In this document: positions 1 to 64,000 of the stretch, piece after piece
Position numbering within the stretch: the stretch's first letter is position 1
Layout: each line of letters starts with the position of its first letter
From: Lysobacter sp.
GTDB taxonomy: Bacteria > Pseudomonadota > Gammaproteobacteria > Xanthomonadales > Xanthomonadaceae
Direction: 5' to 3'
Length of the DNA: 64,000 nt
Assembly (NCBI GenBank): GCA_019634715.1
Contig: JAHCAU010000004.1
Span: 62,001-126,000 of the forward strand
Made by a program: the position numbers and the translations under genes
Notes under the pieces: generated by a model
Seen by the model: the letters and a program-made list of their open reading frames with translations, nothing else
What the model was told of the DNA's origin: nothing
The model's database searches: none

Positions 1-2852
1 GCGGTGAACGACGACAGCTGCGCCTGCCCGCCCAGCGTCGGCTGCGCGCGCGTGCCGCCGAGCGCGATGCGCCCGGCCAGGCGTCCGCGCGGTTCGACGA
101 GGTCCGGCGAGAACAGTTCGAGCCAGATCAGGTTGCGGATGTCGGCGTCGATCTCGCCGCGCAGCGGCGCGTAGGCATCCCAGCCGGTGGCGAGGGTCGC
201 CGACACCCGGCCGTCGTCGCGCAAGGTGCTGGCCAGCTCGGCCTGCAGGCCGGACGGATCGAAACGCGCATCGATGCGCAGATTGGAATAGGCCAGCACG
301 TCGCGCCGGCTGCGCGCGTCGAGCGCGAGTCCGCCCTCGGTCGAACGGACCTGCGCCGTGCCCGACCAGCTGCCGCCGACCGGGCGCACGCGCGCATCGA
401 GGTCGACGGTGCCGCGCAGGCGCCACTGGTCGCGACGCTTGCGCTGCGCGTTCTGGCCGCTCGCGAGGTAGGGCGACAGCAGCGACAGCGGCAAGGCGTC
501 GGCCTTCACGTCGACGCGCGTCGGCCAGTCGACGTCGGCGCAGAGCGAGCCGGCGCCATCGTCGGTGGCGAAACAGCTCGATGCGATGCGCAGGCGCAGG
601 CCCGAGGCGGATCGGGGAACGACGGTGAACGCCGCCGGCGCGCGCAGCGCCCAGGCCGCGCCGGTGGCCGGTGCCACGCGCAGCGTCGCCAGCGTGCCCT
701 GCCACTGCGCGCCGCGCTTGGCGACATCGCCGCGCAGCGCGAGCGTGCCGATCTCCGCCTGCGCATCGCCATCGAGCTGCAGCGCCTCGACCGCGCCGCG
801 CGCGTCCACGCGCAGGCGCGAGAAGACCATGCCCGCCTCCACGCCTTCGCCGTCGATGCGCAGCGCGCCCGGCGCACCGGCGCGCCAGGGCAGGCGCCCC
901 TGCGCGGTCAGCCGCGAGGCGCGCCAGTCGTTCCAGCGCAGGCCCCGGCCGTCGAGATCGACATCGACATCCGGCGCCGTGCGCGCCCCGCGCAGCGCGA
1001 GGCGGCCGCGCAGCACGCCCTCGCCGCCGGGCAGCAGGTCGCCCAGCTGCAGCGGCGCGAGTTCGGCATCGACCGCGATGTCGGCGGCGACCTTGCCCTT
1101 CGCATCGATGCGGCTCTCGCCCAGGCGCAGCGCGACGACGCCTTCGACATCGGTGCGACCGCCGTCCTGCGCCGGCAGGTGCGCGATCACGTCGGCCCGA
1201 CCGTCGAGCGCGCGACCGCGCAGGCGACCGCCGAGATCGCCGGCCTCGACGCGTGCATCCAGGCCGCCGTCGCGGCGGGTGTCGCCGCTCAGGCGCAGCC
1301 GGCCCTGCACCGCGCCGCGCCAGTCCGGCGCGAAGTAGCCGGGGTCGAACCCCGCCAGGCGCGCATCGATGTCCCAGCGCAGCGTCGGCGACCACGCGAC
1401 CTCGCCGCTGCCGTCCAGCCGGCCGCCCGGCATCTCGGCGCGCAGCGTCGCCAGCGTGGCGACCTCGCCGTCGCCGCGCGCATCGAGCGTGAGCGTCGCG
1501 CGGTCCCGGTCGCGCTGCAGCGTCGCCGTGCCGGAGGCGGCCCAGTCGCGCAGGCGTCCGCTCAGCTTGAAATCGCCGTCGCCGGTCACCGCAACCGCAT
1601 CGGCGCCCTGGCCGCGCCAGCGCAGGCCGCGACCGCGCACTTCGCCAGCGAAGCGCGGATCGGCCGTGTCGGCGAAATCGGCACGCCCGGTCGCCGACAG
1701 CGTGCCGTCGAGCAGCGACACCGTCAGCGGCGCCAGCACCAGCACCTGGTTCTCGATCGAGACCTTCGACGGCAGGATGGCCACGTCCAGGTCGCCGTGG
1801 GCGATGCGCCCCTGCACGTCCGCGCGTCCACCGACGCCGCTCGCGCTCAGATCGATGGCGTACGGCGTGTCGTCGTCGCTGCCGAGCAGGGCGGCGGCGG
1901 TCAGGGCATCGGTCTTCGCGGTGAAGCGCCAGCGCGGATCGTCCTGGCCTTCCAGCAGCAGGCGCGCCTTCAGCGGCGCCGGTGCGTTGCCCGAGAGCGA
2001 TACGTCGAGCCTGCGCAGGTCGCCGCGCGCGACCAGGCCCAACCGTGGCGGCGTGCGCCCGGCGGGCGCCGGCAGGGTCGCGCGCACGATCATGTCGACC
2101 CGGTAGCGCGCGCGCGGCTCGTAGTCGCCGTGCGCGCCGATCTCGCCGCGATCGGTGTCGGCCAGCAGCCGCTCCACGCGCAGCAGGCCGTCGAGCGCTT
2201 CGATGCGTCCGCGCAGGCGGCGCACCAGCACCAGCGGCACGGCATCGGTGGCGCGCGGCTGGCGCAGCACGCGCAGGCGGTCGATCGCGATCTCGTCCGC
2301 GATCAGCCCCAGCGGCGGCGCGATCTCCGGCAGCGATTCGGGCCACCGCGGCAGTTCGAACGGCGCCTCGTCCTCCGGCAGCGTCAGCACGGCATCGGAC
2401 ACGCCCAGCTTTTCCAGTTGCAGGCGGCGGCCGAGCAGCGGACGCAGCGTCGGATCGAGCAGCACGCGCTTGGCGACGAAGACGGTCGTCGATTCCTTCT
2501 CGCCGCAGGCGGGCCAGGCCACCGGCTTGCCGTCGACATCGGGACAGCCGCGATGCACGTAGCGCACGTCGTGCAGGATCATCGGCCCCGACGCCGGCCC
2601 TTCGGCGCGCGACCAGGTCAGCTCGCTGCCCGCCGGCAGGCGCGCCACGATCTGCCGCAGCAGCACGTCGCGTCCGCCGATGGTGTTGAGCAGCCAGTAG
2701 CCCAGCACGACCACCGCGACGGTCAGCGCCGCCATCGCCAGCACGCTGCGCGTCGCCAGCCAGCGCATGCGCGCGATGCGGCGCGCGCGCAGCTCGGCGA
2801 TGCGCGCTTCGCGGGCGTCGTTGGGCGTGGGCAGCGGCGCGTCGTCGCTCAT
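1..2852 (-). CDS. tamB: TamB, translocation and assembly module subunit (3' part outside window)
   Basis: Inner-membrane-anchored periplasmic protein that works with TamA in outer-membrane protein assembly and lipid transport across the envelope. The frame opens with MSDDAPLPTPND and stays open for 950 codons to the left edge, so the C-terminal DUF490/TamB domain lies outside the window. An uncleaved membrane anchor sits near residues 30-52, followed by a long periplasmic region rich in short beta repeats. The start is fixed by the 3-bp gap after the tamA stop, which implies translational coupling. Length, topology and tamA linkage all fit the family. Identification is by synteny and N-terminal features. 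Confidence 0.9.
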   Translation of the reverse strand, partial: MSDDAPLPTPNDAREARIAELRARRIARMRWLATRSVLAMAALTVAVVVLGYWLLNTIGGRDVLLRQIVARLPAGSELTWSRAEGPASGPMILHDVRYVHRGCPDVDGKPVAWPACGEKESTTVFVAKRVLLDPTLRPLLGRRLQLEKLGVSDAVLTLPEDEAPFELPRWPESLPEIAPPLGLIADEIAIDRLRVLRQPRATDAVPLVLVRRLRGRIEALDGLLRVERLLADTDRGEIGAHGDYEPRARYRVDMIVRATLPAPAGRTPPRLGLVARGDLRRLDVSLSGNAPAPLKARLLLEGQDDPRWRFTAKTDALTAAALLGSDDDTPYAIDLSASGVGGRADVQGRIAHGDLDVAILPSKVSIENQVLVLAPLTVSLLDGTLSATGRADFADTADPRFAGEVRGRGLRWRGQGADAVAVTGDGDFKLSGRLRDWAASGTATLQRDRDRATLTLDARGDGEVATLATLRAEMPGGRLDGSGEVAWSPTLRWDIDARLAGFDPGYFAPDWRGAVQGRLRLSGDTRRDGGLDARVEAGDLGGRLRGRALDGRADVIAHLPAQDGGRTDVEGVVALRLGESRIDAKGKVAADIAVDAELAPLQLGDLLPGGEGVLRGRLALRGARTAPDVDVDLDGRGLRWNDWRASRLTAQGRLPWRAGAPGALRIDGEGVEAGMVFSRLRVDARGAVEALQLDGDAQAEIGTLALRGDVAKRGAQWQGTLATLRVAPATGAAWALRAPAAFTVVPRSASGLRLRIASSCFATDDGAGSLCADVDWPTRVDVKADALPLSLLSPYLASGQNAQRKRRDQWRLRGTVDLDARVRPVGGSWSGTAQVRSTEGGLALDARSRRDVLAYSNLRIDARFDPSGLQAELASTLRDDGRVSATLATGWDAYAPLRGEIDADIRNLIWLELFSPDLVEPRGRLAGRIALGGTRAQPTLGGQAQLSSFT

Positions 2853-2855
2853 CGG

Positions 2856-4661
2856 TCAGAGGTCCGCGCCGAGGTTGATGTGCAGGGTGAAGGACGAATC
2901 GGGATCGTCCAGGCCACGACCGATATCCACGCGCAGCGGACCCACCGGCGATTTCCAGCGCAGGCCGATGCCGACGCCGGTGCGCCAGCGGTCGGCGCGG
3001 TCGTCGAAGGCGCTGCCGCTGTCGACGAACGCGGCGAAGCCCCAGGTGTCGTTGAGGTACTGCTCGTATTCGAGGCTGCCGGTGGTCATGTGCTTCGCGC
3101 CCAGCGCATAGGCCTTCAGCCCCGGGCGCGCGGCGATGCGCGGACCGATCTCGCGCCACTCGTAGCCGCGCACGCTGCGATCGCCGCCGGCGTAGAAGCG
3201 CAGCGTGGGCGGGATCACGGTCAGCTCTTCGGTGAAGGTGGTGCCCAGCTCGCCGCGCGCGATCAGGCGCCTGCGCGGACCGAGGCCGCGGAACCAGCTG
3301 CCGCGCGCCTGCAGCTGCGCGAAGTTCGCATCGGACCCCAGCGCCTCCAGGCCGCCGCGCAGCGTCGCGGTGACGCCGAAGCCCCTGCGCGGCTGGAAGC
3401 GGTCGTCGACCTTGATGTACTCGGCCGACAGCGACGGATAGAAGAACGTCACCTCGCGGTACAGCGTGACCGGACGCAGGCGGTCGTCGATCTCGTAGGC
3501 CCAGCGCTCGCGCAGGCCGTGCACCGAGGCCGACAGCGACAGGTCGCGGCTGTACTGCGCTGTGCGGCCGAACACCGCCTCGTAGCGGCGGGTGTCGATG
3601 TAGTCGGTCTGCTCGTCGTAGGCCTGCAGGCTGGTGGTGTACCAGCCGTCGCGCCAGGCGTAGGCGGGAATGCGGTGCTGCACGGTGAAGGTCTTGCGCC
3701 GTTGCGCGTAGTCCAGCTGCGCCTTCGCCTTGTGCCCGCGCGAGTTGAGGTAGCGCCGCTCCAGGCCCAGCGACACGCCGAAGCCGCTGTCGGTGCCGAA
3801 GCTCGCGCCGACGCTGTACACGCTGCGCTTGGCCGGGGTCAGCCTGACATCGACGGGCACGCGGCCGTCCACGGCATCCTCGGGACGCGGCACGATGTCG
3901 ATGCGGCTGAAGTAGTCCAGCGCGGCCAGCGACTTGCGCAAGCGGTCGAGACGGCCCTGGTGGTAGTACTCGCCCTCGTCCCAGTAGATCGATTCGCGCA
4001 GCAGCGACTCGCGGATGATGGGGTTCTCGCCCTGGTCGAACGTGACCACGCCCATGTCGTAGCGGTCGCCGCTGTCCCAGCGCAGGTCGATGTCGGCGGC
4101 CTTCTCCGCACGGGTCACCTCGACCCGTCGCGCCATGAAATCGGCATCGAAATAGCCGCGCTCGGCCAGGCGCCGGGTGATGAAGGCCTTGCTGCGCTCG
4201 TACTGCGCGTGGTCGAACACATCGCCGGTCTTCGGCGAGAACGCATCGAGTTCCTGTTTCAGGTAGCGGTCGTCCTCGCCATCGCCCTGGATCGCCACCA
4301 CCGCCTCGCGCACGCGCACCGGCTCGCCCTTGTCCACGTGGATGCGCACGTCGACCGGCGCGTCCTCGGCCAATCCCTCCAGCGAGGCCGGGACGGTGGC
4401 GATGCGGATGACCGGCGAATAATGGCCGAAGGGTTCCAGCGCCTCGCGGGCCTCGTCCTCGGCGACCTGCAGCAGGTAGTCGAGCCGCGCGTCCGAGACC
4501 CGCTTGCCGCGCGCATCTTCCAGCGACAGCGCGACGACCACGTTCGTCGTCATGTCTTCGTCGAGGCCCTCGACCCGCACCTCGCCGATCCTCGCCGCAT
4601 GCGCGGCGCCGCAGAACGTCAACAGGGCTGCGGCGATGGCGGGTCGGGGGGGCGTGCGCAT
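2856..4661 (-). CDS. tamA: TamA, Omp85-family outer-membrane protein
   Basis: Outer-membrane barrel partner of TamB. The 601-residue product has a signal peptide ending near residue 22 (CGAAHA), three POTRA-like modules over about residues 24-260, and a C-terminal 16-stranded Omp85 barrel. Barrel marks include a GGDRSVRGYEWREIGPR segment, matching the conserved VRGY/F loop motif, and a final strand ending in HINLGADL. Length fits TamA (about 580-600). It is the first gene of a tamA-tamB pair on the minus strand. The start codon is the only ATG in front of the signal peptide. No promoter was clearly identified in the 94 bp upstream. Confidence 0.93.
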   Translation of the reverse strand: MRTPPRPAIAAALLTFCGAAHAARIGEVRVEGLDEDMTTNVVVALSLEDARGKRVSDARLDYLLQVAEDEAREALEPFGHYSPVIRIATVPASLEGLAEDAPVDVRIHVDKGEPVRVREAVVAIQGDGEDDRYLKQELDAFSPKTGDVFDHAQYERSKAFITRRLAERGYFDADFMARRVEVTRAEKAADIDLRWDSGDRYDMGVVTFDQGENPIIRESLLRESIYWDEGEYYHQGRLDRLRKSLAALDYFSRIDIVPRPEDAVDGRVPVDVRLTPAKRSVYSVGASFGTDSGFGVSLGLERRYLNSRGHKAKAQLDYAQRRKTFTVQHRIPAYAWRDGWYTTSLQAYDEQTDYIDTRRYEAVFGRTAQYSRDLSLSASVHGLRERWAYEIDDRLRPVTLYREVTFFYPSLSAEYIKVDDRFQPRRGFGVTATLRGGLEALGSDANFAQLQARGSWFRGLGPRRRLIARGELGTTFTEELTVIPPTLRFYAGGDRSVRGYEWREIGPRIAARPGLKAYALGAKHMTTGSLEYEQYLNDTWGFAAFVDSGSAFDDRADRWRTGVGIGLRWKSPVGPLRVDIGRGLDDPDSSFTLHINLGADL

Positions 4662-4755
4662 GACGCACAGGATACCCGTGGCCTCGGTATCACCGGGAGC
4701 GCACGAGCGACCTGCCGTTCAGCTTGGCGCAGGCGCCAACGCGCCTGCGCGATGC

Positions 4756-5193
4756 TCAATCGCCCCGGGTCGCCATCGCGGGGTCCCGCACGGACGCAGC
4801 GAATTTCTTCGCGCAGGATTCGATGATCTGCGCTTCCAGCAACTTCGGCCGCCAGGCACGCGCGGCATCCGGGTTCGCATGATCGGCGACCAGCACGTAG
4901 CGCATGCAGGGTTCGAGTTCGAGGGACAGCGTGGTCGCCGTGAGCACGCCGCGACCGGAGCGAAGCCGGCTGGCCAGTCTCAGGCCATGGGGACCCGGCG
5001 GCAACCGATAGGTCGACTGGTCGGGGAAATCCATCGAGCCATTGATGGCGACGAGCATGACCTCATGCTCGTTGCGCTCGCGTTCGGCAACGCCGCCGAC
5101 GCGGATCTCGGCCCACGGTCCTTCGCTGCCCGCCATCGCGATCGTCGGCGACAAGGCGGTGACCACCATGACAAGCAGGGCTGTTCGCAGCAT
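4756..5193 (-). CDS. hypothetical secreted protein
   Basis: A 145-residue protein of unknown function. The open frame extends further upstream, but the start MLRTALLVMVVTALSP is chosen because a GAGG ribosome site lies 8-9 bases before it and it opens directly into a signal peptide cleaved near AMA-GSEG. The mature part has two cysteines (in EPCMRY and IESCAKK) that could form a disulfide, and predicted beta-rich stretches such as DQSTYRLPPGPHGLRL. That stretch recalls small periplasmic proteins with a 'PPGxHxL' turn, but no family can be assigned. It is monocistronic, downstream of tamA in the opposite reading context, separated by short AT-poor spacers. Confidence 0.7.
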   Translation of the reverse strand: MLRTALLVMVVTALSPTIAMAGSEGPWAEIRVGGVAERERNEHEVMLVAINGSMDFPDQSTYRLPPGPHGLRLASRLRSGRGVLTATTLSLELEPCMRYVLVADHANPDAARAWRPKLLEAQIIESCAKKFAASVRDPAMATRGD

Positions 5194-5360
5194 CGCGACG
5201 ACCTCGGAGAGTGGAGACCGGCAATGTAGCGACGCTCTGTGACAGCCACTCGACCATCGGCGCGACGGCATTCGCGGAAGCGCGAATCCGTGAGCGCCCG
5301 CACATCGCGACACGCACGCGCCTCGCCCTTGCGCAGACGTGCGAAGACGACAGGCGCGAT

Positions 5361-5389
5361 GCACCCCGGTGCGGTCTGCCCCGGGGTGC
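5361..5389 (-). terminator. stem-loop after 5410-5811 gene
   Basis: Perfect 9-bp inverted repeat GCACCCCGG / CCGGGGTGC with an 11-base loop, starting 20 bases after the stop codon of the minus-strand secreted-protein gene. No clear T-run follows, so this is a terminator-like hairpin rather than a canonical intrinsic terminator. Confidence 0.5.
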
Positions 5390-5409
5390 GGTGCCGCGGC
5401 GGACGAGGC

Positions 5410-5811
5410 TCAGCGCGCCGGCGACGACAGCCCCTGGGTTACCGGGCCGGTGCTCCAGGGCAGGATGATGTCCTGCTGCGTGCACAGCCCCGGCGATGGC
5501 TCGCTGATCGCGAGCAGGTTGAAGTTCGCATCGTAGACGCGCAGGCGCGCGACGATCGGGCCTTCGTAGCGCCAGCAGTAGAAGCGGCATTGGGTCTGGT
5601 TGGTGCAGTCCTGCGGGAAGATCGCGTCGGTGCCGTTGGTGTCGAACTGCCAGATCAGCGTGACCGGGCCGGCATCGCTGCCACCGTCACCGAAGCACAT
5701 GTTGCTCTGCAGCGAGCAGTCGGCATACGCCCAGGACGCGGCGGAGGCGGTCACGGGCGCGGCGAGCGCGAACAGGCCGGCGAGTCCGAGGGCGGTGAGA
5801 AGACGCTTCAT
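5410..5811 (-). CDS. hypothetical secreted cysteine-rich protein
   Basis: A 133-residue protein with a clear signal peptide (MKRLLTALGLAGLFALAAP, cleavage near ASA-ASW). The mature 108 residues carry six cysteines (DCSL, NMCF, QDCTNQTQC, FYCW, GLCTQQD) and aromatic beta-strand-like segments, which suggests a small disulfide-bonded periplasmic or secreted fold. No family recognised. It lies downstream of glyS, but the glyS terminator hairpin at 5963-5986 separates them, so it is probably its own transcript. The start is the only ATG in frame before the signal peptide. Confidence 0.72.
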   Translation of the reverse strand: MKRLLTALGLAGLFALAAPVTASAASWAYADCSLQSNMCFGDGGSDAGPVTLIWQFDTNGTDAIFPQDCTNQTQCRFYCWRYEGPIVARLRVYDANFNLLAISEPSPGLCTQQDIILPWSTGPVTQGLSSPAR

Positions 5812-5962
5812 CGATGCACTCCTTGTCGAGACGGGATGAGCCCGCGGCCATGTCCATGGCGAAATACAACCCGGGCATCGCCCGCGGTGCGCGTCGCATC
5901 GGCGATGCGACGGATCGATGCTAGCAAGCGGGTTCGTGAACGGAGACGACCGCAGTCACAAC

Positions 5963-5986
5963 GAAGCCGCCCCGAAAGGCGGCTTC
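5963..5986 (-). terminator. glyS terminator hairpin
   Basis: GAAGCCGCC / GGCGGCTTC 9-bp perfect stem with a 6-base loop, 48 bases after the glyS stop on the minus strand. On the minus strand it is followed by GTTGTGA, a weak T-rich tail. Confidence 0.65.
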
Positions 5987-6033
5987 GCGTGGTGCACTGT
6001 GCGGAGTTTGTTCGCTGGAAGCGGCAGCGACGC

Positions 6034-8280
6034 TCAGACCGACAGATGCTCGATCGCGGCCACGCTGCCGAGGCGGTCGGCGAGGCGCTGCAGCAGGGCG
6101 AGGCGGTTGGCGCGCACGGCCTGGTCGTCGGCGTTGACCATCACCTTGTCGAAGAAAGCGTCGACCTCGGGACGCAGGCGCGCGAGGCGGGCGAGCACGG
6201 CCACGTAGTCGCGATGGGCGAGCAGCGGATCGGTGTCGGCGATGGCCTGCTCGACCATCGCGTGCAGCGCGCGCTCGGCATCGTCCTGGAACTTCGACGC
6301 GTCGACCGCATCGGGAATCGCGATGTCCGCCTTCTTCAGGATGTTGCGGATGCGCTTGTTCGCCGCAGCCAGCGCCTCGGCGTCCGGCAGCTTCGCGAAT
6401 TCGCCGATCGCCTTGAGGCGGCGGTCGAAGTCGAGGAGGGAGCCGGAGGTTGCTACGGAAGAGCTCGGGGCTGAAGCCCCTCCTACAACAGCAGCGCCTT
6501 CGCTCTTCGTAGGAGCGGCTTTAGCCGCGAGCGTTCCCATCAGCGCTGCGACCGCTTCGAATTGCTGCGGTGTCACACCCTGATCGGCGTAGTAGGCGCG
6601 GAGACGGTCGAGGATGAAATCCACGCAAGCTGCCGTTAATTCCCTTTCATTAGGCAGATCTTCCATGGGCTTGCCCTTTAGTCCCTCAAGCGTGATAGCA
6701 CCTCGAACCTGAGTGATCACATCCTCGCAAGAACACGGAAAATGCGTATGGAAATTGATGTCGAGATCGTTCTCAATCACCGTCCGCGCCAACCCCAACG
6801 CATTCCGGCGCAGCGAGAACGGGTCCTTGTTGCCCGTCGGCTTGAGACCGGCAGCGAATCCGCCCGCAAGCGTGTCGAGTCGCTCAGCGATCGCCAGAAC
6901 CTGGCCCAGCTTCGACGGCGCGACATCGTCACCCGCGAAGCGCGGCATGTACACCTCATCCAGCGCGTCGGCGAGCTGCCTGCGTTCGTCGGCGGAGAGA
7001 TAGGCCAGCGAGGCATCGTGCATCGCGTAGTAGCGACCGGCGATGCCCTGCAGTTCCGGGAACTCGTTGACCATGCGCGACTGCAGGTCGGCCTTGGCCA
7101 GTTCTGCGGCACGACGCGCGAGCTTCGGATCGACGCCGACTTCGCTCGCGATGCTCTCGGCCAGCGCGGCGACGCGCGCGACCTTGTCGGCGACGGTGCC
7201 GAGCTTGGCCTGGTACGTCACCGACTTCAGACCCTCGTTCATCGAGGCGAGGCCCTGCTTCAGGTCTTCGTCGAAGAAGAACTTGGCGTCGGCGAAGCGC
7301 GGGCGGATCACGCGCTCGTAGCCCTTGCGGACTTCGCTTTCGTCGCGCGATTCGATGTTGGCGATGCCGATGAAGTGCTCGGTGAGCTTTCCCTGGGCAT
7401 CCAGGACCGGGAAGAACTTCTGGTTCGCTTCCATCGTCGCGATCAGCGCTTCCTGCGGCACGGCGAGGAAGTCGCGCTCGAACGCGCAGAGCACGGCCTT
7501 CGGCCATTCGACCAGGCACTGCACCTGTTCGAGGTTGTCGTCGGTCCTGCGCGCGGTACCGCCGGCACGGGCGGCGGCGGCATCGACCTCGGCGATGACG
7601 CGGTGGCGGCGTTCCTCGGGGTCGACCAGCACCTTGGCGGCGCGCAGGGCGTCGATGTAGTCGCCCGGCGTGCTGATCCAGACCGGACCTTCGTGGTGGA
7701 AGCGGTGGCCGCGGCTCATGCGGTCGGCCTTGGCGCCGAAGACCTCGGCCTCGACCACGGCGTCGCCGAGCAGCAGCACCAGCCAGTGCACCGGGCGGGC
7801 GAAGCCGCTGTCGCGTTCGCCCCAGCGCATCGGCTTGGGAATCGGCATGCCCGCCAGGGCTTCGGCCACGATCTCCGGCAGCAGGTCGGCGGTCTTCGCG
7901 CCCGGCTTCACGCTGCGCAGGACGAAGCGCTCGCCCTTGTTGTCGGTGGTCTTTTCCAGCGCGGTCCAGTCGATGCCGGCCTTCGCCGCGAAGCCTTCCA
8001 GTGCCTTGGTCGGTTTGCCTTCGGCATCGAGCGCGATGTTGAGGTACGGCCCCAGCACTTCGCTGCGCTGTTCGGGCTGTTCCACGGCCACGCCGGGCAG
8101 CAGCACGGCGAGGCGGCGCGGGGTGTAGAGGGGTTTCGCATCGCCACGCTGGCAGGCGATGCCGCGCTTGTCGAGCGCGGCGAGCACGCCGTCGAAAAAG
8201 GCCTGGGCCAGGCCCGGCAGGGCCTTGACCGGGAGTTCCTCGGTACCGAGTTCGATCAGAAGGGGGCTGAAGCCGCTCAC
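6034..8280 (-). CDS. glyS: glycyl-tRNA synthetase beta subunit, with an in-frame repeat insertion
   Basis: Beta subunit of the alpha2beta2 glycyl-tRNA synthetase, responsible for tRNA binding. The 748-residue product opens with [20 protein letters not shown], typical of the family, and carries the HD-type and C-terminal anticodon-binding regions. It starts at GTG (8278-8280) with AAGGA eight bases upstream. It is about 50 residues longer than usual (about 690-700). Part of the excess is [20 protein letters not shown] (around residue 595), encoded by a palindromic repeat pair at 6463-6532. A second unusual stretch around residues 515-550 ([17 protein letters not shown]) lies in visibly lower-GC DNA. 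glyQ is upstream but separated by two genes. Confidence 0.95.
6463..6532. repeat. REP-like palindromic pair inserted inside glyS
   Basis: Two inverted copies of a GTAGGAGCGGCTTTAGCCGC-type element: one on the minus strand at 6463-6488 and one on the plus strand at 6509-6532. This family is normally intergenic in Xanthomonadales and pseudomonads. Here it is in frame within glyS and encodes the peptide [11 protein letters not shown] plus flanks. Confidence 0.85.
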
Positions 8281-8435
8281 GCTGGAAATCCTTGGGGTCG
8301 GGGGTGCCCGGACACGGCAAGGGCAGCGGCCGGGCGGCGCGCTGCCCCTGTGTGACGCGGGTTGGTTACTTTAACCGAGGGTTTCGCCGGGACGAACCCG
8401 GGCGGGGAGAGCCGCCGGCTGAGGCATGCGGCAAA

Positions 8436-8601
8436 CCCATCCCCACCCCGGCCCGTCCGGCCCTCGCGCCTTGCACTCGGGCGCTCATCGGCGCGCGAGG
8501 CAATGCCTCGCAGGCGCGCCGCTTCGCCCCCTTGAAGGGGAGGGAGCAAGCGCCGTGCTTTCAAGCCCTCCCCTTCAAGGGGAGGGTTGGGTGGGGATGG
8601 G
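8436..8601. repeat. intergenic inverted-repeat element between glyS and DUF3011 gene
   Basis: This accounts for most of the 362-bp gap at 8281-8642. Outer arms CCCATCCCCACCC (8436-8448) and GGGTGGGGATGGG (8589-8601) are perfect 13-bp inverted repeats. Inside are CCCTTGAAGGGGAGGG-type palindromes (about 8529-8544 and 8566-8586). A GTTCCGGGAC direct duplication follows at about 8600-8625. It resembles dispersed palindromic repeats of this bacterial group. No gene is visible in the gap. Confidence 0.7.
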
Positions 8602-8642
8602 TTCCGGGACTGGGTTCCGGGACAACCAGAACCCTGGTCCGA

Positions 8643-9299
8643 TCAATACACGACGAACACCGCCCGGCAGCCCTGGTCGGTCCAGACCTGGTTGCGGTCC
8701 ACGCCCCAGGTGCGGCCGTAGACGCAAGGGGTGTTGCTGAGCTGGCGGCGGACCTCGACGTGCTCGCTGCGGCCGACCCGCTGGCCGCACCAGGTCATGC
8801 GGCTGTCCTTCGACGAGCAGGTGAACTCGCGGCCCCAGTTCGCGCCGCCCCCGTAGTAGCCGTCGCCGTAGCCATAGTCGTAATCGTTGTCGTAGCGATG
8901 GTCGTAGCGGTCGTCGTCGTAGCGGTCGCGGCGTTTGTCCTCGTTGTGCTTGGCGATGGCGATCGCGGCGATGGTGCCCAGCACGAGGGCGCCGGCGACC
9001 TTGGCGCCGGTGTTGTTGTCGGAACTGCGCGAGCCGACGCGGAATTCGGCGCGGCAGCCGCGCGTGACCCAGATGCGGTTGCGGTCGTAGCCCCAGGTGT
9101 CGCCCTGCCAGCAGCCCTGGCGGCTGAGCTGGCGCGAGAGGTACACGCCGCCGGAGGTGTTCGCCGGACAGGACTGGTACTGCTCGTTCTGGGATTCGCA
9201 GACGACGGTGGTGTCGGCGGCGGCGGCCTGCCCGGCGGCCAGCAGCAGGGCGGCGGCGAGGACCTGCATGCGGACGGCATGGATGCGATGGCGGGTCAT
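8643..9299 (-). CDS. secreted protein with two DUF3011 domains
   Basis: A 218-residue exported protein. A signal peptide (MTRHRIHAVRMQVLAAALLL) ends near AAA-DTTVV. Two DUF3011 modules are visible: VVCESQNEQYQSC...RGCRAEFRV at about residues 29-87, and FTCSSKDSRMTWC...QGCRAVFVVY at the C-terminus. Each has four cysteines and the 'WGYDRNRIWV/WGVDRNQVWT' signature. Between them lie a glycine/alanine hydrophobic stretch (GAKVAGALVLGTIAAIAIA, possibly a membrane segment) and a charged Asp/Tyr/Arg-rich linker. The start is chosen for the GGGAGG ribosome site, and it begins 1 base after the upstream EF-hand gene's stop, so the two are likely one operon. Function unknown. Confidence 0.8.
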   Translation of the reverse strand: MTRHRIHAVRMQVLAAALLLAAGQAAAADTTVVCESQNEQYQSCPANTSGGVYLSRQLSRQGCWQGDTWGYDRNRIWVTRGCRAEFRVGSRSSDNNTGAKVAGALVLGTIAAIAIAKHNEDKRRDRYDDDRYDHRYDNDYDYGYGDGYYGGGANWGREFTCSSKDSRMTWCGQRVGRSEHVEVRRQLSNTPCVYGRTWGVDRNQVWTDQGCRAVFVVY

Positions 9300-9300
9300 G

Positions 9301-9699
9301 TCACTGGCCTCCCTTGCCTGCGTTGCGGCCGGCTTCGATTTCCTGCTGCGACAGGCAGCCGTTGCGGTCGGTATCGAAGGCATCGAAGCGCGCGTGGTAG
9401 GCGTCCTGCCAGGCCTGGATCGTCACCGGGCGGCTGTCGGCGCCCTCGCCCGGCCCGGGCGGGGCCTCCTCGGCGTCGAGCGATCCGTCATGGTTGCGGT
9501 CCAGCGCGTGGAAACGACGGCTGGCGTAGTTGCGGCCCTCTTCGAGGTCCACGCAGCCGTTGCCGTTGCGGTCGAGCGTGGACACGACGTCCGACGGCGG
9601 CATCGAGGCCAGGGCCGGCGGGGTGTCCGCCCGCGATGGCGAGGACCAGCCCAGTGCGACCACCGCGGCGGCCAGGGCGGAAACAACGACTGCGTTCAT
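9301..9699 (-). CDS. secreted EF-hand calcium-binding protein
   Basis: A 132-residue protein with an N-terminal signal peptide (MNAVVVSALAAAVVALGWSS, cleavage near SRA-DTP). Three EF-hand loops are visible: DRNGNGCVDLEE, DRNHDGSLDAEE and DTDRNGCLSQQE, so calcium binding in the periplasm is likely. AGGAGG lies five bases before the ATG at 9697-9699. A TTG immediately upstream is also in frame but is less likely. It is followed within 1 bp by the DUF3011 gene. It lies between glyQ and glyS, an unusual position. The physiological role is unknown; paired EF-hands in secreted proteins of this group are common. Confidence 0.82.
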   Translation of the reverse strand: MNAVVVSALAAAVVALGWSSPSRADTPPALASMPPSDVVSTLDRNGNGCVDLEEGRNYASRRFHALDRNHDGSLDAEEAPPGPGEGADSRPVTIQAWQDAYHARFDAFDTDRNGCLSQQEIEAGRNAGKGGQ

Positions 9700-9805
9700 C
9701 AACGCCTCCTTCCGGAGCCGGCGACCCGGGGGCGGGCCGCGCCTGCAGCCCCGGGGCTACGCTACACCCGGGCGGTGCCATGCCGCCACCCGGGCCATCG
9801 CAGGC

Positions 9806-10750
<945 letters not shown>

Positions 10751-10780
10751 GTGGCGGCCGCGTCGGTATGGGGACCCGGT

Positions 10781-10786
10781 AGTATA
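10781..10786 (-). promoter_or_regulatory. glyQ -10 element
   Basis: TATACT on the minus strand, about 30 bases before the glyQ ATG. The -35 region is not obvious. Confidence 0.5.
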
Positions 10787-10806
10787 AGCGGCACCTCATC
10801 CACCCC

Positions 10807-11571
10807 ATGCGGCCCGCGCCGCGCACCGTCGCCGTGAAGTCCCAGCCCGACGCGTCGTTCCTGATCATCGAAACCGGCCAGCCGGTGCCCAGCATGCGCC
10901 GGCACGGCCGCTTCCCGCACTGGATCCGCGTCGCCGCCGGCCTGCCCGCCGATCGCGCGCGCATGGTCAACGTCGAAGCCGGCGAACCCCTGCCCGACCA
11001 CCGCAGCCTGACCGGCGTGCTGGTCACCGGGTCCGGCGCGATGGTCACCGACCGCCACGACTGGAGCGAACGCACGGCCGACTGGTTGCGCGCGGCGCTG
11101 GACGACACGCTGCCGGTGTTCGGCATCTGCTACGGCCACCAGCTGCTGGCCCACGCCCTCGGCGGCGAGGTCGGCTACAACCCGGCGGGCCGGGAGATGG
11201 GCACGGTCCACGTCGACCTGCATCCCGATGCCGGCGACGACGCCCTGTTCTCGCGGGCACCGTCGCGGTTCGAGGTCCAGGTGACCCACCTGCAGACCGT
11301 GCTGCGCCCGCCCGGCGACGCCGCCGTGCTGGCCCGCTCCGAGCAGGACCAGTGCCAGGCCTTCCGCTGGCGCGACTATGCCTGGGGCGTGCAGTTCCAT
11401 CCCGAATTCAGCGTCGGCCACATGCGCGGCTACGTCCATGCGCGCCGCGACGCGCTGGCGAAGGAAGGACAGTGCCACAAGCGCATGGCCCGCGAGGTGC
11501 GCCCGACTCCGCACGCGCGCGGCCTGCTGCGGCGTTTCGTCCGCCACGCCGCTACACTGCGCGGTCACTGA
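10807..11571 (+). CDS. class I glutamine amidotransferase-like protein
   Basis: A 254-residue protein of the GMP-synthase-like class I GATase family, with nucleophile Cys in FGICYGHQLLAHALGG (about residue 102) and the His-x-Glu pair in GVQFHPEFSVGH. Stand-alone members hydrolyse glutamine or gamma-glutamyl substrates, but no synthetase partner is nearby, so the acceptor is unknown. It starts with MRPAPRTVAVKS, divergent from glyQ. The downstream membrane gene begins 24 bases after the stop. A TACACT -10-like motif (11553-11558) at the end of this gene may give that gene its own promoter. Confidence 0.85.
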   Translation: MRPAPRTVAVKSQPDASFLIIETGQPVPSMRRHGRFPHWIRVAAGLPADRARMVNVEAGEPLPDHRSLTGVLVTGSGAMVTDRHDWSERTADWLRAALDDTLPVFGICYGHQLLAHALGGEVGYNPAGREMGTVHVDLHPDAGDDALFSRAPSRFEVQVTHLQTVLRPPGDAAVLARSEQDQCQAFRWRDYAWGVQFHPEFSVGHMRGYVHARRDALAKEGQCHKRMAREVRPTPHARGLLRRFVRHAATLRGH

Positions 11572-11595
11572 TCGCAGCATCCCCCGAGGAAGACG

Positions 11596-12477
11596 ATGGA
11601 CGTTCGCAAGGTGCCGGCCTCCGCCGGCGCGGAATGGCTGGTGCAGACCTTCCTGCTGTTCCGGAAGTCGCCGCGGGGGTTCGGCGTACTGGCCCTGGTC
11701 TACGGCGGCCTCTCGCAGTTGCTGGCGCTGGCCGCCAACCTGTTCCCGGGCACGATCGTCCCGGTGCTGATGCAGCTGGTCCTGCTGGTGGTGGCGACCT
11801 TCCTGATCGTCGGCATGATCATCGCCGCCGACGAAGTGACGGCCGGCCGGCAGGCCCAGCTCTCGCACCTGTTCGCGGCGGTCGGCCAGGGCAAGACCCG
11901 GCGGGTCTTCGCGATGCTGGTGCCGCAACTGCTGGCGCTGCTGATCAGCCTGGTGCTGCTGATGCTCATCGTCGGCCCCGAGGACCTGGAGAAGATCAAC
12001 GCGGTGATGCTCGAGATCCAGCGCGAAGCGAACGCGGGCCGCCAGGTCGATCCGCAGATGCTGCTCGATGCGCCGATCGGCGCCTTCATGGTGTGGATCG
12101 CCGCCGTCGTCGCCCTGGGATTCTGTTCGGTCTTCCTGACCCTGACCATGATTCCGGACATGATCTTCAACGGCGTCGGCGTGTTCTCCGCGATGAAGCG
12201 CAGCTTCGTCGCCTGCATGAAGAACATCCTCGCGGTCGCGGTGCTGATGGTCCTCGGCCTGGTGGTGTCGTTCTGCATCCTGTTCGCGCTCGGCGTCGTG
12301 CTCGGGCTGCTGCAGTTCGTGCTCGGCAACGCGGTGATCATCGTCGCCCAGGTATTCGCCAACGGCTTTTTCGCGAGCTTCATCGCCGGCGTCATGTACT
12401 TCGCCTGGAAGCAGATGCTCGGCGACGGCAGCCCCGCCTCGCAGGTGCCGTCGGCCTCGACGGGGATCGAAGTGTGA
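11596..12477 (+). CDS. polytopic membrane protein, BPSS1780-like family
   Basis: A 293-residue integral membrane protein with about six hydrophobic segments, for example LMQLVLLVVATFLIVGMIIA, VFAMLVPQLLALLISLVLLM and MVWIAAVVALGFCSVFLTL. It resembles the BPSS1780-type membrane proteins common in Xanthomonads and Burkholderia, whose function is unknown. A GAGGAAG ribosome site precedes the ATG. It ends at a strong hairpin with a UUCG-type loop (12505-12528). No enzymatic motif was seen. Confidence 0.75.
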   Translation: MDVRKVPASAGAEWLVQTFLLFRKSPRGFGVLALVYGGLSQLLALAANLFPGTIVPVLMQLVLLVVATFLIVGMIIAADEVTAGRQAQLSHLFAAVGQGKTRRVFAMLVPQLLALLISLVLLMLIVGPEDLEKINAVMLEIQREANAGRQVDPQMLLDAPIGAFMVWIAAVVALGFCSVFLTLTMIPDMIFNGVGVFSAMKRSFVACMKNILAVAVLMVLGLVVSFCILFALGVVLGLLQFVLGNAVIIVAQVFANGFFASFIAGVMYFAWKQMLGDGSPASQVPSASTGIEV

Positions 12478-12504
12478 TCCCGCGACGCACACGCTGACCT
12501 TCCG

Positions 12505-12528
12505 CATCGGCGCCTTCGGGCGCCGATG
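12505..12528 (+). terminator. hairpin terminator with TTCG loop
   Basis: A 10-bp perfect stem CATCGGCGCC / GGCGCCGATG with a TTCG tetraloop, followed by GTCGTTTGG, 27 bases after the membrane-protein stop. Confidence 0.75.
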
Positions 12529-12586
12529 TCGTTTGGAGAACCATCACCCCGGCTTCACGGCGTCTCCCCAATCGGCAATGTGATTC

Positions 12587-12606
12587 GCCCCTTTTGCAAA
12601 GGGGAC
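12587..12606. repeat. short CCCCTTTTGCAAAGGGG dispersed repeat
   Basis: Palindromic core CCCCTTTTGCAAAGGGG with 'ATTCG' before it. It matches the core of the longer CCCCCTTT-N-AAAGGGGG elements at 54267-54319, 58784-58835 and 58997-59053, but is truncated. It may also act as a terminator stem for the flanking genes. Confidence 0.5.
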
Positions 12607-12631
12607 TCACCTCGACGAAAGCGCCACGCGT

Positions 12632-13051
12632 CTACTGCGGCGGCGACGACAGTTCCTGCGCATCGAGGAAGCCGTCGCGATTGCGGTCCTGGCGCCTGAA
12701 GCGTTCAGCGATGCGCAGGCGGTAATCGTCGCGGGTCACGCGCTTGCCGCGTCCGCCGGGCTGTTCGTCGGGCGTCAGTACGCCGTCGCGGTTGCGGTCC
12801 ATGCCGTCGAAGGCGTAGCTGAGCCAGTCCTGGTATTCCTCGGGCGACACCCGGTGGTCGCCGTCGGCATCCATCAGGGTGAGGTAGTCGCCGGTGCGCT
12901 GCGGCGCGGCGGTCGGGGCCGGCGTTGCCGGGGCAGGCGGCGACTCGGCGGGCGGCGTGACGTCGCCGCTCCATTTCAGCGATTGCGCGAGGCCCGCCAG
13001 CGGCAGCGCGGCGAGACAGAGGACGGCGGCGAGGCGGGCGATGGTCGACAT
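12632..13051 (-). CDS. secreted EF-hand protein
   Basis: A 139-residue exported protein with a signal peptide (MSTIARLAAVLCLAALPLAG, cleavage near LAQ-SLK), a Pro/Ala-rich linker, and three EF-hand loops (DADGDHRVSPEE, DRNRDGVLTPDE, DRNRDGFLDAQE). The frame extends further upstream, but this start opens the signal peptide directly. Together with 9301-9699 it is the second EF-hand protein within 4 kb. It is separated from the upstream desaturase gene by the hairpin at 13116-13144. Likely periplasmic calcium binding; the partner is unknown. Confidence 0.8.
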   Translation of the reverse strand: MSTIARLAAVLCLAALPLAGLAQSLKWSGDVTPPAESPPAPATPAPTAAPQRTGDYLTLMDADGDHRVSPEEYQDWLSYAFDGMDRNRDGVLTPDEQPGGRGKRVTRDDYRLRIAERFRRQDRNRDGFLDAQELSSPPQ

Positions 13052-13115
13052 GCGCGCAGGGTGCGTGGCGACGCGGCCGGCCGCAAGTCCCATGGCCCTT
13101 GCGCGGCCCGGACAC

Positions 13116-13144
13116 GACGACGGCCGCACAGGGCGGCCGTCGTC
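13116..13144 (-). terminator. desaturase terminator hairpin
   Basis: A 12-bp perfect stem GACGACGGCCGC / GCGGCCGTCGTC with a 5-base loop, 20 bases after the desaturase stop on the minus strand. There is no strong T-run. Confidence 0.65.
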
Positions 13145-13163
13145 GGTGCAGCGAAAGCGGGGA

Positions 13164-14372
13164 TCACACGCGCGCGGGCTGCAGGGCATAGCCCTTCATG
13201 CGCAGCGAGAACTCCTGCAGCGCCTGGATGCCGCTGGCCTCGGCCTCGCGGCACCACTGCTGCAGCGCCTGCAGGGTGTCGGAGGCGTTCTGGCTGCGGG
13301 TTTCCAGCACCGCAGACAGGCGTGCGCGGTATTCGATCAGGGTGCCGATGCGCGGACGCTGGGCGACCCATTCGCGCAGCTGCTCGCGGGCGTCGGGCTT
13401 GAGCCAGCGGCCGTCGTCGACGATGCCCTTGCGCAGCTGGCGCGGCAGCAGCGCGCGCAGCTTGGCGCCGGCGATGCGGGCCTCTTCCTGCAGCGCCGGC
13501 TTGACCACGTTGCGCTGGTAGTCGGTCATGGCCTGGAAGCGCAGCGCCAGCAGCGCCTTGAGGGTATCGGTGTCCGGCACCGGGATGTTCGGGCGCACGT
13601 CGAGCGAAGGCGCCACGCGCAGCACCCTGGCCATGCCCACGGCCTCGAACAGCTTGATCGCGGCCCAGCCGATGTCGAACTCCCAGCGGCGCAGCGCGAA
13701 CTTGGCCGAGCTCGGGAACGCGTGGTGGTTGTTGTGCAGTTCCTCGCCGCCGATCCACACGCCCCACGGGGTGAGGTTGGTGGCGGTGTCCGTGGTCTCG
13801 AAGTTGCGGTAGCCCCACCAGTGGCCAAGGCCGTTGACCACGCCGGCGGCCCAGAACGGGATCCACGCCATCTGGATGGCCCACACCGCGATGCCCTTGA
13901 AGCCGAAGAGGGCGAAGCTGAGGAACAGCAGGAGGGTCGGACCCAACGTGGCATGCGGGGTGTAGAGGTGGCGCTCGATCCAGTCGTTCGGCGCGCCCTT
14001 GCCGTACTGCTCGATCGAGGCGCGGTCGGTGCGCGCCTCGCGGTACAGCTCGACGCCGCGCCAGAACACGGTGCGGATGCCCTTGGTCCTCGGGCTGTGC
14101 GGGTCTTCCTCGGTCTCGCACTTCGCGTGGTGCTTGCGGTGGATGGCCACCCACTCGCGGGTGATCATGGACGTGGTCAGCCAGGTCCAGAAGCGGAAGA
14201 AGTGGTTGAGCAGCGGATGGAAATCCACGCCGCGATGCGCCTGGCTGCGATGCAGGTAAAGCGTGACCGAGAAGATCGTCAGCTGGGTGGCGACCAGCAG
14301 GTAGACCAGCATCGCGCCCCAGCCAGCCTGGACCAGGCCGCCGGAGAGGAAGTCGAGCAGGGACGGAAACAT
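13164..14372 (-). CDS. membrane fatty acid desaturase (acyl-CoA/acyl-lipid delta-9 type)
   Basis: A 402-residue integral membrane desaturase that introduces a cis double bond into saturated acyl chains. The three histidine boxes of the di-iron site are present: HRSQAH (41-46), HRKHH (78-82) and HNNHH (about 211-215). Hydrophobic segments lie around residues 12-38 and 155-190. A C-terminal 120-residue helical extension is typical of the bacterial OLE1-like family. The start MFPSLLDFLSGG is chosen because it fits the family and the upstream in-frame codons read through operator-like DNA. It is divergent from the lipid operon at 14546; the shared 173-bp region has two copies of a near-palindrome, so membrane fluidity and lipid synthesis may be co-regulated. 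Confidence 0.9.
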   Translation of the reverse strand: MFPSLLDFLSGGLVQAGWGAMLVYLLVATQLTIFSVTLYLHRSQAHRGVDFHPLLNHFFRFWTWLTTSMITREWVAIHRKHHAKCETEEDPHSPRTKGIRTVFWRGVELYREARTDRASIEQYGKGAPNDWIERHLYTPHATLGPTLLLFLSFALFGFKGIAVWAIQMAWIPFWAAGVVNGLGHWWGYRNFETTDTATNLTPWGVWIGGEELHNNHHAFPSSAKFALRRWEFDIGWAAIKLFEAVGMARVLRVAPSLDVRPNIPVPDTDTLKALLALRFQAMTDYQRNVVKPALQEEARIAGAKLRALLPRQLRKGIVDDGRWLKPDAREQLREWVAQRPRIGTLIEYRARLSAVLETRSQNASDTLQALQQWCREAEASGIQALQEFSLRMKGYALQPARV

Positions 14373-14445
14373 GCGAGGGACTCGTGAGGGCAGTTTGAGA
14401 TGTGCCCCGAAATGATGGGGGCACGACCAGGTGATTGCCATACAT

Positions 14446-14459
14446 CCGTACCGGTATGG
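14446..14459. promoter_or_regulatory. operator-like near-palindrome, copy 1
   Basis: CCGTACCGGTATGG, a 14-bp near-perfect palindrome (one mismatched pair), 74 bp from copy 2. It is preceded by a half-site-like CCATAC at 14439-14444. Placement between two divergent lipid genes suggests a TetR-type repressor operator; no regulator gene is in the window. Confidence 0.6.
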
Positions 14460-14519
14460 TGGCGGCCGGCCGACGATGCGCGTCTCACTTCGACGCGCCG
14501 CCTGTCGGGCGACACGCAA

Positions 14520-14533
14520 CCGTACAGGTATGG
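14520..14533. promoter_or_regulatory. operator-like near-palindrome, copy 2
   Basis: CCGTACAGGTATGG, differing from copy 1 at one base, 12 bp before the start of the CDP-alcohol phosphatidyltransferase gene. The 74-bp centre-to-centre distance is close to seven helical turns. Confidence 0.6.
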
Positions 14534-14545
14534 AATGATGCCGCG

Positions 14546-15148
14546 ATGTCGATTTATGCCCTCAAACCGAAGTTCCAGGCCCTGCTCCGCCCGGCCGTGC
14601 GCCGCCTCCACGCCATGGGCGTCACCGCCAACCAGGTGACCGTGTTCGCCTGCTCGGTGTCAGTGGCGCTGGGCGTCTGGCTGTACCTGGCCGCACCCGG
14701 CCCGGCCGCGTTCCTGCTGCTGCCGCTGTGGCTGTTCCTGCGCATGGCCCTGAACGCGGTCGACGGCATGCTGGCGCGCGAGTTCGGCCAGCAGTCGAAA
14801 CTCGGCGCCTATCTGAACGAACTGACCGATGTGATCGCCGACGCCGCGCTGGCCCTGCCCTTCGCGGTGGTGGCGCCGTTCGCGCCGGTCTGGGTGGCGA
14901 CCTTCGTGGTCCTGGCCGGATTGAGCGAATTCGCCGGTGCGCTCGGCCCCACCGTCGGCGGCAGCCGCCGCTACGACGGCCCGATGGGCAAGAGCGACCG
15001 CGCCTTCGTGCTCGGCGCGGTGGCGCTGTGGCTGGGCATCGCCGGCCTGCTGCCGGCGTGGATGGCCTGGCTGTTCCCGCTGCTGAGCGCGCTGGTCGCG
15101 CTGACCATCGTCCGCCGCGTGCGCAACGGCCTGCGCGACGCCGGTTGA
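14546..15148 (+). CDS. ynbA: CDP-alcohol phosphatidyltransferase (YnbA-like)
   Basis: A 200-residue membrane enzyme that would transfer a phosphatidyl (or similar CDP-activated) group to an alcohol. The family signature D73-G-x2-A77-R78-x8-G87-x3-N91-x3-D95 is visible. The third acidic position is Asn (GAYLNELTD) rather than Asp, which I recall as common in YnbA/YnjF relatives, so it may mark a different substrate rather than loss of activity. About five transmembrane helices. The ATG at 14546 follows operator copy 2 closely. It is the first gene of a co-directional cluster with hydrolase-methyltransferase, PAP2-phosphatase, acyltransferase and CDP-DAG synthase genes; length matches E. coli YnbA (about 201). 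Confidence 0.85.
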   Translation: MSIYALKPKFQALLRPAVRRLHAMGVTANQVTVFACSVSVALGVWLYLAAPGPAAFLLLPLWLFLRMALNAVDGMLAREFGQQSKLGAYLNELTDVIADAALALPFAVVAPFAPVWVATFVVLAGLSEFAGALGPTVGGSRRYDGPMGKSDRAFVLGAVALWLGIAGLLPAWMAWLFPLLSALVALTIVRRVRNGLRDAG

Positions 15149-15194
15149 ACCATCGCGCCGGGCCGCCGCGACGGTGCAGGCCCGCGCCGCCGCC

Positions 15195-15213
15195 GGTATC
15201 GCATCGCGATACC
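15195..15213. promoter_or_regulatory. perfect inverted repeat in the lipid operon leader
   Basis: GGTATCGC-ATC-GCGATACC: an 8-bp perfect inverted repeat in the 156-bp gap between the YnbA-like and YnbC-like genes. It could be an operator or an RNA hairpin that uncouples the two genes. Confidence 0.45.
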
Positions 15214-15304
15214 CGGTCGACACGCCCGCCACGTCCGTCCCGAGACCTGCCTACGCTGCGTCCCACACCACGGATACCCACTTCCGCGAGGATCGCTCCA
15301 GCCC

Positions 15305-17080
15305 ATGTCCAGCCCTCCGATGTACGACCAGCACGAACGCGAACGGCACGAACGCGATTTTTCCACCCACGATGGCGTCCACCTGTTCTACCGGCACTGG
15401 CCGGCGCGGGGCGACGCACGCGGCGCGCTGGTGCTGATCCATCGCGGCCACGAGCACTCCGGGCGCATGGCGCACCTGGCCGACGAACTGGACCTGCCCG
15501 ATTTCGACGTCTTCGCCTACGACATGCGCGGCCACGGCCGTTCGCCCGGCGCGCGCGGCGACAGCCCCAGCTTCGGCACCTCGGTCCGCGACCTGCAGAC
15601 CTTCGTCGAGCATCTTGCGGCCACGCACGGCATCGACCCGGCGAACGTGGTCGTGGTCGCGCAGAGCGTCGGCGCGGTGGTCGCCAGCACCTGGGCGCAC
15701 GACTACGCGCCGAAGATCCGCGGCCTGGTGCTGGCCTCGCCGGCGTTCAAGGTCAAGCTGTACGTGCCGTTCGCGCGCCCCGGTCTGGCGCTGATGCGCA
15801 AGCTGCGCGGCAACTTCTTCGTCAACAGCTACGTCAAGGCGAAGTTCCTGACCCACGATCCCGAACGCATCGCCAGCTACGAGTCCGACCCGCTGATCAC
15901 CCGGCCGATCTCGGTGAACATCCTGCTCGGCCTGTACGAGGCCGCCGACCGCGTGGTCGCCGACGCCGCCGCGATCACCCTGCCGACGCAGCTGCTGATC
16001 TCCGGCAGCGACTGGGTGGTGCATCACGCGCCGCAGCACCGCTTCTTCGAACGCCTGGCGCATCCGCGCAAGGAGCAGCACGTCCTGCCCGGCTTCTTCC
16101 ACGACACCCTGGGCGAGCGCGACCGCAGGCTCGCCGTGGATCATGCGCGGCGCTTCATCCTCGACCTGTTCGATCGCCCGCCGGAAACGCTGTCGCTGCG
16201 CGACGCGCACCGCGTCGGCTTCACTGCCGACGAATCGCGCGCGCTGGCCGCGCCGCTGCCGTGGTACACGCCGCGCGGCGCGTACTGGGCGTTGACCCGC
16301 CTGGGCCTGAAGTTCGGCGGCCTGCTCTCGCGCGGCATCGCGCTGGGCCATGCGACCGGCTTCGATTCGGGCAGCACGCTCGATTACGTGTATCGCAACC
16401 AGGCGCAGGGCGCGCCGGTGATCGGGACGGCCATCGACCGCACCTACCTCGACTCGATCGGCTGGCGCGGCATCCGCGTGCGCAAGACCCATGTCGAAGC
16501 GCTGCTGCGCGAGGCCTTCGCTCAGGTGCGCGCACGCGGGCTGCCACTGCGGGTGATGGACGTCGCCGCCGGCCACGGCCGCTACGTGCTGGATGCAGTG
16601 GCGACGTCCGATGCGGCACCGGAGTCCGTGCTGCTGCGCGACTACAGCGGCATCAACGTGCGCGACGGCCGCGCGCTGATCGCGGAGCGCGGCCTCGGCG
16701 ACATCGCGCGCTTCGAGCAGGGCGATGCCTTCGATCGCGACGATCTCGCGAAGGTCTCGCCGCCGCCGACCGTGGCCGTGGTCTCGGGCCTGTACGAGCT
16801 GTTCCCCGACAACGACCAGGTGGCGCGTTCGCTCGAAGGCATCGCCGCCGCGGTGCCGCCCGGCGGCTGCCTGGTCTACACCGGACAACCCTGGCATCCG
16901 CAGCTGGAACTGATCGCGCGCGCGCTGACCAGCCATCGCGCCGGCCAGGCCTGGGTGATGCGCCGGCGCACGCAGGCGGAGATGGACCAGCTGGTCGAAG
17001 CCGCCGGCTTCCGCAAGGTGGCGCAGCGCATCGACGAATTCGGCATCTTCACCGTCTCTCTGGCGGTGCGCGAGGGATGA
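15305..17080 (+). CDS. ynbC: bifunctional alpha/beta hydrolase and SAM-dependent methyltransferase (YnbC-like)
   Basis: A 591-residue soluble fusion. Residues about 15-290 form a monoacylglycerol-lipase-like hydrolase (Hydrolase_4): IHRGHEHSGR is the oxyanion loop, AQSVG (Ser121) the nucleophile elbow with Ala for the usual first Gly, and PGFFHDTLGE carries the catalytic His. Residues about 410-590 form a class I methyltransferase with VMDVAAGHGRYVLDA as the SAM-binding motif I. The same fusion and length (585) occur in E. coli YnbC, from memory. It likely acts on a lipid or lipid-linked intermediate. It ends in an ATGA overlap with the next gene, indicating translational coupling. An alternative start is Met6. 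Confidence 0.85.
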   Translation: MSSPPMYDQHERERHERDFSTHDGVHLFYRHWPARGDARGALVLIHRGHEHSGRMAHLADELDLPDFDVFAYDMRGHGRSPGARGDSPSFGTSVRDLQTFVEHLAATHGIDPANVVVVAQSVGAVVASTWAHDYAPKIRGLVLASPAFKVKLYVPFARPGLALMRKLRGNFFVNSYVKAKFLTHDPERIASYESDPLITRPISVNILLGLYEAADRVVADAAAITLPTQLLISGSDWVVHHAPQHRFFERLAHPRKEQHVLPGFFHDTLGERDRRLAVDHARRFILDLFDRPPETLSLRDAHRVGFTADESRALAAPLPWYTPRGAYWALTRLGLKFGGLLSRGIALGHATGFDSGSTLDYVYRNQAQGAPVIGTAIDRTYLDSIGWRGIRVRKTHVEALLREAFAQVRARGLPLRVMDVAAGHGRYVLDAVATSDAAPESVLLRDYSGINVRDGRALIAERGLGDIARFEQGDAFDRDDLAKVSPPPTVAVVSGLYELFPDNDQVARSLEGIAAAVPPGGCLVYTGQPWHPQLELIARALTSHRAGQAWVMRRRTQAEMDQLVEAAGFRKVAQRIDEFGIFTVSLAVREG

Positions 17081-18414
17081 GCATGGCGGCGAATGCCCCT
17101 GCATCGACAGCGCGCCCGTGGCGGCAGGCCGCGCTGTGGCTGGCCTGCCTCGCGCCGTTCTTCTACCTGAGCTACGGATTCGCGAACCACCTCGCGGCCC
17201 AGCGCGCGGGCGTGGGGTCGGTGGTGTTCGACTGGGAGCAACAGGTGCCGTTCGTGGCCTGGACGATCGTGCCTTACTGGTCGATCAACCTGTTCTACGG
17301 CCTTTCGCTGTTCCTGTGCCGCACGCGCGACGAGCTGCGCGCGCACGGCCGTCGCCTGCTCACCGCGCAATTGGTCGCAGTGAACTGCTTCCTGCTGTTC
17401 CCGCTCGGCTTCACCTTCGCCCGGCCGCCGACCGATGGCGTCCCGGGCCTGTTCTTCACCGCGCTGACCAGTTTCGACAAGCCCTTCAACCAGGCGCCGT
17501 CGCTGCACATCGCCCTGCTGATCGTGCTGTGGGATCTGTACCGGCGCCTGATTCCGCAAGGCTGGCACTGGCTGCTGCACGGCTGGTCGTGGCTGATCGC
17601 GATCTCGGTGCTCACGACCTACCAGCATCATTTCATCGACATCCCGACCGGCGCGCTGCTGGGCCTGTTCTGCCTGTGGTTGTGGCCGCTCGATGCCCCG
17701 TCGCCGCTGCGCGGCCTGCGACTCACCGACGCTCCCCGTCGGCGTCGCCTCGCCCTGCTCTACGCGGTCGGCGCCGCTGCGTGTTTCGTGCTGGCCGCAG
17801 CGCTCGGCGGCGTCGCGCTGTGGCTGTGCTGGCCGGGCATGGCGCTGCTGCTGGTCGCGCTGAACTACCTGCTGTTCGGCGCAGCGGGCTTCCAGAAGGA
17901 CGCGCACGGCCGGCTGTCGTTCGCCGCGCGCTGGCTGCTGATGCCTTATCGCATCGGCGCGTGGATCAACGCCCGGCTGTGGACCCGTCGCGAACCGCCC
18001 GTGGTGCGCGTGGCCAGCGGCGTGATGCTCGGCCGCATGCCGACGACGCGCGAGGCGCAGCGGCTGGGCATCACCCATGTCGTCGACCTCAGCGCCGAAC
18101 TGCCGTCGCCGAACGGCGTCGCGGTGCGCGCGGTGCCGATGCTCGATCTGGTGGTACCGGATGCGCAGGGACTGCGGGTCGCCGCCGAGGTCATCGAAGC
18201 GCAGCGCCTGGCCGCGGGCGACTCCGGCACCGTGCTGGTCTGCTGCGCGCTGGGCTATTCGCGCAGCGCGGCTGCGGCTGCGGCATGGCTGCTGCACACC
18301 GGTCGGTCGGAGCGCGTCGACGAGGCCATCGCGCGCCTGCGCAGGGAGCGCCCGAACCTCGTCCTGTACGATGCGCACCGCCTCGCCCTCGCCTCGCTGG
18401 CCCTGCAGCCATGA
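17077..18414 (+). CDS. ynbD: PAP2 phosphatase fused to dual-specificity phosphatase (YnbD-like)
   Basis: A 445-residue membrane protein. The N-terminal half has six hydrophobic segments with PAP2 marks NQAPSLHIALL (about 138-148) and HHFIDIPTG (about 183), placing a lipid-phosphate phosphatase site at the membrane. The C-terminal 120 residues are a tyrosine/dual-specificity phosphatase with the P-loop C390-ALGYS-R396 and upstream VVDLSAELP. E. coli YnbD has the same two-domain design. It may remove a phosphate from a phosphatidyl-alcohol-phosphate or recycle a lipid phosphate. It overlaps the genes on both sides by 4 bp (ATGA at 17077 and 18411), so the three are clearly one operon. Confidence 0.85.
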   Translation: MSMAANAPASTARPWRQAALWLACLAPFFYLSYGFANHLAAQRAGVGSVVFDWEQQVPFVAWTIVPYWSINLFYGLSLFLCRTRDELRAHGRRLLTAQLVAVNCFLLFPLGFTFARPPTDGVPGLFFTALTSFDKPFNQAPSLHIALLIVLWDLYRRLIPQGWHWLLHGWSWLIAISVLTTYQHHFIDIPTGALLGLFCLWLWPLDAPSPLRGLRLTDAPRRRRLALLYAVGAAACFVLAAALGGVALWLCWPGMALLLVALNYLLFGAAGFQKDAHGRLSFAARWLLMPYRIGAWINARLWTRREPPVVRVASGVMLGRMPTTREAQRLGITHVVDLSAELPSPNGVAVRAVPMLDLVVPDAQGLRVAAEVIEAQRLAAGDSGTVLVCCALGYSRSAAAAAAWLLHTGRSERVDEAIARLRRERPNLVLYDAHRLALASLALQP

Positions 18415-18851
18415 CCGTCGATCACGCGACACCGCCGCTCGATGCCGGCGACCGCGCGCGCTGCGCCGTCGTCTCGCGGCGCATGGATGCGATGCAGGCG
18501 CCCGGCCTGCTCGCCCTGGCATGCACGACCGTGATGCTGCTCGGCATGGCGGCCGATGCCTGGCGCGATGAAGCCCTGATGCTGGCGATCGCCACGGTGC
18601 TGCTGGGCCTGGTCGAACGCTACTTCGCGCTGCGCCTGCGCTTGGATGCCGGCCTGTTCGCGGATCTCGCCAGCGGCCGCCTCGCCGATCTCGCTGCGCT
18701 GGACGCGGGTCTCGCCGCGATCGGCGTGCGCGGCAAGCCGGCACGCACGCTCGACGACCGCATCGCCGGATGTCGAAGGCTGTGGCGCCGGCACCTCGCG
18801 GTCGTGGTCGTCCAGGCCGCGATGACCCTGCTCGCGGTGGTATCGTCCTGA
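18411..18851 (+). CDS. hypothetical small membrane protein in the lipid operon
   Basis: A 146-residue protein with two hydrophobic segments near the middle (LLALACTTVMLLGMAADAW and ALMLAIATVLLGLVERYFAL) and one at the C-terminus (HLAVVVVQAAMTLLAVVSS). Charged helical stretches lie between them. It starts in a 4-bp ATGA overlap with the PAP2-phosphatase gene. No family is recognised. Its position suggests a small accessory subunit of the lipid enzymes. It has no counterpart in the E. coli ynbABCD set as I remember it. Confidence 0.75.
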   Translation: MTVDHATPPLDAGDRARCAVVSRRMDAMQAPGLLALACTTVMLLGMAADAWRDEALMLAIATVLLGLVERYFALRLRLDAGLFADLASGRLADLAALDAGLAAIGVRGKPARTLDDRIAGCRRLWRRHLAVVVVQAAMTLLAVVSS

Positions 18852-18888
18852 CCGGCGCATACCGCCGGCCACACCCATCCTCGCCTCG

Positions 18889-19554
18889 ATGCTCGAACGC
18901 CTGATCGCCCGGATCATCATCGGCTTCATCCGCCTGCTCACCGGCGCCCAGGCCTACTGGCGCGGCTGCACGCCGAATGCGGCGCAGCGCATCTATTTCG
19001 CCAACCACGCCAGCCATGGCGACTTCGTGCTGCTGTGGGCCTCGCTGCCGCCGTGGCTGCGCCGGCGCACGCGGCCGGTGGCCGGCGCCGACTACTGGAA
19101 CAAGGGCGCGCTGCGCCGCTTCGTCGGCGGCAAGGTGTTCCGCGCGGTGCTGATCGACCGCGAGCGTCGCGAAGGCACGCCCGACCCGGTGCGGCAGATG
19201 GTCGATGCGCTGGCCGGCGGCGATTCGCTGATCCTCTTCCCGGAAGGCACGCGCAACACCACCGACGCGCTGCTGCTGCCGTTCAAGAGCGGCCTGTTCC
19301 ACCTCGCCACGCAATACCCGCGCGCCGAGCTGGTGCCGGTGTGGATGAACAACCTCGGCCGGGTGATGCCCAAGGGCGAACTCATCCCGGTGCCGCTGCT
19401 GTGCACCGTCACCTTCGGTCCACCGCTGGCGCGGATCGACGGCGAGGACAAGGCCGCCTTCCTCGCCCGCGCACGCGAGGCGATGCTCGCGCTGCGCCCG
19501 CGCGAGAACGAGGACGACACGCCCAGCGACGCGACCCCGTTCGATCCCCTCTGA
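18889..19554 (+). CDS. PlsC-like 1-acyl-glycerol-3-phosphate acyltransferase
   Basis: A 221-residue membrane-associated acyltransferase. Motif I NHASHGD (His40 to Asp45, the HX4D catalytic pair) and motif III FPEGTRN (about 117-123) are present, together with a short N-terminal amphipathic helix. It would add an acyl chain to a lyso-phospholipid or related alcohol. It is distinct from the PlsB at 33694. It starts 37 bp after the small membrane protein, within the same operon, and is followed 32 bp later by the CDP-DAG synthase gene, so the operon supplies both acylation and CDP-activation. Confidence 0.87.
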   Translation: MLERLIARIIIGFIRLLTGAQAYWRGCTPNAAQRIYFANHASHGDFVLLWASLPPWLRRRTRPVAGADYWNKGALRRFVGGKVFRAVLIDRERREGTPDPVRQMVDALAGGDSLILFPEGTRNTTDALLLPFKSGLFHLATQYPRAELVPVWMNNLGRVMPKGELIPVPLLCTVTFGPPLARIDGEDKAAFLARAREAMLALRPRENEDDTPSDATPFDPL

Positions 19555-19586
19555 TGCTTCCCTGATCCATTCCCGACCGGACCGCC

Positions 19587-20537
19587 ATGCAGAACCCCTT
19601 CCCGACCCTGTACGCGCTGCCGATCTTCGCCGGTGCCGTCGTCGTGCTCACCGTCGCCTCCATCGTCGGCTGGGTGCTCAAGCTGCGGCTCGCGCCGGAC
19701 GGCCCGCATCCGACCATCGACAACCTCAACAGCCGCATCCGCGCCTGGTGGTGGATGGTCGGCGTGCTCGCCGCCGCGTTCTGGTTCGGCAAGGGCGGGG
19801 TGATCGTGCTGTTCGCGCTGCTGTCGTTCTTCGCGCTGCGCGAGTACATCACCCTGTGCTACACGCGGCGCGGCGACCACCTGGTGCTGATGCTCGCCTT
19901 CTTCATCGCCCTGCCGGTGCAGTACGCGCTGGTGTGGATCGACTGGTACGGCCTCTACTCGATTTTCATCCCGGTCTACGCCTTCCTGCTGCTGCCGATC
20001 TTCGCCGCGCTGTCGGCCGACACCACGCGCTTCCTCGAACGCGCGTCGAAGGTGCAGTGGGGCCTGATGATCTGCGTGTTCTGCCTCTCGCACGTACCGG
20101 CCTTGATGTCGCTCAACATCCCGGGCTACGAGAACCGCAACCTGCTGCTGATCGCCTTCCTGGTGATCGTGGTCCAGGGCAGCGACGTGCTGCAGTACGT
20201 CTGGGGCAAGCTGCTCGGCAGGCACAAGGTCGCGCCCGCGCTGTCGCCGTCGAAGACCTGGGAAGGCCTGGTCGGCGGCGTCGCCAGCGCCACGGCCCTC
20301 GGCGCCGCGCTGCACGGCCTCACCCCGTTCACCCCCGTCGAAGCCGCGCTGGTCGCCCTGGTCATCTGCCTGATGGGCTTCTTCGGCGGACTGGTGATGT
20401 CCGCGATCAAGCGCGACCGGGGCGTGAAGGACTGGGGCCACATGATCGAAGGGCACGGCGGCATCCTCGACCGCCTCGACTCCGTCGTCTTCGCCGCACC
20501 GATCTTCTTTCATATCGTTCGGTACGGGTGGGTGTGA
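19587..20537 (+). CDS. ynbB: CDP-diacylglycerol synthase paralogue (YnbB-like)
   Basis: A 316-residue polytopic enzyme that makes CDP-diacylglycerol from phosphatidate and CTP. The CdsA signature is clear near the C-terminus: SAIKRDRGVKDWG followed by EGHGGILDRLDS, preceded by SPSKTWEGLVGG. About eight transmembrane segments. It is the last gene of the operon and would provide the CDP-lipid used by the YnbA-like transferase. Length is close to E. coli YnbB (about 298). Whether the housekeeping cdsA lies elsewhere cannot be seen here, but the context argues that this is a dedicated paralogue. Confidence 0.88.
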   Translation: MQNPFPTLYALPIFAGAVVVLTVASIVGWVLKLRLAPDGPHPTIDNLNSRIRAWWWMVGVLAAAFWFGKGGVIVLFALLSFFALREYITLCYTRRGDHLVLMLAFFIALPVQYALVWIDWYGLYSIFIPVYAFLLLPIFAALSADTTRFLERASKVQWGLMICVFCLSHVPALMSLNIPGYENRNLLLIAFLVIVVQGSDVLQYVWGKLLGRHKVAPALSPSKTWEGLVGGVASATALGAALHGLTPFTPVEAALVALVICLMGFFGGLVMSAIKRDRGVKDWGHMIEGHGGILDRLDSVVFAAPIFFHIVRYGWV

Positions 20538-20544
20538 TGCCGGC

Positions 20545-20615
20545 ATAGGGTGCGATTCATCTCACCGGCTTTTCGTACCGTCGCGACCAAAGCGGTGCGC
20601 CGAGGCACACCCTAT
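20545..20615. repeat. inverted repeat ATAGGGTG / CACCCTAT
   Basis: Arms ATAGGGTG (20545-20552) and CACCCTAT (20608-20615) bracket the spacer after the lipid operon. It resembles the GGGTGCGCC-type dispersed repeats of this group and may end transcription of the operon. Confidence 0.45.
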
Positions 20616-20660
20616 TGCAGCGATAGACTTCCACCTTCACGGAACGACGAGGGACCACCC

Positions 20661-21110
20661 ATGCAACGCAACACCAAGATCATCCTCGGCGTCATCATCG
20701 GCGTGTTCCTGCTGATCATGCTCGCGATCGGCGGCGTGGCCTGGTACGTGGCGCGGAACGCCGAGGGCTGGATGGAGCGCGGCGAGCAACTCAGGGCCGA
20801 AGGCCGCGACGCCGGCCAATCGCTGGACAGCGTCGGCTGCGTGGAGCGCGCCGTCGCCGACTACCGCAAGGACCGCGGCACCTTCAGCGCGCTCGGCCGC
20901 CGGTTCTGGCTCAACGGCTGTCTCGAAACCGCGGAGCGCAACAACGCCATCTGCCCGACGATCGAAGCCGAGGGTACGATCGGCCAGGTCCGCGAGATCA
21001 TGGGCGCGTCGTCCGCGTTCTGCGAGAAGCATGGCCTGCGCGCCGACCAGAACTGCCAGCAGCTGGCGGAGGAAGTCATCGATTTCTGTTTCAAGCCCGG
21101 TCAACGTTGA
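20661..21110 (+). CDS. hypothetical membrane-anchored protein
   Basis: A 149-residue protein with one N-terminal transmembrane helix (IILGVIIGVFLLIMLAIGGVAW) and a periplasmic domain with five cysteines (SVGCVE, LNGCLE, AICPT, SAFCEK, QNCQQ, with one more in DFCFK). The helical pattern suggests a small disulfide-stabilised domain. The start at 20661 is chosen for the GAGGGA ribosome site. mutM begins 7 bp after the stop, so the two may be co-transcribed. No family recognised. Confidence 0.7.
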   Translation: MQRNTKIILGVIIGVFLLIMLAIGGVAWYVARNAEGWMERGEQLRAEGRDAGQSLDSVGCVERAVADYRKDRGTFSALGRRFWLNGCLETAERNNAICPTIEAEGTIGQVREIMGASSAFCEKHGLRADQNCQQLAEEVIDFCFKPGQR

Positions 21111-21117
21111 GCGCCCC

Positions 21118-21945
21118 ATGCCCGAACTCCCCGAAGTCGAAACCACCCGCCGTGGCCTTGCGCCGCACCTGGAAGGCCGGCGCATCGCGTCGGTGACGCT
21201 GCGCCGTCCGGACCTGCGCTGGCCGATCCCGCGGGAGATTTCCGACCTGCTGCCGGCGAGCACCATCACGTCCGTGCGCCGTCGCGCGAAGTACCTGCTG
21301 ATGGATATGGAGATCGGCACGGCGATCTGGCACCTGGGCATGTCGGGCAGCATGCGCGTGCTGCCGGTCGACACGCCGGTGCGGGCGCACGACCACGTGG
21401 ACCTGGTCATCGAAGGCAAGGGCCGCGGCGGACAACGCGTACTGCGCTTCAACGATCCGCGCCGCTTCGGCTGCCTGCTGTGGCAGGCGCCGGGCGAGAC
21501 CCATGAACTGCTGCGCGAACTGGGGCCGGAACCGCTGTCCGACGACTTCGACGGTGATTACCTGTTCGAGCGCAGCCGGGGTCGCAACGTGGCGGTGAAG
21601 GCGTTCCTGATGGACCAGAAGATCGTGGTCGGCGTGGGCAACATCTACGTGGCCGAGGCCCTGTTCGCGGCCGGGGTGTCGCCGACGCGCGCGGCCGGCA
21701 AGGTGTCGCGCGAGCGCTACGCGGACATCGCGCGCGAGGTGCGGACGATCCTCGATTACGCGATCCGCCGGGGCGGCACGACGCTGCGCGATTTCATCAG
21801 CCCCGACGGCGCGCCCGGCTATTTCGAACAGGAACTGTCGGTCTACGGACGCGGCGGCGCACCCTGCCCTCGCTGCGGTCGGGCCCTGAAGCAGTCGATG
21901 CTGGCGCAGCGGGCCACGACCTGGTGCGGACACTGTCAAAAATAG
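21118..21945 (+). CDS. mutM: formamidopyrimidine-DNA glycosylase
   Basis: DNA repair glycosylase/AP-lyase removing 8-oxoguanine and formamidopyrimidines. The 275-residue protein begins MPELPEVETTRRGL, so the catalytic Pro2 and Glu3 are present after Met removal. It has DPRRFGCLL, the helix-two-turn-helix segment VGVGNIYVAEALF, and a C-terminal zinc finger CPRCGR...WCGHCQK. Length fits Fpg. The frame is open further upstream, but the Met at 21118 is the only one compatible with Pro2 catalysis. Confidence 0.97.
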   Translation: MPELPEVETTRRGLAPHLEGRRIASVTLRRPDLRWPIPREISDLLPASTITSVRRRAKYLLMDMEIGTAIWHLGMSGSMRVLPVDTPVRAHDHVDLVIEGKGRGGQRVLRFNDPRRFGCLLWQAPGETHELLRELGPEPLSDDFDGDYLFERSRGRNVAVKAFLMDQKIVVGVGNIYVAEALFAAGVSPTRAAGKVSRERYADIAREVRTILDYAIRRGGTTLRDFISPDGAPGYFEQELSVYGRGGAPCPRCGRALKQSMLAQRATTWCGHCQK

Positions 21946-22002
21946 TCATCGCGTCGCAGAAACAGTCGCTTGCGGCCGGTTCGGCGGCGCGGGCATTCGG
22001 GG

Positions 22003-22008
22003 TATAGT
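22003..22008 (+). promoter_or_regulatory. -10-like element before ECF sigma gene
   Basis: TATAGT, 31 bases before the ATG of the ECF-type sigma gene. A weak -35 (TTCGGC at 21980) lies 17 bp upstream. Confidence 0.4.
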
Positions 22009-22039
22009 CCGCCTTGATCCAGCCGATGCCGCCCCGTTG

Positions 22040-22627
22040 ATGAGCGATCACCCCGAACAAAGCGCCGAAATCACCCAGTGGCTCGATGCCGCCCGTGGCG
22101 GCGACCGCGGCGCCCTGGACCGCGTGCTGGGCACCCTCTACAACGAACTGCATTCCATGGCCCGGCGCCAGCTCGCCGGCCAGTACGGCCAGACGCTCGA
22201 CGCCACCGCGCTGGTGCACGAGGCCTACCTCAAGCTGATCGGCCGACGCGACGTGCAGTTCGACGATCGCGCGCACTTCTTCGCCTACGCCGCCTCGGCC
22301 ATGCGCAGCGTGGTGGTCGACTACGCCCGCCAGCGCCTCGCGCAGAAGCGCGGCGGCGACCTGCACCGCGTCACGGAGCTGCCGGACGATGTCGAGGGCG
22401 GCCTGCGCCTGGACGAGGACATGCTGGCCCTGGACACCGCGCTGACCAAGCTGGCCGGCGTCGACGTGAAGCTGGCCCAGGTGGTGGAACTGCGCTACTT
22501 CGCCGGGCTGTCCGAGCAGGAGATCGCCGAGCTGATGAAGCGTTCGGAACGCAGCATCCGCCGCGACTGGCAGAAGGCGCGCATGTTCCTGCTGGCCTCG
22601 CTGGGCGGCGAGGACGGCGAGCGCTGA
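22040..22627 (+). CDS. ECF-type RNA polymerase sigma factor (TIGR02999-like)
   Basis: A 195-residue sigma factor with region 2 (YNELHSMARRQLAGQYGQTLDATALVHEAYLKL and FFAYAASAMRSVVVDYAR) and region 4 (VVELRYFAGLSEQEIAELMKRSERSIRRDWQKAR). The TIGR02999/Sigma70_ECF subfamily is often linked to Ser/Thr kinase-TPR proteins, and such a gene follows 73 bp downstream. No classical anti-sigma factor is present. The ATG start at 22040 follows a TTG; the ATG is preferred. Target promoters are unknown. Confidence 0.88.
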   Translation: MSDHPEQSAEITQWLDAARGGDRGALDRVLGTLYNELHSMARRQLAGQYGQTLDATALVHEAYLKLIGRRDVQFDDRAHFFAYAASAMRSVVVDYARQRLAQKRGGDLHRVTELPDDVEGGLRLDEDMLALDTALTKLAGVDVKLAQVVELRYFAGLSEQEIAELMKRSERSIRRDWQKARMFLLASLGGEDGER

Positions 22628-22700
22628 CGTCCACGCGACACCTCGCGCGGCCCTGCGGCGCGTGCGAGGATGAGCCCACCCAGGCCCCGACGCCCCGCCG

Positions 22701-25520
<2,820 letters not shown>

Positions 25521-25533
25521 CGGGAGATCGTGA

Positions 25534-25983
25534 ATGAGCGTGCATGCCATGCGCGTCGCCGCGCTCGCGACGACGCTGGCGCTGGCCGCCTGCGCCAGCG
25601 CCCCTGCCCCCGGTCGCGCCGAACGCCCCGCGGGAGGCCGCATCGAAGGCGTGATCCAGCATCCGGCGCACGTCGTGCCGCCGATGCGCATCTGCGCGAT
25701 CGCAACCGATCCCCCGCACATGCCGCACTGCATCGATACCCGGGCCGGCGACGACACCTATCGCATCGACGGACTGCCGGCGGGCGATTACCAGGTGTTC
25801 GCGGAAGCCGCGAAGGGGCTGTACCGCTTCGGTGGCCACCTGCAGGCGGTGCAGTGCATCCGCGCGCCCTGTCCCGAGCAGCCGAAGACGATCGCGTTGA
25901 CCGCGGGCGCCCTGCTTGATGGGATCGACCTGACGTTCTTCGACGAAGCCCGCGCCGACCTTCCGGCGCTGCCGTCGGACTGA
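25534..25983 (+). CDS. hypothetical lipoprotein, carboxypeptidase-regulatory-like fold
   Basis: A 149-residue lipoprotein with lipobox LALAAC (signal peptidase II site at Cys20). The mature part contains repeated beta-rich stretches such as GRIEGVIQHPAHVVPPMRICAI and DDTYRIDGLPAGDYQVFAEA. The latter is the G-L-P-A-G-x-Y turn of carboxypeptidase-regulatory or CNA-B-like beta-sandwiches. It is 13 bp after the kinase gene and probably in its operon. Two cysteines (CIRAPC) could pair. Function unknown. Confidence 0.72.
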   Translation: MSVHAMRVAALATTLALAACASAPAPGRAERPAGGRIEGVIQHPAHVVPPMRICAIATDPPHMPHCIDTRAGDDTYRIDGLPAGDYQVFAEAAKGLYRFGGHLQAVQCIRAPCPEQPKTIALTAGALLDGIDLTFFDEARADLPALPSD

Positions 25984-25989
25984 CGCCGA

Positions 25990-26613
25990 TCAGTCCAGCG
26001 GCAAGGGCTGCTGCAGCGGCTCGATCCGGCCTTCGCCGCGCGACACCTTCTTGAACTCGGCGCGGCTGACCGACACGTAGCGCTCGTTGCCACCGATCTC
26101 GACCTGCGGGCCGTCCTGCACGGCATGGCCGTTCTCGTCGACGCGCACGGTCATCGTCGCCTTCTTGCCGGTGTGGCAGATGGTCTTGATCTCCTGCATG
26201 TCGTCGGCCCAGGCCAGCAGATACTGGCTGCCCTCGAACAGTTCGCCGCGGAAATCGGTGCGCAGGCCGTAGCACAGCACCGGGATGCGCAGCGCATCGA
26301 CCACCTCGCCGAGCTGCCACACCTGCGGCCGGGTGAGGAACTGCGCTTCGTCGACCAGCACGCAGTCGAGCTTGCCGTGCAGCGTGATGTCGGCCCGCAC
26401 CAGGGCCTCGAGGTCGGTGTCGCGCTCGAAGGCCGTGCCCTGCGCGCTCAGGCCGATGCGCGAGGCGACCATGCCGGAGCCGCCGCGGACATCCAGCTTC
26501 GGCGTGAGGATCAGCACGCGCATGCCGCGCTCGCGGTAGTTGTGCGCCGACTGCAGCAGCGTGGTGGTCTTCCCGGCGTTCATCGCCGAGTAGTAGAAGT
26601 ACAGTTTCGCCAT
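25990..26613 (-). CDS. tdk: thymidine kinase (type II, zinc-site residues replaced)
   Basis: Salvage enzyme phosphorylating thymidine. The 207-residue protein has P-loop SAMNAGKTT (about 9-17), VLVDEAQFL (85-93), and [24 protein letters not shown], as in E. coli TdK. The zinc ribbon that E. coli builds with cysteines and a histidine is altered: ICHTGKKAT has one of two Cys (146), and [11 protein letters not shown] has Ser183 where E. coli has Cys. The lasso may therefore be held without zinc. A TATACT -10 lies 6 bp before ATG, implying a leaderless mRNA. It converges with the kinase-operon lipoprotein with a 6-bp gap. Confidence 0.92.
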
Positions 26614-26619
26614 CGCCGC

Positions 26620-26625
26620 AGTATA
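26620..26625 (-). promoter_or_regulatory. tdk -10 element, leaderless start
   Basis: TATACT on the minus strand, six bases before the tdk ATG, so the expected transcription start is at or within a base or two of the A of ATG. Confidence 0.55.
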
Positions 26626-26659
26626 GCGGCCGGGTCCCGGGCCGATCCGGAGGGCGGAC

Positions 26660-27433
26660 TCAGGGTCGCGTCGGTGGTTCGGGCTGCGGTTCGGCCGACA
26701 GCTCCGGCGGCAACTCGGGCACCGGCTCTGCTGCGGGCTTGCGCCGGCCCTTGCGCGTCGGCGCGTCGACCTCCTCGATCTCGCCGACGGTGACGGTGGC
26801 GTTCTTCGGCGGCACCCAGGGCGCGTCGACCTTCTGCCAGTAGTCCTCGAAATCGACCACGGCCAGGCGCTCGCGGCGCAGCAGGCTGGTCGCCTGGCCG
26901 AGCAGCCACTGGTATTTCTGGCGCTGCTTCGCTGCGGGGTCGCCGTAGTGCTCGTACAGCGCGGGTCCGCGTTCGACGGCGGCGGCCCGTTCGGCCTCGT
27001 CGAGCTGGCGCCACATGCGCTCGCGCACGGCGAGGAATTCGGTATAGCCGCGCTCGGCGGCGAGGTCGGCCCACAGGTAGGCCTGGACGCGATCCTTCTC
27101 GACGCCGACGCCGTGCCAGTACAGCAGGCTCAGGCGGTGCTGCGAGTACTTGTCGGCATAGCTGGCGGCGACGCGGAAATCGTCGGCGGCATTGGGCCAG
27201 CGGCGCTCGGCGGCGGCGACATGGCCGTAGAGCCGGTAGCGGTAGTTGAGGACATTGGCGCTGCCGGGAAACAGGTCGTCGAAGCGCTTGCGGGTGTCGG
27301 CGTCGACATCGGACGACACCGCCGCTTCGGCAGGGTCGATCTTCACCCGGGGCTTGATCGCCGCGGCGTCGGCCGCGAACAGTGCGAGGCCCGCGCCCAG
27401 CGCCAGCGACAGGATCTCGGTCTTCACGGGCAT
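26660..27433 (-). CDS. secreted Sel1/TPR-type protein, copy A
   Basis: A 257-residue exported protein (signal peptide [20 protein letters not shown], cleavage near AAA-IKP). The central region has Sel1-like repeats: [67 protein letters not shown] contains the A..LA.LY..G.GV..D...A..W..LAA.RG pattern. The C-terminus is proline-rich ([19 protein letters not shown]). It is paralogous to the gene at 27722. Such proteins mediate protein-protein contacts; the partner is unknown. Confidence 0.8.
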
Positions 27434-27618
27434 GCCCCCACGGCTGGCCTCTCATGCATGCCCTGCGCCGATGGCTCGGGCGTCGCTCTGGCGTCGATCA
27501 GGTACGTGCTGGCCCGGCGGGGCCTGCGCGCGGTCCGCGCATCCGTGCCGGGCCAGTATTCCATCGCAGGCCGGCGCCCAACAAGCGCCGGAAGGCCATC
27601 GGACAGGGGGGAAGGGAC

Positions 27619-27665
27619 GGTACCGCCGCGTCCGGTTCGAGGTCATCCCGGGACGCGGCGGTACC
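27619..27665. promoter_or_regulatory. 15-bp perfect inverted repeat in the Sel1 gene spacer
   Basis: Arms GGTACCGCCGCGTCC (27619-27633) and GGACGCGGCGGTACC (27651-27665) with a 17-base loop lie in the 288-bp gap between the two Sel1 genes. No T-run, so a terminator role is uncertain; it could be a transcript-end stem, a regulatory hairpin or part of a mobile repeat. Nothing else recognised in the gap. Confidence 0.6.
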
Positions 27666-27721
27666 TTCACCACACCATCCATTCCTGTCGCGGGAAGGCG
27701 GATGAAGCGGACACGCGCCGG

Positions 27722-28561
27722 TCAGGGCGTGGCGGGCACCGGGACAGGCGGCTTCGGCGGCTCGGGGACGTCCGGGGCTGTCGCACCGGTGTCCGGCGCG
27801 GTCTCGGGGATGCGCGAGTTCGGCTTGCCCTGGGCCTTGCCCGGGATCTGCTCGAGTTCGCCGACGGTGACGCGCACACCGTTGGGGTTGCGCCAGAGGC
27901 GGTCCTGCCAGGCCCAGTATTTCTTCGCGTCCCAGTAGCGCTCGTCGTAGAACTTCGAGCCTTGGATCATCTGCGAACCCGAGGGTCCGGGAATCTCGAT
28001 CTGTACCCCACGATTGATGCCGAGGCGGCTGCCGGTCATCTCGCGCTTGCCGATGCGCAGCTGGTGCTCGTAGCGCGGCTTGGCGGCGGCGTCGCCGAAC
28101 TTCGCGTAGATCGCCTGGCCTTCCTGCACGGCGCGGTCGCGCTCGCCGGCGGACAGGTCCTTCCAGTAGCGTTCGCGCAGGGCGACGAAGCCGACGTAGT
28201 TGCGCTCGGCGGCGAGGTCCATCCAGGCGTAGGCGAGCGCCGGGTCGCGGGCCACGCCCTCGCCGTTCCAGTACATCTCCGCGACCATGCCCTGCGAGGG
28301 CTTGTCGGCGAAGAAGCTGGCGCGGCGGAAGAAGCGCATGGCGTCGTCGTAGCGCTTCTCGTTGTAGGCCTTCAGGCCCAGCAGGCGGTACTTCATGTCC
28401 TGGTGGTGGTCGAGGAAACCGGCGGTGATCAGCATCGGATCCTGGGTCGGGTCCGGCGGCACCACGTTCTGTGCGGGGAAGGCCGGTGCGGCGAAGGCCG
28501 CGAGCAGGGGAAGCGTCAGCAGGGCGGCACGGAAGCGCGGTGGGATGTGCATGGCGTCCAT
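27722..28561 (-). CDS. secreted Sel1/TPR-type protein, copy B
   Basis: A 279-residue exported protein with signal peptide (start could be Met4 at 28552; neither has a convincing ribosome site), cleavage near FPA-QNV. Sel1-like repeats: LLGLKAYNEKRYDDAMRFFRRASFFADKPSQGMVAEMYWNGEGVARDPALAYAWMDLAAERNY. A Pro-rich C-terminal tail (PEPPKPPVPVPATP) mirrors copy A. The two probably arose by duplication. They share helical repeats and a tail that could bind a partner. It is divergent from rep; the 123-bp spacer holds a palindrome at 28643-28658. Confidence 0.8.
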   Translation of the reverse strand: MDAMHIPPRFRAALLTLPLLAAFAAPAFPAQNVVPPDPTQDPMLITAGFLDHHQDMKYRLLGLKAYNEKRYDDAMRFFRRASFFADKPSQGMVAEMYWNGEGVARDPALAYAWMDLAAERNYVGFVALRERYWKDLSAGERDRAVQEGQAIYAKFGDAAAKPRYEHQLRIGKREMTGSRLGINRGVQIEIPGPSGSQMIQGSKFYDERYWDAKKYWAWQDRLWRNPNGVRVTVGELEQIPGKAQGKPNSRIPETAPDTGATAPDVPEPPKPPVPVPATP

Positions 28562-28642
28562 CGGGAAAATGTGGGGTGTCGCAACGACTGGATGCGTACG
28601 GTAGCCGATCGGTCGCAGCCGAACGGGTAAACTGACGGCCTA

Positions 28643-28658
28643 CATGACTTCAGTCATG
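28643..28658. promoter_or_regulatory. palindrome upstream of rep
   Basis: CATGACT-TC-AGTCATG: a perfect 7-bp inverted repeat with a 2-base spacer, 27 bp before the rep ATG. Possible operator for either divergent gene. Confidence 0.4.
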
Positions 28659-28684
28659 CCCACGGTTCATCACACGGTTTGTCC

Positions 28685-30664
28685 ATGCAGGGCTTGAATC
28701 CCCCCCAACGCGACGCGGTCCTCCACACCGAGGGCCCGCTGCTGGTGCTGGCCGGCGCCGGCAGCGGCAAGACCCGCGTGATCGTCGAGAAGATCGCGCA
28801 CCTGATCCAGACCAACCGCTACCCGGCCAGGCGCATCGCCGCGATCACCTTCACCAACAAGTCGGCGAAGGAAATGCGCGAGCGCGTGGCCAGGCGCATC
28901 AAGGGCGGCGCGGCCGAAGGCCTGACCGTCTGCACCTTCCACGCGCTGGGCCTGCGGCTGCTGCAGATCGAGCACGCGCGCGTCGGCCTCAAGCGCGGCT
29001 TCTCGGTGTTCGACACCGACGACGTCGCCGCACAGATGAAGGACCTGCTGGCCGGCGCCAAGGCCGACGTGGTGCAGGCGACGCAGGGCCTGGTGTCGCG
29101 CGCCAAGAACGCGGGGCTGTCGCCCGAGGAAGCGATCGCGCTGGCGCAGAGCCCGCGCGAACTGCAGGCGGCGCAGCTGTACGCGAAATACCAGCAGCGC
29201 CTGAACACCTTCAACGCCGTGGACTTCGACGACCTGATCCGCCTGCCGGTGGAGCTGCTGGAACGCGACGAGGAATGCCGCCTGGGCTGGCGCGAGCGCA
29301 TCGGCTACCTGCTGGTGGACGAATGCCAGGACACCAACGATGCGCAATACCGCCTGCTCAAGGCGCTGGCCGGCGAGCAGGGCCACTTCACCTGCGTGGG
29401 CGACGACGACCAGAGCATCTACGCCTGGCGCGGCGCCAATCCCGAGAACCTGTCGCAGCTGGGCAAGGACTATCCGTCGCTGCGCATCGTCAAGCTGGAA
29501 CAGAACTACCGCTGCAGCAACCGCGTGCTGCGCGCCGCGAACGCGCTGATCGCGAACAATCCGCACGAGCACCTGAAGACGCTGTGGAGCCAGCAGGCCG
29601 ACGGCGAACGCATCCGCATCCTCGAATGCCGCGACAGCGAGCACGAGGCCGAGCGCATCGCCAGCGAGATCCATTTCCTCAACCAGTCGCGCCAGGCCGA
29701 ATGGGGCGAGTTCTGCATCCTGTTCCGCGGCAACCACCAGTCGCGCCCGCTGGAAAAGGCGATGCAGCTGCTGCGCGTGCCCTACCACCTCAGCGGCGGC
29801 ACCGCGTTCCTGGATCGCGGCGAAGTGAAGGATGCGCTGGCCTGGCTGCGCCTGATCGCCAATCCCGACGACGACGCGGCCTTCCTGCGCGCGGTGCAGT
29901 CGCCCAAGCGCGAGGTCGGCGCGACCACGCTGGCCAAGCTGGCCGAGCTCGCCCAGCATGCCGGCATGCCGATGGCGCGCGCGGCCGAGTCGATCGGCCT
30001 GCTGAAGCAGCTGCAACCGCGCGCGGCGAACGCACTGAGCGGCTTCGTCGACATCGTGCGCGGTCTGCGCGCCGAATCGCACCGGCTCACGCCGGCCGAG
30101 CTGGTCAAGCAGCTCAACGAGCGCTCCGGCCTGCTCGCCTCTGTGCGCGCGCAATGCAAGAACGAACAGATGTTCGAGATCCGCCGACGCAACCTCGACG
30201 AACTGGCCGACTGGTTCGACGGCGCGCGCGGCGGCGCCGGCCCGGGCGAGCTGGCGGCGTCGCTGGCGCTGCTCAGCCACGCCGACAAGGGCGAACCGGG
30301 CAACCAGGTGCGGCTGATGAGCCTGCACGCGGCCAAGGGCCTGGAGTTCCGCTACGTGTTCATCATCGGCATGGAGGACGGGATGCTGCCGCACGAGGCC
30401 AGCATCGAGGAGGGCCGGCTCGACGAAGAGCGCCGCCTGCTCTACGTCGGCATCACCCGCGCCAAGGAACAGCTGTGGCTGTCGTACTCGCGCGAGGCGC
30501 AACGCTGGGGCACGAAACTCAGGTTGTCCCCCAGCCGCTTCCTCGACGAACTGCCCGAAGCCGAACTGCAGCGCGACGGCGCCGACCCGCAGGCCGATGC
30601 GGTGCGCAAGCAGGAACGCACCAGCGCGGGCTTCGCGGCGATCAAGGCGCTGCTGGGGGAGTGA
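28685..30664 (+). CDS. rep: ATP-dependent DNA helicase Rep
   Basis: UvrD/Rep superfamily 1 helicase that moves 3'-5' on ssDNA and clears replication-fork barriers. The 659-residue protein has motif I AGAGSGKT (about 25-32), VDECQDTND (motif II), GDDDQSIYAWRGA, LEQNYRCS, LMSLHAAKGLEFRYVFIIG and RRLLYVGITRAKE. The ATG at 28685 (MQGLNPPQRDAVLHT) is preferred over a TTG six bases upstream. The TSUP transporter gene begins 1 bp after the rep stop, so they may be co-transcribed. Confidence 0.93.
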   Translation: MQGLNPPQRDAVLHTEGPLLVLAGAGSGKTRVIVEKIAHLIQTNRYPARRIAAITFTNKSAKEMRERVARRIKGGAAEGLTVCTFHALGLRLLQIEHARVGLKRGFSVFDTDDVAAQMKDLLAGAKADVVQATQGLVSRAKNAGLSPEEAIALAQSPRELQAAQLYAKYQQRLNTFNAVDFDDLIRLPVELLERDEECRLGWRERIGYLLVDECQDTNDAQYRLLKALAGEQGHFTCVGDDDQSIYAWRGANPENLSQLGKDYPSLRIVKLEQNYRCSNRVLRAANALIANNPHEHLKTLWSQQADGERIRILECRDSEHEAERIASEIHFLNQSRQAEWGEFCILFRGNHQSRPLEKAMQLLRVPYHLSGGTAFLDRGEVKDALAWLRLIANPDDDAAFLRAVQSPKREVGATTLAKLAELAQHAGMPMARAAESIGLLKQLQPRAANALSGFVDIVRGLRAESHRLTPAELVKQLNERSGLLASVRAQCKNEQMFEIRRRNLDELADWFDGARGGAGPGELAASLALLSHADKGEPGNQVRLMSLHAAKGLEFRYVFIIGMEDGMLPHEASIEEGRLDEERRLLYVGITRAKEQLWLSYSREAQRWGTKLRLSPSRFLDELPEAELQRDGADPQADAVRKQERTSAGFAAIKALLGE

Positions 30665-30665
30665 T

Positions 30666-31439
30666 GTGGAGATCGTCGTCGTCTGCCTCGTCGCACTGCT
30701 GGCCTCGACGCTGACCTTCTTCTCCGGCTTCGGCCTCGGCACCCTGCTGCTGCCGGCCTTCGCGCTGTTCATGCCGCTGGAGCAGGCGGTCGCGGCGACG
30801 GCGGTGGTCCACCTGCTCAACGGCCTGTTCAAGCTCGGATTGCTCCACCGCCATGTCGACCGCGCCGTGCTGCTGCGCTTCGGCCTGCCGGCGCTGCTCG
30901 CCGCCGCGCTGGGTGCCTGGCTGCTGACGCTGCTGGGTTCTCTGCCGGTGCTGCACGCGTACACCGCATTCGGACACGATTTCGCGATCAGCCCGATCAA
31001 GCTGGTCATCGGCCTGCTGCTGATGGGCTTTGCGCTGTTCGAGATCGTGCCGGCGCTGCGCGATCTCGCCTTCGACCGCCGCTGGCAGCCGCTCGGCGGC
31101 GCGCTCAGCGGCTTCTTCGGCGGCCTCGCCGGCATGCAGGGCGCGTTGCGCAGCGCGTTCCTGGCGCGCAGCAGCCTGGACAAGCAGGCCTTCGTCGCCA
31201 CCGGTTCGGCCATCGCCTGCCTGATCGACGTGTCGCGCCTGGGCGTGTACGGCGGCACGCTGGCGCGCGTCTTCGGCGACCTCGACCACGTCCTGCTGGC
31301 CGGCGCCGTGCTGGCCGCCTTCGCCGGCGCCTGGCTGGGCAACCGCCTGCTGAAGAAGACCACCCTGCGCGGCCTGCAGCGGGTGGTCGCGGCGATGCTG
31401 TTCGCGTTCTCGATCGGGCTGATGGCGGGTGCGCTGTAA
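30666..31439 (+). CDS. TSUP-family (TauE/SafE) membrane transporter
   Basis: A 257-residue polytopic protein with about eight hydrophobic segments (for example IVVVCLVALLASTLTFFSGFG, HLLNGLFKLGLL, LLAAALGAWLLTLLGSLPV, KLVIGLLLMGFALFEIV). It has two TSUP-like halves with SGFGLG and GFFGGLAGMQGALRSAFL. The family exports organosulfur or similar small anions. The start is GTG at 30666 with GGGGGAG just upstream; the reading frame extends earlier but that part overlaps rep. The substrate cannot be inferred. Confidence 0.83.
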   Translation: MEIVVVCLVALLASTLTFFSGFGLGTLLLPAFALFMPLEQAVAATAVVHLLNGLFKLGLLHRHVDRAVLLRFGLPALLAAALGAWLLTLLGSLPVLHAYTAFGHDFAISPIKLVIGLLLMGFALFEIVPALRDLAFDRRWQPLGGALSGFFGGLAGMQGALRSAFLARSSLDKQAFVATGSAIACLIDVSRLGVYGGTLARVFGDLDHVLLAGAVLAAFAGAWLGNRLLKKTTLRGLQRVVAAMLFAFSIGLMAGAL

Positions 31440-31462
31440 CGAAGCGCTCGCGTGCGCTCCGC

Positions 31463-31468
31463 TACACT
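31463..31468 (+). promoter_or_regulatory. -10-like element before acid phosphatase
   Basis: TACACT, 33 bases before the ATG of the acid phosphatase gene. No clear -35. Confidence 0.35.
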
Positions 31469-31501
31469 CGGCGTCCACCGTCTTCGCTCCACGGAGTCCG
31501 C

Positions 31502-32419
31502 ATGCGTCGTCCGCCCGCCTTCACCGCCCCGCTTCTTGCGTCGCTCCTTGCGACCGTCGCGCTCGGCGCCTGCAGTTCGACTCCGGTCGCCCGCGAATCC
31601 CCGCCGGCTACCCCGCCGACGGTGGTGGCCGCGGCGACAACCCACGCCGACGACAACCTCAATGCCGTGCTGTGGGTGCAGCGCTCGGCCGAATACCGCG
31701 CTGCCGCCGAGACCGTGTACCGCGCCGCGACCGCGCGCCTGGACGCGGCGCTGAAGGATCCGGCCTGGGACGCGCTGGTGCCGGAGGAGCGCGCCAATGC
31801 CGCACGCGGCCTGCCGCCGGCGGTGGTGATGGACATCGACGAGACCGTGCTGGACAACTCGCCCTACCAGGCGCGGCTGGTCCGCGACGGCGCCGAATAC
31901 GACGAGGTGACCTGGGACGCCTGGGTGCGCGAGCAGCGCGCGAAGCCGGTGCCGGGCGTGGTCGAGTTCGCCCGCGTCGCGCAGGCGAAGGGGGTCACCG
32001 TGATCTACATCTCCAACCGCGCCGAGCACCTGATCGAGCCGACGCTGGCGAACCTGCGCGCGGTCGGCCTGCCGGTGAAGGACGACAGCGTGTTCCTGGG
32101 CCTGGGCACCCACGTGCCGGACTGCGAGCAGGAAGGCTCGGAGAAGCTCTGCCGCCGCCAGTTCGCGGGGCGCAGCTATCGCGTGCTGATGCAGTTCGGC
32201 GACCAGCTCGGCGATTTCGCCCAGATCCTGGCCAACACGCCGGAGGCCCGCGATGCCCTGCAGGCGCAGTACCGCGACTGGTTCGGCGAACGCTGGTGGA
32301 TGTTGCCCAACCCGACCTACGGCTCCTGGGAACCCGCCGTGTTCAACAACAACTGGCGCGAGCCGCGCGAAGCCCGGCGCGAGGCCAAGCGCAATGCGCT
32401 GGACATGGCCAGCCCGTGA
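31502..32419 (+). CDS. HAD-type acid phosphatase lipoprotein (class C / e(P4)-like)
   Basis: A 305-residue lipoprotein with lipobox TVALGAC, anchored to the outer membrane or exported. The HAD signature of class C acid phosphatases is clear: VMDIDETVLDNS (motif I with the nucleophile Asp), YISNRAEHLIEPT (motif II-like), and FGDQLGDFAQ (motif IV). It likely dephosphorylates periplasmic nucleotides or other phosphomonoesters, as Haemophilus e(P4) does for NMN. It stands alone and ends well before the terminator at 32594. Confidence 0.88.
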   Translation: MRRPPAFTAPLLASLLATVALGACSSTPVARESPPATPPTVVAAATTHADDNLNAVLWVQRSAEYRAAAETVYRAATARLDAALKDPAWDALVPEERANAARGLPPAVVMDIDETVLDNSPYQARLVRDGAEYDEVTWDAWVREQRAKPVPGVVEFARVAQAKGVTVIYISNRAEHLIEPTLANLRAVGLPVKDDSVFLGLGTHVPDCEQEGSEKLCRRQFAGRSYRVLMQFGDQLGDFAQILANTPEARDALQAQYRDWFGERWWMLPNPTYGSWEPAVFNNNWREPREARREAKRNALDMASP

Positions 32420-32668
32420 GTGGGCGCGAACCGGCAAGGCATGACCTTCCGGATCAATGGCTTGCCTGCGCACTCCTGATGTGTTGCATGCAATACGGCG
32501 CGCAGGTAGCCTGATCCGCATCCGGTTCGCCGGACCAGACCATCACCCCGGACCACAACCGATGTCTTCCGGCCTTGCGCCGGATCTTTCTCCAGGAGAC
32601 CGACGCCGGTCTCCTTTTTCTTGCCCGTCGCTTGTGGCGGCCCGCCGCCCCGGCCAAGATGCCCGTTC
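32420..32668. other. non-coding spacer with terminator; candidate small RNA
   Basis: Nothing coding seen in 249 bp. It ends in a T-tailed intrinsic terminator (32594-32619) that is 175 bp past the acid phosphatase stop. Several GGA motifs (around 32455, 32534, 32551, 32583, 32596) and a hairpin TCCGGC-N5-GCCGGA precede it. This would fit an independent small RNA or a long 3' UTR; the promoter is not identified. Confidence 0.3.
32594..32619 (+). terminator. intrinsic terminator
   Basis: GGAGACCG / CGGTCTCC stem (8 bp, extended by an A-T pair) with a 4-base loop and TTTTTC tail. It points along the plus strand, just before the lipoprotein gene at 32669. Confidence 0.75.
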
Positions 32669-33634
32669 ATGCCTGTCGTCCGTACCCGCCGCCGCACCGC
32701 CGCCCTGCCCGCCCTGATGGCGGGCCTGCTCGCACTGGCGCTGGCCGCCTGCAACGAAGCCCCGTCGCCGCCGCCGGGCGCGGCCAGCGCACCGGAGCAG
32801 TCGGTGCTGGTGCTGGCTGGCCGCCTGCGCGACAACGACCTGGTCGGCTTCGCCCACGACGCCATCCCGCCGGGCCTGCATCCGGCCATGGCCGAGGCCT
32901 GGCGCGCCGGGCGCACGCGCTGGCCGCTGGAGGAGCTGCCCTTCGACCACCGCATCCCGGGCATGCTGGCCACGCTGTCCGAACCCGGGGCCGAGAAGAA
33001 ACTGCAGCGCGACTTCGACCGCCAGTTCGGCAATGCCCATGCCGAGATCCGCTCGGCGGCGCGCTCGCTGGGCCTGTTCGGCGTGAAATACCTCGAAAAC
33101 GACCGCAGCCTCAGCCCCGACGAACGCCACCATGCCGTGCAGCTGGTCGCGGCCTTCAGCGCCTGGGGCGAGCAGGCGCGGCTGGGCGACCCCAAGCGGG
33201 CGCGCGCGGCCATCGCCCGCCTGGGGCTGGCGGCGCGGCGCACCCATCTCGCGTCCGGGGACGCCTTCCGCGACGCCGGCATGGACGAGAGCCTGCGCCG
33301 GATGGGGCCGATGTGGGCCGCGCTGAAGGACGTCCTGCGCAGCTACGACCTGGATCTGGACGACAGCCTGGGCCAGCTCCAGGCCAGCCTGGTCGAACGC
33401 GATGGCGATCGCGCCCGGGTCCGCATGCGCTACCCGCTGGCCGGCAGCACCATCGATACCGTGGTCGCGGTCGAGCGCATCGACGGCCACTGGTACCTCA
33501 GCGATTTCGTCCGCCACGCGCGCGCCGCGACCGCAGCGCGCGCACCGGCGCCCGACCCGGCCGCCGAACCCGGCACGACGCCCGTCAGCCCGGTCGCACC
33601 GCCGCCACCGCCGGCCGCGCCACCGCCGGCCTGA
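32669..33634 (+). CDS. hypothetical lipoprotein
   Basis: A 321-residue lipoprotein (start MPVVRTRRRTAALPALMAG chosen because it opens the signal sequence; lipobox ALAAC). The mature part is helical (VLVLAGRLRDNDLVGFAHDAIPPGLHPAMAEAWRAGRT) with a C-terminal beta segment GDRARVRMRYPLAGSTIDTVVAVERIDGHWYLSDF, resembling DUF4878/NTF2-like modules. It ends in a Pro/Ala tail (SPVAPPPPPAAPPPA). No catalytic motif. It lies between a terminator and plsB; the spacing of 59 bp to plsB leaves co-transcription possible. Confidence 0.75.
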   Translation: MPVVRTRRRTAALPALMAGLLALALAACNEAPSPPPGAASAPEQSVLVLAGRLRDNDLVGFAHDAIPPGLHPAMAEAWRAGRTRWPLEELPFDHRIPGMLATLSEPGAEKKLQRDFDRQFGNAHAEIRSAARSLGLFGVKYLENDRSLSPDERHHAVQLVAAFSAWGEQARLGDPKRARAAIARLGLAARRTHLASGDAFRDAGMDESLRRMGPMWAALKDVLRSYDLDLDDSLGQLQASLVERDGDRARVRMRYPLAGSTIDTVVAVERIDGHWYLSDFVRHARAATAARAPAPDPAAEPGTTPVSPVAPPPPPAAPPPA

Positions 33635-33693
33635 CGCCCGTCCGCGCCCGGCATGACCTCCGGCCGCACCCGGCGGCAGCCCCCTTCGTCATA

Positions 33694-36438
33694 ATGACGG
33701 CGATCATGCCGACATCACCCGACCAACCCACGCGCTTCGAATCGACCCCGGCCAAGGCCGGCCCGGCCGACGACGCCCCCGACCACGCCCCGGTGTCCGA
33801 CACGCCGCAGGCCGGCGACGATGCCGCCGCGCCCGACGCGCCCGTGACCGAGGCCCCCGTCGCCGAAACCCGCACCGGGATCCCGCCGGCCCACGGCGCC
33901 GGCCGTCGCCCCTGGTGGGCCGCGCTGATGGGGCGCCTGATCGACCCGTGGATCGAACTGCGGATCGAGGCCCTGCCCGAAGACCTGCGCAGCGACCCGC
34001 GCCCGGTCTGCTACGTGCTGGAGGACTACGGGCTGTCGAACGCCCTGATCCTCGAGCGCACCTGCCGCGAACTGGGCCTGCCTTCGGCCCTGCGCCCGCT
34101 GCCCGGCGATCCGCTCAGGCGCAAGCGCGCCTATGTCGCGCTGTCGCGCCGCAACGCCGGCAGCGCGCTCGGCCTGGCCGCGGATTTCGCCGCCGACCTC
34201 GCCACCGGCAAGCCGCCGCGCCGCGCCCGCCGCCATTCCGAGGCGCTGGCCCACCTGCTCGACGCCCACCGCGCCGAACCCGGCCTGGACGTGCGCCTGA
34301 TCCCGGTCTCGATCTTCGTCGGCCGTGCGCCGGCCCGGAACGACGGCTGGTTCTCGGTGCTGTTCTCCGAGAACTGGACCATCGTCGGCCGCTTCCGCCG
34401 GCTGCTGTCGATCCTGCTCAACGGCCGCGACACCGTGGTGCAGTTCGCCGCACCGGTGTCGGTGCGCGAGGTGGTGTCCGAGGACCTGCCGCCCGAACGC
34501 ATCGTGCGCAAGCTCTCGCGCGTGCTGCGCACCCACTTCAACCGCATCCGCGAGGCGGTGATCGGGCCGGACCTGTCCACCCGCCGCCTGCTGATCGACA
34601 AGGTGCTGTCGTCCGAGCCGGTGAAGCAGGCCATCGCCGACACCGCGCGCCGCGAGAACAGCAAGCAGGAAGACGCCTGGAAGAAGGCGCAGGCCTACGC
34701 CTACGAGATCGCCGCCGACTACTCGCATCCGGTGGTGCGCTCGGCCTCGTTCATGCTCACCACGGTGTGGAACCGCATCTACCGCGGCGTGCTGGTCCAC
34801 CACCTGGACAAGCTCAAGCAGGACGCGCCTGGCCACGAAGTGATCTACGTGCCCAGCCACCGCAGCCACATGGACTACCTGCTGCTGAGCTACCTGCTGT
34901 ACACGCACGGCGTGGTGCCGCCGCACATCTTCGCCGGCATCAACCTCAACCTGCCGGTGATCGGCACCCTGCTGCGCAAGGGCGGCGCGTTCTTCGCGCG
35001 GCGCAGCTTCCGCGGCAACGCGCTGTACTCGGCGGTGTTCCGCGAATACATGGCGCAGCTGGTCGCCGGTGGCTATTCGATCGAGTACTTCATCGAAGGC
35101 GGGCGTTCGCGCACCGGCCGCCTGCTGCCGCCCAAGGGCGGCTCGCTGGCGATGACCATCCGCGCCTACCTGCGCCAGCCGACGCGGCCGGTGCTGTTCC
35201 AGCCGGTGTACATCGGCTACGAAAAGATCATGGAAGGCCGCAGCTACCTGGACGAACTCAGCGGCAAGCCGAAGGAAAAGGAATCGATCTGGCAGGTACT
35301 CACCGGCATCCCAAGGGTGCTGCGAGAGAACTACGGCCAGGTGGTGGTGAACTTCGGCGAACCGATCCGCCTCGGCGAGGTGCTCGGCGAGTTCGCCCCG
35401 GACTGGGACGGCAAGGCGGTCGGCGACGAGGAAAAGCCGGTCTGGCTCAACAACACCGTCGACGCGCTGGCCGACCGCATCCAGGTCAACGTCAACCGCG
35501 CCGCCGACGTCAACCCGATCAACCTGCTCGCGCTGGCGCTGCTGTCCACGCCCAAGCATTCGATGGGCGAAGCCGACCTGCTGGCGCAGATCGCGCTGTC
35601 CAAGACCCTGCTGGCCGAAGTGCCCTATTCCGACCGGGTCACCGTCACCCCGCATCCGCCCGGGCAGATCGTGGCGCACGGCGAGGAGATCGGCGTGCTC
35701 GCGCGCACCGCGCACCCGCTGGGCGACGTGCTGCACGTCGACGGCGACACCGCGGTGCTGCTGAGCTACTTCCGCAACAACGTCCTGCACCTGTTCACCG
35801 CGACCGCGTGGATCGCCTGCTGCTTCCAGCACAACCGCCGGATGAGCCGCAACACGCTGCTGCGCGTCGGCCGCTCGCTGTACCCGTTCGTGCAGGCCGA
35901 ACTGTTCCTGCCCTGGGACGAGGACGGCTTCGCCGAACAGGTCGAACGCACCATCGCCGTGTTCGTCCGCGAAGGCCTGCTGCAGCAGGTCAGCGACGAC
36001 GACGGCGGCATCCTCGCGCGCAACGCCGGGCAGTCCGACGAAGTGTTCCGCCTGCGCGCGCTCGGCCATCCGCTGCAGCAGGCGTTCGAGCGCTACTACA
36101 TCGCGATCTCGGTGCTGGCCAAGAACGGCCCCGGCACGCTCGGCGCCGGCGAACTCGAAAGCCTCTGCCACCTCGCCGCGCAGCGCCTGAGCCTGCTCTA
36201 CGCCCCCGCCGCGCCCGAGTTCTTCGACAAGACCCTGTTCCGCGGCTTCATCCAGAAGCTGCGCGAGCTGAAACTGGTCTGGCCCGACGAGAACAGCAAG
36301 CTCGTCTTCGACCAGCGCCTGGACAACTGGGCCAAGGACGCCAAGACCATCCTCGGCCGCGAACTGCGCCACACCATCGAGAAGGTCAGCCCCGAAGCGG
36401 TGAAGCGCGAGGCGCCGGAAGCGGCCGCGACGGAGTGA
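33694..36438 (+). CDS. plsB: glycerol-3-phosphate acyltransferase
   Basis: First acylation of phospholipid synthesis: acyl transfer to sn-glycerol-3-phosphate at the inner membrane. The 914-residue protein has the acyltransferase motifs SHRSHMDYL (HX4D), GAFFARRSF, EYFIEGGRSRTG and PKGGSLAM. Length fits PlsB (about 807) plus a 70-residue Pro/Ala/Asp-rich N-terminal extension before GRRPWWAALMGRLIDPWIEL. Two in-frame ATGs (33694 and 33706) lack clear ribosome sites. It ends at a bidirectional terminator with the convergent RCC1-repeat gene. Confidence 0.93.
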   Translation: MTAIMPTSPDQPTRFESTPAKAGPADDAPDHAPVSDTPQAGDDAAAPDAPVTEAPVAETRTGIPPAHGAGRRPWWAALMGRLIDPWIELRIEALPEDLRSDPRPVCYVLEDYGLSNALILERTCRELGLPSALRPLPGDPLRRKRAYVALSRRNAGSALGLAADFAADLATGKPPRRARRHSEALAHLLDAHRAEPGLDVRLIPVSIFVGRAPARNDGWFSVLFSENWTIVGRFRRLLSILLNGRDTVVQFAAPVSVREVVSEDLPPERIVRKLSRVLRTHFNRIREAVIGPDLSTRRLLIDKVLSSEPVKQAIADTARRENSKQEDAWKKAQAYAYEIAADYSHPVVRSASFMLTTVWNRIYRGVLVHHLDKLKQDAPGHEVIYVPSHRSHMDYLLLSYLLYTHGVVPPHIFAGINLNLPVIGTLLRKGGAFFARRSFRGNALYSAVFREYMAQLVAGGYSIEYFIEGGRSRTGRLLPPKGGSLAMTIRAYLRQPTRPVLFQPVYIGYEKIMEGRSYLDELSGKPKEKESIWQVLTGIPRVLRENYGQVVVNFGEPIRLGEVLGEFAPDWDGKAVGDEEKPVWLNNTVDALADRIQVNVNRAADVNPINLLALALLSTPKHSMGEADLLAQIALSKTLLAEVPYSDRVTVTPHPPGQIVAHGEEIGVLARTAHPLGDVLHVDGDTAVLLSYFRNNVLHLFTATAWIACCFQHNRRMSRNTLLRVGRSLYPFVQAELFLPWDEDGFAEQVERTIAVFVREGLLQQVSDDDGGILARNAGQSDEVFRLRALGHPLQQAFERYYIAISVLAKNGPGTLGAGELESLCHLAAQRLSLLYAPAAPEFFDKTLFRGFIQKLRELKLVWPDENSKLVFDQRLDNWAKDAKTILGRELRHTIEKVSPEAVKREAPEAAATE

Positions 36439-36446
36439 TCCCGGCC

Positions 36447-36469
36447 ACGGCCCCGCGATGCGGGGCCGT
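36447..36469. terminator. bidirectional terminator between plsB and the RCC1-repeat gene
   Basis: Perfect 10-bp stem ACGGCCCCGC / GCGGGGCCGT with a 3-base loop (GAT), centred in the 42-bp gap between the two convergent genes. Confidence 0.7.
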
Positions 36470-36480
36470 CCGATCTCACA

Positions 36481-39400
36481 TCAGCGCGACCGGCGCGCGC
36501 CATCGCCTCCACGACCCGGTCGCAACGCGGGCGCCGGTCGCGGAATCCGCGAGGGCGACAGCTCGGGCCGCTGCGGTCCGCCGGTGCGCATGCGCTTGGG
36601 CACCACTTCGTACGCCGATGTCTGCGTGGCGACGTTGCCCGCCTTGTCGGTCGCGGTGCAGGTCGCCGTCTTCGTGCCCAGCGCCGCGGTCTCGACCGGC
36701 GTGCAGGACGCGCTCGCGATCCCCGACAGTGCGTCGGACGCGGTCAGGCGGAAATCGTGCGTCGCGTTCTGGACGAGCTGTGCGGGCGGCATGGTGGCCG
36801 TCAGCTGCGGCGCGACGCGATCGATGTTGACCGACACCGATGCGCCGCCTATGAAGTTGCCTGCCCGGTCGTACAGCGAACCCGGCTCCGGGAAGAAGAA
36901 CTGCCCTTGGCCATCCTGGGTGAAATCCCGACCCGCCGGACAAGCCGTGGCCAATCCCGAGCTCGCGTCGCTGCAGTCGTAACGAACGGTCACCGAGGTG
37001 TTGTTCCAGCCGTAGGCATTCGGTGCGGGCGAGAGGACGCGCCCGAAGCTCGGCGGCGTGACATCGCGGTACACGCGATGCGTGATCGACGAGGTGCCGC
37101 CTGCGCTCGTCGCGGTGCAGGTGATGTCGGTGCCGGCGGTGTCGGTCGTCAGCACGATCTCCTCGCAGCCGCTCGTGGACTGGATCGCGCTCTGCGGGTC
37201 CCAGACCTCCCAGCGGATGCGGACATCGCCGCGATACCAGACGCTCTTGCCCTTCACGCCGGACACGACCGGCTCGATCCAGGGTCCGGAGGTATCCGGC
37301 CCGGTCCCCGCGATCGAAAGCCGGTACGAGGCCTGCGCGACGAAGCCGTTGTCGTCGCGCGCCTCCACGACGATGTCGTAGTCGCCCCAGACCACCGGCG
37401 CGCCCTGCAGCCGGCCATTCGCTTCGAGCGCGACCCCCGGCGGCAACCTGCCGGCGAGCAGGCGGAAACGCGGGTTCGCGGGCGTGTAGCCCTGCGACGC
37501 CACCATGCCCAGGTCGACGGCATACGCCTGCTGCAACGCAGCCGCGGGCAATGCCGCGGGCGCGATCGAGAAGGTCGGTGCCTGCCCGGCGGCGTTGCTG
37601 CCCCAGCAGAGGCGGGCGCCGTCGTCACGGATCGCGCAGCTGTGCGCGAAGCCCGCCGAGACCGCGACGTAACGCCCGGTCGGGGGCGACGCCTGGCCAT
37701 CGCGATTGCGTCCCCAGCACGCCAGCATCCCGTCCATGCGGATGCCGCAGTTGTGGAAACTGCCGGCGGCGAAGCGCCGGAACGCACCCTGCGGCGCGCT
37801 TGCCTGGCCTTCGGTGCCCAGTCCCCAGCAATGCAGTTCGCCTTCGACGGCGAGCGCACAGCTGTGACGCTCGCCGACATTGACCGCGAGGAACTCGCCG
37901 GCGGGCGCGGCGGTCTGCCCGTCCACGCCATAGCCCCAGCACGTCACCGTGCCGTCGTCGCGCAGCCCGCAGCTGTGGTTGAGCGCGGTGGCGACCGAGA
38001 CGAATTCGCCGGCCGGCGGCGGGGTGCCCTGCCCGTTTTCGTTCCAGCCCCAGCAGGTCGTCGTCGCACCCGTGCCATCAGCGCCGACGGCGCAGCCGTT
38101 GAACTGGCCGACATCGAAGGCCCGCACGGCACTCGCCGGCGGCGTCGAACCGCCGTGGGTATCGTCGCCCCAGCAATGGAGCCGGCCATCGCCAGCCAAG
38201 GCGCAGCCGTGGTCGGCATCGAGGGCGATATTGCGGGCACGGATGGCGGGCGCGCTGCGCTGGCCGTGGGTGTCGTCGCCCCAGCAGGCGACCAGGCCGT
38301 TGGCATCGAGCGAGCATGCGTGCGCAGCGCCTGCGGCGATGGCGCCACGGCCCAGGCGGAACGCATCGGCGGCAAGTTCCAAGTATTTCGAGCCTCGACA
38401 TACCACGGTGCCACGCTCGTTGAGCGCGCATGCGACATCGCCGCCGATGCCAATCGCCGTGTAGCCCGCCTCGGGAAACGAAGGCACGCCATACCCATCG
38501 TCGCCAACGCAGTAGAGTTGGATACCGCCGAGCAAGATGCAGGCGTGGCGGCGACCGATCTCGATGTCGCGCGCCCAGAAGCTCGTGATGTTCCGGACCC
38601 ATGTCGCATCCGCGCCCCAGCAGCGGATCATGCTGTAGGCATTGCTGGCGCAGGCCTTGTCGCCGCCTGCCGTGACATGGATGTAGCCGGTACCCTGGGG
38701 AGTCTCCAGTACCGCCTCGCCTTCGCCCCAGCAAGCAATGCCGCCATCCTGACGCAACGCACAGCTGAAACTGTCGCCGGACACCAGTTTCGTGAACACG
38801 CCCGAGGGCGGTTGCGTCGAACCCGAGCGATCCTCACCCCAGCACACGACCTGACCTCCGGTACGCAAGCCGCAGGCATGCCATTTGCCGGCACTGATCG
38901 CAGCGATGCCTGTGCCGATGTCAGCTGGAGGCGCCGGGAAGTCGCCCCAGCACACGAGGCTGCCATCATGCTTCACGCCGCACCCTCCGTTCGATCCAAG
39001 CGCGAGATCCTCGTAGCGGCCCAATGGCGGCAACAGAGCCTCGTTGCCATCGGCGCACAGCGGAGTGCCATCGCCCTCCAGAACACAGATGCCACCCTCG
39101 TTGCCGACCTCGATGCGCACGAGCGGCGCGCGCAGGTGGTCCCGCCTGTATGGCAAAGAAAGCGACCAGCCCCAGCACGCAAGGCGTCCGTCGACACGGC
39201 GCGCGCACGTATCGCTGCTCCCGGCCGCCACTTCGGTGAAACGTCCACCCGATGGTGCAGCGGACTGGCCATACGTGTTCTCGCCCCAGCACACCGCGCT
39301 GCCGTCGCCGCGGATCGCGCAGCTGTGGTATTCGCCTGCAGAGACCGCCGTGAATCCGGTCCCCGATGGCGCCTCTGTCTGCCCGTGGCTGTTCGAACCC

Positions 39401-40083
39401 CAGCACGCAATGCTGCCATCCACCCGAAGCGCGCAGGCATGCCAACCACCGAGATCGAGCTGGACGAACCGTCCTGCCGGCATCTGGTTCAATTGCGCGC
39501 TGTCGGGATGCGCGGACCAGCAGCGGAGCTTGCCATCGTCGCGGATCGCGCATGCGAACGATGTGCTGATCGACACCGCGCGATACCGGCCTTCGACGGG
39601 CTGGACACTCATGAAGGACGCCGTCGTGCCCCAGCATTGCAGGCGTCCATCCGGGCGTATCCCGCAAACATTGTCCCACCCGCCCATGGCCAGGGACCGC
39701 CATGGACCCGGCGGCACGCTCGGCGCAGGAATCCGTCCCCAGCACACGGCTTCGCCGTCCGACCGTATGCCGCAACTGGCCCATGTCGCCGACGCGATGG
39801 AGACGAAGCGCTCGGACGGCAACTGATCGAAGCCATCGCCGGCATCGCCCCAGCAGGCAAGACTGCCAGCCTCCGTGATCGCGCACGCATGGGAACCGAC
39901 CACATCGAGGGTCTTTCCGTCCGCGAACGGCGTCAGCAGCCCCTCATTCGCCGCTGCCGGCAGCACCGACACGACCAGCAGGCAGATCGCCACCCACCAG
40001 CGAAAACACCCACCCCGCGTGGCGCGACCCGACCTGCGCGGATCCGTCGCGGACGCGCACGCCCCCTCGAACGACATCGACAT
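36481..40083 (-). CDS. giant secreted RCC1-repeat protein with Ig-like C-terminal domains
   Basis: A 1200-residue exported protein. A signal anchor lies at about residues 28-45 (WWVAICLLVVSVLPAAANEG). Residues about 45-870 hold 21 RCC1/BLIP-II-like repeats of about 40 residues, each with a pattern HxCAxR-x-DGxxxCWGxN-xGQ. Twenty-one is three times the usual seven blades, so three propellers are possible. Most repeats carry two cysteines. After this are a He_PIG-like cadherin-type fold (LPPGVALEANGRLQGAP) and two bacterial Ig/HYR-like modules (TPPSFG..., TDKAGNVATQTSAYEVV). A GGGAGGGAG ribosome site precedes ATG at 40081-40083. Role likely adhesion or ligand binding outside the cell; unknown. 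Confidence 0.9.
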   Translation of the reverse strand: MSMSFEGACASATDPRRSGRATRGGCFRWWVAICLLVVSVLPAAANEGLLTPFADGKTLDVVGSHACAITEAGSLACWGDAGDGFDQLPSERFVSIASATWASCGIRSDGEAVCWGRIPAPSVPPGPWRSLAMGGWDNVCGIRPDGRLQCWGTTASFMSVQPVEGRYRAVSISTSFACAIRDDGKLRCWSAHPDSAQLNQMPAGRFVQLDLGGWHACALRVDGSIACWGSNSHGQTEAPSGTGFTAVSAGEYHSCAIRGDGSAVCWGENTYGQSAAPSGGRFTEVAAGSSDTCARRVDGRLACWGWSLSLPYRRDHLRAPLVRIEVGNEGGICVLEGDGTPLCADGNEALLPPLGRYEDLALGSNGGCGVKHDGSLVCWGDFPAPPADIGTGIAAISAGKWHACGLRTGGQVVCWGEDRSGSTQPPSGVFTKLVSGDSFSCALRQDGGIACWGEGEAVLETPQGTGYIHVTAGGDKACASNAYSMIRCWGADATWVRNITSFWARDIEIGRRHACILLGGIQLYCVGDDGYGVPSFPEAGYTAIGIGGDVACALNERGTVVCRGSKYLELAADAFRLGRGAIAAGAAHACSLDANGLVACWGDDTHGQRSAPAIRARNIALDADHGCALAGDGRLHCWGDDTHGGSTPPASAVRAFDVGQFNGCAVGADGTGATTTCWGWNENGQGTPPPAGEFVSVATALNHSCGLRDDGTVTCWGYGVDGQTAAPAGEFLAVNVGERHSCALAVEGELHCWGLGTEGQASAPQGAFRRFAAGSFHNCGIRMDGMLACWGRNRDGQASPPTGRYVAVSAGFAHSCAIRDDGARLCWGSNAAGQAPTFSIAPAALPAAALQQAYAVDLGMVASQGYTPANPRFRLLAGRLPPGVALEANGRLQGAPVVWGDYDIVVEARDDNGFVAQASYRLSIAGTGPDTSGPWIEPVVSGVKGKSVWYRGDVRIRWEVWDPQSAIQSTSGCEEIVLTTDTAGTDITCTATSAGGTSSITHRVYRDVTPPSFGRVLSPAPNAYGWNNTSVTVRYDCSDASSGLATACPAGRDFTQDGQGQFFFPEPGSLYDRAGNFIGGASVSVNIDRVAPQLTATMPPAQLVQNATHDFRLTASDALSGIASASCTPVETAALGTKTATCTATDKAGNVATQTSAYEVVPKRMRTGGPQRPELSPSRIPRPAPALRPGRGGDGARRSR

Positions 40084-40191
40084 CGCTTGCTCCCTCCCTG
40101 GCCGATCGCCGGCAGCGTCGCGATTCTATCCCGGGACATGATCCATCGAGCCGGCGATACTGCTCCCATCCCGACCCGACACCGTTTCCCC

Positions 40192-41706
40192 ATGACGCCA
40201 TTCCTGTCGGCTGCATTGCCGTTCATCGCGCTCGCTCTGTCTTCCGCCCATGCCCTCGCCGCCCCGCTCGCCTGCGGCAGCTATGTCGACATCGACAGCG
40301 GCGCGCGGCTGGAGATCGACGACGCGGCGCGGGGGCGTCTGCTGCGCGAGGGCATGGCGCCTTCGACGCAGCACTACCGCGTGATCGGCATGACGCTGCG
40401 CCTGTTCGATACCGACGAAGGGTATGCCTCGGATTACACGCTCAGCGCGGATGGCAGGACGCTGACCGAGGTCGAGCAGGCATTCCGCAAGACGTTCGTG
40501 CTGCGGACGCCGCGCGACTGCGCCGCGCCGCCACCAGCGCCCGCGCCGGGCAGTTGCCGCGCCGATCTCGACGCGTGCTTCGCCGACAGCGCCGGCGCAT
40601 CGGCCGATGCGCTGCGCGCGGCCTGCAACGACGGCCTCGCGTTCGCCTGCGTGCGCTGGATCGATGGCCTGCGTGCCGTCGAGGACGACGCGCCCGTCGA
40701 ACAGCCTGCCGCCTGCCGCGAGGGCACGTCGGCGTTCTCGCAGCAGGCCTGCGAGGACGCCGTCGCCGGGCTGCTGGCGCGCGCGCTGGCCGAAGCCGCC
40801 GCGTCGATGCAGGCCGACGACTCGCCGCTGCCGGCGCAGGCGCTCGACCCGCTGCCAGCGCTGTGCGCGAAGCAGGGCTCAGCGAAGGTGTGCAACGAAG
40901 TCGCGAAGCAGCTGTGGACCGGCGGGCGCCACGCCGATGCCCGCACCGCGCTGGACGTCGCCTGCGAGCGTGGCAGCGATCCGGACGCCTGTCGCCATGC
41001 CACCGCACTGGGCACCGTGCCCTCGCTGCGCGTGCAGCGCACCGAACGCCTGCCCTGCGGCCGCTATGTCGCCGAGACCGGGCTGATGGGCGAACTGGAT
41101 TTCGGCGATCGTGGTCTGGTCGCCAGCCTCGGCGGCCAGCTGCGCGCGCGCATCGACAACGGCCAGGTCCGCATCCGCCACGACAAGGGCGGCGATTTCG
41201 TGTTCGCATCGATCGATGGCGACGGGCTGCTCGGCGTCGACCGCTGGAACCGCTACGCCGTCTACACCCGCGACGGCGGCGCCGCGACCTGCGCCGCGCC
41301 CATGGTCTACGTCGAAAGGCCGCTGGGCGAGGACTGCCCGCAGCCGGGGCGCGAGGGTTTCGCCGCCTGCTGCGCGCGCGGCAGCCTGCATGGCTGCAAC
41401 GCACTCGGCCACCAGCGCGCGCTGGCCGGCGACTGGGCCGGCGCGAAACCCGAATACCTGAAGGTCTGCGCCGCAGGCGTGCGCGTCGGCTGCGAGAACC
41501 TGGCGCGCGCATACGAACACGGCGACGACAGCATTCCCGACCTGCTCGACGCGCTCTGCGCGAAGGACGCGACCCATGTGGCCTGCGACGTGCACGAGAC
41601 CACACCCTGGGCCTCGCTGGCGCTGTCGCGCGCCGCCGACGAACTGCTCAGGGCGCTGGAGCGCGACGCCGATTCGGAAGCGGAACTGCCGGCGCAGGCC
41701 CGGTGA
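40192..41706 (+). CDS. hypothetical secreted cysteine-rich protein
   Basis: A 504-residue exported protein (signal peptide MTPFLSAALPFIALALSSAH, cleavage near ALA-APL). It is cysteine-rich, with pairs such as LACGSY, ADLDACFAD, RAACNDGLAFACVRW, and CCARGSLHGCNAL. The last resembles Sel1-like or small DUF repeats with an 'A-C-x-x-G-x-x-x-x-C' pattern. Two similar beta domains open with 'CG-x-Y-V' (residues 23-95 and about 285-360: PCGRYVAETGLMGELDFGDR). It is divergent from the giant RCC1 gene across 108 bp, so they may share regulation. No catalytic site recognised. Confidence 0.72.
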   Translation: MTPFLSAALPFIALALSSAHALAAPLACGSYVDIDSGARLEIDDAARGRLLREGMAPSTQHYRVIGMTLRLFDTDEGYASDYTLSADGRTLTEVEQAFRKTFVLRTPRDCAAPPPAPAPGSCRADLDACFADSAGASADALRAACNDGLAFACVRWIDGLRAVEDDAPVEQPAACREGTSAFSQQACEDAVAGLLARALAEAAASMQADDSPLPAQALDPLPALCAKQGSAKVCNEVAKQLWTGGRHADARTALDVACERGSDPDACRHATALGTVPSLRVQRTERLPCGRYVAETGLMGELDFGDRGLVASLGGQLRARIDNGQVRIRHDKGGDFVFASIDGDGLLGVDRWNRYAVYTRDGGAATCAAPMVYVERPLGEDCPQPGREGFAACCARGSLHGCNALGHQRALAGDWAGAKPEYLKVCAAGVRVGCENLARAYEHGDDSIPDLLDALCAKDATHVACDVHETTPWASLALSRAADELLRALERDADSEAELPAQAR

Positions 41707-41717
41707 CGTCTCGGCGG

Positions 41718-41746
41718 GCGCCTGCCGCGCGACCTGCGGCAGGCGC
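41718..41746. terminator. bidirectional terminator
   Basis: GCGCCTGCCGC / GCGGCAGGCGC, an 11-bp perfect stem with a 7-base loop, between two convergent genes (ends at 41706 and 41764). Confidence 0.65.
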
Positions 41747-41763
41747 AGCGCGGATTCGAACGC

Positions 41764-42138
41764 TCAGGGCTGTCCGCCCGACGCGTTGAACGCCCGCATC
41801 GCCAGCGCATGCGGCAACGCGACCAGCAGCACGGCATAGCCCAGCACCGAGAGCGCATACGGCCAGTCGCGCGCGAACGCGAATGCGACCGCCGACAGCA
41901 CCAGCGGCACCAGCGAGAAGGGCGTGCGGCGCAGCGCCAGCATCAGACCCACGCTCGCCAGCAGCCAGCCCAGCCACTCCGCGGTCAGCATCCACGCCGG
42001 CACCGTGATCCCCTTGCGTGCGAGGTACGTCCCGATCGTGAATGGATACAGCCCCGTCACCAGCAGCGAGATCGCACAGGCAGGCCAGGCGAACAGATCG
42101 GCGATGGTGAACAGGATGCGGGCGGGACGGGAGTGCAT
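41764..42138 (-). CDS. hypothetical membrane protein
   Basis: A 124-residue inner-membrane protein with four hydrophobic segments (LFAWPACAISLLVTGLYPF, WMLTAEWLGWLLASVGLMLAL, LVPLVLSAVAFAFARDWPYAL and SVLGYAVLLVALPHALAM). No motif suggests a function. It is possibly alone; the upstream gene starts at 42219 to the right with an 80-bp gap on the same strand. Confidence 0.65.
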   Translation of the reverse strand: MHSRPARILFTIADLFAWPACAISLLVTGLYPFTIGTYLARKGITVPAWMLTAEWLGWLLASVGLMLALRRTPFSLVPLVLSAVAFAFARDWPYALSVLGYAVLLVALPHALAMRAFNASGGQP

Positions 42139-42218
42139 GGGCGTTCCGATGGCGGGCGTCGTCCGGCACGAAGCGCCGGCATACGATCAATGAATGGGCG
42201 GACTGTCGCGGTGACGCA

Positions 42219-42911
42219 TCACTGCATCGGCGGCTCGAACGCCAGTGCGATGTCGGTAGCGTAATCGGTGTCGGCCAGGAACAGGAAGCGCTCGGCGTCC
42301 TCCTCGCTCCAGTCGCCTTCGGCAAGCATCGATGCCAGGGCGTCGCGATACGCCTGCGTCGTGCGATGGATGCGGAACTGGCGTTCGCGATAGGCCACGT
42401 ACGCGTCCGCCGCCATGGTGGCCGTCTCGACCACGAACCCCTTCTCGACGCGATGCAGGCGATAGCGCTGGTAGACCGAACCGTAACCGAGGTGGGCATA
42501 TGCGACGCGCTCGCCACGGGGCACGACGAGCACGCCGGTGAACCACGCGGCATGCACGGCTTCGTCGAGGCCGAACACGGTCCTGCGCTGCGATCTCGAT
42601 GCCTGTTCGCCGCAGGCCGGGGTCACGATGTCGTCGAGCAGCAGGCGGCGCCCCTCGATGCGAAACGTCGCGACGTAGCCACGATGGTTGCTGCTCAGGG
42701 TGCAGAGGGTATCGACGCCGTCCAGCGGTTGCAGGTCGAGGCCCGGATGCTGGCGACGATACGACTCGAAAGGGTTGGACAGCAGGGCATGGCTTTCTCC
42801 TGCAATCACGATCCGGTCAGGTTGTTGCGCGGTCGCCATCGCCGCCCCGCTGCACATCCACCACGACACGGGCAGGATCAAGCATGCGAGCAGGAAGGTC
42901 CGGTGCCTCAC
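42219..42911 (-). CDS. hypothetical secreted protein
   Basis: A 230-residue exported protein with a signal peptide (LLACLILPVSWWMCSGAAMA, cleavage about 27). The start is GTG, overlapping the stop of the VOC gene by 4 bp (GTGA), so translation is coupled to it. Beta-strand stretches such as YVATFRIEGRRLLLDDIVTPACGEQ and RVAYAHLGYGSVYQRYRLHRV suggest a lipocalin-like or small beta-domain fold, but no family is assigned. A pair of Cys (DTLCTLSS, TPACGEQ) may bond. Confidence 0.65.
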   Translation of the reverse strand: MRHRTFLLACLILPVSWWMCSGAAMATAQQPDRIVIAGESHALLSNPFESYRRQHPGLDLQPLDGVDTLCTLSSNHRGYVATFRIEGRRLLLDDIVTPACGEQASRSQRRTVFGLDEAVHAAWFTGVLVVPRGERVAYAHLGYGSVYQRYRLHRVEKGFVVETATMAADAYVAYRERQFRIHRTTQAYRDALASMLAEGDWSEEDAERFLFLADTDYATDIALAFEPPMQ

Positions 42912-43297
42912 TCGATGCCCTCCCCGAACATCATCCGATGCCCGTCGATCGTGCGGATGCCGAATTCGCGCATGCCCCAGGGTTCATCGCGCAGCGGCTT
43001 GATCGTGTCGATGCCGCGCGCGGCAAGCTCGGCATGCAGCGCGTCGATGCCGTCGACCTCGATGTAGGCGAAGTAGGCGTGGTCGCCGGTGGCGGCGGGA
43101 GACAGCGCGTCGGGGCATTCGCCGGCGAGGATCACGCAGGCGTCGCGCTGGAACCAGCGCCAGCCGGGATCGCCGACCTCCTGGATGTCGAAACCAAGGA
43201 TATCGCGGTACCACGCGGCGGAACGGGCGAGGTCCGGCACGGCGATGACGTGACGGGGCCGGGCGAGCGCGACGGCCCGCGCAGGCATCCCGCTCAC
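42908..43297 (-). CDS. VOC-family (glyoxalase/bleomycin-resistance fold) protein
   Basis: A 129-residue metal-site fold with HVIAVPDLARSAAWYRDILGF near the N-terminus, which is the classic VOC opening, and a second half ending FGIRTIDGHRMMFGEGIE with the C-terminal Glu and His region. Substrate unknown. The start is GTG with a GTGA overlap to the YdcH gene upstream; an ATG at 43288 is possible. Its stop overlaps the next start by 4 bp as well, so three genes are chained. Confidence 0.8.
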   Translation of the reverse strand: MSGMPARAVALARPRHVIAVPDLARSAAWYRDILGFDIQEVGDPGWRWFQRDACVILAGECPDALSPAATGDHAYFAYIEVDGIDALHAELAARGIDTIKPLRDEPWGMREFGIRTIDGHRMMFGEGIE

Positions 43298-43512
43298 GCC
43301 GGCTCGTCCGGAATCAGCGCGGACTCCAGGCGGTGGATGGTGTCCTTGAGTTGCAGCTTGCGCTTCTTGAGGCGCTTGATGGCCAGTTCGTCCGCGGCGA
43401 TGTTGTCGTGCAGGCGGTCGATGGCCACATCGAGGTCACGGTGCTCCAGACGCAGCTCGGCGAGGCGCTGGGCGATCCGTGAGAGTTCGGTCGGGTCGGT
43501 GGGCTGGTTCAT
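43294..43512 (-). CDS. YdcH-like coiled-coil protein (DUF465)
   Basis: A 72-residue protein, mostly helical with coiled-coil heptads (MNQPTDPTELSRIAQRLAEL; IKRLKKRKLQLKDTIHRLES). It matches the DUF465/YdcH family, which has no known function; members are small cytoplasmic proteins. The first of three coupled genes. The start is the only ATG that gives family length. Confidence 0.78.
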   Translation of the reverse strand: MNQPTDPTELSRIAQRLAELRLEHRDLDVAIDRLHDNIAADELAIKRLKKRKLQLKDTIHRLESALIPDEPA

Positions 43513-43618
43513 CGCCCCCGAGCTTAGAGCGTGCGATGCACTTTTCATACGTCGGGCGACCGGGCGTCGGCGGCCCGACAGGACCGGCGAGAGACATGGA
43601 GAGATCGTGAACAGGCTC

Positions 43619-43984
43619 TCAGCGCCCGGCGATGTACAGGGCGGCATCCTGCTCGGGGGTCGATTCGTGCCAGGTCGCATGCGCGGACTCCTGCGACGGG
43701 GCTGCCTCGGCGGATTCCGCGGGCCAGGCCGCGGCCCGCTCCAGGTCGACCTGCGGCAGATCCGCATGCGCCTGGTCGGCGCTGGAGGCGAGTGCGGCGG
43801 ACGGGGTCGCGACCTCCACCAGGGGCGCGACCTCTTCGCCGGGCACGCGCATCGAGGCGCCCAGCACCCAGACCAGCAGCGCGGCCCAGAGCGCCGCGAA
43901 ACCGAGGCGCGCACGCATCCGGCGCCAGCGACGGGCCTGGCGGGAGACCGGAGCGGAGGCGGGAGCAAGGGCGGCGTGGCGCAT
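43619..43984 (-). CDS. single-span membrane protein, candidate sigma-54 target
   Basis: A 121-residue protein with a basic N-terminus (SRQARRWRRMRARLG), one hydrophobic helix (FAALWAALLVWVLGASM) and an acidic periplasmic tail (VPGEEVAPLVEVATPSAALASSADQAHADLPQVDL...). A GGAG ribosome site lies upstream of the ATG. It is divergent from the DUF1328 gene at 44301; the shared 316-bp region contains a CGTGC-N5-GCACG palindrome (44100-44114) and a -24/-12-like element at 44030-44045 facing this gene. Function unknown; the context suggests envelope stress. Confidence 0.7.
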   Translation of the reverse strand: MRHAALAPASAPVSRQARRWRRMRARLGFAALWAALLVWVLGASMRVPGEEVAPLVEVATPSAALASSADQAHADLPQVDLERAAAWPAESAEAAPSQESAHATWHESTPEQDAALYIAGR

Positions 43985-44029
43985 GTCGGTTCTCCACGGG
44001 CTGACATCGACGGGGGCACGGAAAGCGCA

Positions 44030-44045
44030 ACCAAGATCCATGCCA
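44030..44045 (-). promoter_or_regulatory. possible sigma-54 promoter for 43984 gene
   Basis: TGGCATGGATCTTGGT on the minus strand: GG-N10-GG, so the -24 half is good (TGGCA) but the -12 half is TTGG rather than TTGC. About 46 bp before the ATG. The TGC-N5-GCA site centre lies about 88 bases upstream of the expected start. Confidence 0.4.
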
Positions 44046-44099
44046 TGCCGCGGGGCCGCGCCGCGACTGGACATGCGCGCCGATCGCGGCGGCGGGCGT

Positions 44100-44114
44100 C
44101 GTGCAAGCCGCACG
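44100..44114. promoter_or_regulatory. CGTGC-N5-GCACG palindrome (upstream activator-like site)
   Basis: CGTGCAAGCCGCACG, a perfect 5-bp-arm inverted repeat identical in arms to those before the sigma-54 regulator gene (50110-50126 and 50142-50156). It lies in the divergent spacer at 43985-44300. Confidence 0.6.
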
Positions 44115-44231
44115 GCGCCATGCGGAAACCACGAATCCCGGCCTCTCATCGGGACAACGCGCGTACCCCGAGGCTGCGGCCAAATCGTTGATATCGCTGT
44201 CGTTGCCGGGCATTCATGCCGACGGGCCGGC

Positions 44232-44247
44232 TGGCATGCGTCTTGAA
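44232..44247 (+). promoter_or_regulatory. possible sigma-54 promoter for DUF1328 gene
   Basis: TGGCATGCGTCTTGAA, identical in the first 14 bases to the promoter-like element of the sigma-54 regulator (50067 down to 50052), except -12 reads TTGA instead of TTGC. 53 bp before the ATG at 44301. Confidence 0.45.
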
Positions 44248-44300
44248 GGGAGGAACCCAGGTCCGCGTTGCGGGCCCGCCATTCCGAAGGAGAGTCCCCC

Positions 44301-44465
44301 ATGCTGCGCTATGCCCTCATTTTCCTCGTCGTCGCCCTGATCGCCGCCGTGCTCGGCTTCACCGGCATCGCCGGCGCCGCCGCCGGCATCGCGAAGATCC
44401 TGTTCGTGGTGTTCCTGGTGCTGTTCGTGCTGTCGCTGCTGCTGGGCCGACGCAAGGTCGTCTGA
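44301..44465 (+). CDS. DUF1328-family small membrane protein (YtjA-like)
   Basis: A 54-residue protein with two transmembrane helices ([17 protein letters not shown] and [18 protein letters not shown]) separated by [10 protein letters not shown]. It matches DUF1328 by length and pattern (E. coli YtjA is 53 residues). The AAGGAGAG ribosome site is strong. Its divergent spacer has sigma-54-type motifs. DUF1328 genes are often grouped with CsbD and BON-domain stress genes, both of which are in this window. Confidence 0.88.
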
Positions 44466-44485
44466 CCAGGGCCGTCCGCCTTCCA

Positions 44486-44511
44486 CTGCCGCTGGCTCAG
44501 GCCAGCGGCAG
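44486..44511. terminator. bidirectional terminator overlapping the kinase stop codon
   Basis: CTGCCGCTGGC-TCAG-GCCAGCGGCAG, an 11-bp perfect stem with a 4-base loop between the DUF1328 gene and the convergent REC-kinase gene. The kinase stop codon (44497-44499) lies in the loop and its last codons form one arm. Confidence 0.7.
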
Positions 44512-45592
44512 CTCGAAGACGAAGCTCGCCCCGCCTCCGGGGCGGTCTTCGTACCAGAGGTCGCCGCCCATCGCGCGGGCACGCTGCTTGGCCAGCGCCA
44601 GACCGAGACCGGTCGAGGTCTCGCCGCCGGTGGGCGTGGCGCCGAGACGCACGAAGCGGCGGAACAGCCGCTCGCGGTCGCGCGGTGGAATGCCCGGGCC
44701 GCGATCGTGCACGCCCAGTGCGGCCACGTCGCCGCGACGCGCCACCGACAACATCACTTCGCCGTCCGGCGGGCCGTACTTGATCGCATTCGACAGCAGG
44801 TTCTGCAGCACGTGTCCGGCGCCTGCGCGCTCGGCCAGCACGCGCAGGCCCGTGTCCTCGACCACCAGCGACAGGGCGATGCCCTTGCGCGCGGCCTGCG
44901 GCGCGATCAGGTCCAGCGCGGCGCGCGCCAGCGTCGCGGCATCGACCTCGGCCACCGGTACGCCCTGGCTGGCATCCTGCTGCTGGTCGAGGAAGGCGGT
45001 GACGAACAGCAGGCCGGCATCGGCCGAGGCGCGGATCGAGTCGAACAGGCGCGCGCGCTGGTTCGCGTCGGAGTCGACATGCGATTCGCGCAGCATGTCC
45101 AGCGAAAAAAGGATGTTGCCGAAGTGGTTGCGCAGGTCGTGGCTGACGATCTCGGCCATGCGCTGGCGTTCCTCGGCGACCCGCGCCAGGCGCTCGCGCG
45201 AGCGCTTGAGGTCGAGGTGGGTGCGGACGCGCGCGAGCAGCTCTTCGGCGATGAAGGGCTTGGTGATGTAGTCGACCGCGCCAGCCGAAAACGCCCGCAC
45301 CAGGCTGTCGCGTTCGTGATCGGCGGTGAGGAACACCACCGGTACGTGGCGGGTCTGCGCCATGGCCTGCAGGCCTTCGAGCACGGCGAAGCCGTCGAGG
45401 CCGGGCATGCGCATGTCGAGCAGCACCAGATCCGGTGGGGAATGCTCGGCCAGCGCCAGGGCTTCGGCGCCGTCGAGCACCGGTACCACGTCGAATTCGG
45501 CATGGGTGAGCAGCTGGCCGAGCACCTGCACGTTCGCGGCCTGGTCGTCCACGACCATGATCACCGGCAGGGCCACGGCGGCGGAAAGGAAT

Positions 45593-45603
<11 letters not shown>
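44497..45603 (-). CDS. REC-histidine kinase (response regulator domain fused to HisKA-HATPase)
   Basis: A 368-residue soluble protein. REC domain at about 12-130: VDDQAANVQ, LLDMRMPGLDG with the phospho-acceptor Asp, and TADH...DYITKPF. HisKA at about 145-215 with phospho-His in SHDLRNHFG. HATPase at about 255-365 with N-box NLLSNAIKYG, DRGPGIPP and GLGLALAKQR. There is no sensor domain, so it likely takes phosphate or signal from the hybrid kinase upstream, which it overlaps by 11 bp. It probably sits in a four-gene operon with a sigma-54 regulator. Confidence 0.9.
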
Positions 45604-47815
<2,212 letters not shown>

Positions 47816-47892
47816 GGGTCGGTCCGACGGGGGCAGGTCGCGATGCGGTCCGGCATCGCGGTACGGGAACGGGAGGCGGTGTCAGGGGAGGA

Positions 47893-48414
47893 TCAGAGGT
47901 TCATCAGCCAGATGGTGCCGTTCAGGACCAGCGCGAACGACACCCACAGCAGGTAGGGCAGCATCAGGTAGCCGGCCAGCGGACGCACGCGACCGAAGGT
48001 CAGCAGCGTCCACAGCAGCACGACCCACAGCGCGCAGATGTCGACGAAGGCCGCACCCGGGCTGCGCAGGCCGAAGAACAGCGGGGTCCACGCCAGGTTC
48101 AGTGCGAACTGCACGAAGAACAGCACGAATGCGCGGCGGCGCAGCCCGCTGTCCACCCCGGCGGTGCGCTGCACCACCCATGCCGCGACCGCCATCGCCA
48201 CGTACAGCACGGTCCACACCGGGCCGAACAGCCAGTCCGGCGGCTGGAACGTCGGCTTCGCGAGCGACGCGAACCAGTCGCCGGGCGGAAAGAGCACGCC
48301 GGAGAGCGCGCCCAGGCCAGCCACCAGCAGGATCCAGGCCAGCAGCAGCGCCCCGCTCCACAGTGGGGATCGGGCGAAATCTTCGGAGACGGGCTCGTGG
48401 CGTGGATCGGGCAT
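47893..48414 (-). CDS. tspO: TspO/MBR family protein
   Basis: A 173-residue inner-membrane protein with five transmembrane helices. The TspO pattern is clear: KPTFQPPDWLFGPVWTVLYVAMA, and FFVQFALNLAWTPLFFGLR with the W-x-x-x-F motif. TspO binds porphyrins and other tetrapyrroles and is linked to stress and redox control. It lies between the sigma-54 regulator (82 bp upstream) and the hybrid kinase (77 bp downstream) on the same strand. The start at 48414 is chosen because the upstream in-frame codons lie in non-family sequence. Confidence 0.88.
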   Translation of the reverse strand: MPDPRHEPVSEDFARSPLWSGALLLAWILLVAGLGALSGVLFPPGDWFASLAKPTFQPPDWLFGPVWTVLYVAMAVAAWVVQRTAGVDSGLRRRAFVLFFVQFALNLAWTPLFFGLRSPGAAFVDICALWVVLLWTLLTFGRVRPLAGYLMLPYLLWVSFALVLNGTIWLMNL

Positions 48415-48496
48415 GCGGACAACCTGCAGCGTGGGACGTGAGTCGTGGTGGTGCGGCGCATGGAACCCGACGGACGAACCCTGCGCTTGGATGCAA

Positions 48497-49966
48497 TCAG
48501 AAACCGTAGAGCTTGCGTTTCCGGTAGAGCGTGGAGGCATCGATGCCCAGCGTCTTCGCGGCGGCGTCGAGGCTGTCGCTGTGGCCGAGCACGCGTTCGA
48601 TGTGCAGCCGCTCCAGCGCTTCGAGCGACATCAGCGCGCCGGGCACCGCTTCGGCGCGACGCGAGGCGTCCAGGGTCAGCAGGTCCGGCGCGATCTCCTC
48701 GTCGCGGCACAGGATCACCGCGCGCTCCATCATGTTCTGCAGCTCGCGCACGTTGCCCGGCCAGGCATAGGTGCGCAGCTTCGACAGCGCCGTCGCCGAC
48801 AGCCGGCGCGCGGGGCGGCCGTAATCGGCGGCATAGCGGCGGACGAAACCGTTGGCGAGGTCTTCGAGATCCTCCTGGCGCTCGCGCAGCGGCGGCAGGG
48901 TGATGCTGATCACGTTGAGCCGGTACAGCAGGTCGAGGCGGAACGTGCCTTCGGCCACCATCGCGTCCAGGTCGCGGTTGGTCGCGGCGACGATGCGAAC
49001 GTCGGCCTTGCGCGTGGCCGGATCGCCGACGCGTTCGTATTCCTTGTCCTGGATGAAGCGCAGCAGCTTGGGCTGCAGCGCCAGCGGGAAATCGCCGACC
49101 TCGTCCATGAACAGCGTGCCGCCATCGGCATGGCTGACCCGGCCGACCGCGTTCTGCACGGCGCCGGTGAACGAGCCCTTGGCGTGGCCGAACAGCTCGC
49201 TTTCAAGCAGCTCGGCGGTGAGCGCGGGGCAGTTGACCGTGGCGAATTCGGCCGAGGCGCGCGGGCTGGCGCGGTGCACGGCGCGCGCGACCACGCCCTT
49301 GCCGGTACCGCTCTCGCCGAGGATCAGCAGGTTGGCGTCGGTGGCGGCCACCTGCAGCGCCATGTCGATGGCCGCCTGCATCGCCGGGTTGCGGCTGCTC
49401 AGCTCGGGCGTGCCGCGGGAGACCTCGCGTTCGAGGGTGTCGACGCGGTCGCGCAGGCGCCGCGCCTCGATCTGGCGCGCGACCGCGATGCGCAGCTGGT
49501 CCGGCGAACAGGGTTTGACCAGGTAATCGGCGGCGCCCAGCGAGATCGCGCGCACCGCCTGCTCGACCTGGGCGTTGGCGGTCACCATCACCACGCGCAT
49601 GCGCGGCGCCAGTTCGGCCAGCCTGGGCAGGGCATCGATGCCGGCATCGCTGCCGATGTCGTGGTCGAGCAGGCAGACATCGAAGGGCCAGGTCGCGGCC
49701 AGGCGCAGGCCGTCGGCCAGGGTGTCGGCGGTTTCGACCTTGTGCCCGTCGCGGGCCAGGGCCAGGGCGAAGTTCTGCAGCAGCTGGTTGTCGTCGTCGA
49801 TGGCCAGCACGCGGCCGGGGGGCGGTGTCGCAGGGGTGGGCACGTCCGGTGTCTCCGTCGTCGGCAGGGCGCCCGACACTATATCCACGCCCATCGGGCG
49901 GGACTCGCGCGGGTCCAGGACGGCCCGGGGGCTGGAAGGGCGACGCGGATGCGCGGCTACGGTCAT
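48497..49966 (-). CDS. sigma-54-dependent response regulator (NtrC family)
   Basis: A 489-residue enhancer-binding protein. A Pro-rich N-terminal extension precedes a REC domain (about 50-165: AIDDDNQLL, CLLDHDIGSDAG with the acceptor Asp, LVKPCSPDQ). The AAA+ domain follows (about 190-425: GESGTGKG Walker A, GSFTGA loop in place of GAFTGA, GGTLFMDEVG Walker B, RLDLLYRLNVI). A C-terminal Fis-type HTH ends it (SLDAAAKTLGIDASTLYRKRKLYGF). Its own upstream region has a near-consensus sigma-54 promoter (50052-50067) and two CGTGC-N5-GCACG palindromes, suggesting autoactivation. It is first of the operon with tspO and both kinases. Confidence 0.93.
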   Translation of the reverse strand: MTVAAHPRRPSSPRAVLDPRESRPMGVDIVSGALPTTETPDVPTPATPPPGRVLAIDDDNQLLQNFALALARDGHKVETADTLADGLRLAATWPFDVCLLDHDIGSDAGIDALPRLAELAPRMRVVMVTANAQVEQAVRAISLGAADYLVKPCSPDQLRIAVARQIEARRLRDRVDTLEREVSRGTPELSSRNPAMQAAIDMALQVAATDANLLILGESGTGKGVVARAVHRASPRASAEFATVNCPALTAELLESELFGHAKGSFTGAVQNAVGRVSHADGGTLFMDEVGDFPLALQPKLLRFIQDKEYERVGDPATRKADVRIVAATNRDLDAMVAEGTFRLDLLYRLNVISITLPPLRERQEDLEDLANGFVRRYAADYGRPARRLSATALSKLRTYAWPGNVRELQNMMERAVILCRDEEIAPDLLTLDASRRAEAVPGALMSLEALERLHIERVLGHSDSLDAAAKTLGIDASTLYRKRKLYGF

Positions 49967-50051
49967 CGGACGGTCCTGAGGGGAATGCGTGTGGGGGAGG
50001 GGTCGGCAGGCAGTGCGGGCACGGCACCCGCGTCCACGCGAGCGTTACCCG

Positions 50052-50067
50052 TGCAAGACGCATGCCA
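50052..50067 (-). promoter_or_regulatory. sigma-54 (-24/-12) promoter of the regulator operon
   Basis: TGGCATGCGTCTTGCA on the minus strand: TGGCA-N6-TTGCA with exact GG-N10-GC spacing, the sigma-54 consensus. Expected start near 50041, about 75 bases before the ATG at 49966. Confidence 0.7.
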
Positions 50068-50109
50068 TGCGGCCGGACCCCGTGGTTGCAGCGCCGGCAT
50101 CGATCCGGG

Positions 50110-50126
50110 TCGTGCAAAAAGCACGA
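50110..50126. promoter_or_regulatory. activator palindrome 1 of the regulator gene
   Basis: TCGTGCAAAAAGCACGA, a perfect 6-bp-arm inverted repeat with 5-base spacer, centred about 77 bp upstream of the expected start. Fits an enhancer-binding protein site. Confidence 0.6.
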
Positions 50127-50141
50127 TCGGGTCGTGCGCGC

Positions 50142-50156
50142 CGTGCAGGATGCACG
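50142..50156. promoter_or_regulatory. activator palindrome 2 of the regulator gene
   Basis: CGTGCAGGATGCACG, same arms as palindrome 1, centred 31 bp (about three turns) further upstream, about -108. Confidence 0.6.
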
Positions 50157-50192
50157 AAAAAAAACGCCGCCCCGGGCGAACCCGGGACGGCG
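50157..50192 (-). terminator. strong intrinsic terminator on minus strand
   Basis: GC-rich hairpin (arms CGCCGTCCCGGG / CCCGGGGCGGCG, one mismatch, TTCG loop) followed on the minus strand by eight Ts. It ends transcription coming from csbD before the regulator's promoter, directly next to its palindrome 2. Confidence 0.85.
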
Positions 50193-50464
50193 AGGCACAC
50201 ACACGGAGGGGAACAACGGGGGGATGACGCGTTTCGCATGGACCCGGGAGACTCAGCCCGGACGACGTGCTCGGGGATTCGCTGTTCTGGAGAGACGGAC
50301 CGGCGACGCCGGCGGATGCGATCCTGCCGTCCGGCAGAACCGTGGCACGCTCGCCATCCGTCCGGAGATCGGGGCCATGACGCTCCGGGGAGGAGGACCG
50401 GAAGGCGAGCGTGCCTTCGGAAGGGGCCGCTGCGCGGGCGGATGGCTCGCGCAGCGGGAGGGCA
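50193..50464. other. non-coding region between csbD and its terminator
   Basis: 272 bp with no convincing gene. It contains short GC-rich inverted repeats (for example CTGCCGTCCGGCAG near 50324). It could be a long csbD 3' UTR or an independent small RNA ending at the terminator at 50157-50192. This is the larger part of the 498-bp gap at 49967-50464. Confidence 0.3.
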
Positions 50465-50668
50465 TCAGTGGTCGATGCGCTTTTCGAAGTCGCGCACCTG
50501 GTCCATCGCGGCATCCTTGGCGATGCCGTAGCGCTCCTGGATCTTGCCGGCGAGGTACTCGCGGCTGCCTTCTGCAGCGGTCAGGTCGTTGTCGGTCAGC
50601 TCGCCCCACTGCTGCTTGATGCGGCCGGTGAGCTGCTTCCAGTTGCCCTTGATGATGTCGCTGTTCAT
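50465..50668 (-). CDS. CsbD-family stress protein
   Basis: A 67-residue protein: MNSDIIKGNWKQLTGRIKQQ, WGELTDNDL and GSREYLAGKIQERYGIAKDAA match the CsbD pattern. CsbD proteins are general-stress proteins of unknown mechanism. A perfect AAGGAG ribosome site precedes the ATG. It lies 111 bp after the BON gene on the same strand and may share its sigma-54-type promoter. Confidence 0.9.
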   Translation of the reverse strand: MNSDIIKGNWKQLTGRIKQQWGELTDNDLTAAEGSREYLAGKIQERYGIAKDAAMDQVRDFEKRIDH

Positions 50669-50779
50669 GTTGGATCTCCTTGCTTGGCTGCGGCGCACGC
50701 AGGGTGGGGAAAGGGAGCGCGCGCCGGGGTGGGGGGTCGCGGCGCCGTGGCGCCGGACCTGTCGGTCTGCCGGCGGCGA

Positions 50780-51160
50780 TCAGCCGCGCGGCTTCACCGT
50801 GAGCGTGGTCGAGTCGACCGACTTCACGCCCTTGATGCCGCGGGCGATGCTCACGGCCTTGTCGACCTGCGCGGCGCTGTCGAGGCGGCCGGCCAGGGTG
50901 ACGACACCATTGGTCGTGCTGACGTTGATGTCCAGGCCCTTGGTCTGGTCGTCGACCAGCAGGTCGGCCTTCACCTTGGTGGTGATCCAGCTGTCCTCGA
51001 CCGGCTGCTGCGAGGATTCATCGGCCTTGGTCTGCTTTGCGGCGCCGTCGGCGGCCTCATTCGCGGCACTGGCCAGCGGCGCGGCCAGCGCGACCGCGAG
51101 CGCGGCGCCGAGGGCCAGCATGCACGACGAAGACCGGGAATGCGTGGAACGCTGCGACAT
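50780..51160 (-). CDS. secreted BON-domain protein
   Basis: A 126-residue exported protein (signal peptide SSCMLALGAALAVALAAPLA, cleavage near ASA-ANE). The BON domain fills the rest: SWITTKVKADLLVDDQTKGLDINVSTTNGVVTLAGRLDS, VDKAVSIARGIKGVKSVDSTTLTV. BON proteins such as OsmY stabilise the envelope under osmotic stress. A near-consensus sigma-54 promoter lies 71-88 bp upstream (51231-51248), with two TGC-N5-GCA palindromes at -88 and -108. Operon with csbD likely. Confidence 0.9.
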   Translation of the reverse strand: MSQRSTHSRSSSCMLALGAALAVALAAPLASAANEAADGAAKQTKADESSQQPVEDSWITTKVKADLLVDDQTKGLDINVSTTNGVVTLAGRLDSAAQVDKAVSIARGIKGVKSVDSTTLTVKPRG

Positions 51161-51230
51161 GGTTGCGACTCCTGTTGCGGAAACTGTGCGGGGGAATGCC
51201 GGCGGTGGGGGTGCGCCGGCCAGGATGCAT

Positions 51231-51248
51231 CCGCAGAGCGCGTGCCAA
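51231..51248 (-). promoter_or_regulatory. sigma-54 promoter of the BON gene
   Basis: TTGGCACGCGCTCTGCGG on the minus strand: TGGCACG-N4-CTGC with exact GG-N10-GC spacing. Only the first T of the -12 element differs from consensus. Expected start about 51221. Confidence 0.65.
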
Positions 51249-51302
51249 TCGCGGTCGCCCTTTCGAATCAACAGGTTAGAAAACAGGATCGACGCCCGGC
51301 CC

Positions 51303-51336
51303 ATGCAGGCTGCAGACCGGCCATGCAGCCTGCACG
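51303..51336. promoter_or_regulatory. two activator-like TGC-N5-GCA sites before the BON gene
   Basis: CATGCAGGCTGCAGA (centre 51309) and CATGCAGCCTGCACG (centre 51329), 20 bp apart, that is two helical turns, at about -88 and -108 from the expected start. The cores TGCAGGCTGCA and TGCAGCCTGCA are reverse complements of one another. Confidence 0.55.
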
Positions 51337-51378
51337 AGACGCCGGGCCGCGCACGGCGGCACGACACGGGGTTGGGGA

Positions 51379-51384
51379 TAGAAT
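51379..51384 (+). promoter_or_regulatory. ttcA -10 element, near-leaderless
   Basis: TAGAAT ends nine bases before the ttcA ATG, so the mRNA would have at most a few leader bases. Confidence 0.5.
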
Positions 51385-51393
51385 GCGCGGCTG

Positions 51394-52302
51394 ATGAACG
51401 CCCCCCTCCTGCCCCTGTCCGAACCGCTGCCGCCGCCCTCGCGGCGCGCCGCACACGAAGCCGGCAAGCTCGCCAAGCGCCTGCGCCACCAGGTCGGTCG
51501 CGCCATCGCCGACTTCGGCATGATCGAGGACGGCGACAAGGTCATGGTCTGCCTGTCCGGCGGCAAGGACAGCTACACGATGCTGGACATCCTGCTGCAG
51601 CTGCAGAGGAAGGCGCCGGTGTCGTTCTCGATCACCGCGGTCAACCTCGACCAGAAGCAGCCGGGTTTTCCCGAGCACGTGCTGCCCGAATACCTGTCAT
51701 CGATCGGCGTCGATCACCACATCCTCGAGCAGGACACCTACTCGGTGGTCACGCGCGTGGTGCCCGAGGGCAAGACGATGTGCTCGCTGTGCTCGCGCAT
51801 GCGTCGCGGCGCGCTGTACACCTACGCCGAGGAGCAGGGATTCACCAAGATCGCGCTGGGCCACCATCGCGACGACCTGGTCGCCACCTTCTTCCTCAAC
51901 CTGTTCTTCCATTCGAAGATCAGCGGCATGCCGCCGAAGCTGCTCAGCGACGACGGCAAGCACGTGGTGATCCGTCCCCTCGCCTACGCCCGCGAAGAGG
52001 ACATCGCCGCCTATGCCGACGCGAAGGGCTTCCCGATCATCCCCTGCAACCTCTGCGGCTCGCAGGAGAACCTGCAGCGCAAGCAGGTGAAGAAGATGAT
52101 GGACGCCTGGGAACGCGAGACCCCGGGCCGCATCGAGCAGATCGCGCGCGCGCTCGGCGACATCCGTCCTTCGCAGCTCAGCGACCCGAAGCTGTTCGAC
52201 TTCCTGTCTCTGGGCAAGCGCGGCGACGACGCCCTGCCGGATGCGCATGCGTGGCTCGGTGGAGAAGCGCGGGAAACGGGAATGGGGGATCGGGAATCGT
52301 AA
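51394..52302 (+). CDS. ttcA: tRNA 2-thiocytidine(32) synthetase
   Basis: ATP-dependent enzyme that thiolates C32 of some tRNAs, using an Fe-S cluster. The 302-residue protein has the PP-loop SGGKDS (55-60), MCSLCSR with cluster cysteines about 130 and 133, GHHRDDL, and IPCNLCGSQ (Cys about 218 and 221). Length fits (E. coli 311). The last codons (ETGMGDRES) are encoded by an intergenic repeat element (52270-52387), so the natural C-terminus may be shorter. The start has a close -10, implying a leaderless mRNA. Confidence 0.95.
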
Positions 52303-52387
52303 ACCCGCGTTCCCGCACTCCACGTTTCGCCGCCGCACCATGCCCTTGCTGTTCCCATTCCCGATTCTCCGCTCCCCATTCCCGGCC
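52270..52387. repeat. inverted repeat of GGGAATGGGGGATCGGGAATC type
   Basis: Left arm at 52270-52299 and right arm at about 52352-52387 are inverted copies built from GGGAAT / ATTCCC runs. This is typical intergenic repeat DNA of Xanthomonadales. It covers the ttcA 3' end and reaches to 6 bp before rdgC. Confidence 0.65.
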
Positions 52388-52392
52388 TCCGA

Positions 52393-53298
52393 ATGTTCTT
52401 CAGAAATCTCACGTTCTTCCGCTTCCCCGCGTCGCTCGATTTCAACGAACTCGATAACGGCCTGTCCGCATTCATCCTCAAGCCGGTCGGCGCGCTGGAA
52501 CTGTCCTCGCGCGGCTTCATCTCGCCGTTCGGGCGCGGCGACCAGGAAGTGCTGTCGCACCGCATCGGCGACGCGATCTGGGTCACCGCCGGCACCGAGG
52601 ACAAGATCCTGCCCGGATCGGTGGTCAACGACCTGCTGCAGAAGAAGCTGCAGGAGATCGAGGACAAGGAAGGCCGCAAGCTCGGCGGCCGCGCGCGCAA
52701 GCGCCTGAAGGAAGACCTGGTCCACGAACTGCTGCCGCGCGCGTTCGTGAAGCCCGGCCGCACCGATGCGCTGATCGACTGCACGGAAGGCTTCATCGCC
52801 ATCGACAGCTCCTCGCGCAAGAGCGCCGAGGCCGTGGTGTCCGATGTGCGCCATGCGCTGGGCAGCTTCCCGGCGCTGCCGCTGAACGCCGAAGTCGCGC
52901 CGCGCTCGGTGCTGACCGGCTGGATCGCCGGCGACCCGCTGCCGCATGGCCTGTCGCTGGGCGACGAATGCGAACTGCGCGATCCCGTCGACAACGGCGC
53001 GATCGTGAAGTGCCAGCACCAGGAACTCGACAGCGACGAGATCGCCAAGCACCTCGAAGCCGGCAAGCAGGTGACGCGTCTCGCGCTGACCCTCGACGAC
53101 CGTCTCAGTTTCGTGCTCGGCGACGACCTGATCATCCGCAAGCTGAAGTTCCTCGACGGCGCCGTGGAACAACTCGAAACCGGCGACCGCGACGATTTCC
53201 GCGCCGAACTCGATGCGCGCTTCGCCTTGTTCAGCGCGGAAACGCGGCGCCTGTTCCGCACGCTGGAACCGGCGTTGAAGCTGTCGAAGGCAGAGTGA
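52393..53298 (+). CDS. rdgC: recombination-associated protein RdgC
   Basis: A ring-shaped DNA-binding protein that limits RecA action. The 301-residue length matches the family (303 in E. coli). It opens with MFFRNLTFFRFP and has RGFISPFGRG, KILPGSVVNDLLQKKLQEIE, ARKRLKEDLVHELLPRAF and CHALIDC-like DALIDCTEGF segments. It follows ttcA by 90 bp across a repeat. The start lies directly after CGGCCTCCGA, which is a weak ribosome site. Confidence 0.95.
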   Translation: MFFRNLTFFRFPASLDFNELDNGLSAFILKPVGALELSSRGFISPFGRGDQEVLSHRIGDAIWVTAGTEDKILPGSVVNDLLQKKLQEIEDKEGRKLGGRARKRLKEDLVHELLPRAFVKPGRTDALIDCTEGFIAIDSSSRKSAEAVVSDVRHALGSFPALPLNAEVAPRSVLTGWIAGDPLPHGLSLGDECELRDPVDNGAIVKCQHQELDSDEIAKHLEAGKQVTRLALTLDDRLSFVLGDDLIIRKLKFLDGAVEQLETGDRDDFRAELDARFALFSAETRRLFRTLEPALKLSKAE

Positions 53299-53440
53299 CG
53301 GCTGCGTGACGGTCGCCTGACCCGCGCGCGATCGTCCGGCATCGCGATCGATGCGCCGGGCGCGCGGCCGCGTTTCCGCAGTCATCCTGCCGGCCGCGTC
53401 AAGCTTTGTATTGTCCCATCGACAACGGTTAGCATTTCGC

Positions 53441-54241
53441 ATGCCCTTCCGTTTCCGACTGCGCGAGCCCTCGGCTCCGCGCCTTGCCGACAGCCGTGCG
53501 CAACAGCGCGATCTCGTGCCCTTGCTGCTGGTCGATGGCCGCAACGTCGACGTGCTGCGCGTGCGCGATCCGCGCGCGCGGCGCATCAAGCTTTCGGTCA
53601 GCGAGCGCGGCGTGCGCCTGACCCTGCCCGAACGCGCCAGCCTGGTCGCCGGCGATCGCTTCCTCGCCGAACATCGCGACTGGCTCGGCGCGCAGCTCGA
53701 CCGTCTGGTGGAAACCGAGGTCGCACCGCTGGTGCGCGGCCAGAGCGACCGCCTGCCGCTGCGCGGCGCGATGCTGCCGCTGCGCTGGGAACCGGGCCGC
53801 TTCACCGCGCTGCAGCTCGATGCCGCCGGCGCAGGCGCGGTCTTCCAGACCACCTCGCGCGCCGGCGACACCGCCCTGCACCGCGCGCTGCGCGATTTCT
53901 ACGAAGCGCAGGCGCGCGCCGACATCGGCCGCTGGATGCCGCGCTACCTGCCCGCGCTGCCGCGCGCGCCGCGCCGCGTGCAGCTGAAGATCATGAGCTC
54001 GCAGTGGGGCTCGCTGGCGCCGGACGGCACCATGGCCCTGGACCTGTCGCTGGTGCTGGCGCCGCCGGCTGCGTTCGAATACGTGCTGGTGCACGAGCTG
54101 TGCCACCTGATCCACCACGACCACTCGCCCGCCTACTGGCGCGAAGTGGAGCGACGCTTCCCGCACTGGCGCGACCAGCGCGACTGGTTCCGCGAACACG
54201 GCCGCCAGATCAAGGCGCAGATGGTCGCGCTGGTGCGCTGA
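53441..54241 (+). CDS. YgjP-like metalloprotease (DUF45)
   Basis: A 266-residue soluble protein with the zinc motif HELCHLIHHDHSPAYW (HExxH plus downstream His) near residue 209, preceded by SSQWGSLAPDGTMALDLSLV, as in the YgjP/SprT-like DUF45 family. Catalysis of peptide hydrolysis is inferred from the motif. Start at 53441 is chosen because the in-frame upstream part lacks family similarity. It ends before a dispersed repeat (54267-54319) and the convergent hydrolase. Confidence 0.85.
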   Translation: MPFRFRLREPSAPRLADSRAQQRDLVPLLLVDGRNVDVLRVRDPRARRIKLSVSERGVRLTLPERASLVAGDRFLAEHRDWLGAQLDRLVETEVAPLVRGQSDRLPLRGAMLPLRWEPGRFTALQLDAAGAGAVFQTTSRAGDTALHRALRDFYEAQARADIGRWMPRYLPALPRAPRRVQLKIMSSQWGSLAPDGTMALDLSLVLAPPAAFEYVLVHELCHLIHHDHSPAYWREVERRFPHWRDQRDWFREHGRQIKAQMVALVR

Positions 54242-54266
54242 GCGCGCAACGCGACCCGAACGCCGC

Positions 54267-54319
54267 GAATCCCCCCGCCGCGCTTTGCGCGTCGGCCCCC
54301 TTTCGCAAAGGGGGCAAGC
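54267..54319. repeat. dispersed repeat with CCCCCTTTCGCAAAGGGGG core
   Basis: GAATCCCCCC, a CGCGCTTTGCGCG stem, then CCCCCTTTCGCAAAGGGGG and CAAGC. Same structure as copies at 58784-58835 and 58997-59053. It sits between convergent genes and may also terminate transcription. Confidence 0.7.
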
Positions 54320-54339
54320 GGCACGCTTGCACCGAAGCG

Positions 54340-55203
54340 TTACAACCCCAGTGCCGCGACGACCTCGCGCGGATGGGTCATGTGCAGGTGATGGCTGCCC
54401 GGCAGCACGGTGCAGGCGATGTCGCGGACGCAGGCGATGCGGCCGTCGCGCATCGAAGCCGGGATGTAGGGCGGCGCCGGATCGGCCATCACCATCCGCA
54501 CCGGGCAGGTGATCGCGCGCAGGCAGTCCGCGACCTGCGCTTCCGACATGCGCACCGCCGTCGGCAGGGTCAGGCGCGTGTCGCTGCTCCATTCGTAGCC
54601 GCCGTCGACAGTGTTCAGGCCGCGCCCCACCAGCAGCCGCGCCGAGGCTTCGTCCAGCGAGGTGATGTTGGTCTGCATGCGCGCGCGCACCGCCAGTTCG
54701 GGATCGTCGAACACGCGCTTGCGCTTGCCGTCGAGCGCGCGCCGCTTGGCGACCGCGTCGCGCAGGCGTTCGGCGGTGGTGTCTTCGGGCGCGGCCAGCG
54801 GGCCGATGGCCTCGATCAGGCGCAGGCGTTCGATGCGCTCGGGCGCGGCGGGCGCCAGCAGGCTGGCGATGGCGCCGCCCATCGAATGCCCGAGCAGCGT
54901 GAACCGGGTCCAGCCCAGCGCATCGGCGGCGGCGAGCACGTCGAGCAGGGTGCTGAACAGGCTGTACTCGGCATCGACCGGGTAGTGGAAGCTCTGGCCG
55001 TGGCCGGGCAGGTCGAGCGCGACCAGGTCGTAGCCTGCGAGGAACGGCGCCATCGGCACGAAGCTCGCGGCGTTGTCGAGCCAGCCGTGCAGCGCCAGCA
55101 GCGGCGGCGCGCCGGCATTGCCGTTGCGCAGGCCGGCGAAGCGGCCGCGCGCGGTGGGCAGATCGAGTTCGCGCAGCGGCGCGGCGTGCGGGATCGAGGT
55201 CAT
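54340..55203 (-). CDS. alpha/beta hydrolase
   Basis: A 287-residue hydrolase with LHGWLDNAASF (oxyanion region), LLGHSMGGAIAS (nucleophile Ser in GHSMG), a cap helical region, and VLPGSHHLHMTHP with the catalytic His. It starts at ATG 55203, which overlaps the hemH stop by 4 bp (ATGA), so the two genes are coupled. Substrate unknown; such hemH-linked hydrolases are seen in this group. Confidence 0.85.
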   Translation of the reverse strand: MTSIPHAAPLRELDLPTARGRFAGLRNGNAGAPPLLALHGWLDNAASFVPMAPFLAGYDLVALDLPGHGQSFHYPVDAEYSLFSTLLDVLAAADALGWTRFTLLGHSMGGAIASLLAPAAPERIERLRLIEAIGPLAAPEDTTAERLRDAVAKRRALDGKRKRVFDDPELAVRARMQTNITSLDEASARLLVGRGLNTVDGGYEWSSDTRLTLPTAVRMSEAQVADCLRAITCPVRMVMADPAPPYIPASMRDGRIACVRDIACTVLPGSHHLHMTHPREVVAALGL

Positions 55204-56192
55204 GCGGACGTTCCGGGCAGGGCATGGACGACGCCGGCCAGGGCTGCGGCGTGCGCATCGGAGGCGTTCAGGCAGGGGATGTAGCGCAGCGCGTCGCCGC
55301 CGGCCTCGCGAAACAGCGCCGCGTTCTCCACCGAGATCTCCTCCAGCGTCTCCAGGCAGTCCACAGCGAAGCCCGGACAGACCACGTCGACCGTCTTCAC
55401 GCCCTGCCCGGCCAGCGCCTTCAGGGTCTCGTCGGTGTAGGGCTGCAGCCAGGGTTCGCGGCCGAAGCGCGACTGGAAGGTCAGCAGGGCCTCGTCGGGC
55501 GCGAGTCCCAGCGCGGCGACGATCGCGTCGACGCTGGCCCGGCTCTGCACCGCGTAGGGGTCGCCGGCATCCACCAGCCGCTGCGGGATGCCGTGGAACG
55601 AGAACAGCAGGCGCTCGCCGCGCCCGTGCGCGGCCCAGTGGGCGCGGATCGAATCGGCGACCGCCGCGACCCAGCCGGCATCGACGTGGTAGTCGCGCAC
55701 GACGCGGAAGCGGGTGTCGGCATGACGCGCGGCAAGACGGTCGATCGCGTCCTGCACCGAGGCCGTGGTGGTGGTCGAATACTGCGGATACAGCGGCAGC
55801 ACGGCGATCTCGCGCACGCCGTCGGCGCGCAGCGCGTCGACGACGGAGGCGATCGACGGATGGCCGTAGCGCATCGCCCAGGCCACGCGGACGCCCTGCC
55901 GTTGCGCCTGCATCGCCTCGGCCAGGCCGCGCGTGTACACCGCCAGCGGCGAGCCGCCGTCCATCCAGATCGACGCGTACTTGTGCGCCACCTTCGGCCC
56001 GCGCAGCGGCAGGATGATGAAATGCAGGATCGGGCACCACAGCCAGCGGGTCAGCGAAACCACGCGGTGATCGTGCAGGAATTCGGCGAGGTAGCGACGG
56101 ACCGCCGGCGCGGTCGGCGCATCGGGCGTTCCCAGGTTGACCAGCAGGATGGCGGAACGGGACGGGGGGTCGGCATCGGGCGTCATGCGCAT
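55200..56192 (-). CDS. hemH: ferrochelatase
   Basis: Last enzyme of haem synthesis: inserts Fe2+ into protoporphyrin IX. About 330 residues with ILLVNLGTPDAPT, LPLYPQYSTTTTAS, FSFHGIPQRL (catalytic His), FQSRFGREPWLQPYTDET and CPGFAVDCLETLEEI. Start is taken at Met 56192; 56186 (MTPDADP) and 56210 are in-frame alternatives without clear ribosome sites. A TspO-type porphyrin-binding protein elsewhere in the window (47893) may be functionally related. Confidence 0.94.
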   Translation of the reverse strand: MRMTPDADPPSRSAILLVNLGTPDAPTAPAVRRYLAEFLHDHRVVSLTRWLWCPILHFIILPLRGPKVAHKYASIWMDGGSPLAVYTRGLAEAMQAQRQGVRVAWAMRYGHPSIASVVDALRADGVREIAVLPLYPQYSTTTTASVQDAIDRLAARHADTRFRVVRDYHVDAGWVAAVADSIRAHWAAHGRGERLLFSFHGIPQRLVDAGDPYAVQSRASVDAIVAALGLAPDEALLTFQSRFGREPWLQPYTDETLKALAGQGVKTVDVVCPGFAVDCLETLEEISVENAALFREAGGDALRYIPCLNASDAHAAALAGVVHALPGTSA

Positions 56193-56347
56193 AGCATGAC
56201 AGCCGCGCACGGCAGCACATAGGGCACGCTCTGGCGCGCCGCGCCGCCACGACCATGCTCGCTGCGTCTCGCCCCCGTCGTGGACTGGCGCGGTTCATCG
56301 CGCGGGCGGTAGGCTCCGGCCATCCCGCAGGCCACCGATGTCCGCCC

Positions 56348-57214
56348 ATGCACAACGCCCGTCGCACCGCCCTCTCCCTTGTCCTTCCGCTGGCCCTGGC
56401 CGCCGCCATCGCGGCGCCCGCCGCCCACGCCGGCCCCAGCGAGGACGCGCGCGCCGGAAACGCCCTGCGCGTGCTGACCGAGATCCAGGCGATCCCGGAA
56501 TCGTCGATCCCCGAGAAGCTGCTCGACGAGGCGAAGGCGATCGTCATCATTCCCGACACGATCAAGGCCGGCCTGGTGGTCGGCGGCCGTCGCGGCCGCG
56601 GCGTGCTGTCGGTGCGCACCCCCGACGGCGGCTGGTCCAATCCCAGCTTCGTCACCCTCACCGGCGGCAGCATCGGCCTGCAGGTCGGCGTGCAGTCGGC
56701 CGACATCGTGCTGGTGTTCCGCAGCGAGCGCGGCCTGGATTCGATCGTCAACGGCAAGTTCACCCTCGGCGCCGATGCCGGGGTGGCCGCCGGCCCCATG
56801 GGCCGCAATGCCGCCGCCGCCACCGATGGCCAGATGAAGGCCGAGATCTGGTCGTGGTCTCGGGCGCGCGGTCTGTTCGCCGGCGTCGCGCTCGACGGCG
56901 CGGTGCTGTCGATCGACGACGCGGCCAATGCCGCCGTCTACGGCCGCGATACCACGCCGCGGATGATCTTCGAGGACCGCGCCCCCGAGGGCCCCTCCCC
57001 GGCCATCGCCGACTTCCGCCTGCGCCTGGGCGATGCCAGCGCCACCGCGCGCGCCGCGCGCCGGGACCCCGCAGCGGTCGACACGGCCGTCGCCGCGCCC
57101 GCCCAGGCCGCCTCCCGGGACGCGATGCCGAGCGCGCAGCCCGAACCCCAGCCGCAGGCCTTCGAGACCGTCGAGAATCCGGCGAAGGTCGAACCGCTGC
57201 CGGACACGCCCTGA
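56348..57214 (+). CDS. SYLF-domain lipid-binding protein (Ysc84-like)
   Basis: A 288-residue exported protein: signal peptide ends near HAG-PSED. The SYLF/Ysc84 domain covers about 35-215: KAIVIIPDTIKAGLVVGGRRGRGVLSVR, PSFVTLTGGSIGLQVGVQSADIVLVF, and FTLGADAGVAAGPMGRNA. The C-terminus is a Pro/Ala tail. The domain binds phosphoinositides in eukaryotes; in bacteria the role is unknown. Start chosen at 56348 because it opens the signal peptide. Confidence 0.85.
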   Translation: MHNARRTALSLVLPLALAAAIAAPAAHAGPSEDARAGNALRVLTEIQAIPESSIPEKLLDEAKAIVIIPDTIKAGLVVGGRRGRGVLSVRTPDGGWSNPSFVTLTGGSIGLQVGVQSADIVLVFRSERGLDSIVNGKFTLGADAGVAAGPMGRNAAAATDGQMKAEIWSWSRARGLFAGVALDGAVLSIDDAANAAVYGRDTTPRMIFEDRAPEGPSPAIADFRLRLGDASATARAARRDPAAVDTAVAAPAQAASRDAMPSAQPEPQPQAFETVENPAKVEPLPDTP

Positions 57215-57231
57215 TCCGTCCCGTCCCGCCA

Positions 57232-57268
57232 TTCCGCGCCCGACGCCAGCGTGACGCCGGGCGCGGAA
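57232..57268 (+). terminator. terminator after SYLF gene
   Basis: TTCCGCGCCCG / CGGGCGCGGAA, 11-bp perfect stem with a 15-base loop that itself contains GCGTC-like pairing. No T-run. Confidence 0.55.
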
Positions 57269-57355
57269 CCATCGACCGGACACGGCGCGTGAACGCGCCC
57301 GTCACGGCGTCTGCGGTATCCTGACCGCTCCCTTTCTCACGCAGTGGTAACCGCC

Positions 57356-57580
57356 ATGGGTAGCTTCAGCATCTGGCACTGGCTCATCGTGCTGGTCATC
57401 GTGGTGCTGGTGTTCGGCACCAAGCGCCTCACCAGCGGAGCCAAGGACCTCGGCAAGGCCGTCAACGAATTCAAGAAGGGCGTGAGCGGCGACGACGAAA
57501 AGCCCGCCCAGCTCAGCGACCAGACCAAGCGCGAGGACGCGAGCGAGTCCCGGCGCAACGACGACAACGTCGCCCGCTGA
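57356..57580 (+). CDS. tatA: Sec-independent translocase subunit TatA
   Basis: A 74-residue subunit that polymerises to open the twin-arginine translocation channel. N-terminal helix [21 protein letters not shown], then amphipathic helix with [23 protein letters not shown] and an acidic tail. First of a tatABC operon; TatB begins 39 bp downstream. Start MGSFSIWHW is the family start. Confidence 0.96.
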
Positions 57581-57619
57581 TCCGGTCGGTTCGGCCGGCC
57601 GCAAGGCCGATCGACGCGC

Positions 57620-58036
57620 ATGTTCGACATCGGATTCTCCGAACTCTTCCTGACCGGAGTCGTCGCCCTGGTGGTGCTCGGCCCCGAGCGCCTGCCCAAG
57701 GCCGCGCGCTTCGCCGGGCTGTGGGTCCGCCGCGCGCGCGCGCAGTGGTACTCGGTGAAGGGCGAGCTGGAGCGCGAACTCGCCGCCGAGGAGCTGCAGC
57801 GCAGCCTGCGCGAGACCCGGGAAGCGGCGAAGGACATCGAAAGCCAGGTCCGCGACACCGAGGCGATGGCGCGCCGCGAATTCGAACGCATGCAGGCGCA
57901 GATGGCCGGGCACGACCCCGACATCGCGACCGCCGTCGCCGACTCGGACGCGCCGGCGGCCCTGCCGGAACCCGGATCCGCCACCGCTCCGCCCACCGAA
58001 GACACCCCGCAGGGAGACCGCGATGGCCGAGGCTGA
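57620..58036 (+). CDS. tatB: Sec-independent translocase subunit TatB
   Basis: A 138-residue subunit that forms the substrate-binding complex with TatC. Opening MFDIGFSELFLTGVVALVVLGPERLPKAAR is the TatB signature with the GPERLP motif; then a long amphipathic helix and acidic tail. It overlaps tatC by 14 bp, implying coupled translation. Confidence 0.96.
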   Translation: MFDIGFSELFLTGVVALVVLGPERLPKAARFAGLWVRRARAQWYSVKGELERELAAEELQRSLRETREAAKDIESQVRDTEAMARREFERMQAQMAGHDPDIATAVADSDAPAALPEPGSATAPPTEDTPQGDRDGRG

Positions 58037-58766
58037 CCTGGACGGCGACGGCAGCAGCCTCATGAGCCATCTGGTCGAACTGCGCGCCCGCCTGATCCGG
58101 GGCGTCGCGGTGCTGATCGTGGCCTTCGTCGCACTGATCCCGTTTTCCGACACCCTGTTCACGTGGCTGGTCGCGCCGCTGCTGGCCGTCTTGCCCAAGG
58201 GCAGCGAACTGATCGCGCGCGACGTGATGTCGGGCTTCATGGCGCCGGTGAAGCTGGCGTTCTTCGTCGCACTGTTCGCCTCGATGCCCTGGCTGCTCTA
58301 CCAGGCCTGGGCCTTCGTCGCGCCGGGCCTGTACAAGCGCGAGAAGCGCCTGGCGCTGCCGATCCTCGCCTCCGCGCTGCTGCTGTTCTACGGCGGCTGC
58401 GCGTTCGCCTACTTCCTGGTGCTCAAGGGCGTGTTCGGCTTCCTGGTGCATTTCGCGCCCGACGTGGTCAAGCTGGCGCCGGACCCGGCGAGTTACCTCG
58501 ACTTCGTGGTGGTGCTGTTCCTCGCGTTCGGCCTGAGCTTCGAGCTGCCGGTCGCCCTGGTGATCCTGGTGCTGCTCGGCTGGGTGACGCCGAAACAGCT
58601 GTCGGAATGGCGCGGTTACGCGATCGTCGGCGTCTTCGTGATCGCCGCGATCGTCACCCCGCCGGACGTGATCTCCCAGCTGATGCTCGCGATCCCGATG
58701 TGCCTGCTGTACGAGGTCGGCATCATCGCGGCGAAGCTGGTGGCGCGGAAGCGGGCGGAAGAGTAG
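58023..58766 (+). CDS. tatC: Sec-independent translocase subunit TatC
   Basis: A 247-residue six-span protein that binds the twin-arginine signal. Characteristic HLVELRARLIRGV near the N-terminus, MPWLLYQAWAFVAPGLYKREKR, YFLVLKGVFGFL, and SQLMLAIPMCLLYEVGI. It ends the tat operon and is followed by a 365-bp repeat-rich gap. Confidence 0.96.
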   Translation: MAEADLDGDGSSLMSHLVELRARLIRGVAVLIVAFVALIPFSDTLFTWLVAPLLAVLPKGSELIARDVMSGFMAPVKLAFFVALFASMPWLLYQAWAFVAPGLYKREKRLALPILASALLLFYGGCAFAYFLVLKGVFGFLVHFAPDVVKLAPDPASYLDFVVVLFLAFGLSFELPVALVILVLLGWVTPKQLSEWRGYAIVGVFVIAAIVTPPDVISQLMLAIPMCLLYEVGIIAAKLVARKRAEE

Positions 58767-58783
58767 TACCGGCGCACAAAAAG

Positions 58784-58835
58784 CAAATCCCCGCGAACCG
58801 CTTCGCGGCTCGCCGCCCCCTCGCAAAGGGGGCTT
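58784..58835. repeat. dispersed repeat, plus orientation
   Basis: AAATCCCC, stem GCGAACCGCTTCGCGGCTCGC, then CGCCCCCTCGCAAAGGGGGC. Opposite orientation to 58997-59053, with the octamer array between. Confidence 0.7.
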
Positions 58836-58912
58836 GTGGGGATACCGGCATGAGGGACTGTAGTCGACCGCCATGTCCTGTACGAGCCTGGACACAGCAC
58901 GTGCTGATGCGG

Positions 58913-58984
58913 ACATGCAGACATGCAGACATGCAGACATGCAGACATGCAGACATGCAGACATGCAGACATGCAGACATGCAG
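58913..58984. repeat. tandem octamer microsatellite, nine copies of ACATGCAG
   Basis: Nine exact copies of ACATGCAG (72 bp). The 8-bp period is not a multiple of three, so slippage would shift frame in any gene containing it. Both strands have short open frames through the array (CHADMQT/CMSACLHV-type peptides), which I regard as non-coding. Confidence 0.9.
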
Positions 58985-58996
58985 ACAGCGCATCGT

Positions 58997-59053
58997 GCTT
59001 GCCCCCTTTGAAAAAGGGGGTCGACATCGCGCAGCGATGGCGGGGGGATTTGC
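58997..59053. repeat. dispersed repeat, minus orientation
   Basis: GCTTGCCCCCTTTGAAAAAG then GGGGTCGACATCGCGCAGCG and ATGGCGGGGGGATTTGC; this is the reverse complement layout of the copy at 58784. Together they frame the octamer array. Confidence 0.7.
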
Positions 59054-59131
59054 ACTTCCCCTCAAGAACGCACACGAAAACGCCGGCTTGCGCCAGCGTC
59101 GTCGTTGCACGGGTGACGCGGGGGTATGCGA

Positions 59132-60799
59132 TTACTGCGTGATGTCGACGTCCTTGGTCTCGCGCAGGAACAGCGAGCCGACCACGAAGGTCATCAGCGC
59201 GATCACGATCGGGTACCACAGGCCCTGGTACATGTTGCCGGTGGCGGCGACCAGCGCGAACGAGATGGTAGGCAGGAAGCCGCCGAACCAGCCGTTGCCG
59301 ATGTGGTAGGGCAGGCTCATCGAGGTGTAGCGGATGCGGGTCGGGAACAGCTCGACCAGCCACGCCGCGATCGGGCCGTAGACCATGGTCACGTAGATCA
59401 CCAGGATGGTCAGGATCAGCAGCACCATCGGCTTGTTGATGCGCTCGGGGTCGGCCTTCTCGGGATAGCCGGCAGCGGTGAGCGCTGCCTTGAGGTCGCC
59501 GGTGAACGCATCGCCCTTCGCCTTGCCCTCGTCCTTGGACAGGCCCGCGCCTTCGTAGGCGACGACCGGCGTGTCGCCGATCTTCGCCTGCGCCAGCGAA
59601 CCGGCCGGCGCGGCCTGGATGGTGTACGGGATGCCGGCCTTGGCCAGCGCCGCGGTGGCGATGTCGCAGGAGTTGGTGAACACCTTCTTGCCGATCGGGT
59701 CGAACTGGAACGAGCACGTCGCCGGGTCGGCGACCACCACCGCAGGCGCGTTCGCGCGGGCTTCGTCGATGGCCGGGTTGGCGTAATGGGTCAGCGCCTT
59801 GAACAGCGGGAAGTAGGTCAGCGCGGCGATCAGGCAGCCGGCCATGATGATCTTCTTGCGGCCGATGCGGTCGGACAGCCAGCCGAACACGATGAAGAAC
59901 GGCGTGCCGATGGCCAGCGAGGCGGCGATGAGCAGCCAGGTGGTGGTGGCATCGACCTTCAGGGACTGGGTGAGGAAGTACATCGCGTAGAACTGGCCGG
60001 CGTACCACACCACGGCCTGGCCGGCGGTGGCGCCGAACAGCGCGAGCAGCACGATGCGGCCATTCTTGCTGAAGAAGCTTTCGGTGATCGGTGCCTTCGA
60101 CTGCTTGCCCTCTTCCTTCATCTGCTGGAACAGGGGCGACTCGTGCAGCTGCATGCGGATCCACACCGACACGCCGAGCAGGATGATCGACAGCAGGAAC
60201 GGAATGCGCCAGCCCCAGGCTTCGAATGCTTCCACGCCCACCGTCTCGCGCACGCCGAGGATGACGATCAGCGACAGGAACAGGCCGATGGTCGCAGTGG
60301 TCTGGATGAAGCTGGTGTACAGGCCGCGCTTGCCGTTCGGCGCGTGCTCGGCGACGTAGGTCGCCGCACCGCCGTACTCGCCGCCGAGCGCGAGGCCCTG
60401 CAGCAGGCGCAGCACGATCAGGATCACCGGCGCGGCCAGGCCGATGCTCGCGTAGTTGGGCAGCACGCCGACCAGGAAGGTGGAGACGCCCATCAGCACG
60501 ATGGTCACGAGGAAGGTGTACTTGCGGCCGACCATGTCGCCGAGCCGGCCGAAGACGATCGCGCCGAACGGCCGCACCGCGAAGCCGGCGGCGAAGGCCA
60601 GCAGTGCGAAGATGAAGGCCGAGGTCTCGTTGAGGCCGCCGAAGAACTGCTTGGCGATGATCGCGGCGAGCGCGCCGTAGAGATAGAAGTCGTACCACTC
60701 GAAGACCGTGCCGAGGCTCGATGCGAAGATGACCTTCTTGTGGCCCTTGGTGAGCGCGCCCTGGGCGGGAGCGGCGGGTGAAGCGGTGACAGTGGACAT
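59132..60799 (-). CDS. MFS transporter, metabolite:H+ symporter (MHS) family
   Basis: A 555-residue transporter with about 12 membrane helices. MHS marks include FEWYDFYLYG, GRLGDMVGRKYTF, RLLQGLALGGEYGGA and FGWLSDRIGRKK. Homologues carry organic acids or compatible solutes (KgtP/ProP/ShiA type). Compared with standard members (about 430-450) it has an extra loop of about 100 residues before TM9 with two cysteines (DPATCSFQF, FTNSCDIA), likely periplasmic. A GGAGGG site lies before the ATG. It lies 17 bp after the porin gene, so they form an operon. Confidence 0.9.
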   Translation of the reverse strand: MSTVTASPAAPAQGALTKGHKKVIFASSLGTVFEWYDFYLYGALAAIIAKQFFGGLNETSAFIFALLAFAAGFAVRPFGAIVFGRLGDMVGRKYTFLVTIVLMGVSTFLVGVLPNYASIGLAAPVILIVLRLLQGLALGGEYGGAATYVAEHAPNGKRGLYTSFIQTTATIGLFLSLIVILGVRETVGVEAFEAWGWRIPFLLSIILLGVSVWIRMQLHESPLFQQMKEEGKQSKAPITESFFSKNGRIVLLALFGATAGQAVVWYAGQFYAMYFLTQSLKVDATTTWLLIAASLAIGTPFFIVFGWLSDRIGRKKIIMAGCLIAALTYFPLFKALTHYANPAIDEARANAPAVVVADPATCSFQFDPIGKKVFTNSCDIATAALAKAGIPYTIQAAPAGSLAQAKIGDTPVVAYEGAGLSKDEGKAKGDAFTGDLKAALTAAGYPEKADPERINKPMVLLILTILVIYVTMVYGPIAAWLVELFPTRIRYTSMSLPYHIGNGWFGGFLPTISFALVAATGNMYQGLWYPIVIALMTFVVGSLFLRETKDVDITQ

Positions 60800-60816
60800 G
60801 GTCCGTTCCCTCCGGG

Positions 60817-62214
60817 TCAGAAACTGTATTTGACGTGCGTGTGCAGGCGGCGCAGGTCGCCTTCCGCCTCGTTTTCGAGCGAGCGCCGGCCCCAGATCAG
60901 TTCGGCGCCGATATCCAGCTTGGGCAACGGCGAATAGATCAGGTTGGCGTGGAACGACTGCACGCGCTCGGTGGCCGACCAGCCGGTCAGCGCCGGGTCG
61001 TTGTCGTAGTGCGCCATCGAATAGAAGACGTTCGAGCGCAGCTTCGGCGAGAAGGCATGGCGCCACGCGGCGAAGGCGCCGTAGCCGTCGATGGGTTCGA
61101 GGTTGCCGCGCGCGTCGAGCACGGTGTCGCTGGCGACGCCCAGGCCGAGATAGCGGCCGATGCCGCGACCGTAGCTGGCCATGTAGCGGATGTCGTCCTG
61201 CTTGCCGAGGTTGAACCTGCCGGAGACGCTGAGCGCGCCGCCGATACTGCTGTCGTCGATGCCCGAGGCCGGGTTCTCGTAGCTGAACTGGCGGACCATG
61301 CCGGCGATCGAAACATGGCCCCAGTCGCCCTTCTTCTGCCAACGCGCGGTGATGTCGGGCATCAGGTTGTCGTCGCTGCTCACGCGCGCGCCGACGCCGC
61401 GATACGGGGTGATGGTGGTCTCGGGATTCTCGATCGAGAACGACCACGCGCCCCTGGTGTAGCGCAGCTGCGCCTGACGGACGAAGATCGAGCCTTCGGT
61501 CGGGCCGATGAAATCGACCGCGTCCGGCAGCGCCGCCACGTCCTGGAAGTTCGACCAGGCCTGGCCGGCCAGCCATTGTGCTCCGTTCGCATTTGCCCAT
61601 GTGACATAGGCCTGGCGCACGCTGACGCCGTAGGTGTTGGTCGCGACTTCGTTGCCGTTGATGCTGCCGCCGCCGAACAGGTCGAACTCGAGATAGCCCC
61701 TCAGCTTGTCGCCGCTGTCCAGTTCGGTGTCGGCCGCGAACCAGAAGCGCGAGAACTGCGCGCCCATGTCGGTGTCCTGGCCCTCGCTCGCGCCGCCGAC
61801 CGGAATGGCCGAGGGCACGTAGAACATGCGGCCGACGCTGCCGTCGGGAATCTCGCCGCCGTCGGTGTCGGTGACCATGGCGTCGAGCTTGACGAAGCCG
61901 CCATAGCTGAAGCGCGTGCCCGGATTCGCGCCGGGCAGGATGGGCGCGGTCTGGATCTTCGGCTTGCCGTCTGCGGCTGGTGCGGCCGGGGTCTGCGCGA
62001 TCTGCGTCTGCGCCGTCCTGACCTCGGTCACCGTCTGCTGGGTCTGCTGCTGCTGCGCGACCAGCTGCTGCACCATTCTTTCCAGTTCGGCGACGCGGGC
62101 TTCGAGCTGCATCTCCCTGTCCGTGGCGGACTGCGCCAGCGCTGCGCCTGGCGCGAGCAGCGCCAGCGCCAGCGACAGGGCCAGCAGCCGTCGCGGTTGC
62201 GTTCCGTGGTTCAT
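60817..62214 (-). CDS. DcaP-like outer-membrane porin
   Basis: A 465-residue beta-barrel. Signal peptide LLALSLALALLAPGAALAQS, then a periplasmic coiled coil (LEARVAELERMVQQLVAQQQQ), then a 16-strand-like barrel of alternating residues ending HTHVKYSF with terminal Phe. DcaP-family porins admit dicarboxylic or small anionic nutrients. It lies upstream of an MHS transporter and divergent to acs, supporting uptake of an organic acid. The start at 62214 opens the signal peptide. Confidence 0.87.
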   Translation of the reverse strand: MNHGTQPRRLLALSLALALLAPGAALAQSATDREMQLEARVAELERMVQQLVAQQQQTQQTVTEVRTAQTQIAQTPAAPAADGKPKIQTAPILPGANPGTRFSYGGFVKLDAMVTDTDGGEIPDGSVGRMFYVPSAIPVGGASEGQDTDMGAQFSRFWFAADTELDSGDKLRGYLEFDLFGGGSINGNEVATNTYGVSVRQAYVTWANANGAQWLAGQAWSNFQDVAALPDAVDFIGPTEGSIFVRQAQLRYTRGAWSFSIENPETTITPYRGVGARVSSDDNLMPDITARWQKKGDWGHVSIAGMVRQFSYENPASGIDDSSIGGALSVSGRFNLGKQDDIRYMASYGRGIGRYLGLGVASDTVLDARGNLEPIDGYGAFAAWRHAFSPKLRSNVFYSMAHYDNDPALTGWSATERVQSFHANLIYSPLPKLDIGAELIWGRRSLENEAEGDLRRLHTHVKYSF

Positions 62215-62292
62215 GTCGGCCCCTCCCGAGGGCACGTGCGGATGCACGGTGACCGAAGCCTGAGCGCGCATCCGCCGGGCAGCCATTCGCCA

Positions 62293-62342
62293 ATGGTCGA
62301 ATCCGACGGCATCCATGGCGCCGATTCGACCATGGTCTAATC
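62293..62342. promoter_or_regulatory. operator-like repeat between porin and acs
   Basis: Arms ATGGTCGAATC (62293-62303) and GATTCGACCAT (62323-62333) form an 11-bp perfect inverted repeat. A third half-site GGTCTAATC at 62334-62342 makes GATTcGACCATGGTCtAATC a 20-bp palindrome with one mismatched pair. The only strong repeat in the 200-bp divergent spacer, so a shared regulator of porin-transporter and acs is likely. Confidence 0.6.
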
Positions 62343-62414
62343 CCGCCGGCACGCAGGACGTGCTGCATTGCGGCACACTGTGGTCCTCCCTCCTCTTTCG
62401 TCGCGGAGCCGACC

Positions 62415-64000
<1,586 letters not shown>

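Follow-up and report, generated by a model that had tools for sequence, protein, structure and literature searches.

A predicted sigma-54-dependent, positively autoregulated promoter of an AlgB-type regulator in Lysobacter, with a paired-site arrangement that recurs in Pseudomonas

The promoter of an AlgB-type regulator of the NtrC family in Lysobacter sp. is very probably sigma-54-dependent and positively autoregulated, with the regulator predicted to bind a pair of upstream palindromes and to drive its own operon. The module consists of a sigma-54 element preceded by two palindromes in fixed geometry; it is conserved among relatives and found in association with both RpoN and AlgB-type regulators, and the same code recurs ahead of other genes. 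Binding of the regulator to the palindromes, dependence on rpoN and activation rather than repression are suggested by this arrangement. The positive-feedback layout is supported because the sequence tests, covering footprint, rpoN, domains and gene directions, all agree.

The sigma-54 promoter TGGCATGCGTCTTGCA occupies positions 50052-50067 on the minus strand of the window, the whole 64,000-nucleotide stretch of DNA that was analyzed. It carries the -24 GG and the -12 GC as GG-N10-GC, departs by a single mismatch from TGGCACG-N4-TTGCW and contains both the TGGCAY and the TTGC context. The first-pass annotation had described a sigma-54 consensus match facing the regulator gene and a transcript start near 50041; the match and its orientation were borne out, and counting from the C of the -12 GC (50053) as -12 places the predicted +1 at 50041. 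The genome also contains an rpoN gene. As a lone motif, the element is statistically unremarkable in 64 kb: the sigma-54 pattern with up to two mismatches occurs 10 times in the window against 13 expected, which is no enrichment, and TGGCATGCGTCTTGCA is the sole match with one mismatch. No sigma-70-like promoter was detected near the regulator in a simple scan of a kind that would miss GC-rich promoters. Positive feedback requires a basal promoter, so the absence of a candidate counts against the self-activation reading.

Upstream of the sigma-54 element lie two perfect, conserved palindromes that share the core GTGC-N5-GCAC. The proximal one, TCGTGC-N5-GCACGA with the spacer AAAAA, spans 50110-50126 and is centered at 50118 (-77), and the distal one, CGTGCA-N3-TGCACG with the spacer GGA, spans 50142-50156 and is centered at 50149 (-108). 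The spacing is thus exactly the 31 bp that the first-pass annotation had given for two perfect palindromes at these offsets. Genome-wide searches in the source genome were pattern searches, and the paired palindrome has a single exact match in the 4.66 Mb. Allowing two mismatches in the pair yields many chance-like matches, and targets were counted only if the downstream gene fitted. The combined palindrome and sigma-54 pattern has few matches genome-wide, among them the regulator promoter and its BON-csbD neighbor. An Rfam scan of 43000-52500 returned no family above its gathering score, and no IHF-like site was found in the regulator's self-promoter. An intrinsic terminator with a 12-bp stem and T8 (50165-50192, minus strand) is located between csbD and the regulator promoter, and its position is conserved.

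The gene downstream of the promoter (48497-49966, minus strand) encodes an AlgB-type response regulator composed of a receiver, a sigma-54 activator AAA+ domain and a Fis-type helix-turn-helix. It is the reciprocal best match of Pseudomonas aeruginosa AlgB at 59% identity, the next best protein in the genome reaching 42%. The C-terminal DNA-binding helix, which ends in STLYRKRK and is expected to contact DNA, is near-identical to that of AlgB. The L1 loop reads GSFTGA instead of GAFTGA; the threonine-glycine-alanine is retained, and the serine variant is conserved in the clade. Three genes follow on the same strand: a TspO/MBR family membrane protein (47893-48414, start assigned by homology, the longest open reading frame beginning at 48540), a CHASE3 hybrid histidine kinase with a receiver (45593-47815) and a receiver-histidine kinase protein (44497-45603), whose gene shares 11 nt with the one before it. 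The earlier proposal that the layout would drive a whole operon including two kinases and TspO fits these four co-directional genes, among which there is no convincing internal terminator. Transcription of the four genes as one unit and control of the regulator by the operon kinases are predicted. KinB is absent from the operon, its kinases being the CHASE3 hybrid kinase and the receiver-kinase, and the protein is therefore named AlgB-type without assignment to a KinB-AlgB system. Elsewhere in the window, a predicted exported protein of 1200 amino acids with many RCC1-like repeats is encoded at 36481-40083 (minus strand), and an 8-bp sequence, ATGCAGAC, is repeated ten times in tandem at 58907-58987, downstream of tatB/tatC-like genes.

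The regulator orthologue is uncommon in the family, being present in 19 of 247 sampled genomes at a strict cut-off. The gene order of regulator, TspO, CHASE3 hybrid kinase and receiver-kinase is maintained in relatives. An alignment of their upstream regions reveals conservation of the terminator, both palindromes and the promoter block amid diverged intervening and flanking DNA, the sigma-54 element being the best conserved block. Every same-genus genome with an orthologue (7/7) has both the sigma-54 site and the palindromes. Measured from the first base of the -24 element, the palindromes lie at about -88 and -57, and their spacing is 31 bp in five of the seven and about 30 bp, with weaker half-sites, in the other two. 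Four orthologues of a second genus, which includes an Arenimonas genome, combine a sigma-54 site with a palindrome located between -99 and -101 or at -67. Across lineages, the offsets of -88, about -100 and -111 (the last in Pseudomonas) amount to steps of approximately one helical turn. The promoter module is absent upstream of the gene in more distant orthologues within the family. In a distant gammaproteobacterial MAG, genes for BON, csbD, an AlgB-type regulator, DUF1328, TspO, a hybrid kinase and a receiver-kinase are clustered in 9 kb, and the promoter module was not detected in that cluster.

The genes on either side of the operon carry related arrangements. Upstream, a BON-domain exported protein (50780-51160) and a CsbD-like protein (50465-50668) are encoded on the minus strand behind a sigma-54 promoter, TGGCACGCGCTCTGCG (51232-51247, minus strand). 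The AlgB-type site CGTGCAGGCTGCATG (51322-51336, minus strand) is positioned at -89 from the -24 element, which is the offset of the distal site at the regulator promoter, and a perfect IHF consensus sits between the palindrome and the sigma-54 element. This combination of sigma-54 element, palindrome and IHF site is conserved in two close relatives, and the BON-csbD operon, with its module at 51160-51340 on the minus strand, is a likely target of the same AlgB-type regulator. The csbD stop is separated from its terminator by approximately 270 bp (50193-50464, minus strand), which contain stretches conserved in the closest relatives; this segment has no Rfam match and may represent a small RNA or an extended 3' UTR.

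At its other end, the four-gene unit is convergent to a gene for a DUF1328 small membrane protein (44301-44465, plus strand). This gene is preceded by the AlgB-type palindrome CGTGCAAGCCGCACG (44100-44114), an IHF-like TTGATAT stretch that was read by eye and a sigma-54-like promoter with a variant -12, TGGCATGCGTCTTGAA (44232-44247, plus strand). In six relatives the promoter matches TGGCAYG-N4-TTG with A or T, never C, as the next base; the non-canonical -12 is thus conserved downstream of the palindrome, with A or T replacing the C in 7/7 species checked. A near-consensus sigma-54 element, with a site at -59, also precedes another BON-domain gene at a separate genomic location; this case is weaker in that the reversed control likewise yields one match of the pattern. 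Single-site patterns in the same genus gave some chance-like matches as well, and targets were again counted only where the downstream gene fitted. In a close relative, the sigma-54 element TGGCACGCGACTTGCA precedes a glycine-zipper protein gene (1156-1268 of that locus, minus strand), accompanied by a near-IHF site and a site at -99.

The same site code is present in Pseudomonas, where two palindromes with 31-bp spacing lie between algB and its divergent neighbor, in most cases at -111 and -80 from the -24 element. The sigma-54 element faces the neighbor, not algB, and the identity of the neighbor varies with species among DUF1328, BON and DUF2383 genes. A sigma-54 site with the 31-bp pair was found within 1.2 kb upstream in 48 of 80 AlgB-type loci, which are mostly from Pseudomonas and hence mutually related, against 0/80 downstream regions and 0/400 shuffles. 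A search of ten Pseudomonas genomes for the site together with sigma-54 returned 20 matches, and the reversed pattern returned 0. Nine of the 20 adjoin algB, and these are not independent observations, since the genomes were picked for a good algB-adjacent module; nine others lie elsewhere, ahead of BON, DUF3509 and small exported protein genes, and two are chance-like. Overall, the modules in nine Pseudomonas genomes precede BON, DUF2383, DUF3509 and small exported protein genes, and they are predicted from sequence to constitute an AlgB sigma-54 regulon. An IHF-like site lies between the palindromes and the promoter in 71 of 79 Pseudomonas modules, drawn from two overlapping sets, versus ∼12-15% in shuffles. 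In P. aeruginosa PA7, the arrangement adjoins the DUF1328 gene next to algB, its sites are one-sided and degenerate, and the genome contains no module under the strict pattern.

Other roles can be conceived for the palindromes. They could be operators for negative autoregulation of a housekeeping promoter, with sigma-54 transcription minor, a reading that is quite improbable. Self-repression is common among regulators, some basal promoter must exist, and the source genome has a third palindrome, an imperfect one at 50050-50064, that overlaps the -12 element. However, this third palindrome was rejected as a repressor site because it is not conserved among the relatives, in which conservation is highest at the sigma-54 element; the two perfect sites lie at activator positions, and the identical 31-bp pairing precedes unrelated genes. 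A role as RNA hairpins for termination or attenuation downstream of csbD, with a sigma-54 match arising by chance, is extremely unlikely. The terminator does adjoin the distal palindrome, and in the source genome the region of the proximal one resembles, by score, a terminator hairpin with T5, but the relatives lack the T5 and retain the half-sites and their spacing, on which grounds the palindromes were rejected as terminators. The same pairs are moreover found upstream of the promoters of unrelated genes in Pseudomonas.

It could also be a different regulator that binds the palindromes and controls both the operon and BON-csbD, in which case there would be no autoregulation. Occupancy of the palindromes by the AlgB-type protein is putative, and the source genome encodes seven other clear sigma-54 activator-domain proteins. 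Against this, the modules adjoin AlgB-type genes in two distant lineages, and these genes encode essentially the same C-terminal helix, ending in STLYRKRK, in both; control by a different regulator is given very little credence here.

Under positive autoregulation, kinase input would activate the regulator, whose dimers would bind the two GTGC-N5-GCAC sites on the same face of the helix, approximately three turns apart. The AAA+ ring would then assemble, contact the sigma-54 RNA polymerase at -24/-12 across a short loop and open the complex. Transcription of the operon would rise, so that the regulator and the kinases increase together with TspO, and the same code would switch on the adjacent BON-csbD and probably the DUF1328 stress genes. 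Such feedback would amplify a signal past a threshold and would depend on basal expression from another promoter. A broader reading, held with somewhat better than even confidence, is that AlgB-type regulators of Lysobacteraceae and Pseudomonas use one shared code, GTGC-N5-GCAC twice, 31 bp apart and upstream of sigma-54, which would define a direct regulon of the envelope or osmotic stress type (BON, CsbD, DUF1328, DUF2383, DUF3509, glycine-zipper and small exported proteins). Lysobacteraceae would have a close, IHF-less, self-activating copy of the module and a DUF1328 target with a conserved sigma-54 variant that lacks the -12 C.

In Pseudomonas, AlgB has been studied extensively for its control of alginate, biofilm and virulence traits. 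With a shared binding code, the genes under its direct control could be predicted, and the predictions tested in harmless relatives, and AlgB would be connected to general envelope-stress proteins; the autoactivating variant would illustrate the rewiring of one regulator between lineages. Reports on P. aeruginosa describe binding of AlgB to algD and joint action with RpoN (PMC4064291, PMC10418997, PMC6932827), to which AlgB is genetically tied (PMC4064291, PMC6932827), and Pseudomonas algB is reported to be under the control of AlgT/AlgU and RhlR (PMC10418997, PMC6932827). The search of the accessible literature returned no account of the site code or of AlgB sigma-54 self-activation and no description of BON/DUF1328-type genes as AlgB targets. 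Within the searchable literature, direct binding of AlgB is described at algD only, with no sigma-54 target list; no paper pairs AlgB with DUF1328, and the papers on PA5481/PA5482 make no mention of AlgB. PMC8041468 may contain an AlgB HT-SELEX motif, and priority for the motif is accordingly uncertain. The type of circuit is known; the site code, the regulon and the IHF-less self-promoter appear to be new within the searchable literature.

The resemblance to KinB-AlgB of Pseudomonas comprises the 59% identity, which extends over the whole core, the receiver and sigma-54 activator domains and the near-identical DNA-binding helix. The partners differ, being TspO, a CHASE3 hybrid kinase and a receiver-kinase in Lysobacter in place of KinB, as does the L1 loop (GSFTGA in Lysobacter, GAFTGA in Pseudomonas). 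The AlgB-adjacent Pseudomonas modules and the Lysobacter self-promoter are alike in the GTGC-N5-GCAC pair, the 31-bp spacing and the sigma-54 element. In Lysobacter, however, the promoter faces the regulator itself, whereas its Pseudomonas equivalent faces the divergent neighbor; the Pseudomonas pair is also ∼23 bp farther upstream and usually accompanied by an IHF-like site, which the Lysobacter self-promoter lacks. Autoactivated operons are a known kind of circuit, glnALG (from glnAp2) and zraSR being positively autoregulated NtrC-family operons. The Lysobacter locus resembles both in that its activator gene lies behind a sigma-54 promoter with paired enhancers upstream, approximately three helical turns from each other, and it differs from them in its recognition sequence, in the subfamily of its protein and in the position of its enhancers, which at -77 and -108 are closer to the promoter.
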